Positions 1-64,000 of a stretch of 64,000 nucleotides of DNA are shown here, one piece after another. Made by a program: the position numbers and the translations under genes. Numbering within the stretch: the first letter of the stretch is position 1; every line of letters begins with the position of its first letter. The stretch is from positions 62,001 to 126,000 of the forward strand of contig NZ_AUAX01000017.1 in assembly GCF_000428945.1 (NCBI RefSeq), in the 5' to 3' direction. The notes under the pieces were generated by a model. The model worked only from the letters and a program-made list of their open reading frames with translations, was not told where the DNA came from and made no database searches. The stretch comes from Hamadaea tsunoensis DSM 44101. Its GTDB lineage: Bacteria > Actinomycetota > Actinomycetes > Mycobacteriales > Micromonosporaceae.

Positions 1-313
1 CCAGGACGCAGAGGGTTCCGGCCGAGCACCAGCAGGGATCGCCCGGCTGCGCGTGGTAACTCCACCACGGCGTCGGTGAGATACCCGGAGCGACGGCTGC
101 CAACCGGAGCGTGTCCGCCCCGATCGGTGCCGGCGGGAAGACGGAGGGAGTTCGGCCGGGCGGCTTCGGCCTCACCGCGGCTGACCCGGCGGCGGTGGCT
201 GCGGCCCGGTCCGCTTGCGTGGGAGCGGCGCCGGCCGCGGCCGGTTCCGCCAGCGCGAGCGCACCGGGGGACCAGGCTGGTCAGAACCGCGGCCGGAGTC
301 AAGAATCCGTGCG
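1..313. other. No gene recognised at window start
   Basis: Open frames exist on both strands, but they are rich in Pro, Arg and Ala with no recognisable domain, as expected from random reading of high-GC DNA. The stretch lies downstream of the MFS gene stop and may hold its 3' untranslated region. I see no clear terminator hairpin. Confidence 0.4.
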
Positions 314-1951
314 TCAGCCGCCTTGTTCGGGTGCCGGTTCCAGCCGGGTGGCCCCCGGCGACGGCTCCTCCTCGGCGGCTGCCACGGCCTGTCCACCGGG
401 ATGCCGTAGCGCCACCAGGAGTGTCAGGAACAGCGCCAAAGCCATACCCCACAACACATACTTGGTCGCCGTCGCGTAATCCTGCATGACCGCCGTGTTG
501 AGCTGGTCACGGATCGCGGCCGGCGCGTCGCTCACACTTCCACCGCTCCCGTTGACGGCGGTGTTCGCCGCCGACTGGGCCTGGCCGGCCGGGACTCCCA
601 ACCCCTCAAGCGAGGATGTCAGCCGGTCGATGAAGACGTCGGACAGCAGCGTACCGAGGATGGCGACGCCCAGCGCCGAGCCGTAGTTGCGGATCGTCTG
701 CGTGATGCCGGTGACCTCGCCGTACGAGGCCCCGATGGCGCGGTTGACGGCGTCGGTGGAGGCCGGGCCGACGATCAGTCCCAGCCCGGCACCGGACAGG
801 ACGATGTAGGGCCACTGCGCGCCGAGGCTCAGGTCGGTGACGCTGTTGGCCCACAGGCCGAAGGCGATCGTCGCGACGGCGGAGCCGAGGATGACGGGCC
901 GCCGGGCGCCGCCGCGGTCGAGCATGCGGCCGCCGATCTGGGCGGCCGGTGCGAATCCGGCGAAGATGAGCAGCAGGTACAGGCCGGCGTTGTTGGCGTT
1001 GAAGCCGAGCGACACCTGGGCGTAGACGCTGGCGAAGAAGAACACGGGGACGAACGCCATCATCGAGAAGAAGAGCACCAGGTTGTCGACGTTGAAGGCG
1101 CGGCTGGCGAAGACCTTCATCTGGATGAGCGGGTTGCGCTGGCGTACCTCGAAGAGCACGAACAGCACGATGAACGCGACGCCGGCGACGATGCACAGGA
1201 TGGTCTTCCACGAGCCCCAGCCCCATACCTGGGCCTGCTCGAAGCCGAGGACCGACAGTGCCATGCCCACGGTGATGATCGCGGCGCCGGTCCAGTCGAT
1301 GCGCGCGTTCCTTCTCTTGTCGGGAATGTGGGCGAACCAGGCGAGGACGAGGGCGGCGACGGCGACCGGGATGTTGATCCAGAAGATCGCGCGCCAGGTC
1401 CACTGCGTCAGGTAGCCGCCCGCGATCGGGCCGATGGCGGTCAGGCCGCCGCTGATGGCGAAGAAGATGGCCAGGGCGCGGCCGCGCTCGTTCACGGGGA
1501 AGGCGGAGACGACGATCGCCAGCGCCGCCGGGACCATGAGGGCGGCCGAGACGCCTTGCACCACGCGGAAGGCGATGATCCACGGCTCGGCGGCCGAACC
1601 GGTCGGGGTGAGGCCGCACAGTGCCGACGCGGCGGCGAATCCGATCACTCCGACGATCATCATGCGCCGCGGCCCGACGACGTCGGCGATCCGGCCACCG
1701 AGGGCGAAAGTCGCCGCAAGCGCGAGAAGGTACGCGTTCACGATCCAGCGCGTACCTTCGCGGGACAGACCGAGCTCGTCCTGGATCGTGGGCGCCGCGA
1801 TCGACACGATGGTCTGGTCGATGAACGTCATCGCCACCGCGAAGAGCGTTGCCGCGAGCGTCAGGTACTTGGAGTCGCGCTCAGGAGGCACTCGCTCCAC
1901 GCTACGCGGACCGGCGGCCCCGGGAGCACGAATGCGCAGCTCGAACGCCAT
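314..1951 (-). CDS. MFS exporter, DHA2 (14-TM, EmrB/QacA-like)
   Basis: Probable proton-coupled multidrug or metabolite exporter of the inner membrane. After a soluble N-terminus of about 28 residues, the first helix carries the MFS motif FIDQTIVSIAAPTIQ. The motif A-like loop GGRIADVVGPRR and the antiporter motif C region (GPIAGGYLTQWTWR) follow. The protein is 545 residues, usual for 14-helix DHA2 members, and ends in an acidic, Pro/Ala-rich cytoplasmic tail. The start is uncertain; internal starts nearer the first helix are possible. It lies 74 bp downstream of the BASS-family gene on the same strand, so the two may be co-transcribed. It could export the product of the nearby hydrazine cassette, but that is only positional inference. 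Family sure, substrate unknown. Confidence 0.85.
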   Translation of the reverse strand: MAFELRIRAPGAAGPRSVERVPPERDSKYLTLAATLFAVAMTFIDQTIVSIAAPTIQDELGLSREGTRWIVNAYLLALAATFALGGRIADVVGPRRMMIVGVIGFAAASALCGLTPTGSAAEPWIIAFRVVQGVSAALMVPAALAIVVSAFPVNERGRALAIFFAISGGLTAIGPIAGGYLTQWTWRAIFWINIPVAVAALVLAWFAHIPDKRRNARIDWTGAAIITVGMALSVLGFEQAQVWGWGSWKTILCIVAGVAFIVLFVLFEVRQRNPLIQMKVFASRAFNVDNLVLFFSMMAFVPVFFFASVYAQVSLGFNANNAGLYLLLIFAGFAPAAQIGGRMLDRGGARRPVILGSAVATIAFGLWANSVTDLSLGAQWPYIVLSGAGLGLIVGPASTDAVNRAIGASYGEVTGITQTIRNYGSALGVAILGTLLSDVFIDRLTSSLEGLGVPAGQAQSAANTAVNGSGGSVSDAPAAIRDQLNTAVMQDYATATKYVLWGMALALFLTLLVALRHPGGQAVAAAEEEPSPGATRLEPAPEQGG

Positions 1952-2025
1952 GTGGAGGCACGGGATCGGTCAACGGCATCCACGTACGCCCAAAGGCGTG
2001 CCGGGTCTCGGCCGGCCGCGACGAC

Positions 2026-2961
2026 TCACCGTCGGACCGCTGCCGGGGCGTTGTCGGGAGGCCGGCGAGGGCGGGTGTCCGGTGGTGCGGCGGCACGCCT
2101 CCACATCAGGACGAACAGGAGAACCGTCGCGATGCCGATGGTGTTGAGGATCGTGATCGACACCGTGACCAGCGGGTCGGCGGCGAAGGGGAAAATCATC
2201 ATCAAGAGCATGGGAGCGATGTTGCGTACCGCCGTGGTCGCTTCGGCCGCGTGCCTGATTCGCACGTCCTTGACCCGAAGGCCGGTGACGAGAAGGTAGC
2301 CGCATCCGAGGCCGATGAACGGGCCGGCGACGGCCGCGAGGTAGCTCTCGGTGCCCCAGGTCTGGACCAGGAGACTCCAGTACGCCACCAGCGTGAAGTT
2401 GAGATTGAACAGCAGGCACAGGATGCCGACCCGGACGACCCACCGGGCCAACGGCGGCGCCAGATCGGGCCACCAGAGTCGGAAACAGCAGCCGAGAATC
2501 AGCGGCAGGAGCAGGAAGAGCAGCAGCGGCCAGGCGTAATCCCAGGTGGAAGCCTTGAGCTGCGCGTCGACCGCGTCGACGGCGAGGGGCAACCCCAGCG
2601 GGAGGACGATGATGGTCCCGACCGTCAAGACCACCAGCAGCGTGGTGGAGATGCCGACATCCGCCCTGGCCAACCGGGCGAGAAGCGGGGCGAAAGGCAT
2701 GCCGGCGGACAGGGCGGCGATGCAGAACCCGACCTTGATCTCGCCGGGGATGGACGAGGCTATCGTCCGCAGATAGCCGACGAACAGGAGCGGTATGACG
2801 ACGAAATTGACGACCAGCGCGCACACGGCGATCTTCCAATGGGCGAACGCCACCGCCAGCAGCTTGCCGACCGAGAGCCGCAGGCCCAGGCCGAACGCGT
2901 TCAATATGACGAAGAGCACCCCGAACCCGTTGATCAGGACGCTCTGACTGGGCTGAGTCAT
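2026..2961 (-). CDS. Bile acid:sodium symporter (BASS) family transporter
   Basis: Integral membrane protein of 311 residues with about nine to ten hydrophobic helices. It resembles the BASS superfamily, which moves organic anions with sodium. The segment around TTAVRNIAPMLLMM matches the conserved unwound-helix region of BASS proteins. The start is placed at MTQPSQS because an AAGGGA ribosome site lies just upstream (complement of 2962-2972). A longer frame to 3045 adds only a basic low-complexity stretch. The C-terminus is Arg/Pro-rich. It precedes the MFS gene on the same strand. Substrate not predictable. Confidence 0.75.
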   Translation of the reverse strand: MTQPSQSVLINGFGVLFVILNAFGLGLRLSVGKLLAVAFAHWKIAVCALVVNFVVIPLLFVGYLRTIASSIPGEIKVGFCIAALSAGMPFAPLLARLARADVGISTTLLVVLTVGTIIVLPLGLPLAVDAVDAQLKASTWDYAWPLLLFLLLPLILGCCFRLWWPDLAPPLARWVVRVGILCLLFNLNFTLVAYWSLLVQTWGTESYLAAVAGPFIGLGCGYLLVTGLRVKDVRIRHAAEATTAVRNIAPMLLMMIFPFAADPLVTVSITILNTIGIATVLLFVLMWRRAAAPPDTRPRRPPDNAPAAVRR

Positions 2962-3354
2962 ATCGTTCCCTTTTCCGGAGCGGGCGATCGCGCCGCGAGC
3001 GACTCGATCGCCCGTCAAGCGTGACGGCAACGGGCCGAACGCCACCGTGGATCCCCAACGGTCCGTCGTGCCTTCGGCCAGATCGATCCGCGCCTTGGCG
3101 CACAGTCAAACCCTGCACCTTCGGCTGCTCGCGTCGCATGCGAATCGGCAGATGTGCCCGCGGGCGCCTCGCGTCCGCGGCCCGGCAGGTCGCGGTGCGA
3201 ATGTCGATGAGCGCTTCGAGGAGCGCGTCGATGAGCGCGTCGATGAGCGCGATGTCCGAAGCTATCCGTTTGCTCCGTCGTTCGTCCGCTCACGTGATGT
3301 TCAGCGGTGATCCGGGCAGTTCATGGCGACCCGTACGCCGGTATCCGCACGTCG
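2962..3354. other. Intergenic stretch with short tandem repeat
   Basis: No supported gene. A degenerate 12-bp tandem repeat (unit gagcgcgtcgat, two exact copies at 3221-3244 with decayed neighbours) lies at about 3203-3256. Frames crossing it on either strand are Arg/Ser/Ala-rich and look spurious. The 5' leader and promoter of the BASS gene should lie here. Confidence 0.5.
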
Positions 3355-4014
3355 TCAGCGCAGGTGCGGTTCGCCCCGAAGATGCTCGGGGACCGTGATG
3401 CCCGCGGCCAACTCGGGATCGGCGACCAGTGCCCCCCAGACGGGTGCGACGGGCCGGACCCCCGCCCACACCGGCAGCTCCCCGTCGGGACCGTCGGCGT
3501 CGGTCGGCGGCCCGGTCCGGATCTTCACCGACGACTCCACCGTCGACAGCGCCAGCAGCGCGGTCGCGACGAGTTCCTTGCGGCTGGGCTGGCGTACGTA
3601 GTCCCACTGGCCCGGGGTGATGTGCTCGGTGAGGACGCGAAGCCCGGCCAGTTTCTCGGCCTCGTCGGTCACCGGCCGGGGTACGCCGTAGATCATCGCG
3701 CTGCGGTAGTTGACGCCGTGCTCGAAGACGGAACGGGCCAGCACGAGGCCGTCGACGTGCGTCACGGTCAGGCAGATGGTGGTCTCCGGCGCCTGGACGA
3801 GGCTCCGGCTGGCCACCGAGCCGTGGAAGTAGACGGTGTCCCCGCCGGGATCCAGCCCGTACACCGTAGGAACGACCATCGGTACGCCGTCGACGACGAC
3901 CCCGAGGTGGGCGACGAAACCCTGGCGCAGAATGGCGAGGAGGTCCGCCCGGTCGTGGCTGCCCTGCTCGCGCAGCCGCCGGTGCCGGGTGCGCTCCGTC
4001 TCGACGATGTCCAT
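3355..4014 (-). CDS. Pyridoxamine 5'-phosphate oxidase-fold FMN flavoprotein
   Basis: Split-barrel FMN-binding protein of about 220 residues, of the type annotated as PNPOx-like or NimA-like flavin reductase. The N-terminal region reads RLREQGSHDRADLLAILRQGFVAHLGVVVDG followed by PTVYG and the YFHGS motif, typical of this branch. The start at MDIVETER is preferred because homologous proteins begin close to this helix; the frame is open further to 4059. It is divergent from the hydroxylamine/hydrazine operon with a 135-bp shared intergenic region, so the two may share control. It may be a flavin-dependent oxidoreductase acting on an N-N or N-O product, but that is speculation. Fold confident, substrate unknown. 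Confidence 0.8.
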   Translation of the reverse strand: MDIVETERTRHRRLREQGSHDRADLLAILRQGFVAHLGVVVDGVPMVVPTVYGLDPGGDTVYFHGSVASRSLVQAPETTICLTVTHVDGLVLARSVFEHGVNYRSAMIYGVPRPVTDEAEKLAGLRVLTEHITPGQWDYVRQPSRKELVATALLALSTVESSVKIRTGPPTDADGPDGELPVWAGVRPVAPVWGALVADPELAAGITVPEHLRGEPHLR

Positions 4015-4089
4015 GAGCGCGTACGGTATCGGGTCCGGGCGATGGACCGCCAGGAACACACGGGCACCCGCTGATAGAGAAGCACTTGC

Positions 4090-4103
4090 CTAGATCGATA
4101 TAG
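4090..4103. promoter_or_regulatory. Imperfect palindrome in divergent promoter region
   Basis: The sequence ctagatcgatatag is nearly palindromic around ATCGAT, in the 135-bp region between the FMN flavoprotein gene and the N-hydroxylase gene. It could be an operator or hold a -10 element (tatagat). No known regulator is encoded immediately beside it. Confidence 0.3.
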
Positions 4104-4149
4104 ATGGGAGAGACTGTCAGCGTCCTTGATCACGGGAGGAAGGACAGGC

Positions 4150-5520
4150 ATGTCCGCGCGTGAGCCGTACGACCTCGCCGGAGTCGGGCTGGGCCCCTTC
4201 AACCTCTCGCTGGCCGCGCTCGGCGACCGCGTACCGGGGCTGCGGACGGTGTTCTTCGAACGGCTGCCGGAGTTCCGCTGGCATCCAGGACTGCTGCTCG
4301 GCGGCACCACCCTGCAGGTGCCGTTCCTCGCCGACCTGGTGAGCCTCGTCGACCCGACGAACCCGTGGTCGTTCCTCAACTACCTGCGCGCGGTCGGGCG
4401 GCTGTTCCCGTTCTACTTCGCCGAACAGTGGCACCCCTACCGGGCGGAGTTCGACGCGTACTGCCGGTGGGTCGCCTCGCAGCTGGCGGCCTGCCGCTTC
4501 GACAGCACGGTGACCGGCGTCGAGCACGACGGCGACCACTTCGTCCTCACCGTCGAGCGCGGCGGCGCGGTCGAGACGGTCGCCGCCCGCAACGTGGTCC
4601 TCGGCATCGGCACCGCCCCCGTCGTGCCCCCGGAGCTCGCCCACCTGCTCGCCGACGACCGGGTCCTCGCCGTGCACTCGGCCGGCTACCTGCCCCGCCG
4701 GGACGAGCTCGCCGCCGCCGGGCGGGTCAGCGTCATCGGCTCCGGCCAGTCCGGCGCGGAGGTCTTCCTCGACCTGCTGCGCGCCCGGCCCGCCGGCCGG
4801 GAAGGGCTGCACTGGCTGGCCCGCACCGAGGCGTTCACGCCGATGGAGTACTCGCGGCTGGGCCTGGAGCAGTTCGCCCCGGAATACTCCCGCTACTTCC
4901 AGCAGCTGCCCGAGGCGGTCCGCGACCAGCTGCTGCCCCGGCAGTGGCGGCTCTACAAGGGCATCAGCGTCGAAACGATCGCCGCGGTCTACGACGAGCT
5001 CTACGAGCGCGGCATCGACCGCGGCTGGCCGGACGTGCTCCTGCGGCCCGGCACCGCGGTGACCGGCGCCGACATCGGGACCGACGGCGTACTGCTCCAG
5101 TTGCGCGACGTCCTCACCGGCGAAGCCGACTCCCTCGCCACCGACGCGGTCGTCCTCGCCACCGGCTACACCGAACGGCCCGCCGACGCGCTGCTGCGCG
5201 GGTTCGCCGACCGGATCGCCCGCGACGGCAGCGGCCGGGCCCGGATCGACGAACAGTTCCGCCTCGTCCTCGACGACGACCTCGGCGGGAACCTCGGCGG
5301 GGACCTCGGCGGGGGAGTCTACGTGCAGAACGCCGAGCGGCACACCCACGGCGCGAGCGCCCCCGACCTCGGGCTCGGCGCCTGGCGGTCGGCCACGATC
5401 CTCAACAGCGTCACCGGCAAGAGCGTCTTCGACCTGCCGGAACGATCCGCGTTCACCACCTTCGGCAGGGGAGGCAGGCCTCATGTTGATCCGGCGCATG
5501 GACGACGCGCAGCTGTCTGA
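4150..5520 (+). CDS. L-lysine/L-ornithine N-monooxygenase (hydroxylamine-forming)
   Basis: Flavin-dependent N-hydroxylating monooxygenase of the IucD/PvdA/SidA family (K_oxygenase), which converts the side-chain amine of lysine or ornithine to a hydroxylamine using NADPH and O2. Visible motifs are the FAD site GLGPFNLSLAAL near residue 11, the substrate loop around PFLADLVSLVDPTNPWSFLNYL, the NADPH site GSGQSGAEV near 197 and the C-terminal ATGYTERP. Length (456) is normal. The start at MSAREPYD is chosen for the GGAGGA ribosome site 9-14 bases upstream. It is the first gene of an operon and its end overlaps the cupin gene by 38 bp. No siderophore synthetase follows. A cupin and a MetRS-like enzyme follow instead, so the hydroxylamine is most likely destined for N-N bond formation rather than a siderophore. 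Confidence 0.92.
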   Translation: MSAREPYDLAGVGLGPFNLSLAALGDRVPGLRTVFFERLPEFRWHPGLLLGGTTLQVPFLADLVSLVDPTNPWSFLNYLRAVGRLFPFYFAEQWHPYRAEFDAYCRWVASQLAACRFDSTVTGVEHDGDHFVLTVERGGAVETVAARNVVLGIGTAPVVPPELAHLLADDRVLAVHSAGYLPRRDELAAAGRVSVIGSGQSGAEVFLDLLRARPAGREGLHWLARTEAFTPMEYSRLGLEQFAPEYSRYFQQLPEAVRDQLLPRQWRLYKGISVETIAAVYDELYERGIDRGWPDVLLRPGTAVTGADIGTDGVLLQLRDVLTGEADSLATDAVVLATGYTERPADALLRGFADRIARDGSGRARIDEQFRLVLDDDLGGNLGGDLGGGVYVQNAERHTHGASAPDLGLGAWRSATILNSVTGKSVFDLPERSAFTTFGRGGRPHVDPAHGRRAAV

Positions 5521-5833
5521 CGCGTACGGCATCCTGTTCCAGCAGCTCTACCCGCACGGCGGCGAGGAGCTGGCCCCGTGGGGCTTCGGCCGGGCGGTCG
5601 TCGAACCGGGCGGCAGCACCGACCCGCACGAGCACCCCGAACACGAATGCTTCATCTTCCTGTCCGGCACCGGCACCATGACGATCGGCGACGAGTCCAG
5701 CCCCGTCGACGCCCAGACGTCGGTGCTGATCCCCGGCGGGCTGCGCCACCACGTCGCCAACACCTCCGCCGGCGAGCGGCTGGTCTTCCTGTCCGTCTAC
5801 TGGCCGGCCGAGCACGGCCCGACCGACCTCTGA
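5483..5833 (+). CDS. Stand-alone cupin (putative N-N bond-forming rearrangement)
   Basis: Single-domain cupin of 116 residues. Motif 1 is intact (PHEHPEHECFIFLSG, giving two His, a third His and a Glu as metal ligands) and motif 2 is PGGLRHHVAN. In characterised hydrazine pathways (Spb40 in s56-p1, related proteins in triacsin and pyrazomycin clusters) a zinc cupin domain fused to a MetRS-like domain rearranges the ester of N6-hydroxylysine and an amino acid into a hydrazine. Here the cupin is separate, starts inside the hydroxylase gene and is followed 10 bp later by the MetRS-like gene. Cupin fold certain, pathway role inferred from gene set. Confidence 0.85.
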   Translation: MLIRRMDDAQLSDAYGILFQQLYPHGGEELAPWGFGRAVVEPGGSTDPHEHPEHECFIFLSGTGTMTIGDESSPVDAQTSVLIPGGLRHHVANTSAGERLVFLSVYWPAEHGPTDL

Positions 5834-5843
5834 ACGGACGCGC

Positions 5844-7499
5844 ATGCAGACGCTGACCGCCGTCACCGCCGCCCCGCCGACCCCCAACGGAGACCTGCAC
5901 CTGGGCCACGTCAGCGGCCCCTACCTGGGCGCCGACGTCTACGCCCGGGCCGTGCGGCTGCGCGGCGGAGACGCGTACTACGTGACCGGCTCCGACCTGC
6001 ACCAGAGCTACGTGCCCACGAAGGCCCGCCGCGACGGCGTCGACCCGCTGGTGATGGCCGACCGGTACGCCGACGAGATCGCCAGGATCTTCACCAGCGC
6101 CGCGTTCGCCACCGCCGCCGTCGTACGCCCGCAGCACACCCCCGAACACACCCGGATCGTGTCGGGCTTCTTCGCCCGCCTGCACGAACGCGGCGCCCTG
6201 CGTACCGTCACCGAACCCCTGCCGCACTGCGCGACCTGCGACCGGTACCTGTTCGAAGCCCACCTCACCGGCCGGTGCCCGCACTGCGGCGCCGTCTGCG
6301 ACGGCAACTCCTGCGAGAACTGCGCCCTGCCCAACGCCGTCACCGACCTCGTCGACGCCGTGTGCAACGCCTGCGGCTCCGCCCCGACCCTCCAGGTCGG
6401 CACCCGTCTCGTCTTCCCCCTCAGCGAGTACGCCGACCGGCTGCGCGCGTACCACGCGGGCACCGTCATGAGCCCGCAGCTGGAAGCGTTGTGCGCGGAC
6501 ATGCTGGCCGCCGGGCTGCCCGACATCCCGGTGACCCACCCGACCGACTGGGGCCTGCCGATGCCCGGCCACCCCGGCCAGCGGATCTACGTCTGGGCCG
6601 AGATGGTCCCCGGGTACGCCGCCGAACTCGCCCGGGCACTGTCCACCACGGACTGGCGGGAGGCCTGGGACCGGGCCACCGTGGTCCAGTTCTTCGGCTT
6701 CGACAACGGCTACTTCCACGCCGTGCTGTTCCCGGCCCTGATGATGGCCTACGACCCGGGCCTGAGGCTGCCGTCGGCACTGCTCACCAACGAGTTCTAC
6801 CTTCTCGGCGACTCGAAGTTCTCGACCAGCCGCCGGCACGCCATCTGGGCCACGGACCTGCTCACCCAGGTACCCGGCAGCATCGTGCGCTTCGTGCTCG
6901 GCCACGACCGGCCCGAGGCCGCGCGTACCTCCTTCGGCTGGGACAGGTTCCACGCCCTCGTCGACGGCGAACTCGTCGAACGCTGGCAGGGCTGGCTGAC
7001 CGCCCTGTTCGAACGCGTCGACGCCGCCGGCGGCAAGGTCCCCTCCTTCGCCGCGGCCACCCGCTCCCAGCACGCCTTCCTCCAGCAACTCGACGCCGCC
7101 GCCCAGGACGTCTTCTCCGCGTACGCCGCCGAAGGGTTCTCCACCCGGCGCGCCGCCCGGGGACTGGTACGCCTCGTCGCCGACACCGTCGACTTCGCCG
7201 CCGCCCAGAGCCGGCGCACCACCCAGCTCGGACTCATCCCGGAGGCGACCGGGTCCGCCGGCCTCGACGTCGCCGCCGCGGCCGTCGCAGCCGAACTCGC
7301 CGCCGCGCGTACGCTGGCTCAACTCGCGTACCCGCTGATGCCGGACTTCGGACAGCTGCTGTGGACGTCGCTCGGCGAGCCCGGCGAGCCGGTCTGGATC
7401 GGCACGGCGCCGCCGCCGGCCGGACAGCGGGTCGACACGAAGGCGGTCTTCTTCACCCGGCTGCCCGCGGACCTGGAGCAGACGGTGATGAGCTCCTGA
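5844..7499 (+). CDS. Methionyl-tRNA-synthetase-like amino acid-activating enzyme
   Basis: Class I synthetase homologue of 551 residues. It has the HIGH-type signature HLGH near residue 20, a four-cysteine zinc-knuckle insertion (CATC, CPHC, CENC, CNAC, about residues 131-177) and a KMSKS-equivalent written KFSTS near residue 330. A shortened helical C-terminal domain is present and the tRNA-binding extension is absent. A housekeeping MetRS would not normally sit in such an operon. In hydrazine-forming enzymes this domain adenylates an amino acid (glycine or glutamate in known cases) and esterifies it to the hydroxylamine, independent of tRNA. It lies between the cupin and a DAO-type oxidase, matching that role. 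The amino acid used cannot be read from the sequence. Confidence 0.88.
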   Translation: MQTLTAVTAAPPTPNGDLHLGHVSGPYLGADVYARAVRLRGGDAYYVTGSDLHQSYVPTKARRDGVDPLVMADRYADEIARIFTSAAFATAAVVRPQHTPEHTRIVSGFFARLHERGALRTVTEPLPHCATCDRYLFEAHLTGRCPHCGAVCDGNSCENCALPNAVTDLVDAVCNACGSAPTLQVGTRLVFPLSEYADRLRAYHAGTVMSPQLEALCADMLAAGLPDIPVTHPTDWGLPMPGHPGQRIYVWAEMVPGYAAELARALSTTDWREAWDRATVVQFFGFDNGYFHAVLFPALMMAYDPGLRLPSALLTNEFYLLGDSKFSTSRRHAIWATDLLTQVPGSIVRFVLGHDRPEAARTSFGWDRFHALVDGELVERWQGWLTALFERVDAAGGKVPSFAAATRSQHAFLQQLDAAAQDVFSAYAAEGFSTRRAARGLVRLVADTVDFAAAQSRRTTQLGLIPEATGSAGLDVAAAAVAAELAAARTLAQLAYPLMPDFGQLLWTSLGEPGEPVWIGTAPPPAGQRVDTKAVFFTRLPADLEQTVMSS

Positions 7500-8512
7500 C
7501 CGGTGACCGGGCCCTCGTCATCGGCGCAGGAGTCTTCGGGCTGAGCCTCGCCACCGAGCTCGCGGGCCGCGGCTGGGCGGTCCGCGTCCTGGAACGCGAC
7601 CGCCCCGGCACTCCGTCACCGTCCCATGCCGACAGCCGCATCCTGCGCTGTGCCCACGGCACCGACACGTGGTACGCCGCCTCCGCCGACCAGGCCCGCG
7701 CCCACTGGCGACAGCTGGACGAAGGCATCTTCCAGCCGATCGGCGTCGTGTCGTTCGGCACCGGGACCTGGCTCGCCGACACCGCCGCGACCCTACGAGA
7801 ACTCGGCATCGCCGTAGAGTTGTTGGACGGCAACGCTTTGCGGGCGCGATACCCGGCGCTCGCCGGGCTGGACGGCCCCGCGCTCGTCGAACCCGACGGG
7901 GGAGTGCTGCTCGCGGCCCGGGCGATGACCGCCCTGCGCGCCCGTGCCGCCACCCTCGGCGTGCGATTCCTGCACGGCAACGCCGTCCCCGCCGGAGAAG
8001 CCGTCTCGTGGCAGAGCCGCACCCTGTCGGCCGACCTCGTCGTCTGGGCGGTCGGAGCCGCGCTGCCGCAACTGTTCCCCGGCCTCACCGACGTCACCCC
8101 GGCCACCCACGACGCGTTCCGGATCGTCGCCACCGCAACGGGACGGCCGGCCTGGCTCGACCATGTACGCGGCTTCTACAGCCTGCCCGGTGCCGACGGC
8201 CGCTCGGTCAAGGTGGTACCCGACCTCCCCGCCGCCGACCAGACCACCGGGCAGGTCGAGGAATACGTACGCAGGCATCTCCCGGCGCTCGCCGGCCGCC
8301 CCATCAGTCGAGAACCGTGCGGGTACGCCGACCGCCCCAGCGGCGACTTCCTCCTCGACCGGCACCCCGGCCACCCGCACGTGTGGTTCCTCGGCGGCGA
8401 CAGCGGACACGGCTTCAAACACGGCCCCAGCCTCGCCCGGTACGCCGCCGACGCCATCACCGGCGCCACGACGTCGCCGCCGCGATTCGCCCGACGGATC
8501 GGCATCGAATAG
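7496..8512 (+). CDS. FAD-dependent DAO-type oxidoreductase (hydrazine release)
   Basis: D-amino-acid-oxidase/glycine-oxidase-fold flavoenzyme, about 338 residues. It has the dinucleotide motif GAGVFGLSLA at the N-terminus and the C-terminal signature FLGGDSGHGFKHGPSLA expected for FAD contacts in sarcosine/tryptophan oxidase-like members. In the hydrazinoacetate pathway such an enzyme (Spb39 type) oxidatively cleaves the lysine-derived hydrazine, freeing hydrazinoacetic acid and the aminoadipate semialdehyde. The start is odd: no ATG, GTG or TTG lies in frame near the conserved N-terminus, and the best candidate is CTG at 7496, whose last two bases are shared with the TGA stop of the MetRS-like gene. 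Translational coupling or a sequence error are both possible. Function good, start poor. Confidence 0.82.
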   Translation: MTGDRALVIGAGVFGLSLATELAGRGWAVRVLERDRPGTPSPSHADSRILRCAHGTDTWYAASADQARAHWRQLDEGIFQPIGVVSFGTGTWLADTAATLRELGIAVELLDGNALRARYPALAGLDGPALVEPDGGVLLAARAMTALRARAATLGVRFLHGNAVPAGEAVSWQSRTLSADLVVWAVGAALPQLFPGLTDVTPATHDAFRIVATATGRPAWLDHVRGFYSLPGADGRSVKVVPDLPAADQTTGQVEEYVRRHLPALAGRPISREPCGYADRPSGDFLLDRHPGHPHVWFLGGDSGHGFKHGPSLARYAADAITGATTSPPRFARRIGIE

Positions 8513-8603
8513 TTCCTGGTCGAAAATATGATTGCCGCCGGGAAGCAATGGCCCTATTGTCATTGCCAGACGTTCCACTGAAACCACCGAAGGGCGAACC
8601 GAC

Positions 8604-8732
8604 ATGTTGTGGCAGACCATTCTCGATCCGCGCGGCGCGTGCCGTGGCGGACGACAGGTCCTGCCCCAGTCGGCGGATCTGCCCGCCCAATACCCGGGCG
8701 TCACGGCGTACCGGCCCAGGTGGCAAAGCTGA
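8604..8732 (+). CDS. 42-residue peptide ORF at the end of the hydrazine operon
   Basis: Short ORF beginning MLWQTILDPRGACRGG and ending YRPRWQS. An AAGGG ribosome site lies 9 bases upstream and a hairpin terminator starts 15 bp after the stop, so it looks like the last cistron of the operon. It contains one Cys, two Trp and several Pro/Arg residues and no membrane segment. I do not recognise a family. It could be a modified peptide, a small binding partner or a chance ORF; the position between a plausible ribosome site and a terminator is the main support. Confidence 0.5.
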   Translation: MLWQTILDPRGACRGGRQVLPQSADLPAQYPGVTAYRPRWQS

Positions 8733-8747
8733 GCGAAAGCGCAGCTG

Positions 8748-8783
8748 AGGCCGCCTCCCGGGACCCGGGCCAGGCGGCCTTTC
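8748..8783 (+). terminator. Hairpin terminator after hydrazine operon
   Basis: A perfect 9-bp stem (aggccgcct at 8748-8756 with aggcggcct at 8772-8780) encloses a GC-rich loop that can itself pair (cccggg and cccgggcc), followed by a short T run. It separates the operon from the tRNA array. Confidence 0.75.
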
Positions 8784-8808
8784 CGTATTCAGGCACCAGT
8801 AACTCCCT

Positions 8809-8881
8809 ATGGGCGTAGCTCAGAGGCCAGAGCGCCGGTCTCCAAAACCGGACGTCGCAGGTTCGACTCCTGCCGCCCATG
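8809..8881 (+). tRNA. tRNA-Trp (CCA)
   Basis: Complete cloverleaf: 7-bp acceptor stem (atggcg-type 5' strand with cgcccat 3' strand), D-stem gctc/gagc, anticodon stem ccggt/accgg with loop ctCCAaa, T-stem gcagg/cctgc. First member of the array; no encoded CCA. Confidence 0.9.
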
Positions 8882-8996
8882 CGTACAACGCTGCCCCCAG
8901 GTCGGCGAGTGCATTGATAATTCCACAGTGGATGGCATCATTGAATGGCATCATCGCATGGCTCCGACGGTCGTCGAGTACACCGCCTCGGGCCAT

Positions 8997-9069
8997 CGGG
9001 AACGACCGGCACGGCGACCGGACCTGGTTTGGGACCAGGACGCGCGGGGTTCGACTCCCCGGTTCCCGA
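8997..9069 (+). tRNA. tRNA-Pro (TGG)
   Basis: Acceptor cgggaac/gttcccg, anticodon stem cctgg/ccagg with loop ttTGGga, T-stem cgggg/ccccg with ttcgact loop. A 115-bp spacer without visible tRNA separates it from tRNA-Trp. Confidence 0.88.
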
Positions 9070-9087
9070 CAGACAAGCCTTCAACGG

Positions 9088-9161
9088 TCCGGGGTACGGC
9101 GCTGGCGTCCGTGACCGCGCTTTGAACGCGGAACCCGTGGGTTCGATTCCCGCACCCGGAG
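9088..9161 (+). tRNA. tRNA-Gln (TTG), somewhat degenerate
   Basis: Anticodon stem ccgcg/cgcgg with loop ctTTGaa, T-arm gtggg-ttcgatt-cccgc. The acceptor (tccgggg/acccgga) has one mismatch and the D-stem is weak. Confidence 0.8.
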
Positions 9162-9165
9162 CCGC

Positions 9166-9239
9166 GTCGCGGTAGCCCAACCGGCAGAGGCGCGGAGCTC
9201 AAACCTCCGTCGTTGCGGGTTCGAGTCCCGCCCGCGACA
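9166..9239 (+). tRNA. tRNA-Leu anticodon (CAA) with short variable loop
   Basis: Acceptor gtcgcgg/ccgcgac is perfect, anticodon stem cggag/ctccg with loop ctCAAac, T-stem gcggg/cccgc. The variable region is only about 4-5 nt, whereas bacterial leucine tRNAs normally carry a long variable arm. Anticodon-based identity is therefore provisional. Confidence 0.8.
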
Positions 9240-9260
9240 CGCATCCGACCAAATGAACAT

Positions 9261-9329
9261 GGGCGACGCACAGGTGTGCAGCGCTGCCTTGCAAGCAGCG
9301 CGGGCGCGGTTCGATACCGCGGTTGTCCA
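9261..9329 (+). tRNA. tRNA-Ala (TGC), reduced D-arm
   Basis: Anticodon stem gctgc/gcagc with loop ctTGCaa, T-arm cgcgg-ttcgata-ccgcg, acceptor gggcgac/gttgtcc with wobble pairs. The D-arm is short (gcac-aggt-gtgc). CCA is encoded at the 3' end, unlike most of the array. Confidence 0.78.
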
Positions 9330-9333
9330 CCAA

Positions 9334-9407
9334 GCCCGGGTAGCCCAACTGGTAGAGGCGCCTCGCTTAGAACGAGGAGGGTGGGGGTTCGAATCCCTCG
9401 CCGGGTA
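9334..9407 (+). tRNA. tRNA-Leu anticodon (TAG) with short variable loop
   Basis: Anticodon stem cctcg/cgagg with loop ctTAGaa and T-arm ggggg-ttcgaat-ccctc. The variable loop is about 5 nt rather than a leucine-type long arm. The acceptor has a wobble pair and one mismatch. Second class-I-shaped Leu anticodon in the array. Confidence 0.78.
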
Positions 9408-9418
9408 CGCAGCAAGAT

Positions 9419-9493
9419 GCTTCGTCGGTCCAGTCTGGAGTGGACACCGCCTTGTCACGGCGGAGAGCACGGGTTCGAATCCCGTACGAGGCG
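9419..9493 (+). tRNA. tRNA-Asp (GTC)
   Basis: Acceptor gcttcgt/acgaggc, D-stem gtcc/ggac, anticodon stem ccgcc/ggcgg with loop ttGTCac, T-stem acggg/cccgt. Confidence 0.88.
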
Positions 9494-9514
9494 CGCAGAA
9501 AGTTTCCACATCAT

Positions 9515-9588
9515 GCCCTCGTAGCTCAGCGGATCAGAGTGTCTGGCTACGAACCAGAAGGCCGCAGGTTCGAATCCTGCCGAGGGCA
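9515..9588 (+). tRNA. tRNA-Arg (ACG)
   Basis: Perfect acceptor gccctcg/cgagggc, anticodon stem tctgg/ccaga with loop ctACGaa, T-stem gcagg/cctgc. Confidence 0.9.
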
Positions 9589-9596
9589 CGCATCGG

Positions 9597-9670
9597 GCGC
9601 CGGTTCCCCCAGTCGGTGGGGCAGCTGACCCAAGGTCAGGTGGTGGTGGGTTCGACTCCCGCCCGGCGCG
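9597..9670 (+). tRNA. tRNA, identity unresolved (possible CAA anticodon)
   Basis: Acceptor gcgccgg/ccggcgc is perfect, D-stem cccc/gggg and T-arm gtggg-ttcgact-cccgc are clear. The anticodon arm folds only as a 4-bp stem ctga/tcag with loop cccaagg, lacking the usual U33. It may be a pseudo-tRNA. Confidence 0.55.
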
Positions 9671-9672
9671 CT

Positions 9673-9746
9673 CGCGGGATGGCGCAGTCAGGAAGCGCGT
9701 CTGGCTCATAACCAGAAGGACCGGAGTTCGAATCTCCGTCCCGCTC
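9673..9746 (+). tRNA. tRNA-Met (CAT), or Ile2
   Basis: Anticodon stem tctgg/ccaga with loop ctCATaa, T-arm cggag-ttcgaat-ctccg, acceptor cgcggga/tcccgct with an unpaired first base. The anticodon stem lacks the three G:C pairs of an initiator. Elongator Met or lysidine-modified Ile2 cannot be separated by eye. Confidence 0.82.
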
Positions 9747-9789
9747 CCAACGTGCCCCCGTCCCAGCGACGGGAGCACCGATCACCCAT

Positions 9790-9873
9790 GCGGTAGCGCC
9801 GGCGCCGGAGAGCCGGGCCTGCCTGTAAAGCAGGTGCCCCCGTGCTGAGCGGGTTCGAATCCCTCATACCGCA
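9790..9873 (+). tRNA. tRNA-Tyr (GTA), type II
   Basis: Anticodon stem cctgc/gcagg with loop ctGTAaa, a long variable arm as expected for bacterial Tyr, T-loop ttcgaat, acceptor gcggtag/ataccgc. CCA is encoded directly after the discriminator. Confidence 0.87.
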
Positions 9874-9877
9874 CCAT

Positions 9878-9951
9878 GCCCGCGTCGCCCAGCGGATCAG
9901 GGCGTCTCCCTCCGAAGGAGAAGGTCGCCGGTTCGAATCCGGCCGCGGGCA
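9878..9951 (+). tRNA. tRNA-Arg (CCG)
   Basis: Perfect acceptor gcccgcg/cgcgggc, anticodon stem tctcc/ggaga with loop ctCCGaa, T-stem gccgg/ccggc. Confidence 0.9.
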
Positions 9952-9957
9952 CGACAC

Positions 9958-10028
9958 GATCCCATGTCCGAGTGGTCAGGAACTGGTCTGCAAAACCAGG
10001 CACGCCGGTTCGAGTCCGGCTGGGGTCT
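9958..10028 (+). tRNA. tRNA-Cys (GCA), integration-site-like
   Basis: Acceptor gatccca/tggggtc, anticodon stem ctggt/accag with loop ctGCAaa, T-stem gccgg/ccggc. Last tRNA of the array. Its 3' part from the T-arm onward is repeated exactly 1,023 bp downstream, as happens when an element integrates into a tRNA 3' end and restores the gene. Confidence 0.88.
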
Positions 10029-10060
10029 CCACGATGCCATCCACTGTGTACGCGGAGAGC
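10003..10060 (+). repeat. 58-bp direct repeat, copy 1 (att-like, tRNA-Cys side)
   Basis: Starts in the tRNA-Cys T-arm and runs 32 bp past the tRNA 3' end. It is identical base for base to 11026-11083. Weaker similarity continues for about 20-30 bp beyond (both read tcctcgacga a few bases later), so the duplicated tract was once longer. Confidence 0.85.
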
Positions 10061-10290
10061 GGCCGTCCTCGACGACGCTCCTCGAATAGCCAGAGACCTT
10101 CGCCAGCGGAACCGTCTCTCCTCGGCGGACATCTGTAGAACGGACAGTCGCCCCGTTCTCGACAACTGGGTGGCCGTAGGCCGATACCGCTCGCCGGTTC
10201 GGGGTGGCCGCCAAGGCGGCGAGCATGTGCCACAAGCGCTGCCTACGCAGGGGACTCCCAGGTCGGTCAAAATCATGTCGGCTCGCCGAG

Positions 10291-10324
10291 CACAGCGGTG
10301 ATATCATGAGATATCACCGCTGTG
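10291..10324. promoter_or_regulatory. Perfect 15-bp inverted repeat, likely toxin-antitoxin operator
   Basis: cacagcggtgatatc (10291-10305), spacer atga, gatatcaccgctgtg (10310-10324): a perfect inverted repeat ending 15 bp before the antitoxin ATG. VapB-type antitoxins autoregulate through such palindromes. Confidence 0.8.
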
Positions 10325-10339
10325 AACTTGGGGGCGACC

Positions 10340-10558
10340 ATGACCGACCTGCTCATTCGTGACGTCCCTGACGAGGTCGTCGCTGCCATCGACAGCAACG
10401 CCGGACGACTCGGCTTGTCACGCAGTGAATACCTACGGCGGACGCTCACTCAGGCCGCCCACAAGCCTGGCACCGTCTCGATCGAGGATCTGACCCGATT
10501 TGAGACCAGCTTCGCCGATCTGGCTGACGAGGAAGTCATGCGGCAGGCGTGGCAATGA
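10340..10558 (+). CDS. VapB-like antitoxin (ribbon-helix-helix)
   Basis: 72-residue protein. The N-terminus [21 protein letters not shown] followed by [15 protein letters not shown] is the ribbon-helix-helix pattern of FitA/VapB-type antitoxins. The acidic C-terminal tail ([15 protein letters not shown]) would bind the toxin. The ATG at 10340 follows a GGGGG ribosome site; a GTG at 10322 lies inside the operator palindrome. Its stop overlaps the toxin start (ATGA). It should bind and neutralise the adjacent PIN toxin and repress its own promoter. It lies inside the segment bounded by the tRNA-Cys direct repeats. Confidence 0.85.
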
Positions 10559-10959
10559 CTTGGTTGATCGACAAGTCGGCGCTCGTTCGCCTATCGACCA
10601 GCCCCGACGCTGCCGAATGGGTAGACCGCATCGGCCGAGGCCTGATTCACATCACGACTCTTACGCTCCTGGAGGTCGGGTTCTCTGCCCGCTCCGCTCT
10701 TGAGCTGCGGACCGCCTCCAGCAGGCCTCCGCTGTCGCTGATGCCCATCGAATATCTGACCCCGGCCATGGAACAGCGGGCAGTAGACGTACAGCTACAA
10801 CTCGCCGATCACGGTCAGCACCGCGCCCCAGGCATTCCGGATCTGCTCATCGCTGCTGCAGCGGAACGCGCCGGCCATGTCTTGCTTCATCTGGACAAAG
10901 ACTTCGAACTCATCGCGGATCTGACGGGCCAGGCAACCGAGCGGCTACGAGTCGCCTGA
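10555..10959 (+). CDS. VapC-like PIN-domain ribonuclease toxin
   Basis: 134 residues from the ATG at 10555, which overlaps the antitoxin stop. PIN-domain features are present: [13 protein letters not shown] with the first acidic residue, [13 protein letters not shown] with the conserved Glu, and the C-terminal [29 protein letters not shown] with the remaining metal-binding Asp residues. It probably cleaves tRNA or rRNA when free of antitoxin. Being next to a tRNA array is notable but may reflect only the integration site. Codon use is slightly less GC-extreme than the flanking operons. Confidence 0.88.
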
Positions 10960-11025
10960 CTTCGACCGGCTTGCCGAGCCACGTCAGGCAGGCCTTGGCG
11001 AAGGGGCGTGACCGACGGATGGGGT

Positions 11026-11083
11026 CGCCGGTTCGAGTCCGGCTGGGGTCTCCACGATGCCATCCACTGTGTACGCGGAGAGC
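11026..11083 (+). repeat. 58-bp direct repeat, copy 2 (att-like, distal side)
   Basis: Exact copy of 10003-10060, preceded by unrelated sequence, so only the 3' part of a tRNA-Cys is present. It marks the far end of the 1-kb vapBC segment. No integrase gene lies between the copies. Confidence 0.85.
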
Positions 11084-11146
11084 CGGGCTATCCTCGACGA
11101 TGCTTTGCGTCGATGCCCCGTTCTTCCGACACCTCAGGAGCGTTTC

Positions 11147-11578
11147 GTGACAGCCGCTCACCCGCTCGGCAGTTCGTTGCTCATCGACAGCCGGTGGTGG
11201 ACCGTGCGGGCCCGCCTCGACGCGGTCTCGACGACTCAGCGGTGGTCGGAGTACCTGATGGCCGCCGACGGGCAGCACACGTGGCTGGCGGTCGAGCTGC
11301 TGCCGGGCGGTGCCGAGACGGCCCAATGGCAGCGCTGCGACGCCCGGGTCCTGGGCTTCGATCCCGCCGACCCGAGGATCGGCGACGTCAAGCTGCGGGA
11401 GGTCGAGCGGGACACCGCCCGGTACGCCGTGATCGGCGATCTCGCCGGGCAGCTCGACGCCGACCGGGAGGGCGTGCTGCATTTCGTGGACTACGTCGGC
11501 GACGGCATCCGGGCGGCCACCGAGTGGTTCCGCGACGGCGGCCCGGTGTGGCTGGGCTACCGGCAGGCCGGCCTCTGA
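11147..11578 (+). CDS. DUF4178-like protein
   Basis: 143-residue soluble protein with a WWTVRARLD...WSEYLMAADGQHTWLAVE pattern that resembles DUF4178 domains, whose function is unknown. The GTG at 11147 follows an AGGAG ribosome site. The frame is open upstream to 11057, but that part runs through the att-like repeat. If the vapBC segment is an insertion, this gene originally lay directly behind tRNA-Cys. Family match is moderate and from memory of the motif pattern. Confidence 0.6.
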   Translation: MTAAHPLGSSLLIDSRWWTVRARLDAVSTTQRWSEYLMAADGQHTWLAVELLPGGAETAQWQRCDARVLGFDPADPRIGDVKLREVERDTARYAVIGDLAGQLDADREGVLHFVDYVGDGIRAATEWFRDGGPVWLGYRQAGL

Positions 11579-11589
11579 GTCGGGCCGTG

Positions 11590-11603
11590 TGCAAATGCTT
11601 GCA
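11590..11603. promoter_or_regulatory. TGCAA-N4-TTGCA palindrome upstream of LacI gene
   Basis: tgcaaatgcttgca is a perfect-armed palindrome 44 bp before the LacI start. A related motif, tttttttgc/ttgcacac, lies at about 11614-11626, and tgcaagcctgtgcaaac occurs upstream of the ABC genes near 12806-12822. A LacI-type autoregulatory and pathway operator is plausible. Confidence 0.4.
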
Positions 11604-11646
11604 ACTGCCCTGGCGTTTTTTGCACACCGGACGGTAAGGTGTCGGC

Positions 11647-12648
11647 GTGACGACCCGACTTTCCGCGGTGGCGAAGTTCGCCGGCGTCTCCGAGGCCACC
11701 GTGAGCCGCGTGCTCAACGGCAAGTCCGGAGTTTCCCAGGCCACCCGTGACACCGTGCTCACGGCCCTGGACGTGTTCGGCTACACCCGCCCGGAGCCGG
11801 TGCGCACCGATCGGGCGCGGCTGATCGGCCTGGTGCTGCCGGACCTGCAGAACCCGATCTTCCCGGCGTTCGCCGAGGCGCTGGGCGTCTCGCTGATCCA
11901 GCGTGGCCTGGTCCCGGTGCTGTGTACGCGTACCGCCGACGGCGTCTCCGAGGCGCACTACATCCAGATGCTGCTGGCCCAGCAGGTGGGCGGGATCGTG
12001 TTCGTCGGCAGCAGTTACGTCGACGCCGGTCCGGAGCAGTGCCGGCAGCTGGCCGAACGCAAGCTGCCGATCGTGCTGATCAATGCCGCCGACGAGAACC
12101 CCGCGGTGGCCCGGATCTGCGTCGATGACGAGGTCGCGGCCGAGCAGGCGCTGATCCACCTGACCGGGCTCGGGCACGACCAGGTCGGGCTGATCCTCGG
12201 CCCGAGCGGCCACGTGCCGTCGGCCCGCAAGCTGGCGGCGTTCGGCCGGTTCTGGGAGGCGCGCGGGGAGCGGCGCTGGCGGCGGTGGGTGGACCACACC
12301 GTCTTCACGCCCGAGGGCGGCCGGTCGGCGGCGCAACGCCTGCTCGCGGCCGGTGTCACGGCGCTGGTGTGCGGCAGTGACGCGCTGGCGCTCGGGGCGA
12401 TCCGGGCCGCGCGCAAGCAGGGTCTCTCGGTGCCCGGCGACGTGTCGGTGATCGGTTTCGACGACTCGACGTACATGGCCGTGACCGATCCGCCGCTGAC
12501 CACCGTCCGCCAGCCGGTACGCGCGATGGCCGCGGCCGCGATGTCGGCCTTGCAGGCGCAGCTCGACGGCCGGGCGGCGCCGTCGCAGGAGGTCCTGTTC
12601 GAGCCGGAGCTGATCGTCCGGGGGACGACGGGCCCGGCCCCCGCCTGA
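11647..12648 (+). CDS. LacI-family regulator of the glucan locus (copy 1)
   Basis: 333-residue repressor. The N-terminal helix-turn-helix reads RLSAVAKFAGVSEATVSRVLNG, followed by the hinge and a periplasmic-binding-like sugar sensor (GLVLPDLQNPIFPAFAEAL, CGSDALALGAIRAA, VSVIGFDDS). GTG start. It is clearly paralogous to the second LacI protein at 23.7 kb, with shared ALDVFGY/ALDVLGY hinge and C-terminal blocks. It lies just upstream of a sugar ABC importer and GH87 enzymes and most likely controls them in response to a glucan oligosaccharide. Confidence 0.9.
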   Translation: MTTRLSAVAKFAGVSEATVSRVLNGKSGVSQATRDTVLTALDVFGYTRPEPVRTDRARLIGLVLPDLQNPIFPAFAEALGVSLIQRGLVPVLCTRTADGVSEAHYIQMLLAQQVGGIVFVGSSYVDAGPEQCRQLAERKLPIVLINAADENPAVARICVDDEVAAEQALIHLTGLGHDQVGLILGPSGHVPSARKLAAFGRFWEARGERRWRRWVDHTVFTPEGGRSAAQRLLAAGVTALVCGSDALALGAIRAARKQGLSVPGDVSVIGFDDSTYMAVTDPPLTTVRQPVRAMAAAAMSALQAQLDGRAAPSQEVLFEPELIVRGTTGPAPA

Positions 12649-12674
12649 GTAGTACGCGCCCCTCCTCAGCCCGC

Positions 12675-12753
12675 AAGATCCCGCTTGGATCAGGGAAATC
12701 ACCCGAATCTTGGTCCAAGATTACGTGCGCAACCCTGATCCAAGCGGGATCTT
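12675..12753. repeat. Nested intergenic palindrome, CAAGATC family (1)
   Basis: A 21-bp perfect inverted repeat (12675-12695 with 12733-12753) encloses a second one (aatcttgg-t-ccaagatt, 12706-12722). A third partial copy, gatccaagcgggatc, follows at 12760-12774. It could act as a terminator behind the LacI gene, but the nested form and its relatives at 21.1, 24.8 and 35.8 kb suggest a dispersed element. Confidence 0.75.
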
Positions 12754-13028
12754 GGGGTCGATCCAAGCGGGATCCTGGGCGGCCAGCCATCGAGATCTAT
12801 CGAAAATGCAAGCCTGTGCAAACAGATGACAGAGTTTCTTCAACTTTTTTGCGAAGACCTCTGGACTTCCGGGCGGCCGCCTCCCTATTCTTCTGCCTAC
12901 GCCGCGCGGCCGTAACCGCCGGGCGACTGACGAGAAATGCGCAGTTAACACGCCACGGCTCCCTCGCCGTCGGCGGCCGCCGGGCCGGCATGGTGCCCGG
13001 GCAGGGGCATAGGGAAGGACTGCAAAAA
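12754..13028. other. Leader and promoter region of the glucan ABC operon
   Basis: No supported gene; a frame open from 12816 into the binding-protein gene lacks a signal peptide and is not used. It contains tgcaag/tgcaaa motifs (about 12806-12822) and an AT-rich patch near 12835-12855 unlike its surroundings. These are candidates for LacI operators and the promoter. Confidence 0.45.
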
Positions 13029-14381
13029 ATGAAGCGACGCTTGCTGGGCAGAACGCTCATCCTGGCCATGACTGCCGGGGTGGCGCTGTCGGCCGCCGCG
13101 TGCGGCGGCAAGGAGCCGGAGGCCGCGTCCGGCCCCGTCACGATCACCGTCAACGGCCTGCCGCCGGCCACCGAGACGGTCAACCGGGCGAACTTCGAGG
13201 CCGACGTCCAGGCGTTCGAGGCCAAGAACCCGAACATCAAGATCAAGGCGAACGAGGGGTTCATGGACCCGAAGACGTTCGCCGCGAAGATCGCCGGCGG
13301 CCAGCTGGAGGACGTCTTCTACGTCTACTTCACCGACCCGCAGTCGCTGATCGCCAAGCGCCAGGTCACCGACATCTCGGCGTACCTCAAGGACTTTCCG
13401 AACACCAAGGACGTCAACCCCGACCTGATGAAGGTGTTCACCGGTTCGGACGGCAAGGTCTACGGCCTGCCGTCGGCGAACTACTCCCTCGGCCTGGTCT
13501 ACAACCGCACCCTGTTCACCAAGGCCGGCCTGGATCCCAACAGCCCGCCCAAGACGTGGGCCGAGGTCCGCGACGCGGCCAAGAAGATCGCCGCGCTCGG
13601 CGACGGGATCGCCGGCTACGGCGACTACAGCAAGTCCAACACCGGCGGCTGGCACTTCACCGCCGAGACGTACTCGCTGGGCGGCGACATCGCCACCAAG
13701 GACGGCGACACCTGGAAGGCCGCGTTCAACAGCGACCAGGGCCGCCAGGTCCTGCAGCAGCTGCACGACATGCGGTTCGTCGACGACACCATGGGCCAGC
13801 GCCAGCTGCTGGAGTACGCCGACCTGCTGCAGATGATGGCCGCCGGCAAGCTCGGCATGTACGTCGGTTCGCCGGACAACATCCCCACCATCGTGCGCCA
13901 GTACAAGGGCAAGTACGAGGACTACGGCCTGGGCGCGATCCCGGACGGCAAGGCGACCCTCGGCGGCGGCGACGGCTTCATGTTCAAGGCGGGCCTGAGC
14001 CCGGAGAAGATCAAGGCCGGCCTGACCTGGCTGAGCTGGAAGACGGTCAACCCGGACCGGATCGCCACCGACAACGAGAAGGCGTCCCAGCGCGGCGAGC
14101 CCGTCGGCCTGCCGCAGCCGAACATCTGGACCGGCGCGGCCGCGCAGACCTGGGCCGACGCCACCAAGAAGTACGCCAACGTGCCGTCGGAGAACTTCGC
14201 CCCGTTCGCGACCGGCAGCGCCGCCATCCCGCTGAAGCTGGAGCCGCCGGAGGCGCAGAAGGTCTACGCGGTCCTCGACACCGCGATGCAGAAGGTCCTC
14301 ACCGACCCCAACGCCAACGTCGACCAGCTGCTCGGTGACGCCGAGAAGCAGGTCAACCAGATCCTGTCCGCGGTCAAGTGA
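13029..14381 (+). CDS. Sugar ABC transporter substrate-binding lipoprotein
   Basis: Extracellular solute-binding protein family 1, 450 residues. It begins MKRRLLGRTLILAMTAG with a lipobox ending in AAAC near residue 24, so it should be lipid-anchored outside the membrane. Typical binding-protein blocks are FEAKNPNIKIKANEGF, YGLPSANYSLGLVYNRTLF and WAEVRDAAKKIA. The ATG at 13029 is chosen because the signal peptide starts there and AAGGA lies upstream. It is followed by two permease genes and no ATPase, as in actinobacterial systems that share a common MsiK-type ATPase. Context suggests alpha-glucan oligosaccharides as ligand. Confidence 0.92.
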   Translation: MKRRLLGRTLILAMTAGVALSAAACGGKEPEAASGPVTITVNGLPPATETVNRANFEADVQAFEAKNPNIKIKANEGFMDPKTFAAKIAGGQLEDVFYVYFTDPQSLIAKRQVTDISAYLKDFPNTKDVNPDLMKVFTGSDGKVYGLPSANYSLGLVYNRTLFTKAGLDPNSPPKTWAEVRDAAKKIAALGDGIAGYGDYSKSNTGGWHFTAETYSLGGDIATKDGDTWKAAFNSDQGRQVLQQLHDMRFVDDTMGQRQLLEYADLLQMMAAGKLGMYVGSPDNIPTIVRQYKGKYEDYGLGAIPDGKATLGGGDGFMFKAGLSPEKIKAGLTWLSWKTVNPDRIATDNEKASQRGEPVGLPQPNIWTGAAAQTWADATKKYANVPSENFAPFATGSAAIPLKLEPPEAQKVYAVLDTAMQKVLTDPNANVDQLLGDAEKQVNQILSAVK

Positions 14382-14440
14382 CCCCCTGCCGGTCCCGGGC
14401 GCACGACGGCCCGGGACCGGCCTCCCCGAGGAGGTTTGCC

Positions 14441-15379
14441 ATGACCACGCTCGCGCCGAGCGTCTCCGAGCTCGCGCCGCCGCCGGCGCGTACCCGCGCG
14501 GCCGGTCGACTGCGCCGGCGGATCGCCGACAACCTGCAGGCGTACGCGTTCCTGTCGGTCGGACTGGTCTGCTTCGCCCTGTTCTCGTGGTATCCGCTGG
14601 TCAAGGGCATCATCCTGTCGTTCCAGCAGGACAACTTCGTCACCGACCCGGAGTGGGTCGGGCTGGACAACTACCGGGCGGTCCTCGACGACCCGCTGTT
14701 TCTCACCGCGTGGAAGAACACGTTCGAGTTCACCGGGCTCGCGCTGCTGTTCGGGTTCGCGGTGCCGTTCGTCATCGCGCTGGTGGTCAACGAGTTCCGG
14801 CACGCCAAGGGCTTCTTCCGGTTCGCGGTCTACCTGCCGGTCATGCTGCCGCCGATCGTGAGCGTGCTGCTGTGGCGGTTCTTCTACGACCCCGGTTCCG
14901 GCCTGTTCAACGCGGTGCTGTCGGGGGTGGGCCTGCCGACCTCGGACTGGACCCAGTCGCCGAAGATGGCGATGATCTCGCTCGTCCTGGTGGCGACCTG
15001 GGCGAACATGGGCGGCGCCACGATCATGTACCTGGCCGGGCTGGCCACCATCCCCGGTGAGCTGTACGAGGCCGCCGAGCTCGACGGCGCCTCGGTGTGG
15101 CAGCGCATCCGCCACGTGACCCTGCCGCAGATGCGCTTCGTCCTGCTGATCCTGCTGCTGTTGCAGGTGATCGCGACGATGCAGGTCTTCATCGAGCCCT
15201 ACCAGCTCACCGGCACCACCAATCCCGACACGATCACCGTCATGATCCTCATCTACCGGTACGCGTTCACGGTCAACAACGACTTCGGCATGGCGGCCGC
15301 GATGAGCGTGCTGCTGTTCGTGGTGCTGGCCGCGTTCTCCGCGCTGTACGTGCGGCTGACCCGGAAGGCCGACGCATGA
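14441..15379 (+). CDS. Sugar ABC transporter permease (MalF-like)
   Basis: 312-residue membrane protein with about six helices after a basic cytoplasmic N-terminus (RLRRRIADNLQAY). The ABC-permease EAA loop reads YEAAELDGASVWQRIRHVTLPQM near residue 210 and couples to the ATPase. The start is set at 14441 behind GAGGAGG. Its stop overlaps the next permease start (ATGA). It imports the sugar delivered by the upstream binding protein. Confidence 0.92.
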   Translation: MTTLAPSVSELAPPPARTRAAGRLRRRIADNLQAYAFLSVGLVCFALFSWYPLVKGIILSFQQDNFVTDPEWVGLDNYRAVLDDPLFLTAWKNTFEFTGLALLFGFAVPFVIALVVNEFRHAKGFFRFAVYLPVMLPPIVSVLLWRFFYDPGSGLFNAVLSGVGLPTSDWTQSPKMAMISLVLVATWANMGGATIMYLAGLATIPGELYEAAELDGASVWQRIRHVTLPQMRFVLLILLLLQVIATMQVFIEPYQLTGTTNPDTITVMILIYRYAFTVNNDFGMAAAMSVLLFVVLAAFSALYVRLTRKADA

Positions 15380-16260
15380 ACACCAGCCGCACCCTGATCT
15401 CCGACGCCGACCTGCGCCGCGGCCGCGGCAAGCTGATCTACCGGATCGTGCTCGGCGCGATGGCGGTCGCCTTCGTCCTGATCTTCCTGTTCCCGCTGTA
15501 CTGGATGGTCTCCGGGGCGGTGAAGTCGCCGGTCGAACTGGCCCAGCCGGTGCCGACGCTCATCCCGCACAGCTGGCATCCCGAGACGTTCGTCGACGCC
15601 TGGAAGAAGCTGAACATCGGGCCGTACCTGCTCAACACGGCGTACTACGCGCTCGGGGGGTGGCTGCTGCAGCTGACCGTCGACGTCGCCGCGGCGTACG
15701 CGCTGTCGAAACTGCGGCCGAAGTTCGGCAACGTGGTGCTCGGGCTGATGCTCGCCAGCCTCATGCTGCCCGCGTCGGCGCTGCTGGTCCCGGCGTACCT
15801 GACCGTGGCCGACGTGCCGGTCTTCGGGGTGAACCTGCTCAACACCCCGTGGGCGCTGTGGCTGCCGGGTGTGGCCAACGCGTTCAACATCTACGTCCTC
15901 AAGCGGTTCTTCGACCAGATCCCCGACGACCTGCTCGACGCGGCCGCGATCGACGGCGCCGGCCGGTTCCGGATGCTGTGGAACGTCGTCCTGCCGCTGT
16001 CGCGGCCGGTGCTGGCCGTCGTGTCGATCTTCGCGATCATCGGGTCCTGGAAGGACTTCCTCTGGCCGCTGCTCGTCCTGCAGGACCCGCAGACCCAGAC
16101 CTTCAACGTGGCGCTGAGCCGGCTCGCCTTCACCGGCTACGTCACGACCAACGAGATGTTCGCCGGGCTGGCGATCGTCAGCATCCCCATGGTGATCGTC
16201 TTCATGGTCTTCCAGCGCAGCATCCTCAACGGGCTGTCCGCGGGAGCGCTCAAGGGCTGA
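15376..16260 (+). CDS. Sugar ABC transporter permease (MalG-like)
   Basis: 294-residue partner permease with six helices. The EAA loop reads LLDAAAIDGAGRFRMLWNVVLPLSRP. It starts 4 bp inside the previous gene (ATGA). Followed 110 bp later by the large secreted glucanase, so degradation and uptake are probably co-expressed. Confidence 0.92.
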   Translation: MNTSRTLISDADLRRGRGKLIYRIVLGAMAVAFVLIFLFPLYWMVSGAVKSPVELAQPVPTLIPHSWHPETFVDAWKKLNIGPYLLNTAYYALGGWLLQLTVDVAAAYALSKLRPKFGNVVLGLMLASLMLPASALLVPAYLTVADVPVFGVNLLNTPWALWLPGVANAFNIYVLKRFFDQIPDDLLDAAAIDGAGRFRMLWNVVLPLSRPVLAVVSIFAIIGSWKDFLWPLLVLQDPQTQTFNVALSRLAFTGYVTTNEMFAGLAIVSIPMVIVFMVFQRSILNGLSAGALKG

Positions 16261-16370
16261 ACCGCCCGCCTGCCCACCACCACCACCGAGACCACCGCCG
16301 CCCGGCGCCCGCCGGGCCGGTCGGTGCTGCCCGCCGCACGGGGGAACCCTCACCGGAAGGAGTAACGCAC

Positions 16371-19292
16371 ATGCACCGCTCCGCTCCATCCCTGCGCGCA
16401 CTGCTCGCCGCGACCGCCGCGGCCGTCCTCGCCGCCGCCGGCCTCTGGACCGCCACGGCCACCGCCGGCACCACCACCTACCAGGCCGAATCGGCCGCGC
16501 TGTCCGGCGGGGCCGTCACCGCCACCGACCACAGTGGATATACCGGCGCCGGCTTCGTCGGCGGTTACACCGATGCCGACAAGGGCAACGCCGCCACGAC
16601 CTTCACCGTCAGCGCCGGCACCGCGGGCGGCTACCAACTGTCCCTGCGGTACGCCAACGGCACGACCACCACGATGACGCTGTCGCTGTACGTCAACAAC
16701 GTCAAGACGGGCCAGATCTCCCTGCCCGCCACCGCGAACTGGGACACCTGGGGTACGCGTACCGACACGGTGACCCTGCCGGCCGGTGGCAGCTCGGTGA
16801 AGTACAAGTTCGACACCGCCGACTCCGGCAACGTGAACCTGGACAGCCTCACCGTCACCGACGTCGGGGCCCCGCCCGCGGGGCAGTACGAAGCCGAGTC
16901 GGCGGCCCTGTCCGGCGGCACCGCGGTCGCCACCGACCACAGTGGATTCACCGGCACCGGGTTCGTCGGCGGCTACACCGACGGCAACAAGGGCAACGCC
17001 ACGACGTCGTTCACCGTCACCGCCGCGTACGCGGGGACCGCCACCGTGACCGCCCGGTACGCCAACGGGACCGGCGCGGCCATGACCCTGTCGATCTACG
17101 TCAACGGTACGAAGATCCGCCAGACGACCTTCCCGGCCCTCGCCAACTGGGACACCTGGGGCACGGTCGCCGAAGCGCTGACCCTCAACGCCGGCAGCGA
17201 CACGATCGCGTACAGGTTCGACGGCACCGACTCCGGCAACGTCAACCTCGACAACATCACCGTCGCCGTGTCCAGCCCCAGCCCGACCCCGACGGGCAGC
17301 CCGACGACACCGCCGACCGGGCAGGGCTACGAGCTGGAGACCGCGTTCTTCTCCGGCGGCGTGAGCACCGCGACGAGCGTCGCCGGCTACACCGGCACCG
17401 GCTACCTCACCGGCTTCACCACCGTCGGCGCCCGCGCCATCCGCACCGTGAACCTCCCGGCCGCCGCCACCACCACGGTGACCCTCCGGTACGCGAACAG
17501 CACCGGCTCGGCCAGGACGCTCAGCGCGTACGCCAATGGTGTGAAGGCGGGGCAGATCAGCCTCGCGGCGGGAGCGGGCTGGCTGACGGCGACCCAGAGC
17601 CTGGCCCTGCGGGCGGGCGTGAACATCGTGGGTTACCAGTACGACAGCGGTGACTCCGGCAACGTGCAGCTCGACAGCGTCACGGTGAGCGGTGGCGCGG
17701 CGCTGGCCGCCCGCGGCGCGACGGTGCCGTACACCGAGTACGAGGCGGAGAACGCGAGCACCAACGGTGTCGTGCTCGGCCCCGACCGCACCTTCCGCAC
17801 GATCGCGTCGGAGTCGTCCGGCCGCCGCGCGGTACGCCTCGACAACGCCAGGTACGCCCAGATCACGCTCACCCAGCCGGCGAACGCGCTGGTCGTGCGG
17901 GCGTCGATCCCCGACAACGCCGCCGGGACCGGCACCACCGCGCCGCTGGCGGTCTACGCCAACGGCACGAAGATCGCCGACCTGACCCTGTCGTCGGTCT
18001 ACAGCTGGGTGTACGGCAGCTATCCGTTCCCCAACGACCCGTCGCTGGGCGGTGGGCACCGGTTCTTCGACGACACCCGGCTCAAGCTCGCCGCCACCTA
18101 TCCGGTCGGCACCGTCCTGAAACTCCAGAACGACGGCGGTACGCAGATCACCGTCGACCTGATCGACACCGAGAACGTCGCGGCGGCGTACGCGGCCCCG
18201 GCGAACTCGCTCGACGTCACCGCGTACGGGGCGACGTCGGGGTCCGGGGACGACACGACGGCGTTCACCAACGCGGTCAACGCGGCGAAGGCGCAGGGCA
18301 AGAGTGTCTGGGTCCCGGCCGGCACCTTCGACCTCCCGACCCGGTTCAGCGTCGACAACGTGACGATCCGCGGCGCCGGCATGTGGTACACCACGATCCG
18401 CGGCGCCGCCGGACACGGCGGGTTCTACGCCACCGGCAACAACGTCCAGCTCGCCGACTTCACCATCGCCGGGGACGTCACCTACCGGGAGGCCGACGGC
18501 GCCGACAGCACCGACGCGGCGATGCGCGGCAGCTTCGGCACCGGATCGCTGATCGCCAACGTGTGGGCCGAGCACACCAAGGCCGGCCTGTGGGTCAACG
18601 CCGCCGACGGCCTGTACGCGGTCGGCGTACGCATCCGCGACACGTTCGCCGACGGCGTCAACCTCAACGACGCGGTCAGCAACACCCGGGTCGAGCAGAG
18701 CGTGCTGCGCAACACCGGCGACGACGCGCTGGCGATGTGGTCGCACACGGCATCGGTGACCAACAGCGCCTTCACGTTCAACACGGCCGCGCTGCCGATG
18801 CTGTCCAACACGGCCGCGATCTACGGCGGCAACGGCAACCGCATCGAGGACAACCTGTTCTCCGACACGGTGTACACCGCGACCGGCATCGCGATCAGCA
18901 CCTGGCACGCGGCGCAGCCGTTCAGCGGCACGACCGTCGTGGCCCGCAACACGGTCACCCGGGCCGGCGGCTTCAACACCGACTGGAACTCCAGCCAGCC
19001 CGGCCTGTGGGTGTACGCCGAATCGCGCGACATCACCGCACCGGTCCTGATCCAGGACGTGTCCATCGTGGACAGCACTTATCAGGGCATCCTGCTCAGC
19101 TGGCAGAAGAACATCACCAACCTGACCTTCGATCACGTGTCCGTCACCGGCGCCGGCACCTACGGGATCGAGGCCAACGCCTACGGCAGCGCGTACGCGG
19201 CCTATCTGACGGTCAGCGGCGCCGCCTCCGGGGGGCTGTCCAACACCACCGGCTACACCTTCACCCGCGGCCCCGGCGACACCGGCTGGTAG
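16371..19292 (+). CDS. Secreted GH87-like alpha-1,3-glucanase/mycodextranase with three CBMs
   Basis: 973-residue extracellular enzyme. The signal peptide ends near residue 31. Three carbohydrate-binding modules of the CBM6/CBM35 beta-sandwich type follow (about 34-160, 165-295 and 315-440; each has YEAES or YELE, an SGGT-like patch and GNVNLDSLTV or similar). A Ser/Thr/Pro linker lies near 298-312. From about 450 to the end there is a jelly-roll plus right-handed beta-helix of the GH87 type (YGATSGSGDDTTAF, VDNVTIRGAGMWYTTI). Candidate catalytic Asp residues are D761 (ADGVN) and D784/D785 (TGDD). GH87 enzymes cut alpha-1,3 or mixed alpha-1,3/1,4 glucans such as fungal wall glucan or mutan. 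Start behind GGAAGGAG. Family recognised from motif pattern. Confidence 0.82.
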   Translation: MHRSAPSLRALLAATAAAVLAAAGLWTATATAGTTTYQAESAALSGGAVTATDHSGYTGAGFVGGYTDADKGNAATTFTVSAGTAGGYQLSLRYANGTTTTMTLSLYVNNVKTGQISLPATANWDTWGTRTDTVTLPAGGSSVKYKFDTADSGNVNLDSLTVTDVGAPPAGQYEAESAALSGGTAVATDHSGFTGTGFVGGYTDGNKGNATTSFTVTAAYAGTATVTARYANGTGAAMTLSIYVNGTKIRQTTFPALANWDTWGTVAEALTLNAGSDTIAYRFDGTDSGNVNLDNITVAVSSPSPTPTGSPTTPPTGQGYELETAFFSGGVSTATSVAGYTGTGYLTGFTTVGARAIRTVNLPAAATTTVTLRYANSTGSARTLSAYANGVKAGQISLAAGAGWLTATQSLALRAGVNIVGYQYDSGDSGNVQLDSVTVSGGAALAARGATVPYTEYEAENASTNGVVLGPDRTFRTIASESSGRRAVRLDNARYAQITLTQPANALVVRASIPDNAAGTGTTAPLAVYANGTKIADLTLSSVYSWVYGSYPFPNDPSLGGGHRFFDDTRLKLAATYPVGTVLKLQNDGGTQITVDLIDTENVAAAYAAPANSLDVTAYGATSGSGDDTTAFTNAVNAAKAQGKSVWVPAGTFDLPTRFSVDNVTIRGAGMWYTTIRGAAGHGGFYATGNNVQLADFTIAGDVTYREADGADSTDAAMRGSFGTGSLIANVWAEHTKAGLWVNAADGLYAVGVRIRDTFADGVNLNDAVSNTRVEQSVLRNTGDDALAMWSHTASVTNSAFTFNTAALPMLSNTAAIYGGNGNRIEDNLFSDTVYTATGIAISTWHAAQPFSGTTVVARNTVTRAGGFNTDWNSSQPGLWVYAESRDITAPVLIQDVSIVDSTYQGILLSWQKNITNLTFDHVSVTGAGTYGIEANAYGSAYAAYLTVSGAASGGLSNTTGYTFTRGPGDTGW

Positions 19293-19342
19293 CACCCGTC
19301 CGGGGCGCCGCCTTGTCGCTGAGTAGCGGCGCCCCGGGCACC

Positions 19343-19387
19343 ACACCGAACCGCAGCACACCGAACCGCAGCACACCGAACCGCAGC
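19343..19387 (+). repeat. 15-bp tandem repeat, three copies
   Basis: Unit acaccgaaccgcagc repeated exactly three times between the glucanase and glucosidase genes, with a decayed fourth copy. It would alter leader length if it expanded or contracted; no function evident. Confidence 0.85.
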
Positions 19388-19410
19388 GCCACGAACCAAG
19401 GAGCGACCGC

Positions 19411-21048
19411 ATGCCCGCAACTCCCGACACCGGCACCACCGCCTGGTGGCGTACCGCAGCGATCTACCAGATCTACCTGCGCAGCTTCGCCGACGGCGAC
19501 GGCGACGGCGTCGGCGATCTCGCCGGCCTGCGCTCGCGCCTGCCGTACCTGCGCCGCCTCGGCGTCGACGCCCTGTGGCTGACCCCGTGGTACGTCTCGC
19601 CGATGGCCGACGCCGGGTACGACGTGGCCGACTACCGCGACATCGACCCGGTCTTCGGCGACCTCGACCAGGCCACCGCGTTCCTCGCCGAGGCGCACGC
19701 GCACGGCCTGCGGGTGATCATCGACCTGGTGCCCAACCACTGCTCGGACCGCCACCCCTGGTTCCAGGCCGCGCTGGCCGACCCGGCGGCACCCGAACGT
19801 GACCGGTTCTGGTTCCAGCCCGGCCGGGGGGAGCACGGCGAGCTGCCGCCCAACGACTGGCAGGGCTACTTCGGCGGCCCGGCCTGGACCCGGACTTCTC
19901 ATGGTGACTGGTACCTGCACATGTTCACCCCCGAGCAGCCGGACCTGAACTGGGAGAGCCCGGCGGTACGCGCGGAGTTCGAGGACATCCTGCGGTTCTG
20001 GTTCGACCTCGGCGTCGACGGCATGCGCATCGACGTGGCCCACGGCCTGACCAAGAAGCCCGGCCTGCCCGACGTCGGCCCCGAACCCGACCCGACCGAC
20101 CTGCCCTACCAGGACACCGACGGCGTCCACGAGATCTACCGGGCGTGGCGGCGGATCAGCGACTCCTACGACGGCGAGCGGGTCTTCGTCGGCGAGGTGT
20201 GGCTGCCCACCCCCGAGCAGTACATCCGCTACCTGCGCCCCGACGAGCTGCACTCGGCGTTCAACTTCGACTTCCTGTGCGGGGCGTTCACCGCGCCCGC
20301 GTTGCGGAAGGTGATCGACGAGACGCTGGCCGTGCACCGGACGGTCGACGCGCCGCCGACCTGGGTTCTGTCCAATCACGACACCATCCGGCACGTCACC
20401 CGGTACGGCCGCGAGGACACCACGTTCAGCGTCAGCGACCGCCGCCACGGCGCGCCCAGCGATCCTGACCTGGGGCTGCGGCGAGCCCGGGCGGCGGCAT
20501 TGCTCACCTTCGCCCTGCCCGGCGGCGTGTACGTCTACCAGGGCGACGAGCTCGGCCTGCCCGAGGTCGAGGACATCCCCGTCGACCAGCTGCAGGACCC
20601 GACCTGGCCGCGCTCGGGCTTCACCGACCGAGGCCGCGACGGCTGCCGCGTACCGCTGCCGTGGTCGGCCGACAGCCCGCCGTTCGGCTTCTCCGCGGAC
20701 GGTGCCGCGCAGCCCTGGCTGCCCCAGCCGGCCGGGTGGAAGGCGCTCACCGTCGAGGCGCAGTCGGCCGACCCGGACTCCACGCTGTCGCTCTACCGGG
20801 CCGCGCTCGCGCTGCGCCGGCGGTTCGCGGCGCTGCCCGGCGAGCTCGTCTGGCTCGACGCGGACGGCCTGTCCGCCGCGGAGGGGGTCGTGGCCTTCCG
20901 CCGGGGCGACCTCACCTGCGTGGTCAACCTGTCCGCGCGGCCTGTCGCCCTGCCGCCGGGCGACCTCCTGCTCGCGAGCGGGCCGATCGAGGACGGCCGC
21001 CTGCCCGCCGACACCTGCGCCTGGCTGGTCGGCGTCACCGACAACTGA
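19411..21048 (+). CDS. GH13 alpha-glucosidase
   Basis: 545-residue cytoplasmic glycoside hydrolase (no signal peptide) of the oligo-1,6-glucosidase / alpha-glucosidase subfamilies. Conserved regions: IIDLVPNH; GMRIDVAHG with nucleophile D208; VFVGEVW with acid/base E262; LSNHD with D324. The C-terminal beta-domain is present. It should release glucose from imported alpha-gluco-oligosaccharides, completing the pathway begun by the secreted GH87 enzymes. Sits between the two GH87 genes on the same strand. Confidence 0.92.
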   Translation: MPATPDTGTTAWWRTAAIYQIYLRSFADGDGDGVGDLAGLRSRLPYLRRLGVDALWLTPWYVSPMADAGYDVADYRDIDPVFGDLDQATAFLAEAHAHGLRVIIDLVPNHCSDRHPWFQAALADPAAPERDRFWFQPGRGEHGELPPNDWQGYFGGPAWTRTSHGDWYLHMFTPEQPDLNWESPAVRAEFEDILRFWFDLGVDGMRIDVAHGLTKKPGLPDVGPEPDPTDLPYQDTDGVHEIYRAWRRISDSYDGERVFVGEVWLPTPEQYIRYLRPDELHSAFNFDFLCGAFTAPALRKVIDETLAVHRTVDAPPTWVLSNHDTIRHVTRYGREDTTFSVSDRRHGAPSDPDLGLRRARAAALLTFALPGGVYVYQGDELGLPEVEDIPVDQLQDPTWPRSGFTDRGRDGCRVPLPWSADSPPFGFSADGAAQPWLPQPAGWKALTVEAQSADPDSTLSLYRAALALRRRFAALPGELVWLDADGLSAAEGVVAFRRGDLTCVVNLSARPVALPPGDLLLASGPIEDGRLPADTCAWLVGVTDN

Positions 21049-21109
21049 AGCACGACGCGCTGCCCGGCTCGCACTGCCCGGCTCGCGCCGCTCGGCTCGC
21101 CGGGTTGGG

Positions 21110-21157
21110 GAGATCTTGAACAGTGTCGCCAGGGCGGCACCAACCGTCCAAGATCTC
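21110..21157. repeat. Nested intergenic palindrome, CAAGATC family (2)
   Basis: gagatcttg (21110-21118) pairs with caagatctc (21149-21157). Inside, gtgtcgcc pairs with ggcggcac (21123-21140, one wobble). It lies between the GH13 and second GH87 genes and may act as terminator or processing site. Confidence 0.65.
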
Positions 21158-21202
21158 GCCAGCCGCCCGCCATCCCACCCACCCATCACCAAGGAGCACG
21201 CC

Positions 21203-23647
21203 GTGCCCGGATCGCGTACGCGTACAGCAATATTGGTTGTGACGGCCCTGGCCGCGGCGAGCCTGGCGGCGCCCGCGCAGGCCGAGCCGGCGGTGCCGAC
21301 CCTGCCGAGCCAGCCGGGCACCGCGCTGCCCCTGCCGGGGAACGCAGCGGGGGCGGCCGTGCCGTTCACCGAGTACCAGGCGGAGAACGCCCGCACCGAC
21401 GGCAGCCGCCTCGGTCCCGACCGCGGCTACACCCGGCTTGTCGCCGAGGCGTCCGGACGGCGGGCCGTCGCCCTGGACGCGGGGGAGTACGTCGAGTTCG
21501 TCCTCGCGAAGGCCGCCAACGCCGTGGACGTCCGCTACTCCATCGCCGACGGCCCCGACGTCGCCCTGGCGGTCACCGTCGACGGGCGCCCCGGACCGCG
21601 GCTGAACCTGACCGCGAAGTACTCCCACGCGTACGGGCTGTACCCGTTCGGCAACGACCCGGCGACCGGCGGCCACCACCACTACTTCGACGACGTCCGC
21701 ACCATGTTCGGCCGTACCCTGCCGGCCGGCACCCGCGTACGCCTGACCCCGGCGGCCGATGCCGTCATCGATCTGGCCGACTTCGAAATGGTCGCCGCGC
21801 CCGGATCCGCCCCGGCCGGCGCGCTGGACGCGGCGGCTTTCGGCGCCGATCCCACCGGCGCGGCCGATTCCGGAGCCGCGCTGCAGAGCGCCGCCGACGC
21901 CGCCCGCGAGCAGCACCGGCCACTGTGGATCGGGCCGGGCACCTACCGGGTCGACCGCAGGCTCCAGGTCGACGACGTCACCGTCCAGGGTGCCGGGCTG
22001 TGGTACACGGTTCTCACCGGCGACGGCGTCGGGGTGTTCGGCAACGCGGCCCCGACCCCCAGCAACGGCGTACACCTGGCTGGTTTCGCGGTCTTCGGGA
22101 CCACGACCGGGCGCGACGACGCGACCGTGGACAGCGGGTTCGGCGGCGCGCTCGGCGGTGGTTCGACGATCAGCGACGTGTGGGTGGAGCACACGAAGGT
22201 CGGCATGTGGTTCGACGGCCCGTCCAGCGGCCTGACCGTCACCGGCGCGCGCATCCAGAACACCTGGGCCGACGGGATCAACCTGCACGACGGCGTCTCC
22301 GACACCACCGTGACGCAGACGTTCGTGCGCAACACCGGGGACGACGGCATGGCCATGTGGTCGGCGTCGCATGCCGACAGCGGGAACGTGTTCAGCCACG
22401 ACACGGTCGCCGTGCCGCTGCTCGCCAACGCGTACGCGATCTATGGCGGCCGCGACAACGCCGTACGCGATTCCGTCGCCGCCGACACCGTGACCCAGGG
22501 CGGCGGTGTGCACGCCGGCAACCGGTTCGGCGCCGTCCCGCTCGCCGGGACGACGACGCTGTCGGGCAACCTGCTGGTACGCACCGGCAGCCTGGTTCCC
22601 AACGATCCGGTGCAGATCGGCGCCCTCTGGTTCTGGGCAGCCGACGAGCCGATCGACGCCACGATCTCGGTACGCGACACCGCGATCGTCGACAGCACCA
22701 TGTCGGCCGTCCAGTTCTACGGCAAGAGCATCACGGGCGTCACGGTCGACCGGGTCGCCGTCACCGGCGCGGGCACGTTCGCGGTGCAGATCCAGGCCCC
22801 CGGCGCGGCCACGTTCCAGCGGGTCGTCGCGGTCGGGCTCGGCGCGGCCGGCGTACAGGCCTGCGGCGACGGGTTCACGCTGACCCGGGGCGCCGGCGAT
22901 CTCGGCTGGTCGACGACCTCGTGCGGGCTGCCGTTGCGCGGCCAGCTGAACGTCGCGCCGGCCGACGGGATCGACTTCGGCTTCCGCAGCCTCGGCAGCA
23001 CCGCCACGCGGCCGATCACGGTCACCAACCCGGGACCCGGCCCGGTGCGGATCACCGCCGTGCACCCGCCGGCCGGCTTCACCGCGGCGGACACCTGCGG
23101 CGTCCTGGCGGCCGGGCAGAGCTGCACGATCACGGTCGGCTTCGCACCCCGGACCGCCGCCAACTTCGCCGGGCGGCTGAGCATCGACAGCACGTCGCCC
23201 GCCGGTCCCTACGTCGTCGCCGTCGCGGGCATCGGGTTCGACCCCGACGGCAACCTCGCGCTGGGGCGTACCGCCACGGCCAGTTCCAGCTGCTGCTTCT
23301 GGCTGCCCGCCGCCAATCTCGTCGACGGCGACCCGGCCACCTACTTCGAGACCGCCAACAACGCGTTCCCGCAGACCCTGTCGGTCGACCTCGGCCAGGC
23401 GTTCACCGTCTCGCGGATCGTCGTGAAGCTGCCCGGCAACTGGGGTGGGCGTACCGAGACCATCGCCGTCAGCGCCGACGGTGCGCCGCTGCTGGCCGCC
23501 GCCGACTACACCCTCGACCCCGACACCGGCAACGTCGCCACGCTGAGCTTCCCGGCGACCAGCGCCCGCACGCTGACCCTCACGGTCACCGGCAACACCG
23601 GCTGGCCGGCCGCTCAGCTCTCCGAGATCGAGGTGTACGCGCGATAG
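21203..23647 (+). CDS. Secreted GH87-like glucanase with HYDIN-like and F5/8C domains
   Basis: 814-residue secreted protein. GTG start behind AAGGAG, signal peptide to about residue 28 (PAQA). A GH87-like region follows directly (FTEYQAENARTDG, then AAFGADPTGAADSG, VDDVTVQGAGLWYTVL), with candidate Asp residues D357 (ADGIN) and D380/D381 (TGDD) in the same spacing as in the first glucanase. After about 570 comes a choice-of-anchor/ASPM-SPD-2-Hydin beta-sandwich (TVTNPGPGPVRITAV...CTITVGFAP), then an F5/8 type C (discoidin) domain from about 690 (ALGRTATASSSCCF...VDGDPATYFET). The binding modules therefore differ from the first enzyme, suggesting division of labour on the same polymer. Confidence 0.8.
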   Translation: MPGSRTRTAILVVTALAAASLAAPAQAEPAVPTLPSQPGTALPLPGNAAGAAVPFTEYQAENARTDGSRLGPDRGYTRLVAEASGRRAVALDAGEYVEFVLAKAANAVDVRYSIADGPDVALAVTVDGRPGPRLNLTAKYSHAYGLYPFGNDPATGGHHHYFDDVRTMFGRTLPAGTRVRLTPAADAVIDLADFEMVAAPGSAPAGALDAAAFGADPTGAADSGAALQSAADAAREQHRPLWIGPGTYRVDRRLQVDDVTVQGAGLWYTVLTGDGVGVFGNAAPTPSNGVHLAGFAVFGTTTGRDDATVDSGFGGALGGGSTISDVWVEHTKVGMWFDGPSSGLTVTGARIQNTWADGINLHDGVSDTTVTQTFVRNTGDDGMAMWSASHADSGNVFSHDTVAVPLLANAYAIYGGRDNAVRDSVAADTVTQGGGVHAGNRFGAVPLAGTTTLSGNLLVRTGSLVPNDPVQIGALWFWAADEPIDATISVRDTAIVDSTMSAVQFYGKSITGVTVDRVAVTGAGTFAVQIQAPGAATFQRVVAVGLGAAGVQACGDGFTLTRGAGDLGWSTTSCGLPLRGQLNVAPADGIDFGFRSLGSTATRPITVTNPGPGPVRITAVHPPAGFTAADTCGVLAAGQSCTITVGFAPRTAANFAGRLSIDSTSPAGPYVVAVAGIGFDPDGNLALGRTATASSSCCFWLPAANLVDGDPATYFETANNAFPQTLSVDLGQAFTVSRIVVKLPGNWGGRTETIAVSADGAPLLAAADYTLDPDTGNVATLSFPATSARTLTLTVTGNTGWPAAQLSEIEVYAR

Positions 23648-23700
23648 CCCCACCCGCCACGGGGCGCATCGGTGCCGGTGCGCCCCACTACACTGTCCCG

Positions 23701-24732
23701 GTGGCACGCAGACTGGCCGAAGTGGCGAAACATGTCGGGGTCAGCCAGGCCACCGTCTCCCGGGTCCTCAACGACAAGCCGGGCATCTCGGACGCGACCC
23801 GGGCGGCCGTGCTCTCGGCGCTGGACGTCCTCGGTTACGAGCGGCCCGCGAAGCTCCGCGGCGACCGTGCCCGCCTGGTCGGGCTGATCCTGCCGGAGAT
23901 GCACGACCCGATCTACCCCGCGCTGGCCGAGATCATCGCCGGTGCGCTGGCCAAACGCGGCTTCAGCCCCGTCCTGTGCCCCCGCGCGGGCGAGGACGTC
24001 ACCGAGGCCGACTACCTGGAGATCCTCGCCGACCAGCACGTGTCCGGGATCATCTTCGCCAGCGGCGCCTACCAGTACACGACGGCGAACCACGACCAGT
24101 ACGCGGCCCTGCGCGACCGCAGCCTGCCGGTTGTCCTGATGAACGCCACCATCCCCGGCCTGGAACTGCCGACCGTCTCCACCGACGACGAGCACGCGTT
24201 GGAACAGGCCTACGGACACCTCGCCGCCCTCGGCCACCAGCGCATCGCCCTCCTGCTCGGCCCGCACGACCACATCGCGTCGCTGCGCAAGCTCGCCGCG
24301 TACCGGGCGCTCCTGCCCGCCGGCGCCGACCACGGCCTGGTCCTGCACGCCGGGTTCACCATGCAGGAAGGCCAGGCGGCCGCGACCACACTCCTGCAGT
24401 CGGACGCCACCGCCATCATCTGCGCCACCGACGCCCTCGCCCTCGGCGCCGTACGCGCCGCCAAGCGAGCCGGGCGGCAGGTCCCCGCCGACGTCTCGAT
24501 CGTCGGCTTCGACGACTCGACCCTGATGACGCACACCGACCCGCCGCTGACCACGATCCGCCAGCCGGCCGCGGCGATGGGACAGGCGGCCGTCGCGCTG
24601 CTGCTCGCCCAGATCGACGGCGACACGGTCAGCGCCGACGAGATGCTCTTCGAGCCCGAACTCGTGGTCCGGTCGTCCACCGGCCCGGCCCCCGCCCCCG
24701 CCCGCAAAGCCCCCGCCAAACCCCGCCGCTGA
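23701..24732 (+). CDS. LacI-family regulator of the glucan locus (copy 2)
   Basis: 343-residue repressor with helix-turn-helix RRLAEVAKHVGVSQATVSRVLND and a sugar-sensor domain (GLILPEMHDPIYPALAEII, CATDALALGAVRAAKRAG, VSIVGFDDSTLMTHTDPPLTT). GTG start. Strong similarity to the LacI protein at 11.6 kb implies a duplication bracketing the whole locus. The Ala/Pro/Lys-rich tail is unusual. Confidence 0.9.
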   Translation: MARRLAEVAKHVGVSQATVSRVLNDKPGISDATRAAVLSALDVLGYERPAKLRGDRARLVGLILPEMHDPIYPALAEIIAGALAKRGFSPVLCPRAGEDVTEADYLEILADQHVSGIIFASGAYQYTTANHDQYAALRDRSLPVVLMNATIPGLELPTVSTDDEHALEQAYGHLAALGHQRIALLLGPHDHIASLRKLAAYRALLPAGADHGLVLHAGFTMQEGQAAATTLLQSDATAIICATDALALGAVRAAKRAGRQVPADVSIVGFDDSTLMTHTDPPLTTIRQPAAAMGQAAVALLLAQIDGDTVSADEMLFEPELVVRSSTGPAPAPARKAPAKPRR

Positions 24733-24800
24733 CCCTCTTCCACGCCGCCCCGCCCGCGCCCCGCCCCCGCGCGTGCCTCCGCGCCGCGGACCCCCTTCTG

Positions 24801-24874
24801 CGACGATCTTGCGCGAATGTACCGGCATTCCGGGCATACGCCGCGAAATTCGGGACACTCGCGCAAGATCGTCG
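24801..24874. terminator. Intergenic palindrome, CAAGATC family (3), bidirectional terminator position
   Basis: cgacgatcttgcgcga (24801-24816) pairs perfectly over 16 bp with 24859-24874. It sits between the convergent LacI and secreted-protein genes, the place for a two-way terminator, although there is no long T run. It shares CAAGATC/GATCTTG with three other hairpins in this window. Confidence 0.65.
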
Positions 24875-24885
24875 GAAAGAGTCGG

Positions 24886-25779
24886 CTACTCGTGGACCAG
24901 CCAGTCGTCGTTGGCGTGCACGATGTTGAGACTCAGCGTCGGGCAGTCGTACGCGCTGGGGTTCGGGCTGGCCGACGGCATCCACGTCGAGTTGGCGGCG
25001 GCCACCGGGATCCAGCTGCCGCCCGACAGGACGGTGATCGAGCTGCCCTCGAAGGCCACGCCCGCGGCTGAGATGTCGTCGCAGACGTAGGTGTGCCCGT
25101 TCGTCTTGACGTTGGAGTAGAACTCGTACATGTCCCAGCCCTGGGCCCAGCCGCTCTGGTCGCTGCCGGAGCTGGTGAACATGGTGTCCCAGGCTTTCGT
25201 GCTGTAGTTGTACAGCGTCGCCGTCCACGTGTTGGCCGCCGCGTTGGTCTGCTGTACGCGTACGGTGTAGGACGGGCGGCCGTTGACGGTGGTGCCGTAC
25301 TTGGCCAAGAACGTGCTGTTGATGGTCATGGTGACCGCGGGGGCCACGGAGCCGCACCAGTCCCAGGCCCAGACCTGTGCGTAGGTTCTCGTGTGGACGG
25401 TGACGACCTCGATGCACGAGCCGTGCGGCGGTTTCATCGTGGGCGTGTAGAGGTAGTCTGCGGAGTTGCTGAGCCGGAAGGTCTGGTTGAGGGTGTGCGT
25501 GGCGGTCATGCCGGTCCACGCCGATGAGGGGAAGACGCCCCACCAGTTGTGCAGCTGGGCGTTGATCGTCGCGCCGCCCTGGGCGGCCTGGCGGCGCTGT
25601 TGGTTGACCTCGCGGAACGCGTCGGCGGCGTCGCCGGCCGCGGCGACGGCGGCGGGTCCGCGCAGCGCTCCGACGACCTGGCGGGTGCCGTCGCCGGTGA
25701 CCGCGTTCGCGGGGGAGGCGGCGGTGGCAAGTCCGATAAGGACACTGAGGGTGGACACGGCGATGCGATGGGTACGCAT
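24886..25779 (-). CDS. Secreted protein of unknown function
   Basis: 297 residues with a clear signal peptide (cleavage after SPANA near residue 26). The mature part starts with a charged helix (AFREVNQQRRQAAQGG) and continues as a Trp, Tyr, Ser and Thr-rich beta-type sequence with four Cys (SCIEV, DWCGS, YVCDD, YDCPT), probably disulphide-bonded. I do not recognise the family; a carbohydrate-binding or beta-barrel fold would fit. It converges on the glucan regulator and is not obviously part of that operon. Confidence 0.75.
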   Translation of the reverse strand: MRTHRIAVSTLSVLIGLATAASPANAVTGDGTRQVVGALRGPAAVAAAGDAADAFREVNQQRRQAAQGGATINAQLHNWWGVFPSSAWTGMTATHTLNQTFRLSNSADYLYTPTMKPPHGSCIEVVTVHTRTYAQVWAWDWCGSVAPAVTMTINSTFLAKYGTTVNGRPSYTVRVQQTNAAANTWTATLYNYSTKAWDTMFTSSGSDQSGWAQGWDMYEFYSNVKTNGHTYVCDDISAAGVAFEGSSITVLSGGSWIPVAAANSTWMPSASPNPSAYDCPTLSLNIVHANDDWLVHE

Positions 25780-25999
25780 GTGTTCGTCCTTTCGAGGGGT
25801 CAGGTGAACACGTCCTGCCGGTGTGACGGGTATGGCTGTTGATTCTGCATCTTCAAGCGATGATCATCAATAGAGCTCGGCGGTTCGACGGGCGGCGGAT
25901 TCCTGTCCGCCGGCGAAACCGACAGGGTGAAAGCCGGCAGGGCCGATGAGTTTCCGGATGCTGCTTCGTCTCCAGTCCGTGAATCAGAAGGAGCAGGAG

Positions 26000-26845
26000 A
26001 TGTGGATCAAGGTCAACGGTGTCGAGTTGTGCGCCCAGACCTTCGGGGACCCGGCGGATCCGCCGGTGCTGCTGGTCGGCGGCGTCACGATGCTCAGCTG
26101 GCCGGACGAGCTGTGCGCGGCGCTCGCCGGTCGGTATGTGGTGCGCTACGACCTGCGCGACGCCGGCCGGTCGACCTTCGTCGACCCGGACGATCCCGGC
26201 TACGACCTGCGGGACCTGGTGTCCGACGCGGCCGGGCTGCCGGCCGCGCTGCATCTGGGCCGCACGCACGTGGCCGGGATCGGGGTCGGCGGTTTCATCG
26301 CGCAACTGCTGGCGCTCGACCATCCCGACCAGGTCGCGTCGCTGACCCTGGTCTCCACCCGCCCGGTCGCGCCCGGCCCGGTCGATCCGGACCTGCCCGA
26401 CCACTCGCCGGAGCTGATGGGGCAGCTGTTCGGACGGCCCAGGCCGGACTGGACGGATCGCGACAGCGTCGTCGACTACATGACCGAATCCGCGCGGCTG
26501 ATGTCTGGATCGCGAGGCTTCGAAGAGCAGGACGCGCGGGCGGCCGCCGGGGCGATCTTCGACCGGGCGGGCGCCACCGCGGCTGCGCAGCGCGCCAGCC
26601 ATCTCGGCACCATGTTCGCGGCCATCGACTGCCGGCCGCGGTGGCGCGAACGGCTCGGCGAGATCACCGCGCCGACCCTGGTGATCCACGGAGACGAGGA
26701 CCCGTTCTTCCCTCATCGGAGTGGAGCCGTCCTGGCCGCGGAAATCCCCGGCGCCACGCTGCTCACCCTGCCCGGCATAGGGCACAGCCTGCCCCGGGTG
26801 ACGTGGCCGACCATCGTGGACGCGCTGTCGCGCCACACCGCCTGA
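26000..26845 (+). CDS. Alpha/beta-hydrolase fold protein lacking the nucleophile serine
   Basis: 281-residue alpha/beta-hydrolase, closest in style to haloperoxidase/RdmC-like esterases. The start at MWIKVNGV follows GGAGCAGGAG. The oxyanion region (LLVGGVTML), the DLRDAGRST block and the C-terminal GDEDPFFP and GIGHSLPR (acid and His) are in place. The nucleophile elbow reads GIGVGG where GxSxGG is expected, so Ser (or Asp/Cys) is replaced by Gly. The protein may therefore be non-catalytic, or use another residue. Function unknown. Confidence 0.8.
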   Translation: MWIKVNGVELCAQTFGDPADPPVLLVGGVTMLSWPDELCAALAGRYVVRYDLRDAGRSTFVDPDDPGYDLRDLVSDAAGLPAALHLGRTHVAGIGVGGFIAQLLALDHPDQVASLTLVSTRPVAPGPVDPDLPDHSPELMGQLFGRPRPDWTDRDSVVDYMTESARLMSGSRGFEEQDARAAAGAIFDRAGATAAAQRASHLGTMFAAIDCRPRWRERLGEITAPTLVIHGDEDPFFPHRSGAVLAAEIPGATLLTLPGIGHSLPRVTWPTIVDALSRHTA

Positions 26846-27211
26846 CCGCCGCACAGTCACATCGCCGCATGGCCACGCTGCCTGACCGTCGCACCGGCCC
26901 GACGGTGCTGCTGGGACTGACGGGCGGCCGGGCTTGCCGGGGGTCGCTAGGCTCCCCTGGCCGTGGTGGATTCGGGCGTCGCCGGGCGGACGGCCGGCTG
27001 CGGCAGGCGTGGCGCCCTCGGACGGGACAGCTGCCGATGAACCCGGCCGTACCCGCGAAACCGTCGAGGGGGTCATAGCAGTACTCGTGTCGCGGATTTC
27101 CTCCATGTGGCTTTGTGTGCCCGGACGTTGGCGCTGTGTAACCATGCGGTTACCGGAAACCCGCCAAATGGTCGGCCGGGCGGCGCGCCGGGGCGTACAA
27201 CAATCAATGCC
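26846..27211 (+). other. Gene-free stretch upstream of STAND gene
   Basis: No convincing gene. A Trp/Arg-rich frame (26934-27215) lacks a ribosome site and any domain. The promoter of the STAND gene should lie here; cggttaccg-type sequence near 27149 is the only local symmetry I see. Confidence 0.4.
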
Positions 27212-30200
27212 GTGAACACCAGGCGGATCACTCTCGTGGCGGACGCCGCCGCGGTCCTGTCCGGCCTCGGGGCCTGCGCGCTGAGTGTCTACTTCGGATG
27301 GAACGCGCTGCACGCCGGGACGCTCGCCGATCAGGCGACCCTCACCGCCACCGCGTTGGCCAGCATCGGCGGCGGCGCGACGCTGCTCGTGCGGGGCTTC
27401 CGCCGGCTGTTCACCGACCAGGATCCGCAGGCGCAGACCCAGCACGGTGCGACCGCGGGCGGCGCGGTACCCCTGGCCGCGCTGTCCGTCGACCCGCCCT
27501 ACGGACTGGCGCCCGAGCGGCTGCGGGGCCGCGACGCGATCCTCGCCCAGCTCTACGCGGCCGTTCCCGCCGGCCGTCCGGTCAACGCCCTCGGCGCGAA
27601 GGCCGAGGACGGCAGCGGCGGGGCGGGCGTACGCACGCACGCTCCGTCGATCCTGTTCGGGATGGGCGGCGTGGGCAAGACCGCGATCGCGTTGACGGTG
27701 GCGCAACGGGCGAAGTCGTCGGGGCTCCAGGTCTTCTGGCTCAACTGCCGCAACCAGACGGTGTTCCACTCCGGCGTACTGGAGGTCGTCAACCGGCTCC
27801 TGCTGCACCGGCCGCCGAGCGCCCGGCCGGCCCAACCGGGCGCACAGGTCGATCTCATGTGGCAGCTGCTGGAGGAGTGCGACTTCCCGTGGCTGCTCAT
27901 CCTGGACAACGCCGACGACGAACGCACGCTGGGCGGCCCGCAGGCCGGCAACGGCTGGGTACGCACCTCGGCACGGGGCATGGTGCTGGTCACCACCCGC
28001 ATCGGCACGCCCGAGATGTGGGGTGCCGGCGCGCGGATGCTGCGGGTCGGCACGCTGGATCCGGCCGCCGCCGGGGCGATGCTGCGGGATCTCACCCAGC
28101 CGGTCGGCCCGTCCGTCGGCACCGTCGCCGAGGCGGAGTCGCTGGGACGTCGACTGGGCTGCCTGCCCCTCGCGCTGCGGGCGGCCGGCCGGTTCCTGGC
28201 GGCCCCCGTCGTCGGAAGCCCGCAGGCCCACCCCCGCACCTTCGCCGCGTACCACGAAGCCGTCGACCGGGAGTTCTCCGTCATCGACGCGGTGGAGGAG
28301 CTGCCGGGTCCGTCGCAGGAAGCTCGCGACGCGCGTACGCGGGTCCGCGCGACCTGGGAGCTGTCGCTGCAACTTCTGGCGGACCGGGGCATGCCGGACG
28401 CGCGTACGCTGCTGAACCTCATGTCCTGCTACGCGGCGGAACCGATCCCCTGGGTGCTGCTCGACGGGACCGGGCTGCGCGAGGGCCGGGGCCTCGCGCG
28501 GTGGGCGAACGAGCTGCTGCATCCGCGGCGGCGCGACAGCGTGCTGGGATCCTTGCGCGACCTCGGCTTGGTGGACACCGACGAGTCGGCCAGCCACCCG
28601 CTGCTGCGCTGGGCGGACGAGAACTGGACCGGCTCCACGATGGTGGTGGTCCACCCGCTGGTACGCGAGGCGATCCACGACGGGCTCAGCCGCGACCGGG
28701 CCCGCCACCGGAGACTGTGGACGGTGGCCGCCCTGCTGGTACTCCATGCGAGGCAGGTGGTGGGTGCCCCGGCGAGCCTGCGCGGCTGGCTGCGCTGGCA
28801 CATGCTGGCACCCCACATCGAAGGCGTGATCCGTAGCGTGCCCGCCTCGCTGACGCGCCGGTTCAGGAGCACCCTGCGCCGGCTGATCCGGCTGGCCGTC
28901 GAGCTGACCTGGCTTCTGATCAAACAGGACGAGTACGCGACGGCCCTCGACCTCATCTCGGCCGTGCGCGTCCAGAGCGAACGGAACTTCTCGCGCCGGG
29001 CCCGGGTCGCGGTCGCCGTCCGGCACACCCGGGGTCACGCCCTCTGGGTCGCCGGCCGTCGCGACGAGGCCGATGCCGAGCTGAGCACCACCTACGTCCC
29101 GGGCGAGCGGCTGATGCGCCGGACGCTCAGCGAGCACGACTTCCTGATGGTCTACCGGTCCATGCACGGGCTGTCGCAGGGACCGATGACCGACGACACC
29201 ATGGACATGATCCGCCGTGCGCTCCGCCTGCGGCAGCGGTTGTTCGGCCAGGCGACGGCGTTCACGCTCGCGTTGCACATGAGCGTGGCGGCAGGCCACT
29301 TCGGCCGGGCCGAGTACGCCGAGGCGAGCCGGAACCTGCGCGAGATCCTGCGGCTGCGCGCCAAGCGGCTCGGCCAGGACGACTCGGCGACGCTGAACAC
29401 CCGCGAATGGCTGGGCGCCTCGCTCGCCGCCGCCGGCGACCTGGCCGGAGCCACGGAGCAGGCGCGCGCGATCCTCGAGTCCTACCTGCGCCAGGAGAGT
29501 CTGATCGTGGCGATCGCGATGCCACCGGTGCAGCGGCCGTCCGTCGGCGACCGCCCCGAGAACCCGGCGATCCAGTCGGCGCGCCGCTGGCTCGGCGAGC
29601 TCCTGGAACGGCAGGGCGATCTGACCGGAGCCGAGGGCGAGTACCGGCGGGTGGTCGCCAACGCGCAGAAGACCTTCGGACCGGACGACCCGACCGTGAT
29701 CGACACCCGGGACAAGCTGGGCCGGCTGCTGACCTCTGTCTCCAGCACGACGGCCTCCAGTACGACGTCGCGGCGGGCCGACCACGAGGACATCGTCCGC
29801 CGGCTCGAACAGATCTACAGTGGACGCGTCGAGCATCTCGGCCCGGACGATCCCGACACGCTGCGCGCCGCGTACATGCTGTCGGTGATGCTGGACGGCG
29901 CGCAACGGTACGGGGAGGCCCGCACCCTGAAGCTGGACACGCTCGAACGGCTGCGGCGGGTCCTGGGCCCCGAGCATCCCGACACGGTGCGTTCCGAGCA
30001 GGACGACTCGCTGCGCGTGACGCTGGTCGGGCCGCCCGCCCCGGGGACCCACCCGCCCACCACCGGGCCTTTCGACATCGGCGACCATGCCGACGTCGAG
30101 GACCTGCTCGACTTCGGCTCGCTCGCGCTGCCGGCCGTCGCCGGTGTGGAACTGCGGGTGCAGGCCGAAGACAGCGGGCTCATCCAGCAGCTGGTCCTCG

Positions 30201-30607
30201 TCCACGAGGAGAGCGCGCTGCAGATCGGCCTCTTCGCGGCCCCGCCGGACCGGTCGATCTGGCCGGAGATCCTGCGGGAGATCGCCGACCAGCTGCGATC
30301 GGACGGCAGCGCGCCGGCGGAACAGGACGGACCCTACGGCCCGGAGCTGGTCTGCCGGGTGATGAACGCGGACGGCGGCACGGAGCTGCGCTTCGCAGGC
30401 GTCGACGGGCCCGGATGGATGCTGCGCTTCGTCTACCAGGGCGAGGCCGCGACCGACCCGCAACAGGCCGCGGTCTTCGACGACGTGACCCGCGCGCTGG
30501 TCGTCGACCGGGGTGGGGACCTCCTGCCGGTACGCACGCCGCTGCAGATGTACCTGCCGCAGGAGATTCGCGACCAGCAGAACCTGGCCGCGGCAGCGGC
30601 CGGGTGA
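27212..30607 (+). CDS. Membrane-anchored STAND NTPase-TPR-DUF3710 fusion
   Basis: About 1,131 residues from a GTG at 27212 (start uncertain, weak ribosome site; frame open to 27107). The N-terminus has one or two hydrophobic segments (about 5-55). An NB-ARC/STAND NTPase follows, with Walker A GMGGVGKT (K156), Walker B LLILDNADD near 232 and a sensor-like TTR near 265. Then come a helical region and tetratricopeptide repeats (about 560-940; GPDDPTVIDTR, GPEHPDTVR). The C-terminal 180 residues match DUF3710 (DFGSLALPAVAGVE, LQIGLFAAP, RFAGVDGPGWMLR, PLQMYLP), normally a small stand-alone actinobacterial protein. STAND proteins sense a ligand through the repeats and trigger an effector after ATP-driven assembly, so DUF3710 may be effector or sensor. 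Domains visible, role inferred. Confidence 0.82.
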   Translation: MNTRRITLVADAAAVLSGLGACALSVYFGWNALHAGTLADQATLTATALASIGGGATLLVRGFRRLFTDQDPQAQTQHGATAGGAVPLAALSVDPPYGLAPERLRGRDAILAQLYAAVPAGRPVNALGAKAEDGSGGAGVRTHAPSILFGMGGVGKTAIALTVAQRAKSSGLQVFWLNCRNQTVFHSGVLEVVNRLLLHRPPSARPAQPGAQVDLMWQLLEECDFPWLLILDNADDERTLGGPQAGNGWVRTSARGMVLVTTRIGTPEMWGAGARMLRVGTLDPAAAGAMLRDLTQPVGPSVGTVAEAESLGRRLGCLPLALRAAGRFLAAPVVGSPQAHPRTFAAYHEAVDREFSVIDAVEELPGPSQEARDARTRVRATWELSLQLLADRGMPDARTLLNLMSCYAAEPIPWVLLDGTGLREGRGLARWANELLHPRRRDSVLGSLRDLGLVDTDESASHPLLRWADENWTGSTMVVVHPLVREAIHDGLSRDRARHRRLWTVAALLVLHARQVVGAPASLRGWLRWHMLAPHIEGVIRSVPASLTRRFRSTLRRLIRLAVELTWLLIKQDEYATALDLISAVRVQSERNFSRRARVAVAVRHTRGHALWVAGRRDEADAELSTTYVPGERLMRRTLSEHDFLMVYRSMHGLSQGPMTDDTMDMIRRALRLRQRLFGQATAFTLALHMSVAAGHFGRAEYAEASRNLREILRLRAKRLGQDDSATLNTREWLGASLAAAGDLAGATEQARAILESYLRQESLIVAIAMPPVQRPSVGDRPENPAIQSARRWLGELLERQGDLTGAEGEYRRVVANAQKTFGPDDPTVIDTRDKLGRLLTSVSSTTASSTTSRRADHEDIVRRLEQIYSGRVEHLGPDDPDTLRAAYMLSVMLDGAQRYGEARTLKLDTLERLRRVLGPEHPDTVRSEQDDSLRVTLVGPPAPGTHPPTTGPFDIGDHADVEDLLDFGSLALPAVAGVELRVQAEDSGLIQQLVLVHEESALQIGLFAAPPDRSIWPEILREIADQLRSDGSAPAEQDGPYGPELVCRVMNADGGTELRFAGVDGPGWMLRFVYQGEAATDPQQAAVFDDVTRALVVDRGGDLLPVRTPLQMYLPQEIRDQQNLAAAAAG

Positions 30608-30658
30608 TCGGAGAGATCGCCGCGACGGGCCGCCCGGGCCGGCGACCCGTCCGGCTGC

Positions 30659-31096
30659 TCAGCTGCAGATCGCCGTCTTGACCTGCTGGAATGCCTCGTA
30701 CTCGGCCTTCTGGTCGACGGGGAGCTGGTAGAAGGCGGCGGCGATCTTCGGGATCGACGGGACCACCGAGAGCCGGAACTTCTGGCCGTCCGTGGTGGAG
30801 ACGATGAAGCGGCCCTGCAGGTCGCGCTTCCTGACCGCGCCACGGTTGCCGTCGCCGATCGTGACCGGCGCGCCGGCGGTGACCCGGCCGCCGTCCTCGT
30901 CGATCGGGACGATGACCAGTTCGGTGCTGCCGGGCTTGAAGCCGACGGCGTAGTTGTAGACGGTGGTGCTGCGGTAGACGATGAAGTTCTTCTGCTTCAG
31001 GTCCGACGCGTAGACCTTGGTGTAACCGGCACCGTCCGGAACCACCTGGTCGAATGCCGCGTGGATCGCGGCCTTCAGCTCTTCCTTGCTCGCCAC
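30659..31096 (-). CDS. Small protein of unknown function
   Basis: 145-residue soluble protein beginning MASKEELKAAIHAAF and ending in QVKTAICS. It has a mixed alpha/beta pattern with many short beta strands (NFIVYRSTTVYNYAVGF, LVIVPID). No signal peptide or motif recognised. It is convergent with the STAND gene. The low-GC third positions expected of a transferred gene are not obvious. Confidence 0.7.
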   Translation of the reverse strand: MASKEELKAAIHAAFDQVVPDGAGYTKVYASDLKQKNFIVYRSTTVYNYAVGFKPGSTELVIVPIDEDGGRVTAGAPVTIGDGNRGAVRKRDLQGRFIVSTTDGQKFRLSVVPSIPKIAAAFYQLPVDQKAEYEAFQQVKTAICS

Positions 31097-31156
31097 GGGA
31101 TCTCCTTCGTCGACGACGGCGGGACCCGCGAATCCTAATAGGAGCGTCCGACATTC

Positions 31157-32170
31157 CTATGAGGGCGGTGCCGCCGCGGTGCTCGCGCGTACCACCAGGC
31201 GGGTCGGGACGAGGGTCGTCCCCGTCTCGTGGGTGCCGCGCTCGATCTGGCGCAGCACACCCTGGACGCAGCGCCGCCCGACCTCGGCGAAGTCCTGGTG
31301 CACGGTGGTCAGCGGCGGGATGAAGGAGGCCGCCTCCGGGACGTCGTCGAAGCCGACCACGCTGACGTCGTGCGGGACCCGCTTTCCGCGTTCGTGCAGC
31401 GCCCGCAGGATGCCCAGCGCCATCTGGTCGTTGGCGGCGAAGACCGCCGTGCAGCCGGGCTCGTCGGCCAGGAGCTGCCCGGCGCGGTAGCCGGACTCGG
31501 CCGACCAGTCGCCGTGCAGCAGCGGGGGAGCGGGGCGGCCGGCCGCCGCCAGGGTCTGCCGCCAGGCGTCGGCCCGCCGGTTGCTGGCGAATGAATCCTC
31601 CGGGCCTGTGACGTGCCACACGGTGCGGTGTCCCAGGTCGAGCAGGTGCGTGACGGCCTGCCGGGCGCCGTCGACCTGGTCGCTGTCGACGACGCTGTAG
31701 AGGTCGCCGCCGTTCGAGTCGGCCACGACGACCTGCACGTTGGGCGGCAGGGGCACGGTGGCCGCGTCCAGCAGGTGCACTTCCATGATCACGATGATGC
31801 CGTCCACTGCCAGCTCGCCGAGCCGGGTGAACGCGCCGAGCACACTGTCCTGTGTGGGCACCGCGAGCGGGATGAGCGTGATCGCGTACCCCTCATGGGC
31901 CGCCTGGGCGGCGATGGCCTCGAGTGTGCGGCTGTTGCCGGTGCTGGCGAGGGAGAAGAGGATGACGCCGATGGTGCGGAAGGCGCCGAGCTTGAGGGCG
32001 CGGGCCGCGCTGTTGGGGCGGTAGCCCAGCTCGCGCATGGCGGCGAGGACCTGCTCCCGGGTGCTGTCCACGACGTCCGGGCTGCCGGTGGAGACGCGGG
32101 AGACCGTCTGTGACGACACGCCGGCGAGCCGGGCCACGTCGGCCATCGAGACGCGCCGGGGAGTTGCCAT
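31157..32170 (-). CDS. LacI-family regulator of the galactoside locus
   Basis: 337-residue repressor with N-terminal helix-turn-helix VSMADVARLAGVSSQTVSRVSTG, hinge YRPNSAARALK and a sugar-sensor domain (IGVILFSLASTGNSRTLEAI, FAANDQMALGILRAL, VSVVGFDDVPEAASFIPPLTT). It is divergent from an ABC importer, and two strong palindromes lie in the shared promoter region. Expected to repress the importer and downstream GH42 gene until a beta-galactoside is present. Confidence 0.92.
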   Translation of the reverse strand: MATPRRVSMADVARLAGVSSQTVSRVSTGSPDVVDSTREQVLAAMRELGYRPNSAARALKLGAFRTIGVILFSLASTGNSRTLEAIAAQAAHEGYAITLIPLAVPTQDSVLGAFTRLGELAVDGIIVIMEVHLLDAATVPLPPNVQVVVADSNGGDLYSVVDSDQVDGARQAVTHLLDLGHRTVWHVTGPEDSFASNRRADAWRQTLAAAGRPAPPLLHGDWSAESGYRAGQLLADEPGCTAVFAANDQMALGILRALHERGKRVPHDVSVVGFDDVPEAASFIPPLTTVHQDFAEVGRRCVQGVLRQIERGTHETGTTLVPTRLVVRASTAAAPPS

Positions 32171-32247
32171 CGTCGTGCGCCCTCCGTAACGAATCCGAAA
32201 CCCACGCTTGACGGGCTCGGTGGCTCGGTGACACTATCACCGCGCCG

Positions 32248-32263
32248 ATGTTTACGTAAACAT
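32248..32263. promoter_or_regulatory. LacI-type operator O1
   Basis: atgtttacgtaaacat is a perfect 16-bp palindrome with the central CG typical of LacI/PurR-type operators. It lies 78 bp upstream of the LacI start on its own promoter side. Confidence 0.85.
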
Positions 32264-32313
32264 TCGTGCCGACTCCCAGCCAAGTCACAGTGAAAAACGG
32301 CTGGTGGCGCGCT

Positions 32314-32329
32314 ATGTTTGCGCAAACAT
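32314..32329. promoter_or_regulatory. LacI-type operator O2
   Basis: atgtttgcgcaaacat is a perfect 16-bp palindrome, same consensus as O1 (ATGTTTRCGYAAACAT), centred exactly 66 bp away. It lies on the permease side. Paired sites in phase allow looping and joint control of both promoters. Confidence 0.85.
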
Positions 32330-32398
32330 CCGGTGCACCCGTCACCCTGGCCGATCTGCCGCCTACCCCTGGGCAGAAAAAGGACGAAGGAGGAGGAC

Positions 32399-33334
32399 AT
32401 GGCGGTCCTCGCCCCTCCCGCGATGCGCCGATCCGGCCCACCCGGCCGGTCGCGCGCTCCGCGGCGGCGCCGCAGCTGGACGGGGTGGGCTTTCATAGGC
32501 CCGTTCATGGCCGTCTTCGCCTTCGTCTTCCTCGCCCCGATCGCGTACGCGGTCTATCTGAGCTTCTTCCGCACGAAGCTGATCGGCGGCACCAGCTTCG
32601 TCGGGGCGCAGAACTACCGGGACGTCCTCACCGACCCGCAGTTCTGGTCCTCCTTCGGCCGGGTCGCGCTGTTCCTGTGCGTCCAGGTGCCGATCATGCT
32701 GTTCCTGGCGCTGCTGGTGGCGCTGGCGATCGACAGCGGCCGGCTGTACGGCAAGTCGTTCTTCCGGGTCGCCGTCTTCATGCCGTACGCCGTCCCGGCC
32801 GTGGTCGCGACGCTGATGTGGGGCTTCATGTACGGCCCGCAGTTCGGCCTCGTCGGCAGCCTCAACGAGAAGTTCGGCTGGTCGCTGCCCAACCCGCTCG
32901 GCCCCGACTGGCTGCTGGCGTCCATCGGCAACATCGTGACCTGGGAGTTCGTCGGCTACAACATGCTGATCTTCTACAGCGCCCTGCAGGTCATCCCGCG
33001 GACCCTGTACGAGGCGGCCGACCTGGACGGGGCGGGCCAGCTGCGGATCATCCGCTCGATCAAGCTGCCCGGCATCCGCGGCGCGCTGCTGATCGCCACG
33101 ATCTTCTCGATCATCGGCTCCTTCCAGCTCTTCAGTGAGCCCGCGATCCTCAAGAGCCTCGCGCCGAACGTGATCACCACCTATTACACGCCGAACTTCT
33201 ACGCGTACTCGCTGTCGTTCGCCGGGCAGCAGTTCAACTACTCCGCCGCCGTCGCGATCGTGATGGCGCTGCTGACGGCGGTCGTCGCGTACGCCGTCCA
33301 GCTGCGCGGCATGCGGAAGGAGCGCCAGTCGTGA
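32399..33334 (+). CDS. Sugar ABC transporter permease (MalF-like), galactoside locus
   Basis: 311-residue permease with a basic cytoplasmic N-terminus and six helices. The EAA loop reads LYEAADLDGAGQLRIIRSIKLPGI. The start at 32399 follows GGAGGAGG. The end overlaps the next permease (GTGA). Works with the binding protein at 34.2 kb; no ATPase in the operon. Confidence 0.92.
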   Translation: MAVLAPPAMRRSGPPGRSRAPRRRRSWTGWAFIGPFMAVFAFVFLAPIAYAVYLSFFRTKLIGGTSFVGAQNYRDVLTDPQFWSSFGRVALFLCVQVPIMLFLALLVALAIDSGRLYGKSFFRVAVFMPYAVPAVVATLMWGFMYGPQFGLVGSLNEKFGWSLPNPLGPDWLLASIGNIVTWEFVGYNMLIFYSALQVIPRTLYEAADLDGAGQLRIIRSIKLPGIRGALLIATIFSIIGSFQLFSEPAILKSLAPNVITTYYTPNFYAYSLSFAGQQFNYSAAVAIVMALLTAVVAYAVQLRGMRKERQS

Positions 33335-34188
33335 CGACGGCCCGTACGCGCAAGCGCAGCACCCTGCTCACCGCGCTGACCGCGATCATGCTGGTCTACA
33401 GCCTGGTCCCGCTGGCCTGGCTGTTCATCAACGCGACCAAGTCGCAGGCCAGCCTGTTCGACTCGTTCGGCCTGTGGTTCTCCGGTGACTTCGCGCTGTT
33501 CACCAACATCCGCGACACGCTCACCTACGACGACGGGGTCTTCGTCCGCTGGCTGCTCAACACCCTGCTGTACGTGGTGCTGGGTGCGGGCGGGGCGACC
33601 GCCCTGGCCACCCTCGGCGGGTACGCCCTGGCGAAGTTCGACTTCCTCGGCAAGCGCGCGGTGTTCGCGATGGTGATCGGGGCGGTCGCCGTGCCGACGA
33701 CCGCGCTGGCCGTGCCGACCTTCCTGATGTTCTCCAAGCTCGGCCTGACCAACACCCCGTGGGCGGTGATCATCCCGTCGCTGATCTCGCCGTTCGGCCT
33801 CTATCTCATGTGGACGTTCGCGGCCGAGGCCATCCCGTTCGAGCTCATCGAGGCGGCCCGGGTCGACGGCGCCGGCGAGCTGCGTACGTTCCTGCGGATC
33901 TGCGTACCGCTGCTGACGCCGGGCATCGTCACGGTGTCGCTGTTCACCATGGTCGCGACCTGGAACAACTACTTCCTGCCGCTGATCATGCTCAAGGACC
34001 CGGACTGGTACCCGCTGACGCTGGGCCTGAACTCCTGGAACGACCAGGCCGCGACCTCCGGCGGGCAGGCCGTCTTCAACCTCGTCATCACCGGATCGCT
34101 GCTGACGATCCTGCCGCTCCTCGCCGCCTTCCTGCTCCTGCAGCGCTACTGGCAGTCCGGCCTGGCGGCCGGCGGCGTCAAGGACTGA
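33331..34188 (+). CDS. Sugar ABC transporter permease (MalG-like), galactoside locus
   Basis: 285-residue membrane protein with six helices and the EAA loop LIEAARVDGAGELRTFLRICVPLLTP. GTG start overlapping the previous stop by 4 bp. Followed 46 bp later by the binding-protein gene. Confidence 0.92.
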   Translation: MTTARTRKRSTLLTALTAIMLVYSLVPLAWLFINATKSQASLFDSFGLWFSGDFALFTNIRDTLTYDDGVFVRWLLNTLLYVVLGAGGATALATLGGYALAKFDFLGKRAVFAMVIGAVAVPTTALAVPTFLMFSKLGLTNTPWAVIIPSLISPFGLYLMWTFAAEAIPFELIEAARVDGAGELRTFLRICVPLLTPGIVTVSLFTMVATWNNYFLPLIMLKDPDWYPLTLGLNSWNDQAATSGGQAVFNLVITGSLLTILPLLAAFLLLQRYWQSGLAAGGVKD

Positions 34189-34234
34189 ACACCCCGTTCC
34201 CGATTCAAACGCACCACCCCTTGAAAGGATCAAC

Positions 34235-35575
34235 ATGACGATCAACCGACGTGGGTTCCTGCGGGGCACCGCGGCGTTCGGCACCGCGGCCGCGGCCAGT
34301 GCCTTCCTCGCGGCCTGCGGTTCCGACGACAAGAGCGACAGCCCCAGCGTCTCGGCCAACGACGTCGACGCCGCGCTCGCCGCGGGCGGCACGCTCACGG
34401 TCTGGGCCTGGGAAGGCACCCTGAAGCAGGTCGTCACCGCGTTTCAGGCGAAGTACCCGAAGGTCACCGTCAACCTGGTGAACGCCGGCACCGGCGACAA
34501 GCAGTACACCGCCCTGCAGAACGCGATCTCCGCCGGCTCGGGCGTACCCGACCTGGCCCAGATCGAGTACTACGCGCTGCCGCAGTTCGCCCTCGGCAAG
34601 TCGCTGGTCGACCTCTCCGGCTTCGGCGCGGGCTCGCTCGACGGCACCTTCACCCCCGGCCCGTGGGCGTCGGTGAAGTCCGGCGGTGTCACCTACGGCC
34701 TGCCGATGGACTCCGGCCCCATGGCCCTGTTCTACAACAAGGACGTCTTCGACAAGCACGGCATCACGGTCCCGACGACCTGGGACGAGTACGTCGCCGC
34801 CGCCAAGAAGCTGCACGCGGCCGACCCGAAGGCGTACATCACCAACGACACCGGCGACGCCGGCTTCACCACCAGCATGATCTGGCAGGCCGGCGGCAAG
34901 CCGTTCCAGGTCGACGGCACCAACGTGAAGATCAACCTGGCCGACGACGGCTCCACCAAGTTCGCCGGCCTCTGGCAGCAGCTCATCACCGACAAGCTGA
35001 TCGCGCCGATCTCCAGCTGGAGCGACGCCTGGTACAAGGGCCTCGGCGACGGCTCCATCGCCACCCTGGTCATCGGCGCCTGGATGCCGGCCAACCTCGA
35101 GTCGGGCGTCGCGGCGGCCAACGGCAAGTGGCGGGTCGCGCCGATGCCGCAGTGGACCGCCGGCGGCACCGCGACCGCCGAGAACGGCGGCAGCTCGCTG
35201 GCCATCCCGAAGCTCGGCAAGAACAACGCCCTCGCGTACGCCTTCATGAAGTACGCGACGACCGGCGAAGGCGCGCAGCTGCGTACCGACAACGGCGCGT
35301 TCCCGGCGACCACCGAACAGGTCAACGCCGACGCCTTCAAGAACAAGGAGTTCCCGTACTTCGGCGGCCAGAAGGTCAACGAGGTCCTGGCCCAGGCCGC
35401 CGCGGGCGTAGTCCCCGGCTGGTCCTACCTGCCCTTCCAGGTCTACGCCAACAGCGTCTTCAACGACACCGTAGGCAAGGCCTACGTCTCCAGCACCACC
35501 CTCACCGACGGCCTCAAGTCCTGGCAAGACGCCGCAACAAAGTACGGAAAAGACCAAGGCTTCACTGTGAACTAG
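34235..35575 (+). CDS. Sugar-binding lipoprotein with Tat-like signal, galactoside locus
   Basis: 446-residue family 1 solute-binding protein. The signal peptide has a twin-arginine motif (NRRGFLRG) and a lipobox AFLAAC near residue 28, suggesting Tat export and lipid anchoring. Binding-protein blocks include VVTAFQAKYPKVTV, YGLPMDSGPMALFYNKDVF and MPQWTAGGTATAENGGSSLAIP. Placement after the permeases is typical for actinobacterial galactoside systems. Confidence 0.92.
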   Translation: MTINRRGFLRGTAAFGTAAAASAFLAACGSDDKSDSPSVSANDVDAALAAGGTLTVWAWEGTLKQVVTAFQAKYPKVTVNLVNAGTGDKQYTALQNAISAGSGVPDLAQIEYYALPQFALGKSLVDLSGFGAGSLDGTFTPGPWASVKSGGVTYGLPMDSGPMALFYNKDVFDKHGITVPTTWDEYVAAAKKLHAADPKAYITNDTGDAGFTTSMIWQAGGKPFQVDGTNVKINLADDGSTKFAGLWQQLITDKLIAPISSWSDAWYKGLGDGSIATLVIGAWMPANLESGVAAANGKWRVAPMPQWTAGGTATAENGGSSLAIPKLGKNNALAYAFMKYATTGEGAQLRTDNGAFPATTEQVNADAFKNKEFPYFGGQKVNEVLAQAAAGVVPGWSYLPFQVYANSVFNDTVGKAYVSSTTLTDGLKSWQDAATKYGKDQGFTVN

Positions 35576-35765
35576 TCGGCGGTTGCGCTTCAACCATCGA
35601 TGGTTGCTTCCCCCGGGGGTCTATTCCCCCGGTGGTTGCGGCCATCGATGGGCGCGCTTCCGTCAGGTGGTTGCGGCCGCGGGTGGTCCATTCCCCCGAT
35701 GGTTGCTGCGAAGGTTATTGCCCGTTCGCCCTTCGGGCGAGACGAGGGCACTCGGCCCTTATGCA
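35576..35765. repeat. Degenerate TGGTTGC repeat region
   Basis: Between the binding-protein and GH42 genes, the motif (cccccg)(g/a)tggttgc recurs four or five times (about 35592-35710). Embedded palindromes aaccatcgatggtt (35592-35605) and ccatcgatgg (35642-35651) could serve as regulator sites. No gene is supported here. Confidence 0.55.
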
Positions 35766-35826
35766 ACGTCCGGCAGCACAAGATCCTCAAACGCTTCGCG
35801 CTTGCGGATCTTGCACTGCCGGACGT
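35766..35826. repeat. Long intergenic hairpin, CAAGATC family (4)
   Basis: 21-nt arms at 35766-35786 and 35806-35826 pair with only two internal mismatches; the 19-nt loop can pair weakly too. The arms contain acaagatcc and ggatcttgc. It lies 56 bp before the GH42 start, so it would sit in the leader and could attenuate or process the operon transcript. Confidence 0.75.
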
Positions 35827-35881
35827 CGCGGCCGACTGTGGGGGCCAAGACGTGTAGGAAATCTGTGAGTGGAGAAGGACT

Positions 35882-37918
35882 GTGACTGCTCCGCAGTGGT
35901 TGCGCCGGCCGGCGGGCGCCGCGCCGCGTATTTCGTTCGGTGCCGACTACAACCCGGAGCAGTGGCCGCGCGAGGTGTGGCTGGAGGACGTACGCCTCAT
36001 GCGTGAGGCCGATGTGGACGTCGTCTCGGTCGGCATCTTCTCCTGGGCGAAGATCCAGCCGACGGCCGACGAGTGGCGCTTCGAATGGCTGGACGAGGTG
36101 CTGGACCTGTTGCACGCCAACGGGATCGGCGTCGATCTGGCGACCGCGACCGCTTCGCCGCCGCCGTGGCTGACCGCCCGGCACCCGGAGATCCTGCCGG
36201 TGAACGCGCAGGGCGAGACCGTGTGGCCGGGCGGCCGGCAGCACTGGCGGCCCACCTCGCCGGTGTTCCGGCGGTACTCCCTGGCCCTCGTCGACAGGAT
36301 CGCCACCCGGTACGCCGACCATCCGGCCCTTGTCGCCTGGCATGTGTCGAACGAACTGGGCTGTCACAACGTCTACGACTACTCCGACGACGCCGCCCGC
36401 GCCTTCCGGGACTGGCTGCGCGAGCGTTACACGACGATCGACGCGCTCAACCACGCCTGGGGAACGGCGTTCTGGTCCCAGCAGTACGCCGATTTCGCCG
36501 AGATCCTGCCCCCTCGGCTGGCCGCGACGCACCCGAATCCGACGCAGCAGCTGGATTTCAAGCGGTTCTCCGACGATGCGCTGCGCGCGTACCTGCGGGC
36601 GGAGCGTGATGTCCTGCGGCGGCACACCCCGGACGTCCCCGTCACCACGAACTTCATGATCATGGGGGAGACGAAGGGGATGAACTACGCGGGCTGGCCC
36701 GCCGACGTCGACTTCGTGTCCAACGACCACTACGTCCTGCCGGGGCCGCAGGCGCAGGACGAGCTCTCCTTCTCGGCCAACCTGACCGGCAACATCGCGG
36801 GCGGCCGGCCCTGGTTCCTCATGGAGCATTCGACCAGCGCCGTGAACTGGCAGCCGGTGAACGTGTCGAAGAAGCCCGGCGAGCTGGTCCGCGACTCGCT
36901 GACGCACGTCGCGCACGGGGCCGACGCGGTCTGCTTCTTCCAGTGGCGTCAGTCGGCGGCGGGCGCCGAGAAGTACCACTCGGCCATGGTCCCGCACGCC
37001 GGTCCGGACAGCGCCGTCTTCCGCTCGGTCACCCGGCTCGGCGCGACCCTGCGCGACCTCGCGCCGGTCGCCGGGGCGGTCCGCGAGAAGGCGCCGGCCG
37101 CCATCGTCTTCGACTGGGAATCCTGGTGGGCCGCCGAGGCCGACTCGCACCCCACCAACCGGATCAATTACCGGCAGGAGGCGCTGGACTGGTACAGCGC
37201 CTTCCTCAACCTCGGCATCCGCGCGGACGTCGTGCCCCACGGCGCGCCGCTGGGCGAGTACGCCCTCGTCGTCGCGCCCATGCTGCACATGCTCAGCGCG
37301 GCGGCGGCCAAGGAACTGCGTACCTATGCCGAAGCCGGGGGCCACCTGGTCACGACCTACTTCTCCGGCGTCGTCGACGAGCACGACCACATCTGGCTCG
37401 GCGGCTACCCGGGCGCGCTGCGCGACCTGCTCGGCATCCGGGTCGAGGAGTTCGCGCCGCTGCTCGACGCCGAGATCGTCCGGCTCGACAACGGCCTGAC
37501 CGGCACGACGTGGTCCGAGCGGGTCGACACCGCCGACGACGTCTCGGCGCTCGCCCGCTACACCAGCGGCGACCTCGCCGGATATCCCGCGGTCACCCGC
37601 CGCGTCGCCGATGCGGGCTCCGCGGCGTACGTCTCCACCCGGCTCGGCACCGCGGGACTCACCCGCGTGCTGGGTGACCTGGCCGCCGCGGCGGGTCTCG
37701 CGAGTGACCTGCCCGCGTCCGTCCGCGGCCAGGTCGAGCTGGTGGTACGCCGAAACGGCGACGCCCGGTACGCCTTCCTGATCAACCGGACGGCGCGGCC
37801 GGTGACCGTCGCCGGTGTCGCCGGACGGCCGCTGCTCGGCCGGGTCGCCGGGGGAGTGGTGGAACTCGAACCGCGTGGCGTCGCCGTGCTGCACTGCGCC
37901 CCGACACCGGCTCCCTGA
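35882..37918 (+). CDS. GH42 beta-galactosidase
   Basis: 678-residue cytoplasmic enzyme. GH42 hallmarks: N-terminal FGADYNPEQWPREVWLEDVRLM, the acid/base region WHVSNELGCHN (Glu near residue 158) and the nucleophile region FLMEHSTSAVNW (Glu near 318). The trimerisation and C-terminal beta domains follow. GTG start behind GAAGGA. It hydrolyses terminal beta-galactosides, here probably short galacto-oligosaccharides brought in by the preceding ABC importer. Confidence 0.93.
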   Translation: MTAPQWLRRPAGAAPRISFGADYNPEQWPREVWLEDVRLMREADVDVVSVGIFSWAKIQPTADEWRFEWLDEVLDLLHANGIGVDLATATASPPPWLTARHPEILPVNAQGETVWPGGRQHWRPTSPVFRRYSLALVDRIATRYADHPALVAWHVSNELGCHNVYDYSDDAARAFRDWLRERYTTIDALNHAWGTAFWSQQYADFAEILPPRLAATHPNPTQQLDFKRFSDDALRAYLRAERDVLRRHTPDVPVTTNFMIMGETKGMNYAGWPADVDFVSNDHYVLPGPQAQDELSFSANLTGNIAGGRPWFLMEHSTSAVNWQPVNVSKKPGELVRDSLTHVAHGADAVCFFQWRQSAAGAEKYHSAMVPHAGPDSAVFRSVTRLGATLRDLAPVAGAVREKAPAAIVFDWESWWAAEADSHPTNRINYRQEALDWYSAFLNLGIRADVVPHGAPLGEYALVVAPMLHMLSAAAAKELRTYAEAGGHLVTTYFSGVVDEHDHIWLGGYPGALRDLLGIRVEEFAPLLDAEIVRLDNGLTGTTWSERVDTADDVSALARYTSGDLAGYPAVTRRVADAGSAAYVSTRLGTAGLTRVLGDLAAAAGLASDLPASVRGQVELVVRRNGDARYAFLINRTARPVTVAGVAGRPLLGRVAGGVVELEPRGVAVLHCAPTPAP

Positions 37919-38024
37919 CCGGCGTCGAGCCCGGCCTGTACCAGGGCGCGCGTCCCAGCCTCCGGCGGGCGGAGCGCGCCCGGTCGCGGCTGCGGCAGAC
38001 GATGTAGGGCCGGGTCGGCCGGCG

Positions 38025-39557
38025 TCAGGGCAGGGCGGCGATGGCCGCCGCGACGCCCGCGAGGGTGATCGCCGCCGCGGCGACGATCGGCGTCGTTCTG
38101 CCCGTGAGCCGGCCGAAACGCCCTTGCAGCAACGACAGCAGCCGGTCGCCGGCCCGGGCGAGCAGCAGGCCGATGCCGGTGAGAGCGGCGGCCATCCCGG
38201 CGCCGTACGCGACCACGAGCAGGACGCCGTACCAGGCCCGGTGGAGGGCGGCGGCGCCGAGCAGGACGACCACGGCCGACGGGCTGGGCGTCAGGCCGCC
38301 GGCGATGCCCATCGCGACGATGGTCCGCCGGCTCGGGGCGGTCGTCGTGGAGACGTGGGGCGCGGCTTCGGGCGGATCGAGCACGGCGACGGTCCCCGCT
38401 TCGTGATGGCCTTCTCCGCGGTCGTGCTCCCCGTGCTCATGACCGTGCGGGTGGTCATGACCGTGCCCGTGGTCGCTCCCGTGCGAGTGGCCCTGCTCGT
38501 GCGAGTGTCCGTGCCCGTGCGAGTGTCCGTGCCCGTGCGAGTGGCCGTGCGTGTGACCACTGTGGTCGGACCGCAGCGCGCGCCGTAGGAGCGCGAGGCC
38601 GACCGTGGCGAGGATGGCCCCGTTCGCCACACCGAGCCACCGGTACAGCGACTGCGGCGCGACGGCGTACGAGGCGGTGATCAGCAGGCCGAGCAGGAGG
38701 ACGCCCGCCGTGTGGGTCACGGTCACCGTCCCGGCCACCGCGAGGGCCTGGCGGCGCCGCCCGCGCCGCCCGATCAGGTAGGCCGCCATCACCGTCTTGC
38801 CGTGGCCGGGCGCCAGCGCGTGCCCGGCCCCGAGGACCATCGCCACCAGCATCAGGAGTACGCCGAGGCCGAAGCCGAGCCGCCGGTGTCCGACCAGGTC
38901 GGTGAACCAGCCGGTGAGCCGGTCGAGGCCGGGGATCGCGGCGGCGACGGGCGGCAGGGCGGCGGTCGTCCCGGTCCCGGTGGTGTCGACGGTCAGGTGC
39001 GCGTCACGCTGGTCGAGTCCCGCGTCCAGGCCGCCCGGCGGGTACGCGGTGAGCCGCCGGGAGATCCCGGTGGCCGGAGTGTCGGCGGAGGAGATCGGGA
39101 TTCCGTCGCCGGTCGCGGTCATCTCGTGCCAGCCGATCCGGCCCGGTTCGGCGCCGTTGTGGACGGTGATCGCGCTGCGGGTGCGCACCTCGGCCGGTGC
39201 GGTCATGGCACAGGTGAGCCGCAGGGTCGGCAGACCCGCCACGCCCGCCGGGAAGGTCAACGCGACCGGCCGGGCGGACAGGCCGACGCGCCGGCCGTCG
39301 ATCGTCAGCACGACGTCGGCCGCCAGGGCCGAGCAGGTGCGGGCGGCGTACGCCGGATCGCGGGTGAGCGGCTGCTCGGTGACGGTCGGCAGTTCGGCCA
39401 GGTCGAGCACGAAGTCGATGTCCACCCGGGAGGCCGAGACGCGGATGCCGGCGTACGTGTTGACGGTGAAGTTCCCCAGCGGATGGGCGGTCGCGGGACC
39501 GGCCCAGCCGAGCAGGATCCCGATCGCCGTCAGGGAGAGGAAGAGCAGCCGCTTCAT
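38025..39557 (-). CDS. NicO/RcnA-like nickel-cobalt transporter with N-terminal exported domain
   Basis: 510 residues. Signal-like N-terminus (MKRLLFLSLTAIGILLGWAGPATA), then a beta-rich extracytoplasmic domain (about 25-215) and a NicO-type membrane domain. The latter has the metal-motif helix GAGHALAPGHGKTVMAAYLIG, a long cytoplasmic His-rich loop (about 330-395, repeats of HGHSHGHG) and the second motif GLTPSPSAVVVLLGA. Such proteins move Ni or Co. The start overlaps the stop of the upstream TPR gene (ATGA). This set (NicO with exported domain, TPR, DUF4331) recurs as a group in actinobacteria as far as I recall. Confidence 0.88.
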   Translation of the reverse strand: MKRLLFLSLTAIGILLGWAGPATAHPLGNFTVNTYAGIRVSASRVDIDFVLDLAELPTVTEQPLTRDPAYAARTCSALAADVVLTIDGRRVGLSARPVALTFPAGVAGLPTLRLTCAMTAPAEVRTRSAITVHNGAEPGRIGWHEMTATGDGIPISSADTPATGISRRLTAYPPGGLDAGLDQRDAHLTVDTTGTGTTAALPPVAAAIPGLDRLTGWFTDLVGHRRLGFGLGVLLMLVAMVLGAGHALAPGHGKTVMAAYLIGRRGRRRQALAVAGTVTVTHTAGVLLLGLLITASYAVAPQSLYRWLGVANGAILATVGLALLRRALRSDHSGHTHGHSHGHGHSHGHGHSHEQGHSHGSDHGHGHDHPHGHEHGEHDRGEGHHEAGTVAVLDPPEAAPHVSTTTAPSRRTIVAMGIAGGLTPSPSAVVVLLGAAALHRAWYGVLLVVAYGAGMAAALTGIGLLLARAGDRLLSLLQGRFGRLTGRTTPIVAAAAITLAGVAAAIAALP

Positions 39558-40858
39558 GCCGCACCGCCGAGGGACCGCAGGGTCGACTGGGCGGCGGCCG
39601 CGTACCGCGGGGAGAAGTGGGGGTTGGTACGCAACGCCGCCGCCAGGTCGGCTCGGGCACCGGACCTGTCGCCCAGGGCCAGCCGGATCTCGCCCCGGTG
39701 GAAGTGCGCCAGCGCGTCGGTCGTGCCGAGGCTGAGTGCCCGGTCGGCCAGCGGCAGCGCCTCCCGGTCGCGGCCGGCGGCGTGCAGCGCCCACGCGTAC
39801 GCGTCGGCGACCTGGTTCGAGCTGCGGCCGGCGTACAGGGCGCGGGCCTCGGTCGTGACGTCGGTGCCCCGGTCGGCGTAGTACAGGACGAAGTCGATGT
39901 CGCTGGGCTGGTGCTGCGCGACCGCCAGCCGGTGGGCCGCCTCGACGAGCGCGTACGCCTGGTCGGCCGCACTCTGGTCGCCTGCGGCTGTCAGGGCGTC
40001 GCCGAGTTGGACGGCGTACGCGGGAAGGGGTTGCAGGGCGATCGCAGCCCGCAGGTCGGCCGCGGCGCCGGACAGGTCGCCCTGGGCCGCCCGGATGCGA
40101 CCGCGCACGGCGAGCAGGCCGGCGTTCGACGGCGCGCGGCTGAGCCCCGCGTCGGCCTCGGTACGCGCGGCGGCCGGGTCCCCGCGGTTGAAGGCGAGTT
40201 CGGCGAGGTGGGTGTACGCGAAGGCCTCGTCGGCGGGGTTCTCGGCGACCTGCAGCGCCTGCCGCATCAGGCCGGCAGCCCGGTCGATCTGGCCGCGCAG
40301 CTCGAACGTGTAGGAGGCGCGGGCGAAGGAGGTGGTGTCGGGCCGCAGGTCGACCATCTTCTGGACGTCGGCGAACGCCTCGTCGTAGTGGCCGGTCTCG
40401 ATCAGCCCGTCGGCGAGGATCCCGTACGCGTCGGCGGAGTACGCGTCCGCGGCGACGGCGGCCCGCGCGTGCGTGACGGCGTCGCCGAAGCGGTGCTGGG
40501 CGGCCGACAGCGCGGCCTGGCCGGTGAGCGCGGCGGCGTTGCCGGCGGGCTCGACTTCGAGGGACCGGTCGAGCGCGGCGGCCGCCTGCGTGTAGTGGGC
40601 CGGGTCGCCGGTGATCCGACCCAGCTGCACGTACGCCATGCCCAGCGCCGCCCAGCCGGTCCAGTCGCGCGGAGCGTCGTCCAGGTGCCGCCGCGTACGC
40701 TCGGCGAACCGTTCCAGGTCGGCGGCGGGGTCGACGACCGCCGCCGCCGTCGTCGCCGGACGGTCGCCGTGGTGCCGCAGGGCGATGCCGGCGGTGACGG
40801 TGAGGCCGGCGGCCAGGGCCACGACGATGATCGGTGTGCGGAGGGCCATGCCCGGCAC
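39554..40858 (-). CDS. Tetratricopeptide-repeat protein, membrane-anchored
   Basis: 434 residues: one N-terminal hydrophobic segment (PIIVVALAAGLTVTAGIAL), then about nine TPR-like helical hairpins to the end (for example AVQLGDALTAAGDQSAADQAYALVEAAHRL). Probably an exported scaffold anchored by its N-terminus. Start GTG at 40858 or ATG at 40849. Its stop overlaps the NicO start, and it is divergent from the DUF4331 gene, so the three genes likely act together. Confidence 0.85.
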   Translation of the reverse strand: MPGMALRTPIIVVALAAGLTVTAGIALRHHGDRPATTAAAVVDPAADLERFAERTRRHLDDAPRDWTGWAALGMAYVQLGRITGDPAHYTQAAAALDRSLEVEPAGNAAALTGQAALSAAQHRFGDAVTHARAAVAADAYSADAYGILADGLIETGHYDEAFADVQKMVDLRPDTTSFARASYTFELRGQIDRAAGLMRQALQVAENPADEAFAYTHLAELAFNRGDPAAARTEADAGLSRAPSNAGLLAVRGRIRAAQGDLSGAAADLRAAIALQPLPAYAVQLGDALTAAGDQSAADQAYALVEAAHRLAVAQHQPSDIDFVLYYADRGTDVTTEARALYAGRSSNQVADAYAWALHAAGRDREALPLADRALSLGTTDALAHFHRGEIRLALGDRSGARADLAAALRTNPHFSPRYAAAAQSTLRSLGGAA

Positions 40859-40992
40859 AACGCCGCATGGATCATCCAGACACGGGTCTAAAAAAGTCGC
40901 TTAAACGGGCAATCCGGGCGTTGATTGGGTACGAATGATCCGGACAAGGTGCGGTATTCCATCGCATCCCGGACACCATGGGGGAGCAACCC

Positions 40993-42384
40993 TTGCGGAA
41001 GATCGGACTCAAGAAGGCCGCGCTCGGCGTGGTCGCGCTCGCTGTCGCCGGCAGCGGGCTCGCGACGCTCGCACCGAGCGCGGGCGTCGCGTCCTCGCAC
41101 CGTGAAGCGCCGCTCATCGCCGGCACACCGAAGCTCGACAACACCGACCTGTACGCCTTCGTCAGCCCGGACAAGCCGGACTCCGTCACGATGCTGGCGA
41201 ACTGGACTCCCTTCGAGGAGCCCAACGGCGGCCCGAACTTCTACCCGTTCGCGGTCGACGCCGCGCACGACATCAATATCGACAACAACGGTGACGCCCG
41301 GCCGGACATCACCTACAGGTGGCAGTTCACCAGCCGCTACAAGAACCCGAACACGTTCCTCTACAACACCGGGCCGGTCACCTCGCTGACCGACCCGGAC
41401 CTGAACTTCACCCAGACCTACACCCTCACGAGGATCACCCGGACGGGGGTGAAGGTCCTCGCCCAGGGCAAGGTCGCACCGTCGTTCACCGGCAAGGCGT
41501 CGATGCCGAACTACGGCGCGCTGGCGCAGCAGGCGGTCACCCCGCTGCCCGGCGGCGGCAAGAGCTTCGCCGGCCAGGCCGACGACCCGTTCTTCCTCGA
41601 CCTGCGCGTGTTCGACCTGCTCTACGGCGGCAACCTGACCGAGCTCGGCCACGACACCCTGGCCGGCTACAACGTGAACACCATCGCCCTGCAGGTACCC
41701 AAGTCGGACCTGGCGCTGCGGGGCAACGTGTCGCGCAACCCGGTCGTCGGCATCTGGACCACGACCTCCCGCGAGTCGGTCGACGTCCACCACGCCGAGC
41801 ACTTCGGCCACGGCCTGCAGCAGGTCTCCCGCCTCGGCATGCCGCTGGTGAACGAGGTCGTCATCCCGGTCGGCCGCAAGAACGAGTTCAACGCCACCCG
41901 GCCGGCCGACGACGCGAAGTTCCTCCCGTACGTCAGCAGCCCGGAGGTCCCCAAGCTGGTCAAGGCGATCTACGGCATCCCGGCCCCGGCCGCGCCCCGC
42001 AAGGACCTGATCGAGGTCTTCCTCACCGGCGTCTGCAAGGCCTGCGGGCCGGTCCAGGCCGACCTCAACTCCCAGCTGCTCAACAAGGACGTCGTCAAGA
42101 GCTGGTTCAAGCCGAGCGAGCAGCTGCGGCTCAACATGGGCGTCGCGCCCGCGGCCCAGCCGAACCGGATGGGCGTCCTCGGCGGCGACCTCGCCGGCTT
42201 CCCCAACGGGCGCCGGCTCGGTGACGACGTCATCGACATCACCCTGCAGGCCGCCGAGGGCATCCTGCTCCCCGGCGCGCCGGCCGTCGTCGGCACTCTC
42301 GGCGACAAGGTCAACGCCAACGACCACGCGTTCCAGGGCGGCTTCCCGTACGTGAGCCTGCCGAACATGGACAGCGTCAACTAG
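40993..42384 (+). CDS. Secreted DUF4331 protein
   Basis: 463 residues from TTG at 40993, which sits 7 bases after GGGGAG and puts a signal peptide (KIGLKKAALGVVALAVAGSGLATLA) at the N-terminus; an in-frame ATG at 40978 is the alternative. The mature protein begins SSHREAPLIAGTPKLDNTDLYAF, the DUF4331 signature. Later blocks are TYRWQFTSRY and HHAEHFGHGLQQVSRLGMPLVNEVV. One CKACG pair near residue 350 could be a disulphide. Function unknown; context suggests extracytoplasmic metal handling with the NicO transporter. Confidence 0.88.
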   Translation: MRKIGLKKAALGVVALAVAGSGLATLAPSAGVASSHREAPLIAGTPKLDNTDLYAFVSPDKPDSVTMLANWTPFEEPNGGPNFYPFAVDAAHDINIDNNGDARPDITYRWQFTSRYKNPNTFLYNTGPVTSLTDPDLNFTQTYTLTRITRTGVKVLAQGKVAPSFTGKASMPNYGALAQQAVTPLPGGGKSFAGQADDPFFLDLRVFDLLYGGNLTELGHDTLAGYNVNTIALQVPKSDLALRGNVSRNPVVGIWTTTSRESVDVHHAEHFGHGLQQVSRLGMPLVNEVVIPVGRKNEFNATRPADDAKFLPYVSSPEVPKLVKAIYGIPAPAAPRKDLIEVFLTGVCKACGPVQADLNSQLLNKDVVKSWFKPSEQLRLNMGVAPAAQPNRMGVLGGDLAGFPNGRRLGDDVIDITLQAAEGILLPGAPAVVGTLGDKVNANDHAFQGGFPYVSLPNMDSVN

Positions 42385-42397
42385 TACGCGATCACGG

Positions 42398-42437
42398 AGG
42401 GCTCAGGGCCGGACGGCTCTGGGCCCTTCTTCATTTC
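42398..42437 (+). terminator. Rho-independent-type terminator after DUF4331 gene
   Basis: agggctcagggcc (42398-42410) pairs with ggctctgggccct (42415-42427) with one bulge-like offset, loop ggac, followed by tcttcattt. Confidence 0.7.
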
Positions 42438-42506
42438 CTGTGACGCCCTTCTCCGCCGGACGTGACGGCGACCGGGCCCGCGGCCGCGGGGTGAGAAGAT
42501 GGCGAG

Positions 42507-43472
42507 GTGACGGCAGGGGACAACGACATCGAGCAGGCGGCCGTGGTGCTGCGCGACGGGGGCCTGGTGGCCTTCCCGACCGAGACGGTCTACGGGTTGG
42601 GCGCGGACGCCGAGAACCCGGCCGCGGTCGGGCGCATCTTCCAGGCCAAGGGCCGCCCGCCCACCCATCCCCTGATCGTGCACCTGGCCGGGCTCGAACA
42701 GCTGGAAGACTGGGTGAAAGAGGTCCCGGCGACCGCATGGCAACTGGCCGAACGGTTCTGGCCGGGCCCGCTGACCCTCGTCCTGCAGCGCGGTCCCCGG
42801 GTGCCCCTGGAGGCGACCGGTGGTCTGGAGACGGTCGCCATCCGGGTGCCGGATCATCCGGTCGCCCTGGAGCTGCTGTCCGCCTTCGGCGGCGGCGTGG
42901 CGGCACCGTCGGCGAACCGCTTCGGTTCGGTCAGCCCCACCACGGCCGAGCACGTACGCGCCGAACTCGGGGACGCCGTCGACTTCATCCTCGACGGCGG
43001 AGCGTGCCAGGTCGGTGTCGAGTCGACCATCGTCGACGTCGTCGGCGACCGGCCCAGCGTCCTGCGGCCCGGCGGGGTGACGCGCGAGGACCTCGAAGAA
43101 GCGCTGGGCCACCACCTCGACGTGCCGGCGACCAGCCGCGTACGGGTGCCGGGCCAGCATCCGTCGCACTACGCGCCCCGGGCCCAGGTCGTTCTCGTCG
43201 AACCCGATCAGGTGGCCGCCGAAGCCGACCTCGCCCGGCAGTCCGGCCGGCGGGTGGGCGTACTCCTGCCCGCATCCCTTGCCGGGCCGGTCGACGCGTA
43301 CGCGGTGATCGCGGTTCCGGACTCGATGCCCGCCTACGCCCGCGGCCTGTACGGGTTCCTGCGCGAGCTGGACGGGCGGGGCTGCGACCTCATCATCGCC
43401 AGCCTGCCGGTCGAGCAGGGGCTCGGGCTGGCGATCGCCAACCGGCTGCGCCGGGCCGCGGGACCCCGGTGA
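42507..43472 (+). CDS. tsaC: L-threonylcarbamoyladenylate synthase (TsaC/Sua5)
   Basis: Makes threonylcarbamoyl-AMP from threonine, bicarbonate and ATP for the t6A37 modification of ANN-decoding tRNAs. 321 residues with the YrdC domain (VAFPTETVYGLGADA, KGRPPTHPLIVHL, FWPGPLTLVL, APSANRFGSVSPT, STIVDV) and the C-terminal Sua5 domain (GQHPSHYAPRAQVV), so it is the long Sua5 form. GTG start. It is not in the usual prmC-rho-region context here. Confidence 0.93.
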   Translation: MTAGDNDIEQAAVVLRDGGLVAFPTETVYGLGADAENPAAVGRIFQAKGRPPTHPLIVHLAGLEQLEDWVKEVPATAWQLAERFWPGPLTLVLQRGPRVPLEATGGLETVAIRVPDHPVALELLSAFGGGVAAPSANRFGSVSPTTAEHVRAELGDAVDFILDGGACQVGVESTIVDVVGDRPSVLRPGGVTREDLEEALGHHLDVPATSRVRVPGQHPSHYAPRAQVVLVEPDQVAAEADLARQSGRRVGVLLPASLAGPVDAYAVIAVPDSMPAYARGLYGFLRELDGRGCDLIIASLPVEQGLGLAIANRLRRAAGPR

Positions 43473-43484
43473 GCGCCGGCGATC

Positions 43485-44363
43485 TCACGCCCCGGCGTTG
43501 CCGGCGTACGTGTAGCGGACGGACTGGCTGAGCACGTACCCGCCGTCGGGGTGGGGTGACGAGCGCAGGATCTCGAAGATCGTCTCCCGCACCGCGGCGC
43601 GCCGCGATTCCGGAACGGCGAGCCACATCGCCCGCTGGCCGGTCGTCCAGGAGAACGCCTCCCACTGCTCGACGCTGGCGAACCGGGTTTCCAGCGGCAG
43701 GGTCACCGTCCGCACGTCCTCGAAGCCGGCGGCGGCGAAGAGCGCGTCGACGGCGGCGTCCGGGCTCGACGGGCTCAGCGGGCCCTTGGTCCGGGCATCG
43801 AGCATGCCGGGCGGCAGGAACGGGGCGAAGGTCTCGTCGATCGCCTGCCAGGCCGGACCCGGCGCCCCGAACGTCGAGATCACACAACGGCCGCCGGGCG
43901 TCAGCAGGTTGCGCCAGTTCCGCAGCGCGGCCGGCGGATCGGGCAGGAAGAACAGGACGAGCGAGGCGGTCACCGCATCGAACACGCCCCAGGCTGGATC
44001 GGTCGACTGCGCGTCGCCGACCTCGACCCGGACGTTGTCGTGCCCGACCAGGGCGGTACGGCAGTACCCCACCATCTCCGCGGAGATGTCCACGCCCAGC
44101 GCCGGGCCGACGAACGGCGCGATGCGGGACAGCACCGCGCCGCGACCGCACCCGAGATCCAGCAGCCGCTCGCCGGGACGAGGCTGAAGGACGTCGACCA
44201 GGCCATCGGCGATCGGGCCGAAGAACTCCACCCCGGTCATGTCGTACACCGCCGCGAGCTGGTCGAACATCATCGCGACGCGGGCGGTCTCCGGCGGCGG
44301 TGGCGAGGACGGGGTATCCGGCATGACGCCATTGGACTCAGCGCGGTCACCGATGTCAATCAC
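43485..44363 (-). CDS. SAM-dependent class I methyltransferase
   Basis: About 280-292 residues depending on start (GTG 44363 or ATG 44324). Motif I is LLDLGCGRGAVLSRIAP; motif II region VEVGDAQSTDPAWGVFDAVTASLVLFFLPDP; motif III GGRCVISTFGAPGPAW. The N-terminal MMFDQLAAVYDMTGVEFFG resembles UbiE-type enzymes acting on small molecules. It is divergent from a PadR regulator, which may control it. Substrate unknown. Confidence 0.88.
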   Translation of the reverse strand: MIDIGDRAESNGVMPDTPSSPPPPETARVAMMFDQLAAVYDMTGVEFFGPIADGLVDVLQPRPGERLLDLGCGRGAVLSRIAPFVGPALGVDISAEMVGYCRTALVGHDNVRVEVGDAQSTDPAWGVFDAVTASLVLFFLPDPPAALRNWRNLLTPGGRCVISTFGAPGPAWQAIDETFAPFLPPGMLDARTKGPLSPSSPDAAVDALFAAAGFEDVRTVTLPLETRFASVEQWEAFSWTTGQRAMWLAVPESRRAAVRETIFEILRSSPHPDGGYVLSQSVRYTYAGNAGA

Positions 44364-44405
44364 CTCGCCGTGCGATGGGGGCCGGATGCCGATACTTGAC
44401 TCAAG

Positions 44406-44423
44406 CTATCCCTACCTAGATAG
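44406..44423. promoter_or_regulatory. Candidate PadR operator
   Basis: ctatc-N8-gatag is an inverted repeat with the 8-nt spacing common for PadR sites, ending 9 bp before the PadR start and overlapping a possible promoter (ttgact near 44396, gataga near 44419). Confidence 0.45.
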
Positions 44424-44432
44424 AGTTATGGC

Positions 44433-44753
44433 ATGACGCGTACCCGGCGGCCGTCGCCGCAGACGCTCGCCGTGCTGGCCGCGCTGGCCGCCCAGCCGGC
44501 GACCTGGCGCCACGGCTACGAACTGGGGCAGGAGGTCGGGCTCAAGGCCGGCTCCCTGTACCCGATCCTGATCCGGCTGTCCGAGCGCGGACTGCTGGAC
44601 GCCGCCTGGGAGACCGAACTCGCCGCGGGCCGGCCGCCACGGCACCTCTACCGGCTGACCGACGCCGGTGCGCAACTCGCCGCGCAGTACGCGGCCGAGC
44701 CGCAACCCGCCCCGCTCACCCGGACCGGCAACCAGCTGCGGAGTGCGTGGTGA
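44433..44753 (+). CDS. PadR-family transcriptional regulator
   Basis: 106-residue winged-helix protein (TLAVLAALAAQPATWRHGYELGQEVGLKAGSLYPILIRL, HLYRLTDAGA), short form with minimal C-terminal dimerisation helix. Such regulators often control the membrane protein encoded just downstream; here the stop overlaps that gene's GTG by 4 bp. Confidence 0.92.
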   Translation: MTRTRRPSPQTLAVLAALAAQPATWRHGYELGQEVGLKAGSLYPILIRLSERGLLDAAWETELAAGRPPRHLYRLTDAGAQLAAQYAAEPQPAPLTRTGNQLRSAW

Positions 44754-45709
44754 CCCCCGGCGAGCGGCTGATCGCCGCGGCTTCCCGGCTGCTGCCGCGG
44801 GCGTACCGCGACTGGGGTTCGGCGATGGCGGCCGAGTTGCGCACGATCGACGGCCGGGCCGAACGGTGGCGGTTCACGGTCGGCTGCCTGCGCGTGCTGT
44901 TCACTCGACCGGCGGTCGTCCGCGCCGTCGGCTATCCGGTACTCACCGCCGTCACGCTCGGGCTTGCGCTCTGGTGGAGCGGCCGCTTCGCGTACGCGCC
45001 GCTGCGGATCGGTGCGGTGGCGGTCGTGGCGTCCCTCGTCGCCCTCGGCTGGCTCGGCCGCGTACGCGGACCGCTGGGGCCCGTACGCTCCGGCGCGACC
45101 GCCCGCGGCGTCCGGACCGGTGGCTACGCCCTCGTAGCATTGTGGACGGTCGGGCTGCTGACCGCGATGGGTGGCAAGGACCCCGTCGGTGCAGGCGCCG
45201 CCGCTCCGGTCGTCGGCGCGGTCTCGGTCGCCTACCTGGCCGCCTTCCTGATCCTGACCGCCCGCCGTACCCCGGAACGCGTACTGCTCGCCGCGCTCGC
45301 CGGCGGGGGTGGGCCGGTTCTGCTGTGGACGCTGATGGTCGCGGTGTTCCCGCCGATCCCCGCCGGCGCGTCGGCGGCCCTCCTGCTGATCGGGATCGGC
45401 ATGGCAGGGGCGGCCGCGATCGCCGGTCCGGAGCTGCGCCTGGTCGCCATCGGCGGGGCGGGCATGCTGGCCTGCCTGCTGCTGTGGTCGCTGGTCGTGG
45501 CGCTCTCGGCGTACGCCCCCGCCACGTTGATCCCCGATCTGGCCGCGCCCGCGTTGAGCGCGGCCGACGACCTGGCCCAGAGCCGGTCGGAGATCCAGGA
45601 TCCCTACGTCGGGCTGATCGTGCTCGGCGGCGCGCTGGCCCTGCTGCCGATCGCCGCCGCCCTGTGGACAGCCGGCCGACGAGCCGCCGGCACGCGGGCC
45701 CTCGGCTGA
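44750..45709 (+). CDS. Multi-helix membrane protein paired with PadR
   Basis: About 319 residues. The N-terminal amphipathic part (ERLIAAASRLLPRAYRDWGSAMAAELRTI) resembles the cytoplasmic segment of many PadR-linked actinobacterial membrane proteins. About eight hydrophobic helices follow. GTG start coupled to the PadR stop. No catalytic motif. Function unknown. Confidence 0.8.
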   Translation: MTPGERLIAAASRLLPRAYRDWGSAMAAELRTIDGRAERWRFTVGCLRVLFTRPAVVRAVGYPVLTAVTLGLALWWSGRFAYAPLRIGAVAVVASLVALGWLGRVRGPLGPVRSGATARGVRTGGYALVALWTVGLLTAMGGKDPVGAGAAAPVVGAVSVAYLAAFLILTARRTPERVLLAALAGGGGPVLLWTLMVAVFPPIPAGASAALLLIGIGMAGAAAIAGPELRLVAIGGAGMLACLLLWSLVVALSAYAPATLIPDLAAPALSAADDLAQSRSEIQDPYVGLIVLGGALALLPIAAALWTAGRRAAGTRALG

Positions 45710-45760
45710 GCGCGACATCGTCGCCCCCCATGGTGACAAGGGGTCTGGCAGGCTGAGCCG

Positions 45761-46483
45761 GTGAACGTGTGGCAGGTCCTCGGTGCGTCGGCGGCCGCGT
45801 TCCTTCTGGCCCTGCTGTCGGCCGTGGCCGGTTTCGGTGGCGGAGTGCTGCTCCTGCCGGTGTTCACGGCCCTGTTCGGGCTGCGTACCGCGGTGCCGAT
45901 GCTGACCCTGACCCAGCTGTCCAGCAACGGCTCCCGCGTCTGGCTCAATCGCAAGGACATCCGCTGGCCCCTCGTCGGCTGGTTCGCCCTCGGCGCGGTA
46001 CCGCTCGCCGTCGCGGGCGGCCTGCTCCTGGCGCACGCACCGCTGGGTGCGCTCAAACGGATGCTCGGCGTGTTCCTCATCGGCGTCGTCGTGTGGCGGC
46101 ACCTGCGCCGGGACCCCGGCAAGCCGGGCGACAAGGCGTTCATCGGCGTCGGCGCCGCCTCCGGTCTCGGTTCGGCCCTGCTGGGCTCGGTCGGCCCGCT
46201 CACGGCCCCGTTCTTCCTCGCGTACGGGCTGGCGCGGGCGGCGTACATCGGCACCGAGGCGGCCAGCGCGCTGACGATGCATCTGGCGAAGCTCGGCGCG
46301 TACGGGGCCGGGGACCTGCTCACCCGCACCGTGATCGTCTACGGGGTGGTGCTGACTCCGGCCACGCTCGCCGGGGCCTGGGTCGGCAAGCGGATCGTCG
46401 GCAGGATCAGCGACCGGGTGTTCGTCCTGCTCGTCGAGGCCGGACTGCTCCTGTCGGGCGTCCTGTTCCTCGTCGGGTTCTGA
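45761..46483 (+). CDS. TSUP (TauE/SafE) family permease
   Basis: 240-residue membrane protein with seven to eight helices. TSUP features: GFGGGVLLLPVFTALFGL near residue 25 and the repeated half GSALLGSVGPLTAPFFLAYGL near 135. Members export sulfite or organosulfur anions, or small carboxylates. GTG start 51 bp after the preceding gene. Substrate unknown. Confidence 0.88.
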   Translation: MNVWQVLGASAAAFLLALLSAVAGFGGGVLLLPVFTALFGLRTAVPMLTLTQLSSNGSRVWLNRKDIRWPLVGWFALGAVPLAVAGGLLLAHAPLGALKRMLGVFLIGVVVWRHLRRDPGKPGDKAFIGVGAASGLGSALLGSVGPLTAPFFLAYGLARAAYIGTEAASALTMHLAKLGAYGAGDLLTRTVIVYGVVLTPATLAGAWVGKRIVGRISDRVFVLLVEAGLLLSGVLFLVGF

Positions 46484-46501
46484 CGCCGGGCCGGACGCCG
46501 G

Positions 46502-48616
46502 TCACCGCCGTGGGCCGGTGAGCACGGCCGCCGCGTCACCGGTACGCGCCATCCGGTGCCACCGCAGGCGGCTGCCGACCAGCGCCGTCACCGTGGACTG
46601 GACGACGACGAGGTACATCAGCTGCCGGTAGACGATCTGCTGGAACGGCAGGCTCCAGAGTGGACCGAAGCGTTCCCGGTCCAGGCGCAGCGCGTACGCG
46701 GCCGTCAGCACCTGGAGTGCCGTGAACGCGCCCCAGACGGCGGCCATCCGGCCGAGGGGCAGGAAGAAGAGTCCGTAGACGGCGTAGACGTCGACGGCCG
46801 GCGCGGTCAGCGGCAGCAGCACCTGGAACAGCAGCAGGTACGCCAGCCCCCGGCGGCCGAACCGTCCGGCCGGGCCGCTTTCCCGCAGCGACCGGCGGTG
46901 CTTCCACATGGCCTGCAGGGTGCCGTAGCACCAGCGGTAGCGCTGGCGCCACAGCTGGCGTACCGAGGACGGGGCCTCGGTCCAGGCGATCGCGTGCTCC
47001 TCGTAGACGACCTTCCACCCGGCGCGCAGGATCGCCATGGTGAGGTCGGTGTCCTCGGCGAGGGTGTCGGTCGGTACGCCGCGGACGTCGGCGAGGGTTT
47101 CGCGGCGGAAGGCGCCGATCGCGCCGGGGATGGTGGGCATGCACTCGCCGACGTCGAACATGCGCCGGTCGAGGTTGAAGCCGATCACGTATTCGAGGTG
47201 CTGCCAGCGGCCGAGCAGGCCCTTGCGGTTGGCGACCTTGGTATTGCCGCTGACGGCGCCGACGGCCGGGTCGGCGAAGTGCTGGACGAGGGCGCCGACG
47301 GCGTCCGGTTCGAAGACCGTGTCGCCGTCGACCAGCACGATCAGGTCGGCGCGGGCGGCGGCGATGCCGGCGTTGAGGGCGGCCGGCTTCCCGGCGTTGG
47401 CCTGCCGGAGGACGACGACGCCGGGCAGGCGCAGCCGTTCGACGATCCCGGCGGTGTCGTCGCTCGACCCGTCGTCGACGACGATGACCTCGAGCTTCGG
47501 GTAGTCGCTGGCCAGCAGCGAACGTACGGTCGCGGCGATGTTGGCGGCCTCGTTGTAGGCCGGGACGATGACCGACACCGGCCCGAGGTACCGGCGCTGC
47601 CGCCGGGCCTGGCGTCGCGACCTGCGTACGTGGATGCCCGCGGTGACGAACTGGACGGCCAGCCGCAGCAGCGACAGGGCGAGCGCGGCCACGAGCAGGA
47701 CCGTCATCAGCGTGGCGAGCCACTCGCCGGTGCTCTGCACGGCGCGCAGCGCGGTCCCGCGAAGCCGCTGCGACAGGCCCGCCGCGGGGGCGGCCGGCAG
47801 GTCGAGTCCGCCCGACACGGTCGTGAACCGGTAGCCCTTGCCCTCCAGGGAGGTCAGGAGCAGGTCGAGTCCGGCGACGGTCTGGGAACGGTCGCCGCCG
47901 CCGTCGTGCAGCATGACGACCGCGCCGCGGCCGGCCCCGGGCGTACCGGCGCGGACGATCGCGTCGGCGCCGGGCCGGCGCCAGTCCTCGGTGTCCAGGT
48001 CGGTGAGGACGGTGAGGTATCCGGCGGCCCCGGCGTCGCGCAGAACGGCGAAGTCGTCGCCGTCGACCGCATCCGGCCCGGACGAGTAGGGCGGGCGCAG
48101 CAGCCGGGCCCGCCGGCCGGTGGCGCCGGCGATCGCGTTCTCTGTGAGCGTCATCTCCAGCCTGCGCCGCCAGGACGGGAGGGCGGCGAGTTCGGCGTGG
48201 GTGAAGGAGTGCGAGCCGATCTCGTTGCCCTCGGCGATGATCCGGCGGGTCAGGTCCGGAGCGTCGTCGACCTTCGAGCCGATGACGAAGAACGTGGCAT
48301 GGGCGTGGTGGCGGGCCAGCACGTCGAGCACCTGCGGCGTCCAGCGCGGATCCGGACCGTCGTCGAAGGTCAGCGCGATCGTCCTGGCCGGCATGCCGCG
48401 GCTGGAGACGGTGCCGTCGGCGGCGACCGCGAGAACCGGATCGTGCGTCTTCAGGACGCTGCTCTGATCGGCGGGGAGGGGCTGCGGGCCGGAACCCTCG
48501 GCGCCGATGTGGCGTACGAAGCCGTTGAACGACAGCTCGCCGAGCAGCACGAGCATGCCGAGCAAGAGGAGGAACCAGTGGGCTCGCGGTTCGCGGCTCT
48601 TCTTGTGGTACGCCAT
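46502..48616 (-). CDS. Polysaccharide deacetylase-glycosyltransferase 2 fusion (MatB/PgaC-like)
   Basis: 704 residues: one N-terminal helix (10-30), NodB deacetylase domain about 75-270 (LTFDDGPDPRWTP, SHSFTHAEL, RPPYSSGP, VMLHDGGG), a helix near 305, then a processive GT2 domain about 345-580 (VIVPAYNEAANIA, VVDDGSSD, DGDTVF, DTLAEDTDLTMAI, QRYRWCYG) and C-terminal helices. It should polymerise and partly deacetylate an N-acetylglucosamine-type exopolysaccharide, as the MatAB system of Streptomyces makes a PNAG-like polymer. Minus strand, directly downstream of a Pro/Thr-rich membrane protein gene. Confidence 0.88.
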   Translation of the reverse strand: MAYHKKSREPRAHWFLLLLGMLVLLGELSFNGFVRHIGAEGSGPQPLPADQSSVLKTHDPVLAVAADGTVSSRGMPARTIALTFDDGPDPRWTPQVLDVLARHHAHATFFVIGSKVDDAPDLTRRIIAEGNEIGSHSFTHAELAALPSWRRRLEMTLTENAIAGATGRRARLLRPPYSSGPDAVDGDDFAVLRDAGAAGYLTVLTDLDTEDWRRPGADAIVRAGTPGAGRGAVVMLHDGGGDRSQTVAGLDLLLTSLEGKGYRFTTVSGGLDLPAAPAAGLSQRLRGTALRAVQSTGEWLATLMTVLLVAALALSLLRLAVQFVTAGIHVRRSRRQARRQRRYLGPVSVIVPAYNEAANIAATVRSLLASDYPKLEVIVVDDGSSDDTAGIVERLRLPGVVVLRQANAGKPAALNAGIAAARADLIVLVDGDTVFEPDAVGALVQHFADPAVGAVSGNTKVANRKGLLGRWQHLEYVIGFNLDRRMFDVGECMPTIPGAIGAFRRETLADVRGVPTDTLAEDTDLTMAILRAGWKVVYEEHAIAWTEAPSSVRQLWRQRYRWCYGTLQAMWKHRRSLRESGPAGRFGRRGLAYLLLFQVLLPLTAPAVDVYAVYGLFFLPLGRMAAVWGAFTALQVLTAAYALRLDRERFGPLWSLPFQQIVYRQLMYLVVVQSTVTALVGSRLRWHRMARTGDAAAVLTGPRR

Positions 48617-48625
48617 GTCGTCCTG

Positions 48626-49009
48626 CTACTTGCTCCGGGTCGGGTGCGGTGGGTGGCTCGGCGCGGTCGGCGGCCGCTTGCCCGGCGTGGTGGCCCCGGC
48701 GGACGCGGTCGGGGCCGGTGTGCCGGTCGGGGCGGTGGTCGGCGAGGCCGACGGCCTGCCGTCGGCCGGGCGGCTCGTGGCGTCCGGTGTGGACGTCGGC
48801 GCGGGCCGCCGGGTGGCGGAGCCGGACGGGCCGGCCTGCCCACCGGCCGCCGGGAAGCCGGGAAGGTCCATCGGCGCCGCCCCGGACAGCCCGGCGATCA
48901 GGACGGCCAGGCCCAGCAGCAGGAACACGGACAGCGCGGCTCCCGCTGCGACGGCTACTCGCCGCCGCCGGCCGGACCGGTCGACGAAGACGGGCTTCGG
49001 TGTTCGGAT
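48626..49009 (-). CDS. Single-pass membrane protein with Pro/Thr/Ala-rich tail (start unresolved)
   Basis: About 127 residues: basic cytoplasmic stretch (PKPVFVDRSGRRRR), one helix (VAVAAGAALSVFLLLGLAVLIAGL) and a long extracytoplasmic low-complexity tail. It ends 9 bp before the deacetylase-transferase gene, so it is probably a partner in polymer synthesis. No ATG, GTG or TTG lies near the conserved N-terminus. A GGAG ribosome site 7 bases before an ATC codon at 49009-49007, overlapping the end of a small ORF, makes ATC a candidate start. The frame is open up to 49174. Confidence 0.6.
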   Translation of the reverse strand: MRTPKPVFVDRSGRRRRVAVAAGAALSVFLLLGLAVLIAGLSGAAPMDLPGFPAAGGQAGPSGSATRRPAPTSTPDATSRPADGRPSASPTTAPTGTPAPTASAGATTPGKRPPTAPSHPPHPTRSK

Positions 49010-49019
49010 GGCGGCGCTC

Positions 49020-49091
49020 CTAGTCCTCTGCGGCGGTCGGCAGGAAACGGCCGAGAACGGCGCCGACCAGGGTGGCCATGCGAGCAGACAT
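49020..49091 (-). CDS. 23-residue leader ORF upstream of exopolysaccharide genes
   Basis: Short ORF MSARMATLVGAVLGRF plus seven residues. It has a GGAG-type ribosome site, and its TAG stop overlaps the ribosome site of the next gene. It could couple translation or be a small membrane peptide. Evidence is positional only. Confidence 0.4.
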   Translation of the reverse strand: MSARMATLVGAVLGRFLPTAAED

Positions 49092-49237
49092 GTGACGGGC
49101 TCCGGGGGTGAGGAGTGCTTCACCACTTCAGCGCCGTCCCGGCGGGGACTGTCACTCCCGGTGACCCAGGTCACGAGGACGCCCGCGGCCGGCAGGCCGC
49201 GGGCGTCCGGTAGGGAGGAGAACCGGCGACAAATCGA

Positions 49238-50395
49238 TCAGAAGGCGCCGGTGCCGTTCGGGGTGCCGAGGCCGGTCGGGCCGTCCCAGCCGGCCCGGGC
49301 CGTGCACCACTGGCTGGTGGGGCAGGAGCCGTTGCTGCCCGACGTGATGTCGTACAGCGAGCCGCTGTGGGTGTACGGGTAGTTGTTGTCGATGCTCGCG
49401 GCGTTGCCGGCCAGGCCGTAGACGCCGGCGATGATCGGCGCGGCGACGCTGGTGCCGCCGAACACGAGCCAGCTGCCGTTGTAGCGGACCGCGACCCCCG
49501 TGTTCGGGTCGGCCACCGCGGCGACGTCGGCCTCGGCGCGGCCGGCGCAGCCGGTGCCGAAGCCCGCCTGGCCGGACAGGGCCGTGTTCAGGGTGGAGCA
49601 GCCGCTGCCCGCGCCCGACCAGACCGTCTCGGTCCAGCCGCGGCTGCCGCCGCCGGCGACCAGGTGCGTGCCGCCGACCGCGGTGACGTAGTGCGACGAG
49701 GCGGGGTACTCGACGCCGTACCCGTTGTCACCGGAGCTGACGGTGATCGCGACGCCCGGGTGGTTGAAGTACGCGCCGTACGTCGAGTCGGCCGCGTCCG
49801 AGCCGCCCCAGCTGTTGCTGACGATCCGGGCGCCCTGCGCGACGGCCTGGTTCTCGGCGGTGCCGAGGTTGGCGAAGGAGTTGGTCTTCGCCTCGACCAG
49901 GAGGATCTTGCAGTTCGGGCAGATCGCCGAGACCATGTCCAGGTCGAGGGAGATCTCCTGCGCCCAGCCGGTGTTCTTGCGCGGGTAGCTGGTGCCGCCG
50001 TTCTGGTCGATCTTGCGGAAGCAGCCGTTGGCGGTGGTGCAGGCGGGCAGGCCGAACTGCGTACGGTAGGCGGCCAGGTCGGCTTCGGCGGTCGGCGCGT
50101 CGTACGCGTCCACCACCGCGACCGTCGTCGCCGACGAACCGCTGGTGGTGAGGTTGTACGCCGAGCGCAGGTCCGCCGGGCCGAACCCGGACGGCACCGC
50201 GGCCGGGGCCACGTCGGTGCGTACCCAGGCATGGCAGGCGGCCGTGTCGGCGGTGGCCGTGGCGCAGACCTTGACCGAGCGGTGGGCCAGGCCGTTGTCG
50301 GAGGGTGCCGCGGCGGCGGGTGCGGAGACGGCCGTGACGGCGGCTGCGATCAGCAGCGCGCCGGTGACCGCGAGGGTGCGCAATGAGGTGCGCAA
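49238..50395 (-). CDS. Secreted S53 (sedolisin/kumamolisin-like) serine peptidase
   Basis: About 385 residues from a TTG at 50395, preceded at 6 bases by GAGGAGG; the frame is open to GTG 50461 with an ATG at 50431. Signal peptide ends in APAAAA. The catalytic core has QEISLDLDMVSAICPNC (Glu and Asp of the sedolisin triad), the oxyanion Asp region VSSGDNGYG and the nucleophile motif GGTSVAAPIIAG. There is almost no N-terminal prodomain, which is shorter than in classic sedolisins. Extracellular endopeptidase, possibly acid-active. Confidence 0.87.
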   Translation of the reverse strand: MRTSLRTLAVTGALLIAAAVTAVSAPAAAAPSDNGLAHRSVKVCATATADTAACHAWVRTDVAPAAVPSGFGPADLRSAYNLTTSGSSATTVAVVDAYDAPTAEADLAAYRTQFGLPACTTANGCFRKIDQNGGTSYPRKNTGWAQEISLDLDMVSAICPNCKILLVEAKTNSFANLGTAENQAVAQGARIVSNSWGGSDAADSTYGAYFNHPGVAITVSSGDNGYGVEYPASSHYVTAVGGTHLVAGGGSRGWTETVWSGAGSGCSTLNTALSGQAGFGTGCAGRAEADVAAVADPNTGVAVRYNGSWLVFGGTSVAAPIIAGVYGLAGNAASIDNNYPYTHSGSLYDITSGSNGSCPTSQWCTARAGWDGPTGLGTPNGTGAF

Positions 50396-50612
50396 GGGGT
50401 GCCTCCTGAGGAGAACGGGGGTCGTTGCCATGATCAGCGCCGGGGTGTCGGCGTATGTCACTGCCTCTGTGTGACGTTTCTGTGAACCGTTCCGACCTGG
50501 GGCGGTGGGGCCCGCGTTCGGGCTGAGCGGCCGCTACCGCCGGGCCGGCGGGGACGTGGCGGTGGTCACATTGAGTGACGACTTTCAGTGCGATGACGCT
50601 GACTGAGATGAC

Positions 50613-51326
50613 ATGGACGCCGCCCACCCGCCCGCGCAGCGCCCCGGCCGACACCGGGACGACGACCCCACCGTCCCCGCGGTGGCCGGTGCGGAGTTCG
50701 ACGAACTCATGATCGAGCGCCTTCTGCGGGGGCAGCCGACGGACGAGCCCGGCACCCTTCCGCTCAGCCGTTTGCTGGCCGCCGCCAGGGCACCCGGTTC
50801 GCCGGAAGAGCTGCGCCGCGCCGAGACCGTCCTCGCCGCCTTCGCCGACCGGCCGCGCCGCCGTCACGGCCTGGTGACCCGCCTGCTCGGGGTGAAGGCC
50901 GCCGCCGTCCTGATCGTCGCCACCGCGACCGGCGGGCTCGCCCTGGCCGCCGGGACCGGTGTCCTGCCGACACCCCTGCACCCGGGCCCGGCCGCGTCGC
51001 AGCCCCGGACGTCCGCGAGACCGTCGGCCGGTACGCCGGAGTCCCGGCGGCCGAGCCCGCTCCCGTCCGGGTCGGCGACGCCGTCCCTCGTCGCGCTGTG
51101 CGCCGCGTACTCGGCGGTCAGCCCTTCGCAACGGGAGCAGGTTCTCGACACGGCGGCGTACGCGCCGCTGGTGGCCGCCGCGGGGGACGCCGACCGGGTC
51201 AAGGCCTACTGCGCGGCCCTGCCCGAGGCTTCGCCGTCCGGTCCCAAGGCCACGTCGTCGCACCACCCGACCGGGAAACCGACCACGCACCCCTCGCACC
51301 CGACCCCCGACAGCAAGAAGCGCTGA
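50613..51326 (+). CDS. Anti-sigma-like single-pass membrane protein
   Basis: 237 residues: acidic cytoplasmic N-terminus with a helical segment (EFDELMIERLLRG, LRRAETVLAAFADRPRRRH), one helix (AAAVLIVATATGGLALAAG) and an extracytoplasmic Ser/Pro-rich region with two Cys and a His/Lys tail. Similar proteins sit beside ECF sigma factors in actinomycetes, but no sigma gene is adjacent here. Function unknown. Confidence 0.75.
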   Translation: MDAAHPPAQRPGRHRDDDPTVPAVAGAEFDELMIERLLRGQPTDEPGTLPLSRLLAAARAPGSPEELRRAETVLAAFADRPRRRHGLVTRLLGVKAAAVLIVATATGGLALAAGTGVLPTPLHPGPAASQPRTSARPSAGTPESRRPSPLPSGSATPSLVALCAAYSAVSPSQREQVLDTAAYAPLVAAAGDADRVKAYCAALPEASPSGPKATSSHHPTGKPTTHPSHPTPDSKKR

Positions 51327-51333
51327 CCGTTCC

Positions 51334-52356
51334 TCACGGCCGCAGCGCCGTCTTGCCCACCGTGGTACGCGCTTCGAGGGCGGCGAGCGTACGCGGTCCC
51401 TCGGCGAGATCGCGGACCGTCGGCCGGCCCGGGGGGATGACACCCGCGGCGATCAGCGCGTGCAACTCGTCCACGAGCTGGTCGAACAGGCGCGGAGCAT
51501 GCCGGACCAGGATGCCGAGATGCAGGCCGATGACGTGGATCGGGTGGTCGAAGTTGAGTTCCCGGTTGCTGACCGTGGCCTCGCCGCCGGCCACACCGTA
51601 GACGACCACGCGACCGGTGACCCGTCGCGCCGCGGCCAGGGCGGCCCGGAAGGCGGCTCCGCCCGTCGACTCCAGGATGAGGTCGGCACCCTCGCCGCCG
51701 GTGAGCCGCCCGATCTCGGCGGCGAGGTCGGGACGCCCGGAGTCGACGACCAGGTCGGCTCCGAGATCGCGGACGACCTGGTGCTTCCGCGGCGCGGCGC
51801 TGCCGATGACGCGGGCGCCGTAGTGCTTCGCGAGGCGTACCGCCGCTTGGCCGACGCCGCCCGCCGCGGCCTGGACCCACACGGTCTCGCCGGCGGTGAG
51901 GCGGCCCAGCGGCCGCAGCGCCGCGAGTGCGGTGGCCCAGTTGAGAACGAGGCCGAGGGCCTGCTCGTCGGCCCACCCGGCCGGTACGCGCAGCGTGCCC
52001 GCCGAGGGCAGGACCATGTACTCGGCGAACGCTCCCGGGCCGAGGCCGAGGACGCGATCCCCGATGCGCAGCCCGGCAGCCGGGCCCCCTGACGCGACCA
52101 CCTCGCCGACCGCCTCGAAACCGGCGATGTACGGCGGTGTCGGCCCGCCGCCGTACGTGCCGTAGGTCTGCATCACGTCGGCGTAGTTGACGCCCGCGGC
52201 GGTCACCCGGATCAGCACCTCACCATCACCCGGCACCGGTACGCGCGTGTCGGTGACGAGGCGGAGGTCTCGCGGTCCGCGGGGCGTGTCCTGACGGAGA
52301 GCCCGCATGAACGCCGGCACCTGGGCTGCCGAGAACGGAGTGTCAACCGAAGTCAT
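51334..52356 (-). CDS. Quinone oxidoreductase-like zinc-independent MDR enzyme
   Basis: 340-residue NADPH:quinone reductase family member. Features: GroES-like N-terminal half (GVNYADVMQTYGTYGG, GFEAVGEVVASG), Rossmann site AAAGGVGQAAVRLAKHYGARVIG and C-terminal catalytic fold. It lacks the structural zinc cysteines. Reduces quinones or enones. It follows a MerR gene on the same strand with a 60-bp gap, and MerR proteins of this type commonly control such detoxifying reductases. Confidence 0.9.
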   Translation of the reverse strand: MTSVDTPFSAAQVPAFMRALRQDTPRGPRDLRLVTDTRVPVPGDGEVLIRVTAAGVNYADVMQTYGTYGGGPTPPYIAGFEAVGEVVASGGPAAGLRIGDRVLGLGPGAFAEYMVLPSAGTLRVPAGWADEQALGLVLNWATALAALRPLGRLTAGETVWVQAAAGGVGQAAVRLAKHYGARVIGSAAPRKHQVVRDLGADLVVDSGRPDLAAEIGRLTGGEGADLILESTGGAAFRAALAAARRVTGRVVVYGVAGGEATVSNRELNFDHPIHVIGLHLGILVRHAPRLFDQLVDELHALIAAGVIPPGRPTVRDLAEGPRTLAALEARTTVGKTALRP

Positions 52357-52416
52357 GATCCGAAGCTAGAACCCTGCCACTTGTGTGACGGTCCAGCGCC
52401 GGGCCGGTGCCGTCGG

Positions 52417-52785
52417 TCACACCTCGCCGGCGGCCGCCGCCGCGGCCAGGTACGCGTCCAGGGCGTCCCGGTTGCGGGTCAGCAGGCCGATGCGGCGGTC
52501 GAGCAGGTCGCGCTGCCGGGCGGCCTCGTCCAGCAGCCAGGTGCACGGCTTGTCGGGCAGCAGGTCGGCGGGCCCGTCGAGGAAGGGCAGGATGTCGCGG
52601 ATCATCCGGACCGGCAGCCCGAAGTCGATGAGCCCGCGGATCTGCCGCACCACGTCGACGGCGCCGTCGGAGTAGTCGCGGTAGCCGTTGCCGGCCCGCG
52701 CGGGCCGCAGGAGTCCTTCCTGCTCGTAGTAGCGCAGCGCGCGCACACTGGCGCCCGCCCGCCTCGACAGCTCGCCGATCCGCAC
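52417..52785 (-). CDS. MerR-family transcriptional regulator
   Basis: 122-residue regulator with N-terminal winged helix (IGELSRRAGASVRALRYYEQEGLLRPAR) and a coiled coil (LLDEAARQRDLLDRRIGLLTRNRDAL). GTG start. One Cys (KPCTW) but no metal-binding Cys cluster, so it is probably a small-molecule or redox-cue sensor. Upstream of the quinone oxidoreductase gene. Confidence 0.9.
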   Translation of the reverse strand: MRIGELSRRAGASVRALRYYEQEGLLRPARAGNGYRDYSDGAVDVVRQIRGLIDFGLPVRMIRDILPFLDGPADLLPDKPCTWLLDEAARQRDLLDRRIGLLTRNRDALDAYLAAAAAAGEV

Positions 52786-53004
52786 GACCCACCATCTCCT
52801 CGACGTCCTGGGGAAATATCATCGTGATCAACGGCGACGACTTCCGCCCCATTCCGCCCGACGTCCCGTTCCACCGGCGTCCCCCGCAGATCAGACGAGA
52901 TGCCCGGTTTCGTCCCGCCGGCGTGCCACATCGATCACGTCGACCTACGGCTCGCGGATCGGCCCGATGAGCTCGCGAAACGCGAGTAGCGTCAGACGTA
53001 CAGC

Positions 53005-55137
53005 ATGCTCCTGGCGCGTCTTCAGGCCTCGCCGTCCGAGGTCCTGATCAGCGTGCCGACCCGGGTCTTGCCCGTCAGCCGCGCGGCGGTGACGGCGACC
53101 CCGACTCGAAGGTGGCGAGCGTTGCGTCTGCGACGGGTCGTTCTCACATGCGTCTTCGGGGCGCTGGCTGTCACAGCCGGTGCGCTCCTGGCCTGGGCTG
53201 TGGTGCAGACCTGGCATTTCCTGTCGGACGCGCCCGGCGACTTCTGGGCGATCGCCTTCCTGGCCCTGGTGGCGGATCTGACGGTCTTCGGAGGCGATCC
53301 GCGCACCAGCGCACTGACGCGTACGCCGCTGTCGGCCTGCTTCGCCTTCGCCATCTTCGCCATGTGGGGGCCGGCCCCGGCGATCGTGGTGCAGACGTGC
53401 GCCGCGTCGGTGTCCGCGTGGCGGCAGGCGCTGACCCCGCTGCGGGGCATGTTCCTGGTGAGCCGCCTGATCGTCGCCTTCGCGGCAGCGGAACTGACGG
53501 CCTACCTGATACTGGGCGACCGCCCGATCACCCAGCCCGGCGTCGGGCTGGACGGGCGCGACATGATGGCGTTCATCCCGCCGATGGTCACCTGGCTGGT
53601 CGTCAGTTTCGGGCTGGGGGTGCTGATCCGCGGGATCTGGCGCAGCAGCCTCCGTGCCGCGATGTTCGGCATACAGAACGACATTCTGAGCACCGCTGTC
53701 GCCTTGCTGGTCGTATCGCCGCTCCTGACCACCATTTCCGGATGGTGGACCGCGATGATCGTGATTCCGGTGCTCGTGCTGAACCAGGTGCTGCGCGACG
53801 AGGTCAGTTCGCAGGAACGGCTGCGCCGCGAACCGGTGACGGGCCTGCTCAACCGCAGCGGGCTGCTGTACCGCCTCGGGGCGCTGACGGCCGGCGACAC
53901 GACCGGATCGGCCGGTCCCAGATCCATCGCGATCGTCTTCGTCAACGCCTACGCGGCGTTGACCGTCAGCCACAACCTCGGCCGCGGTGTCTACGAGGAC
54001 ATGATCGCGGCGGCGGGCGAACGGCTCAAGACCGTCTTCGGCGACAACCAGGTGGGCCGGCTGGGTGGCGAGGGATTCGTCATCATGCTGCCGGATCTCA
54101 CGACCGGACAGGCGCTGGAACAGGCGGACCTGGCGGTCAGAGTGCTGGAACCGGCGATCTACGTCGAAGGAATCCCGTTCGGCGTCGACCCGACCGCCGG
54201 CGTCGCGATCTTCCCGCAGCACGGCCGCGATCTCACCACGCTGATCGGGAACGCGGAGCTGGCGGTGGCCGACGCCCACCGGGGCGCCCGGCGGGCCGCG
54301 CTCTACGCCCGCAACGCCTCCGACACCGCCCAGTACCGGCTCGACATCCTTGCCGATCTCAGCGCGGAGCTGACGGGAAAGTCCATCCGCAACGGCCTGT
54401 CGGTGCTCTACCAGCCGCAGGTCGACCTCGCCACCGGACGGCCGGTCGGCGTCGAGGCGCTGGTGCGGTGGACGCACCCCGTGTGGGGCCCGGTACCCAC
54501 CGGCGACCTCATCAGCGCGATCGAATCCAGCCAGATCATGCAGTTGCTGACCCGGCGCGTCGTCCGCGAGGCCACCACCCAGCTCGCGGCCTGGAACGAG
54601 GCCGGTACGCCGATGCGCGTATCGGTCAACGTCAGCATGAACGACCTGCGTACCGATGTGCTGCCGGACATTCTCCGGGCCGCGCTGGCGACGACGAAGA
54701 TCCAGCCCGAGCAGCTCACGGTGGAGATCACCGAAGGTGCTGTGATCACCGACCTGCCCAGGATCGGGCTGACCGCGCGCGCCATCACGGCCCTCGGCAT
54801 CGGCCTGTCCCTGGACGACTTCGGCACGGGTTACGCCTCCCTGCAGCAGCTGCGCCGGCTGCCGCTCACCGAGGTGAAGATCGACCGCGCGTACGTCGCG
54901 GACATCGTCACGAACCCCGCCAGCCAGGCCATCATCCGCAGCCTCCACGAGCTCAGCCAGGCCCTGGGCCTCACGGTGGTCGCCGAAGGCATCGAGGACG
55001 AGGCCACCGCGGCGGCGCTGTCGCGGCTGCCGGGCATGATCGGACAGGGCTGGCTGTTCGGCCGGCCCATGCCGCCCGCCGAACTCGAACACTGGCTGCG
55101 GGAGCGCGGCGGCTGCGAGATCCTCCCGCTGGCCTGA
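53005..55137 (+). CDS. GGDEF-EAL protein with MASE-like membrane sensor
   Basis: 710 residues: six to eight N-terminal helices (about 45-260), degenerate GGDEF domain (about 275-430; the active motif reads GGEGF) and EAL domain (about 445-705). EAL residues are in place: VGVEALVRW, EITEGAVI, LSLDDFGTGYASL, VKIDRAYV, VVAEGIEDE. It is expected to be a c-di-GMP phosphodiesterase whose GGDEF part is catalytically impaired or regulatory. Start ATG 53005; a GTG at 53056 is possible. No neighbouring signalling gene. Confidence 0.9.
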   Translation: MLLARLQASPSEVLISVPTRVLPVSRAAVTATPTRRWRALRLRRVVLTCVFGALAVTAGALLAWAVVQTWHFLSDAPGDFWAIAFLALVADLTVFGGDPRTSALTRTPLSACFAFAIFAMWGPAPAIVVQTCAASVSAWRQALTPLRGMFLVSRLIVAFAAAELTAYLILGDRPITQPGVGLDGRDMMAFIPPMVTWLVVSFGLGVLIRGIWRSSLRAAMFGIQNDILSTAVALLVVSPLLTTISGWWTAMIVIPVLVLNQVLRDEVSSQERLRREPVTGLLNRSGLLYRLGALTAGDTTGSAGPRSIAIVFVNAYAALTVSHNLGRGVYEDMIAAAGERLKTVFGDNQVGRLGGEGFVIMLPDLTTGQALEQADLAVRVLEPAIYVEGIPFGVDPTAGVAIFPQHGRDLTTLIGNAELAVADAHRGARRAALYARNASDTAQYRLDILADLSAELTGKSIRNGLSVLYQPQVDLATGRPVGVEALVRWTHPVWGPVPTGDLISAIESSQIMQLLTRRVVREATTQLAAWNEAGTPMRVSVNVSMNDLRTDVLPDILRAALATTKIQPEQLTVEITEGAVITDLPRIGLTARAITALGIGLSLDDFGTGYASLQQLRRLPLTEVKIDRAYVADIVTNPASQAIIRSLHELSQALGLTVVAEGIEDEATAAALSRLPGMIGQGWLFGRPMPPAELEHWLRERGGCEILPLA

Positions 55138-55166
55138 CCGGCACTCGGCCCGCACGACCTGAGGGC

Positions 55167-57998
55167 TCAGCTCGGGGGCAGGCTCAGCCCCTTGGCGATC
55201 GCGATGATCAGGTGGCTCACGTAGTCGACGCGTACGGTGCCGCTGGTCAGGGATGCCCGGACGCCGCCGATCTGCCGGTCCGGGTCGCTGAGGCAGGGCG
55301 CGTCGGCCGGTCGCAGGATCAGCCGGCGGCACAATCGCATCGCCTCGCGCCACGACCGGGCGTACCGGACCGCGCGGTCGGTGTCACCGGTCGCGATCGC
55401 CAGCCGGGCCGCGTCGGCGACCGCCTCGGCGACGAACGCCGTGTGGAAGCCCGGCCCGTCCGGCGACAGGTCGGTGAGGAACGCCCCGGTCGCCTCGGAC
55501 TGCCAGTCGAGGGCCCAGTCGGCGACCTCGAACGCCGCGCCGGCGTACCGCGGGTCGCCGGTCGCGTCCCAGAGCGCCGCGCCCGCCTGCGGCAGCCACC
55601 CCGCCTGCCCCCACCGCCGCACCCGGCGGAACCGGGCCAGCTGCGCGTCGAACACCCGGGCACAGCGCCGTGCCGTCGCACCGGGCAGCGGCTGCCGGAA
55701 GCGCGCGAGCGCCAGAACCACCGCGCTCGGCAGGTAGTCGTTGTCGCGCTCCAGGCGTACCGGCTGGCCGTCGGGGTGGACCGAGCCGTCGTCGCGGATC
55801 AGGCTCTCGACCCGGTCGGCCAGCGCCGCGAGCCGCTCCGGCGCCGCGTCCCGCAGCCCGGCGTCGCTCACCGCCGCGAGCAGCTCGCTGTCACCCATCG
55901 GGCCGCCGCGGTGGCCGGCCAACCTGACCGTCACCGGGGCGTCGTCGCTGATTCCCGCCATCGCCGTACGCAGACCGCCGCGCGCCAGCTCCGTCCAGCC
56001 GGACCGGTCCGACAGCCGGCCGGCGGTGTCCAACCCGGACAGTCCGTGGATCTCCCGCGCGGTGCTGCCCTCGGTCCATCGCCAGCCGGGCACGGGCGTC
56101 TGCGCGTACAGGGGAAGGCCGGTGTCGTCGATCGTGGCCGCCAGGTACCCGCCCAGCAGGAGAAGGTCCTCGCGCAGCTCGGCGTCGCCCGGCTCGCCCG
56201 GCGGTTCGGCGAAACCGAACTGGTGGCTCACGGTCCCGCCGGGGCCGCCCAGCCACGTCGCGGTCCGGTACGTCGTCCAGTCGGCCGGCCCGTCACCGGC
56301 ACCGGCCTTCGCCAGCAGCCGCTCGACGACCTTCGGCTTCGTCCAGTCGTAGTGCGGGCCGACCGACTCCAGCAGGATCGCCTGATGCCCGCCCTGCGCG
56401 ACCGCGATGCTGTCGCGACCCAGCCGCATCTTGCGGGCCGCGTACGCGGGCGTCGCCGACCGCAGCCGCTCGGGATCGAACAGCACCGACACGCAGACGC
56501 TGAGGTCTGCGGGGTCCGGCCGCCGGTCGGTGAACCGCCGATCGCCCAGCGCGGCGGTCGCGGCGGCCACCACCGCCTCGTCCAGCTCCGCCCGATGACT
56601 GACCGCGCACCCGACGACGCCCTGCCGGTAGAGGGTGATCCCGACCCCGCTGACCGGCACCGGAACGAGACCGTCCACGCGTACGCCGGATGTCGGCACC
56701 GGATGACCGGCCAGCAGCGCGCGAACGACCTCGACGGCCCGGGCGGTCAGCGCCTCGCCGACGGCGGGGGAGCGGGTCCAGGCGTGCCCGGGACCGTCGG
56801 GGACGCCGTACGGCAGCCAGTCGCCGCCCGGCTCGGGATACTTGCGCACGTCATGCCGATAGAGGTCGTACGGTTCGTGCTCGGCCAGCCGGGCGTTGCG
56901 CAACGCCAGGTCGAGCTGCTCCCGGTCGCTGGTGAAGACCTGGGTGTTGGGCAGCGCGCCGCCGAGCTTGACCGGCCAGGCCCGGCTCTGCACGAGCAGC
57001 CCGTAGCGGGCGAAGTCGACGCCGCCGGGCGTGATGCGCTCCAGCGGGCCGAAGAAGGTGACCGCCAGCTTCAACCGGTCGAGGTCGGCCCGGGTGAGCC
57101 CGCCGTTGCGCACCGTCTTCGCGGTCGCCAGCACGACGTCGCGGGCCGGGTCGGCGTCGGCCGGCTCGAAATGCCAGAACCCGTCCCGCGCCGGACGAGT
57201 GTCCGTCGCCCGATCCCGGAACGACACCCACGTCCCGCCCCCGGCCTCGTACGCTTTGTCCAAAGTGGCCGGTGGCGTCAGCAGCTCGCCGGAGTCCAGC
57301 AGGCGCTCGGCCACCACGCGGGCGAGCACGGCGGGCGCGAGCCCCTCCGGTGCCGCGGCGCCGGCCGCCGGGAAGTCGCCGACCCGCCGGAACCCGGGCA
57401 CGTAGATCGGCTGCGCCATGCCGAGATCGGCCCACACGTCGAAGAGCGTCTCGACGCGGTAGCCGAGCGCCTCGGCGCGCTCGCGGCCGCCCCGATGCGG
57501 AAAATGCACCAGGCAGATCGTGCCCTCCACGGTGAAGCCCTGCTGCTCCAGGACCCGGGCGCCGCTCAGGAACGACCGGCCGGAGCTGAGCGAGTCGTCG
57601 ATGAGGACCACCGGCCGGGACGGATCCGCGACCCCCTCGATCTGCCGCCCGCCCGGTCCGCCCTTGGGCTCCGGGCGTACGCAGATGCCGGTATACCGGC
57701 CGCCGCCGAGCAGTACGCACGCCGTGACCAGCGGAATGCCGGTCGTGCCGAAAGTGGCCAACTGCGTACTGTCGAATCCGGACAGTGCGGCCAGCAGGTT
57801 CTCCCCGGCCAGCCGGGCGCCGTCGGCGGTGAGCGAGACGCCCCACGAATAGAACATCCACGGCGCGGTCTCGCCGCGGCGGTCCACGACCGGCTGTCCC
57901 GGACCCGCCCACAGGATGCCGTCCTGGCGCAGCAGCTCCCGCAACCGCGAGCGGACGTCCGGCGGCGCGACGACCGGTCGTACGAACCCGACCGTCAC
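55167..57998 (-). CDS. PRTase - double AMMECR1-like - helical-barrel fusion protein
   Basis: 943-residue cytoplasmic protein with no close family that I recognise as a whole. Residues 20-200 form an orotate-PRTase-like phosphoribosyltransferase with the PRPP motif VVLIDDSLSSGRS at about 130-142. Residues about 250-385 and 410-580 each follow the AMMECR1 pattern (GTWVSFR...FFGPLE; GVGITLYRQGVVGCAVSH...RRFTDRR...CVSVLFDPE), the second keeping the conserved Gly-Cys (C464). Residues about 610-943 look like an alpha/alpha toroid of glycan-active enzymes (RWGQAGWLPQAGAALWDATGD, WALDWQSEATGAF). The GTG start overlaps the stop of the PEX-repeat gene (GTGA), so the two are translationally coupled. Domain calls are by eye; overall reaction unknown. 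Confidence 0.78.
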   Translation of the reverse strand: MTVGFVRPVVAPPDVRSRLRELLRQDGILWAGPGQPVVDRRGETAPWMFYSWGVSLTADGARLAGENLLAALSGFDSTQLATFGTTGIPLVTACVLLGGGRYTGICVRPEPKGGPGGRQIEGVADPSRPVVLIDDSLSSGRSFLSGARVLEQQGFTVEGTICLVHFPHRGGRERAEALGYRVETLFDVWADLGMAQPIYVPGFRRVGDFPAAGAAAPEGLAPAVLARVVAERLLDSGELLTPPATLDKAYEAGGGTWVSFRDRATDTRPARDGFWHFEPADADPARDVVLATAKTVRNGGLTRADLDRLKLAVTFFGPLERITPGGVDFARYGLLVQSRAWPVKLGGALPNTQVFTSDREQLDLALRNARLAEHEPYDLYRHDVRKYPEPGGDWLPYGVPDGPGHAWTRSPAVGEALTARAVEVVRALLAGHPVPTSGVRVDGLVPVPVSGVGITLYRQGVVGCAVSHRAELDEAVVAAATAALGDRRFTDRRPDPADLSVCVSVLFDPERLRSATPAYAARKMRLGRDSIAVAQGGHQAILLESVGPHYDWTKPKVVERLLAKAGAGDGPADWTTYRTATWLGGPGGTVSHQFGFAEPPGEPGDAELREDLLLLGGYLAATIDDTGLPLYAQTPVPGWRWTEGSTAREIHGLSGLDTAGRLSDRSGWTELARGGLRTAMAGISDDAPVTVRLAGHRGGPMGDSELLAAVSDAGLRDAAPERLAALADRVESLIRDDGSVHPDGQPVRLERDNDYLPSAVVLALARFRQPLPGATARRCARVFDAQLARFRRVRRWGQAGWLPQAGAALWDATGDPRYAGAAFEVADWALDWQSEATGAFLTDLSPDGPGFHTAFVAEAVADAARLAIATGDTDRAVRYARSWREAMRLCRRLILRPADAPCLSDPDRQIGGVRASLTSGTVRVDYVSHLIIAIAKGLSLPPS

Positions 57999-58696
57999 TG
58001 AGCGATCTCCGGTCGCTCCGGGAACTCCGGAAGTTCAGGCCGTTCGGGAAGCTCCGGCCGCTCGGGAAGTTCGGGCCGCTCCGGAAGCTCCGGCCGCTCG
58101 GGGCGTTCCGGGAACTCCGGCCGTTCCGGTAGCTCGGGCCGCTCGGGGAACTCGGGTCGTTCCGGTAGCTCGGGTCGTTCCGGAAGCTCGGGCCGCTCGG
58201 GGAACTCGGGACGTTCAGGCCGCTCGGGGAACTCCGGGAACTCCGGGCGTTCGGGCCGCTCGGGGAATTCCGGCCGTTCGGGCCGTTCCGGGAACTCCGG
58301 CTGCTCGGGTCGCTCGGGGAATTCCGGACGCTCAGGCCGCTCCGGGAACTCCGGACGCTCTGGGAACTCGGGACGCTCTGGAAACTCGGGGAGCTCCGGG
58401 CGTTCGGGCCGCTCGGGGAACTCCGGGAACTCCGGCCGTTCCGGGCGTTCGGGCCGCTCGGGGAACTCGGGGAACTCCGGGCGTTCCGGTCGTTCGGGGA
58501 GCTCGGGAAGCTCGGGTCGCTCGGGGGACTCCGGGCGTTCCGGCTGCTCGGGAAGTTCGGGTTGTTCGGGCTGCTCCGGTTGCTCGGGGAGCTCCGGAAG
58601 TTCGGGCTGTTCCGCCAATTCCGGCTGTTCGGGAAACTCCGGGAGCTCCGGGCGTTCGGGCTCCTCGGCGAGTCTTCCCTGGACCTCGTTCATCAT
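57995..58696 (-). CDS. Pro-Glu-X triplet-repeat protein (about 70 PEX units)
   Basis: 233 residues. After a nine-residue leader (MMNEVQGRL) the protein is almost entirely Pro-Glu-X triplets, X being Arg, Phe, Leu or Gln, with single Ser, Ala and Ile exceptions, ending PEIAQ. There is no signal peptide or membrane segment. A strong GGAGG lies 7 bases before the ATG. A very long, acidic, proline-rich extended polymer is predicted. It is not a chance frame: it has a ribosome site, a stop coupled to the next start, and the repeat phase is kept over 690 bp. It could be a scaffold, a binding polymer or a substrate modified on Glu or Arg by its operon partner. The DNA repeat also leaves open frames on the other strand, which are shadows. 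Confidence 0.85.
   Translation of the reverse strand: MMNEVQGRLAEEPERPELPEFPEQPELAEQPELPELPEQPEQPEQPELPEQPERPESPERPELPELPERPERPEFPEFPERPERPERPEFPEFPERPERPELPEFPERPEFPERPEFPERPERPEFPERPEQPEFPERPERPEFPERPERPEFPEFPERPERPEFPERPELPERPELPERPEFPERPELPERPEFPERPERPELPERPELPERPELPERPELPEFPERPEIAQ
58004..58660. repeat. Long 9/18-bp imperfect tandem repeat (PEX coding)
   Basis: Nine-base units such as gggaactcc, gggcgttcg and ggccgctcg recur through the gene with silent third-base variation, which argues that the encoded triplets, not only the DNA, are maintained. Confidence 0.8.
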
Positions 58697-58830
58697 GGTG
58701 CACCTCCACCATCGGTCCCCGGATCAGGGTAAGTGCGGAGAGGCGCTCCGAAACAGACTATTGACCAGGTCAAGTACGTGTACTACCTGCCGCGTCCCGG
58801 GACGGCGGTACCGGTTCGGGCCGGGCCGAC

Positions 58831-59493
58831 TCAGACCAGGCCGTGCTCGTACGCGAACACGACGATCTGCACCCGGTCGCGCAGTGCCAGCTTGCGCAGG
58901 ATGGCGCCCACGTGGGTCTTGACCGTGGACTCGCTGGCGAACACGCTGCCGGCGATCTCCGCGTTCGACAGGCCGCGGGCCACGGCGGTGAAGACCTCGC
59001 GCTCCTTGTCCGTCAGGCCCAGGAACGCCGGCGGAGGTGCCGCCTCGGCCTCGAACTGCCGGTCCAGCAGGGTCGCGAGGTCCTGGGGCGCGAGAACCGC
59101 GTTGCCGCCGTGCACGGTACGGATCGCGTCGCGCAGCATCAGCGGCGTGGTGTCCTTGAGCAGGAAGCCGCTGGCGCCGTGCCGGATCGCGGTCGCCGCC
59201 CGGTCGTCGAGGTTGAACGTGGTCAGCACGATGACGCGGACGGGCTTGGCGCGCCGGGCGATCCGTTCGGGGGCGAAGATCTGCCGGGACGCCTCGACGC
59301 CGTCCATCTCCGGCATCCGGATGTCCATCAGGACGACGTCCGGCCGCAGCTCCTCGACCAGGCGTACCGCCTCGATGCCGTTGCCGGCCGCGCCGATCAC
59401 CCGCATGCCGTCCTGCGCGTCGATGATGACGCGTACGCCTTCGCGGAAGAGCTCCTGATCGTCGACGAGCAGGACGCTGATCTCGTCGCCCAT
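58831..59493 (-). CDS. NarL/LuxR-type response regulator
   Basis: 220 residues: receiver domain (SVLLVDDQELFREGV with acidic pair, phospho-Asp in VLMDIRMPEMDG near residue 57, Lys in LLKDTT) and C-terminal LuxR helix-turn-helix (LTDKEREVFTAVARGLSNAEIAGSVFASESTVKTH). Its ATG shares one base with the kinase TGA. Output of the Van-like operon's two-component system; note that classical VanR is OmpR-type, so this is a different signalling family. Confidence 0.93.
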   Translation of the reverse strand: MGDEISVLLVDDQELFREGVRVIIDAQDGMRVIGAAGNGIEAVRLVEELRPDVVLMDIRMPEMDGVEASRQIFAPERIARRAKPVRVIVLTTFNLDDRAATAIRHGASGFLLKDTTPLMLRDAIRTVHGGNAVLAPQDLATLLDRQFEAEAAPPPAFLGLTDKEREVFTAVARGLSNAEIAGSVFASESTVKTHVGAILRKLALRDRVQIVVFAYEHGLV

Positions 59494-60764
59494 CACGAAC
59501 CGCCCAGCAACGGCAGGTACGCCGTCACCGTGAAGGTGGTGCCGGCTGCCTGCTCCCGGCTGCGTACGTCGAGGTGGCCGTTGATCGTTTCGAGGCGGCG
59601 GCGCATGCCCTCCAGACCGCGTCCCGCGCCGGAACCGGAGCCGTCGGCCGCCCGGGTGTTGGTGACCTCGATCCGCAGCGTGTCGGCGAAGCCGCCGCCC
59701 GCGGGACCGGACGGCCAGTGCCGCTCGGCGGTGATGGGCTGGTCGCGCCGGCCGTGCTTGATCGCGTTGGTGAGCATCTCCTGCAGCACCCGGTACGCCA
59801 CGGTCGCGGTCTCGCGGGGCAGCGCCCGGGGCGTGCCGAGCTCGGTCGCGATGATCTGGTGCCCGCTGCCGCGTACGCCCTCGATGAGGCCGTCCAGCTG
59901 GCCGGCGTCGCCGGTCTCCGGGGCCGTGTCCTGGGTCGTGGAGAGCACCTGGCGTACGTCCTGCAGGGACGAGCGGGCCGAGATGGCGATCGTGCGCAGG
60001 GTCTTCTTCAGCCTCTCGTTCTCGTCCAGGTACTGGCCGGACTCGGCCTGCGCCAGGATGACCGCGAGCGAGTGGCCGACGACGTCGTGGACGTCGCGGG
60101 CCAGGCGGGTCTGCTGATCGCGCAGCTGCGCGATCTCCCGGGCGTGCTCGGTCGCGCGGCGGGCGCCGGCGGCGTCCTCCTCGGCGGCCAGCATCGCCGC
60201 CCGCGAGTCGGTGGCCCGTTCGAGGAAGCGCATCACGAGCCCGGCCGGCCAGGGAGCGGCGACGGCCAGCAACCCGACCAGCGACAGGACGAGCTGCACG
60301 GTCGGATGCAGGCTGAGGATCCCGCCGAGCTTCGATCCGCCCAGCAGGAGCTGCAGGGTGAGGACGCGCCCCTCGTGCATGAAGAACGCGACGACCACCG
60401 CCAGCGGCACGGAGACCGCGCTCATCACGACGGTCGGCGGCCGGCCCCACCGCGCGCCGCCGAAGAACACCGCGGTCAGCGCGAACTCGGCGACCATGAT
60501 CGGCGCGTCGAGCGTCACGTGGTAGAGGCCCAGCCCCCACACCAGCGCGAGGGCGACGCCGGGCGCCCGCCGGCAGAGGCCGACCGCGAGCGCGACCACC
60601 AGGGCCTGCGCGACGCCCTCGAACGCCAGGCGGTTGGCGAACATCAGGCCGTCCGGGGCGGCGAACACCGTGGCGGTGAGGAACGTCTCGGTGAGGCCGA
60701 CGGCGAGCACCAGGAAGGCCGCGACCGCCTCCGGCAGCCAGGGGCGCCAGCCCGTCTCGCTCAT
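59493..60764 (-). CDS. NarL-type sensor histidine kinase
   Basis: About 423 residues from ATG 60764, behind AGGA. Five to six N-terminal helices form the sensor (short loops only, so it senses in or at the membrane). A HisKA_3 domain follows with phospho-His in LARDVHDVVGHSLAVIL, then an ATPase domain (LQEMLTNAIKHG as N box, GRGLEGMRRRLETINGHLDV as G box). It pairs with the downstream response regulator. Membrane-sensing kinases of this shape often respond to cell-envelope stress. Confidence 0.9.
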   Translation of the reverse strand: MSETGWRPWLPEAVAAFLVLAVGLTETFLTATVFAAPDGLMFANRLAFEGVAQALVVALAVGLCRRAPGVALALVWGLGLYHVTLDAPIMVAEFALTAVFFGGARWGRPPTVVMSAVSVPLAVVVAFFMHEGRVLTLQLLLGGSKLGGILSLHPTVQLVLSLVGLLAVAAPWPAGLVMRFLERATDSRAAMLAAEEDAAGARRATEHAREIAQLRDQQTRLARDVHDVVGHSLAVILAQAESGQYLDENERLKKTLRTIAISARSSLQDVRQVLSTTQDTAPETGDAGQLDGLIEGVRGSGHQIIATELGTPRALPRETATVAYRVLQEMLTNAIKHGRRDQPITAERHWPSGPAGGGFADTLRIEVTNTRAADGSGSGAGRGLEGMRRRLETINGHLDVRSREQAAGTTFTVTAYLPLLGGS

Positions 60765-60854
60765 CCGATCATCCTGTTTCGAGGGGAAATGCCGAGGCAA
60801 GGGAATCATCTTCGCGGCCCGCCCGGCAATACGGGTGACGATCGCCACGCGGGA

Positions 60855-61802
60855 TCAGGGCCGCAGCGCATCGCGTACGAGGAGGTCGAGCAGGGCTCCG
60901 AAGGGCGTTCCGGCCGCGGCGAACATCCTGGGCACCTGCGAGTGCGCGGTGAAGCCGGGCGTCGTGTTCACCTCGTTGAGGACCGGGCCGTCGCCGGTCA
61001 CGAAGAAGTCGACCCGGGCGACCCCGGCACAGCCCAGGGCGTCGTACATGCCCACCGCCGCCTGTTCGAGCTCCTTGCGGGCCACCTCGTCCAGCGGGGC
61101 GGGGACGACGAACTCCGGCGCGCCGTACTTGGCCGCGTGATCGAAGATCTCCCCTTCGCGTACGCGGATCTCCAGGGCCGGCGCCACGATCCGGGATCCG
61201 TCGGGGCGGCCCAGGACGGCCACGTCGATCTCGCGGCCGATCACGAGATCCTCGACCAGCACCCGGTCGTCGTGGGCGAACGCGGACTCCAGGGCCGGGC
61301 CGAGCGCGGCGGCCTCGCGTACCAGGGTCACTCCGTGGCTGGAGCCGGCGGCGACCGGTTTGACGACGACCGGGTGCGTGTACGCGTACACGTGCATGGT
61401 GGCGCGGGTGAGCAGCCGCGCGGGTGCGGTGGCGATGGCGAGCGCGCCGGCGACGAGCTTGGTGGCCCATTTGTCCATCGCCAGCGCGCCGGCGCCCAGC
61501 GGCGAGCCGACCCACGGCACCTCGGCGAGGTCGCAGAGGGCGGCCAGGGTGCCGTCCTCGCCGTGCGGGCCGTGCAGGACCGGGAAGGCCACCGCGCAGG
61601 AACGCAGGACGTGGACCGCCCCGGCCAGGCCGATCGGGCGGTCCTCCGCGTCACGCCACATGCCGGCGGGATCGATGGTGAGCGGGACGGCGTGATAGCC
61701 CGCCTCCCTGAGGCCCTGGCCCACGGCGGCCGCCGAGGCGAGCGAGACGTCGTGCTCGCAGTTGCGGCCGCCGCCGATCACGGCGACGCGGGTGCTGTTC
61801 AT
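60855..61802 (-). CDS. ddl: D-alanine-D-alanine ligase family (second Ddl)
   Basis: 315-residue ATP-grasp ligase joining D-Ala to D-Ala or another D-amino acid. Motifs: RVAVIGGGRNCEHDVSLASA at the N-terminus, HGPHGEDGTLAAL, SPLGAGALAMDKWATKLV, KPVAAGSSHGVTLV and the metal/product site NEVNTTPGFTAHS. The omega-loop region has AAKY, which favours D-Ala/D-Ser type rather than the D-lactate (VanA) type. It is clearly shorter than usual Ddl (about 340-360) in the middle. The start overlaps the racemase stop (ATGA). Likely an accessory ligase for altered precursors. Confidence 0.87.
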   Translation of the reverse strand: MNSTRVAVIGGGRNCEHDVSLASAAAVGQGLREAGYHAVPLTIDPAGMWRDAEDRPIGLAGAVHVLRSCAVAFPVLHGPHGEDGTLAALCDLAEVPWVGSPLGAGALAMDKWATKLVAGALAIATAPARLLTRATMHVYAYTHPVVVKPVAAGSSHGVTLVREAAALGPALESAFAHDDRVLVEDLVIGREIDVAVLGRPDGSRIVAPALEIRVREGEIFDHAAKYGAPEFVVPAPLDEVARKELEQAAVGMYDALGCAGVARVDFFVTGDGPVLNEVNTTPGFTAHSQVPRMFAAAGTPFGALLDLLVRDALRP

Positions 61803-62908
61803 GAGGAACTCCTTCGGTGCAGCCGGGCGCTGAGGCCCGTGACGATCTCGTGTTCGAGGGTTTCGGCCCAGCCGGCCCAGTCCGCCGTGGTGGGCTCGCC
61901 GCACGAGCCCGGGCCGAAAACGGTGACGTGGTCGCCGACGGCCGCGGCCGTGTCCGGTCCCAGATCGACGACGGTCATGTCCATCGAGATCCGGCCGGCG
62001 ACCGGGCGGCGGACACCGCCGACCCACACTTCGGCCCGGCCTGAGGCCAGCCGGGGCAGCCCGTCGGCGTACCCGACCGGGATCAGACCCAGCCGGGTCG
62101 CCCGGCGGGCCGTCCAGGTGTGCCCGTAGCCGACCGGCGTACCGGCCGGGACGCGGCGGACGGTCACCAGTGGAGCGGTCAGCGTCAGCGCGGGCCGCAG
62201 CCGCACGGTCCCCGACTCGTCGATGCCCACCAGGCCCGCGCCGATCCGGCTCATGGTGTGGTGCGACAGCGGATCGCTCAGCGTGGCGGCCGTCGCGGCG
62301 AGATGGCGGTCGACCGGGCGCAGCCCCGCGGCTTCGGCCACCCGCAGCCCCCAGGCGAACCGGTCGCGGCCCCGCGCGTTGGCCGGATGGCCAGGCCGGT
62401 CGGCGCACGGCAGGTGCCCCATGACGCCGACCACGCGGACGAGGCCCAGCTGCTCGGCCACCCGGGCGTCCCGGCAGAGCTGGTCCCATTCGGCGGGCTC
62501 GGCGCCGTCGCGGCCCATGCCGGTGTCCAGTTGCAGGTGGATCCGGGCACCCGGCGCGGTCCGGGCGACGGCGTGCAGATGTTCGAGCCCCGGAACCCCC
62601 AGCTCCAGGCCGAGCCCCACCGCCGCGGCGAAGTCGGCGTCGAGCGCGTTGAGCCAGCTGAGAACGGGCACGGTCAGGCCGCCGGCCCGCAGCGGCCGGG
62701 CCTCGTCGATGCTCGTCACCCCCAGCCGGGTCGCGCCGCCGGCCAGGGCGGCCCGCGCGACGTCGAGCTGGCCGTGGCCGAAACCGTCGGCCTTGACCAC
62801 CGCCATCACCTCGCCCCGCGTGCGGGCCCGGATGGTACGCACGTTGGCGGTGACCGCGTCCAGGTCGACCTGCAGGGTCGCCTGAGGCCGCAGCGCCAGC
62901 AGGTTCAC
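61799..62908 (-). CDS. alr: Alanine racemase (PLP)
   Basis: 369 residues from GTG 62908. Fold-type III racemase with PLP-Lys in [10 protein letters not shown] near residue 36, the substrate-side region [12 protein letters not shown], the catalytic Tyr in [10 protein letters not shown] and [11 protein letters not shown] near the C-terminus. It makes D-Ala (or D-Ser) for the adjacent ligase. Overlaps the dipeptidase gene by GTGA and the ligase gene by ATGA. Confidence 0.92.
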
Positions 62909-63516
62909 GGGACCACCGGACCGTAATGGGCGGCGCCGGCCCCGGTGGCCAGCGCCCAGTACCGGTCGCCGAACGAGTAGTGCCACCACTCGGTGGGATA
63001 GTTGACCAGCCCTTCGCCCTCCAGCACCCGCGCGAGCAGATCCCGGTTGGCCCGTGCCTCGCGGCTGATCCCGTCGGCGGCGAAGTAGCAGCGGCCGCCG
63101 GACTGCTCCGGCGTGGCGTCGATCGGAGTGCCCAGATCGAGTTCCCGGCCGGACTCCTCGACCAGGGTCACGTCGACGGCGGCCCCCGCCACGTGCGGCG
63201 CCACCGCCAGCGGAGCGACGAACCGGCTGGTGAGCACGTGCAGCTCCGCCTCGCCGACGCCGGGCCGGTCGGCACGGATCTCGGTCGCGTACCGCTCGAT
63301 GATCTCCTGCTGCCGGTACGCCGTCCGGAAGCCCTCCACCACCCGCAGGCCGACTCCCGCCGGCAGGGCGGCCTGAGCTGCCTCCAACCGACGGGCCAGC
63401 TCCGCGCGTACCAGGATCTGACCGGGTCCGATGGCGGGATCGAGGACGACCAGGGGTTCATCGACGGCACGGACGGGGACGGCGGAAACCCTCGGGTCCG
63501 ACAGCAGGATGGGCAT
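62905..63516 (-). CDS. VanX-like D-alanyl-D-alanine dipeptidase (M15D)
   Basis: 203-residue cytoplasmic zinc peptidase. Zinc and catalytic motif PHVAGAAVD (His and Asp seven apart) and [13 protein letters not shown] (catalytic Glu and third zinc His) match Van[12 protein letters not shown] is the family's N-terminal block. It would hydrolyse D-Ala-D-Ala, preventing normal precursor from dominating. First gene of a five-gene operon with racemase, ligase, kinase and regulator; divergent from murF. Confidence 0.9.
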
Positions 63517-63642
63517 CGCACCACGGTCGCCGCCACGGCCGCCCGGTACCTCCGTCTGAGGTGCCGATCATCGGTCCTCAAGGCTGAGCCGCCGGAACCA
63601 CGGGAGGAGGCCGCCGGACCCCGCCCCGCACATCATCGAACC

Positions 63643-64000
63643 ATGATCCCGCTGAGCCTCGCCGACATCGCCGCCGTCACCGGAGGCACCGTGAGCGGTG
63701 ATCCGGCGCTCGTGGTGACCGGCCCCGCGTACCTCGACAGCCGGCTCGCGCAGCCCGGCGGCCTGTTCGTCGCCGTCGCCGGCGACCGGGTCGACGGGCA
63801 TTCCTTCGCCGCGCACGCGTACGCCGTCCTCGGCTCCCGGCCCACCGGCCGCCCCACCGTCGTCGTCCCCGACCCGGTGGCCGCCCTCGGCCGGCTGGCC
63901 CGCCACGTCGTCCGGGCGGTCGCCCCGACCGTGCTGGCGGTGACCGGATCGCACGGCAAGACCACCACCAAGGACTACCTCGCGGCCCTGCTGCCCGGCG
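63643..64000 (+). CDS. murF: MurF, UDP-MurNAc-tripeptide D-Ala-D-Ala ligase (partial)
   Basis: N-terminal 119 residues only; the gene leaves the window. [19 protein letters not shown] and [27 protein letters not shown] are MurF N-terminal domain blocks, and [20 protein letters not shown] is the ATP-binding loop. The ligase adds the dipeptide to the peptidoglycan precursor. Placed divergently from the VanX-like operon, it is likely a second MurF tuned to the dipeptide made there. Confidence 0.88.

Follow-up and report, generated by a model that had tools for sequence, protein, structure and literature searches.

A Pro-Glu-X repeat protein encoded with a four-domain PRTase-AMMECR1 fusion: a candidate RiPP-type enzyme-substrate pair

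Introduction

What does an enzyme that joins a PRPP-type phosphoribosyltransferase (PRTase) to AMMECR1 domains act on, and could the strictly periodic acidic protein encoded directly upstream of it be the substrate? The question is raised by two overlapping genes in a 64,000-nucleotide stretch of DNA from Hamadaea tsunoensis DSM 44101, which we call the window. The conservation of AMMECR1 extends from bacteria to humans, and we know of no chemistry for it. A natural fusion of AMMECR1 with a PRPP-type enzyme, beside a defined peptide, is a direct handle on AMMECR1 chemistry. Among the literature matches listed, none described a system with a repeat protein and this combination of domains.

Results

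The Pro-Glu-X repeat protein

Both reading frames lie where a preliminary description had placed them, and its estimate of about 70 Pro-Glu-X (PEX) triplets compares with 72 units counted in the 233-residue protein (Table 1). The spacing between units is exactly three residues in 70 of 71 cases, with 12 residues before the array and two after it. The X position is occupied by Arg (32), Phe (17), Leu (15), Gln (6), Ser (1) or Ile (1). The protein as a whole has a net charge of -43, contains one Ser and no Lys, Thr, Asp or Cys, and carries no recognisable leader motif. The strong ribosome site and GTGA coupling that had been claimed are borne out by a GGAGG six nucleotides before the ATG and by a stop codon that overlaps the GTG start of the fusion, an arrangement that would couple the translation of the two genes. 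A promoter scan found none.

Table 1. Features of the repeat gene and the fusion gene, in window coordinates.
Feature	Position	Strand	Basis
PEX repeat ORF, 233 aa	57995..58696	-	ORF list, unit count
Array of 72 Pro-Glu-X units, residues 13-231	58004..58660	-	unit count; tandem arrays
GGAGG ribosome-binding sequence, 6 nt before PEX ATG	58703..58707	-	read from sequence
GTGA overlap: PEX stop and fusion GTG start	57995..57998	-	ORF coordinates, sequence
Fusion enzyme gene, 943 aa	55167..57998	-	ORF; three full-length homologues
Orotate-PRTase-type domain, residues about 20-200	57399..57941	-	TIGR00336, PDB profile matches, motifs
First AMMECR1-like domain, residues about 240-406	56781..57281	-	PF01871 below cut-off; profile match
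Second AMMECR1 domain, residues about 430-585	56244..56711	-	PF01871; 1vaj
Predicted (alpha/alpha)6 toroid, residues 595-943 (C-terminal 349)	55170..56216	-	AlphaFold, Foldseek

The DNA of the array consists of 72 nine-base units, 33 of them distinct. Across these units none of the 288 first and second positions of the Pro and Glu codons varies, and 62 of the 144 third positions differ from the commonest base. A Fisher test on this silent variation gives p = 5e-35, a value that is overstated, since the units are products of duplication, not independent observations. The Pro and Glu of the array are under purifying selection; X is not, and its residues vary freely. The earlier argument from silent variation to selection on the peptide thus holds for two of the three positions.

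Domains of the fusion

The fusion is 43, 38 and 33% identical to its three full-length homologues. At its N-terminus the NCBIfam pyrE model TIGR00336 matches residues 55-185 (E 8.5e-9) with 35.4 bits, below the cut-off of 106.8, and all three proteins scanned with NCBIfam miss this PyrE cut-off. A profile of the domain (A2) matches PDB 2p1z (2e-15) and the OPRT 2wns (1.2e-14). From the same alignment we read VVLIDDSLSSGRS and a loop R-x-E-x-K...EG, which we take to be the PRPP motif and an OPRT-like loop. Both are largely kept across the alignment of the four full-length fusions, the PRPP motif of the G773 copy being altered to DESMTFGGS. The fusion shares with orotate phosphoribosyltransferase (PyrE) a profile match, the PRPP motif and the loop pattern, but differs in that its PRTase domain is joined to three others and falls below the PyrE cut-off.

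Pfam AMMECR1 (PF01871) recognises the second AMMECR1 domain, with a best stretch at residues 462-574 (E 1.2e-15) and 57.9 bits for the protein, above the gathering score of 25; the domain also matches 1vaj (E 7.5e-11). The first AMMECR1-like domain is weaker. There PF01871 gives E 9.4e-4 in the window protein, 1.2e-4 in one relative and nothing in the two others, the scores in two proteins (19.2 and 22.1 bits) falling below the gathering score of 25. Columns 228-398 of a two-sequence whole-protein profile, which cover the first AMMECR1-like domain only, match, at E 4.5e-11, what we take to be a MEMO-AMMECR1 protein. The profile of the first domain found no PDB chain at E 5, and its comparisons with the second domain (E 0.47) and with a short-form protein (E 0.46) were not significant. 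Conserved Cys had been proposed for both AMMECR1 domains; this is so for the second, where Gly463-Cys464 is invariant in the four fusions, and not for the first, where the invariant feature (4/4) is an LPN motif. The fusion shares the AMMECR1 domain and its Gly-Cys with AMMECR1 / AmmeMemoRadiSam proteins, from which it differs in having two divergent copies. Inspection by eye of the listed ORFs near the loci showed no MEMO or radical SAM gene.

AlphaFold gives a model of the C-terminal region (pLDDT 88.9, pTM 0.91), and Foldseek with this model returned GH105, GH76, cellobiose 2-epimerase and AprG. The domain is thus predicted to be an (alpha/alpha)6 toroid, a fold class with many sugar enzymes, which agrees with the glycan-enzyme-like barrel described earlier. 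TM scores to such enzymes (GH76 mannanase, GH105, AGE/cellobiose 2-epimerase, AprG) are 0.54-0.70 among the 50 chains listed, at 8-15% identity, and the likeness is one of fold, active sites aside. By sequence, the toroid profile found no convincing PDB chain, the best being a phycobiliprotein subunit (E 0.0086), with an unsaturated glucuronyl hydrolase at 0.15. Conserved polar residues of the toroid are Asp827, His852, Glu858, Arg914, Arg923, Asp925 and His929. The proposed order PRTase-AMMECR1-AMMECR1-barrel is supported for all four domains, weakly for the first AMMECR1-like one. A prediction of the full fusion from two sequences was poor (pLDDT 44.3), and Pfam recognised no methyltransferase or dehydratase domain in it.

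Distribution of the fusion

Full-length fusions were found at four loci (the window, L001, L036 and L037), and a fifth, L002, is cut by a contig edge. The gene is rare: it is present in the window's own genome (1/1), which is also the only carrier among four genomes of the genus and 354 of the family. In a sample of the phylum 28 of 296 genomes matched, the window alone at full length, the others by the PRTase part only (25), the toroid (1) or the first AMMECR1-like domain (1). Matches to the fusion occur in both genomes that hold L001 and L002 (2/2) and in 3 of 149 genomes of G354's phylum, which is not that of the host. Around G355 the counts are 4 of 43 genomes in its order (one fragment, three toroid-only), 17 of 239 in a class sample (the G355 fragment, four toroid-only, 12 PRTase-only) and, in a phylum sample, G355 itself among 398. 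A scan of genome contigs by exact peptide patterns, of low sensitivity, gave two relatives among 16 candidate stretches.

We rejected a phage or plasmid gene: tblastn found no match in 72,556 plasmid records (query P0001) or 50,697 phage records (query P0003), and short peptide patterns found no relative in viral contigs. A known anti-phage defence system was likewise rejected, five proteins matching no PADLOC-DB family at E 0.01, as was a component of a van-type set, inspection by eye of the listed ORFs at L001, L036 and L037 having shown no van genes.

Repeat ORFs beside the fusion

Is the neighbourhood of repeat and fusion a matter of chance? A low-complexity ORF might simply abut a rare enzyme, the other loci being coincidental, and a plain search with the PEX protein lends this some colour: it picks up 170 of the 354 family genomes (at E 1e-6) and, in the other phylum, 17 of 148. 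As this query is unspecific, we used a strict acidic-triplet score, applied to the loci returned, with lower-ranking PEX matches left out. The window scores 74, L001 26, L037 20 and L036 9, so that an acidic triplet-repeat ORF lies within 1.5 kb of the fusion at three of four full-length loci, in two phyla. Of 37 control loci (PRTase-only matches, each taken with up to about 1.5 kb of flanking sequence per side), none reaches 14, the maximum being 5. Strict arrays do also occur in genomes that gave no fusion: a score of at least 14 is reached in the host family by two of the 19 further loci returned (L071 and L082) and in the other phylum by three loci without a fusion (L047, L054 and L059). 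Their units are of X-Glu-Arg type (L047, L054, L059, L071) or Pro-Glu-His type (L082). Set against the controls and the purely silent variation of the Pro and Glu codons, coincidence seems to us very improbable. The proposed link between repeat ORF and fusion recurs in distant genomes.

Repetitive ORFs lie near the fusion at all four full-length loci, overlapping it in the window, a layout that suits a RiPP precursor encoded next to a putative modifying enzyme. At L037 an Asp-repeat ORF ends 15 bp before the fusion. At L001 the PEX ORF, on the strand opposite to the fusion, lies on the far side of a methyltransferase gene that diverges from the fusion. Homologues lacking an adjacent repeat ORF, which had been named beforehand as evidence against the link, were not encountered among these four, although L036, with its score of 9, has no triplet array, its repetitive ORF being a graspetide-type precursor two genes away. 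The G354 PEX protein carries the string DPFFNP, with no clear fit to the leader pattern published in PMC8939145.

RiPP-type enzymes beside the relatives

The strongest clue, absent from the preliminary description, comes from enzymes of RiPPs (ribosomally synthesised, post-translationally modified peptides) beside two relatives. At L036 a precursor (P0007), an ATP-grasp enzyme and the fusion follow one another in this order on one strand. P0007 matches NF033738, the microviridin family (32 bits, cut-off 26), and contains eight copies of GIEAPEP. The ATP-grasp enzyme has the MvdD pre-ATP-grasp domain PF21068 (44.6 bits, cut-off 27), and its best NCBIfam model is TIGR04185 (MvdC, E 1.1e-48), below the equivalog cut-off. 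At L002 the gene next to the fusion matches the peptide N-methyltransferases dbOphM (1.8e-29) and SonM (1.7e-27), and after it comes a LanB (PF04738, 2.3e-19). The neighbouring enzymes thus differ between loci, being of graspetide type at L036 and of borosin type with LanB at L002.

Does the window pair belong to one of these classes? Graspetides such as microviridin, plesiocin and the repeat-core corallotide (PMC13097080) resemble it through the microviridin-family precursor and MvdC/MvdD-like ATP-grasp enzyme that adjoin the L036 fusion, and repetitive precursors do occur among them (PMC8939145 and PMC13097080). A word search of these two papers found no mention of AMMECR1 or a phosphoribosyl enzyme. 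The resemblance to split borosins (SonM/SonA; PMC8429565) lies in the borosin-type alpha-N-methyltransferase that follows the L002 fusion, and that to class I lanthipeptides in the nearby LanB. However, tblastn with one query each (the L036 ATP-grasp enzyme P0006, the L002 methyltransferase of TP-methylase type and the L002 LanB) found no homologue of graspetide ligase, borosin methyltransferase or LanB in the window at E 0.1. A neighbour-type methyltransferase query gave only two weak matches there (E 1.8e-4 and 0.005). The composition of the window PEX protein differs as well: with no Thr or Lys and one Ser it lacks the acceptor side of a graspetide core, and the usual ester or amide crosslinks along the array are therefore not possible; with one Ser and no Thr or Cys it is equally unlike a lanthipeptide precursor. 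On the features tested, the pair is not a graspetide, borosin or lanthipeptide.

These neighbours bear on two further explanations. The repeat protein might remain unmodified and serve as scaffold, chaperone or charged spacer, organising the enzyme or bringing it to a surface, with the fusion making or salvaging a nucleotide- or sugar-type small molecule. The PRTase and the epimerase/GH-like toroid have folds of small-molecule enzymes, the window PEX protein shows no evident leader motif, and tblastn found none of the three RiPP enzymes just named in the window, all of which would suit such a role. Yet a microviridin-type precursor and MvdC/MvdD-like ligase stand directly upstream of one homologue, and a peptide N-methyltransferase and LanB directly downstream of another, and we regard an unmodified scaffold as rather unlikely. 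Alternatively, the fusion could be a tailoring enzyme serving several RiPP classes, and the array could be a polymer for docking, much like a leader, or a precursor with repeated cores, its true modification site lying elsewhere, at the termini or the X residues. The differing RiPP neighbours and the free variation of X are what one would expect from this, but the residues flanking the window array are too few for a core, and we think it quite unlikely.

Discussion

On balance we lean, with slightly more confidence than doubt, towards the PEX ORF and the fusion being a dedicated RiPP-type enzyme-substrate pair, in which the repetitive acidic chain would serve as precursor or polymer and be modified along its length by the four-domain fusion. 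The pair is probably a new kind of peptide-modifying system. The PRTase domain may take PRPP as donor and glycosylate the chain, perhaps on its Glu/Asp carboxylates. Such a group (or the backbone) would be a likelier target than Arg, because the PEX, PET/PEL and XDI/XDR arrays share no side-chain nucleophile but the Glu/Asp carboxylate, an argument that is compositional only. The AMMECR1 pair could hold or further modify the adduct, with the Cys coming from one domain and the LPN motif from the other, and the epimerase/GH-like toroid could process the sugar or thread the chain. What results would be a stiff, heavily decorated rod of polyanionic character. A fully specified scheme, in which the orotate-PRTase-type domain transfers (phospho)ribose from PRPP to the Glu/Asp carboxylates that recur at regular intervals along a Pro-acid polymer, and the sugar is rearranged or trimmed by the AMMECR1 domains and the epimerase-like toroid to leave a glyco-polyanion rod, would define a new class of ribosomal-peptide modification and place AMMECR1 in a chemical context for the first time; as a whole we consider it improbable.

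If the pair does act in this way, a PRPP-dependent enzyme joins the ribosomal-peptide modification toolbox, together with a repeat substrate that can be designed and offers about 70 nearly identical sites. The fusion may also prove a new marker for genome mining, as its relatives adjoin graspetide-type, borosin-type and LanB enzymes. As to the arrays beyond the window, a second contig of L001's genome ends in an array of L001's PEX-type unit, two G354 array pieces contain EAPE, which is also part of the GIEAPEP copies at L036, five and seven times, and the C-terminal array of G354 has neither Arg nor Lys.

A repeat gene coupled to a gene for a multidomain enzyme

The two genes of the preliminary description, a Pro-Glu-X (PEX) ORF and the gene for a 943-residue fusion protein, both lie in the window at the positions it had claimed. 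The strong ribosome site is a GGAGG upstream of the PEX ATG, and the claimed coupling takes the form of an overlap between the PEX stop codon and the fusion gene's GTG start. Where about 70 triplets had been described, 72 Pro-Glu units were counted in the 233-residue protein, with 70 of the 71 spacings between them being three residues. The X position varies freely among Arg, Phe, Leu and Gln. Because the 72 units comprise 33 distinct nine-mers in which first and second codon positions of Pro and Glu are invariant (0/288 sites) while third positions vary (62/144), the DNA looks old and selected as protein, upholding the earlier reading of silent variation as selection on the peptide. At E 1e-3, the window ORF was the single PEX match in the 9.5-Mb host genome when 150 of the 310 candidates were scored. 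Immediately upstream of the PEX gene lies a van-type set, which shows no sign of belonging to the pair.

Coordinates and supporting matches of features in the window, the fusion protein and related loci
Feature	Position	Strand	Details
PEX ORF	window 57995-58696	-	Pro-Glu-X repeat protein
Fusion gene	window 55167-57998	-	943 aa
Orotate-PRTase-type domain	fusion residues 20-200		TIGR00336 E 8.5e-9, under family cut-off
First AMMECR1-like domain	fusion residues 240-406		divergent
Second AMMECR1 domain	fusion residues 430-585		Pfam E 1.2e-15; PDB 1vaj 7.5e-11
Predicted (alpha/alpha)6 toroid	fusion residues 595-943		AlphaFold pLDDT 88.9, pTM 0.91, nine sequences
Van-type set	window 58831-63516	-	in a row: LuxR-type response regulator, HisKA_3 kinase, D-Ala-D-Ala-ligase-like gene, alanine racemase, M15 D-Ala-D-Ala dipeptidase
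Protein with PEKPETPEKPEKPQKPEK tail	L036 13788-14486	-	4.8 kb upstream of fusion
191-aa protein	L037 9153-9728	-	upstream of Asp-repeat ORF
Toroid fragment, then repeat protein	L016 (G618) 169-1137	-	at contig edge

Domains of the fusion

The claimed PRPP-type PRTase is supported by matches of a four-sequence profile to PDB entries 2p1z (2e-15) and the OPRT 2wns (1.2e-14). In the alignment, all four full-length fusion proteins retain what we take to be the PRPP motif and R-x-E-x-K loop, the motif being altered in the protein of genome G773. Of the two AMMECR1-like domains proposed, the second is secure, and the first is divergent: Pfam AMMECR1 falls below its cut-off in two fusion proteins and is unmatched in the other two, the domain's own profile found no PDB chain, and the two domains gave no significant match to each other. 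A two-sequence profile of the whole fusion matched a protein read as MEMO-AMMECR1 (E 4.5e-11) across the first domain's stretch only. The conserved Cys ascribed to both domains holds for the second, where Gly463-Cys464 is invariant in the four aligned proteins; the first lacks an invariant Cys, and an LPN motif is retained there in all four. Since LPN is kept in one and Cys in the other, the two domains may share a single site.

The helical barrel described as glycan-enzyme-like agrees with the predicted toroid, for which Foldseek matches, among 50 listed, include GH105, GH76 mannanases, cellobiose 2-epimerases and AprG (E 1.3e-5 to 4.9e-4, TM to query 0.54-0.70, identity 8-15%). Conservation of the polar residues Asp827, His852, Glu858, Arg914, Arg923, Asp925 and His929 across the toroid alignment suggests a putative working site.

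The fusion is rare and recurs beside repeat proteins

Within the host family, the fusion occurs in 1 of 354 genomes, that of the host itself, and a sample of 296 genomes from the host phylum held no further full-length copy. It was found in 3 of 149 genomes from the phylum of MAG FK4.bin95, and one alphaproteobacterial MAG carries a C-terminal piece ended by the contig edge. Three full-length homologues are 43, 38 and 33% identical to the window fusion.

The enzyme-repeat-protein pair recurs among these relatives, as part of a broader association with enzymes that modify peptides. At L001 (genome G354), a PEX ORF (with units like EAPELPETPEF) extends past the contig start. It lies downstream of a gene that is divergent from the fusion and codes for a zinc-ribbon methyltransferase. 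Another array built from these units stands at the end of a second G354 contig, and the two pieces may be one gene or two. At L037 (G773), a same-strand Asp-triplet ORF (TDI, VDR, PDI, RDI, KDI) has its stop 15 bp ahead of the fusion; the 191-aa protein upstream has the look of a YkuD-type L,D-transpeptidase lacking the catalytic Cys, and it matches no Pfam or NCBIfam family. The order at L036 (G789) is a 229-aa microviridin-type ORF, an ATP-grasp gene and the fusion. This ORF contains PFFEGFLEGQ, two TMAYPSDSDAD stretches and eight GIEAPEP repeats, whose core EAPE occurs 5 and 7 times in the two G354 arrays; it matches microviridin family NF033738 (32 bits, cut-off 26) and falls slightly below the cut-off for Pfam Inhibitor_I10 (19.0 bits, cut-off 21). 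The ATP-grasp has an MvdD pre-ATP-grasp domain (PF21068, 44.6 bits, cut-off 27), with MvdC as top NCBIfam (E 1.1e-48, short of the equivalog cut-off). A 38% identical relative of the L001 methyltransferase (4e-79) also adjoins the L036 fusion. At L002 (G355), the genes after a homologue truncated by the contig edge encode a borosin-type alpha-N-methyltransferase (dbOphM 1.8e-29, SonM 1.7e-27) and a LanB (PF04738, 2.3e-19); the 3.9 kb available there, with the upstream side beyond the contig, contain no triplet array (score 3).

Such low-complexity arrays might adjoin the fusion by chance. Scoring the best run of triplets (Asp or Glu in the middle +1, otherwise -2, stops forbidden) gave 74 for the window, 26 for L001, 20 for L037 and 9 for L036, the first three arrays all lying within 1.5 kb of the fusion. 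Against chance, the maximum was only 5 at 37 control loci matching the PRTase part alone (123 kb, up to ~1.5 kb each side of the match). However, five loci without a known fusion, among those fetched for a PEX match, score at least 14, so acidic triplet arrays also exist away from it. Pairing with repeat proteins is well supported for the four-locus sample, and the fusion is a real, rare and apparently undescribed enzyme with acidic repeat proteins as its partners. Where genomes yielded no fusion, the acidic triplet runs are of the X-Glu-Arg type at L047, L054, L059 and L071, and of the Pro-Glu-His type at L082, from the host family.

Relation to known systems and possible chemistry

Judged from sequence, the pair is most likely a RiPP-like modification system, in which the fusion would modify the repeat chain in a PRPP-dependent manner. 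Pro and a carboxylate are all that the triplet arrays have in common; Arg and Lys are absent from the C-terminal G354 array, as are Thr and Lys from that of the window, so the carboxylate or the backbone is their possible common target. Trp and His biosynthesis follow a PRTase-then-isomerase logic. A PRTase followed by a toroid resembling aldose-ketose isomerases is reminiscent of it, as a suggestion rather than evidence.

Graspetides are known to include repeating precursors (PMC8939145, PMC13097080), and split borosins have been described (PMC8429565). A word search finds neither AMMECR1 nor a phosphoribosyl enzyme in these three papers. In the open-licence literature, AMMECR1 with phosphoribosyltransferase returns only unrelated work, and no paper among the matches listed combines the fusion's parts. 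Judged by one tblastn query per class plus composition, the window chain is not a graspetide, borosin or lanthipeptide substrate.

Shorter toroid proteins

Shorter alphaproteobacterial proteins of ~530-700 aa (loci L043, L044, L045, L103 and L105) join an unrecognised N-terminal part, which has no Pfam match in the L043 protein, to a fusion-type toroid. Long Gly-Asp repeat proteins are near in 5/5 loci with both flanks, which come from one class and so are non-independent. A sixth locus (L104), truncated near the gene at one end, has no Gly-Asp repeat protein in 9 kb. Because a gene read as mannose-6-phosphate-isomerase-like is also near the L103 and L105 proteins, a polysaccharide role is possible. 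At L016, the toroid fragment is followed by a same-strand Gly/Asp/Glu/Ser-rich repeat protein.
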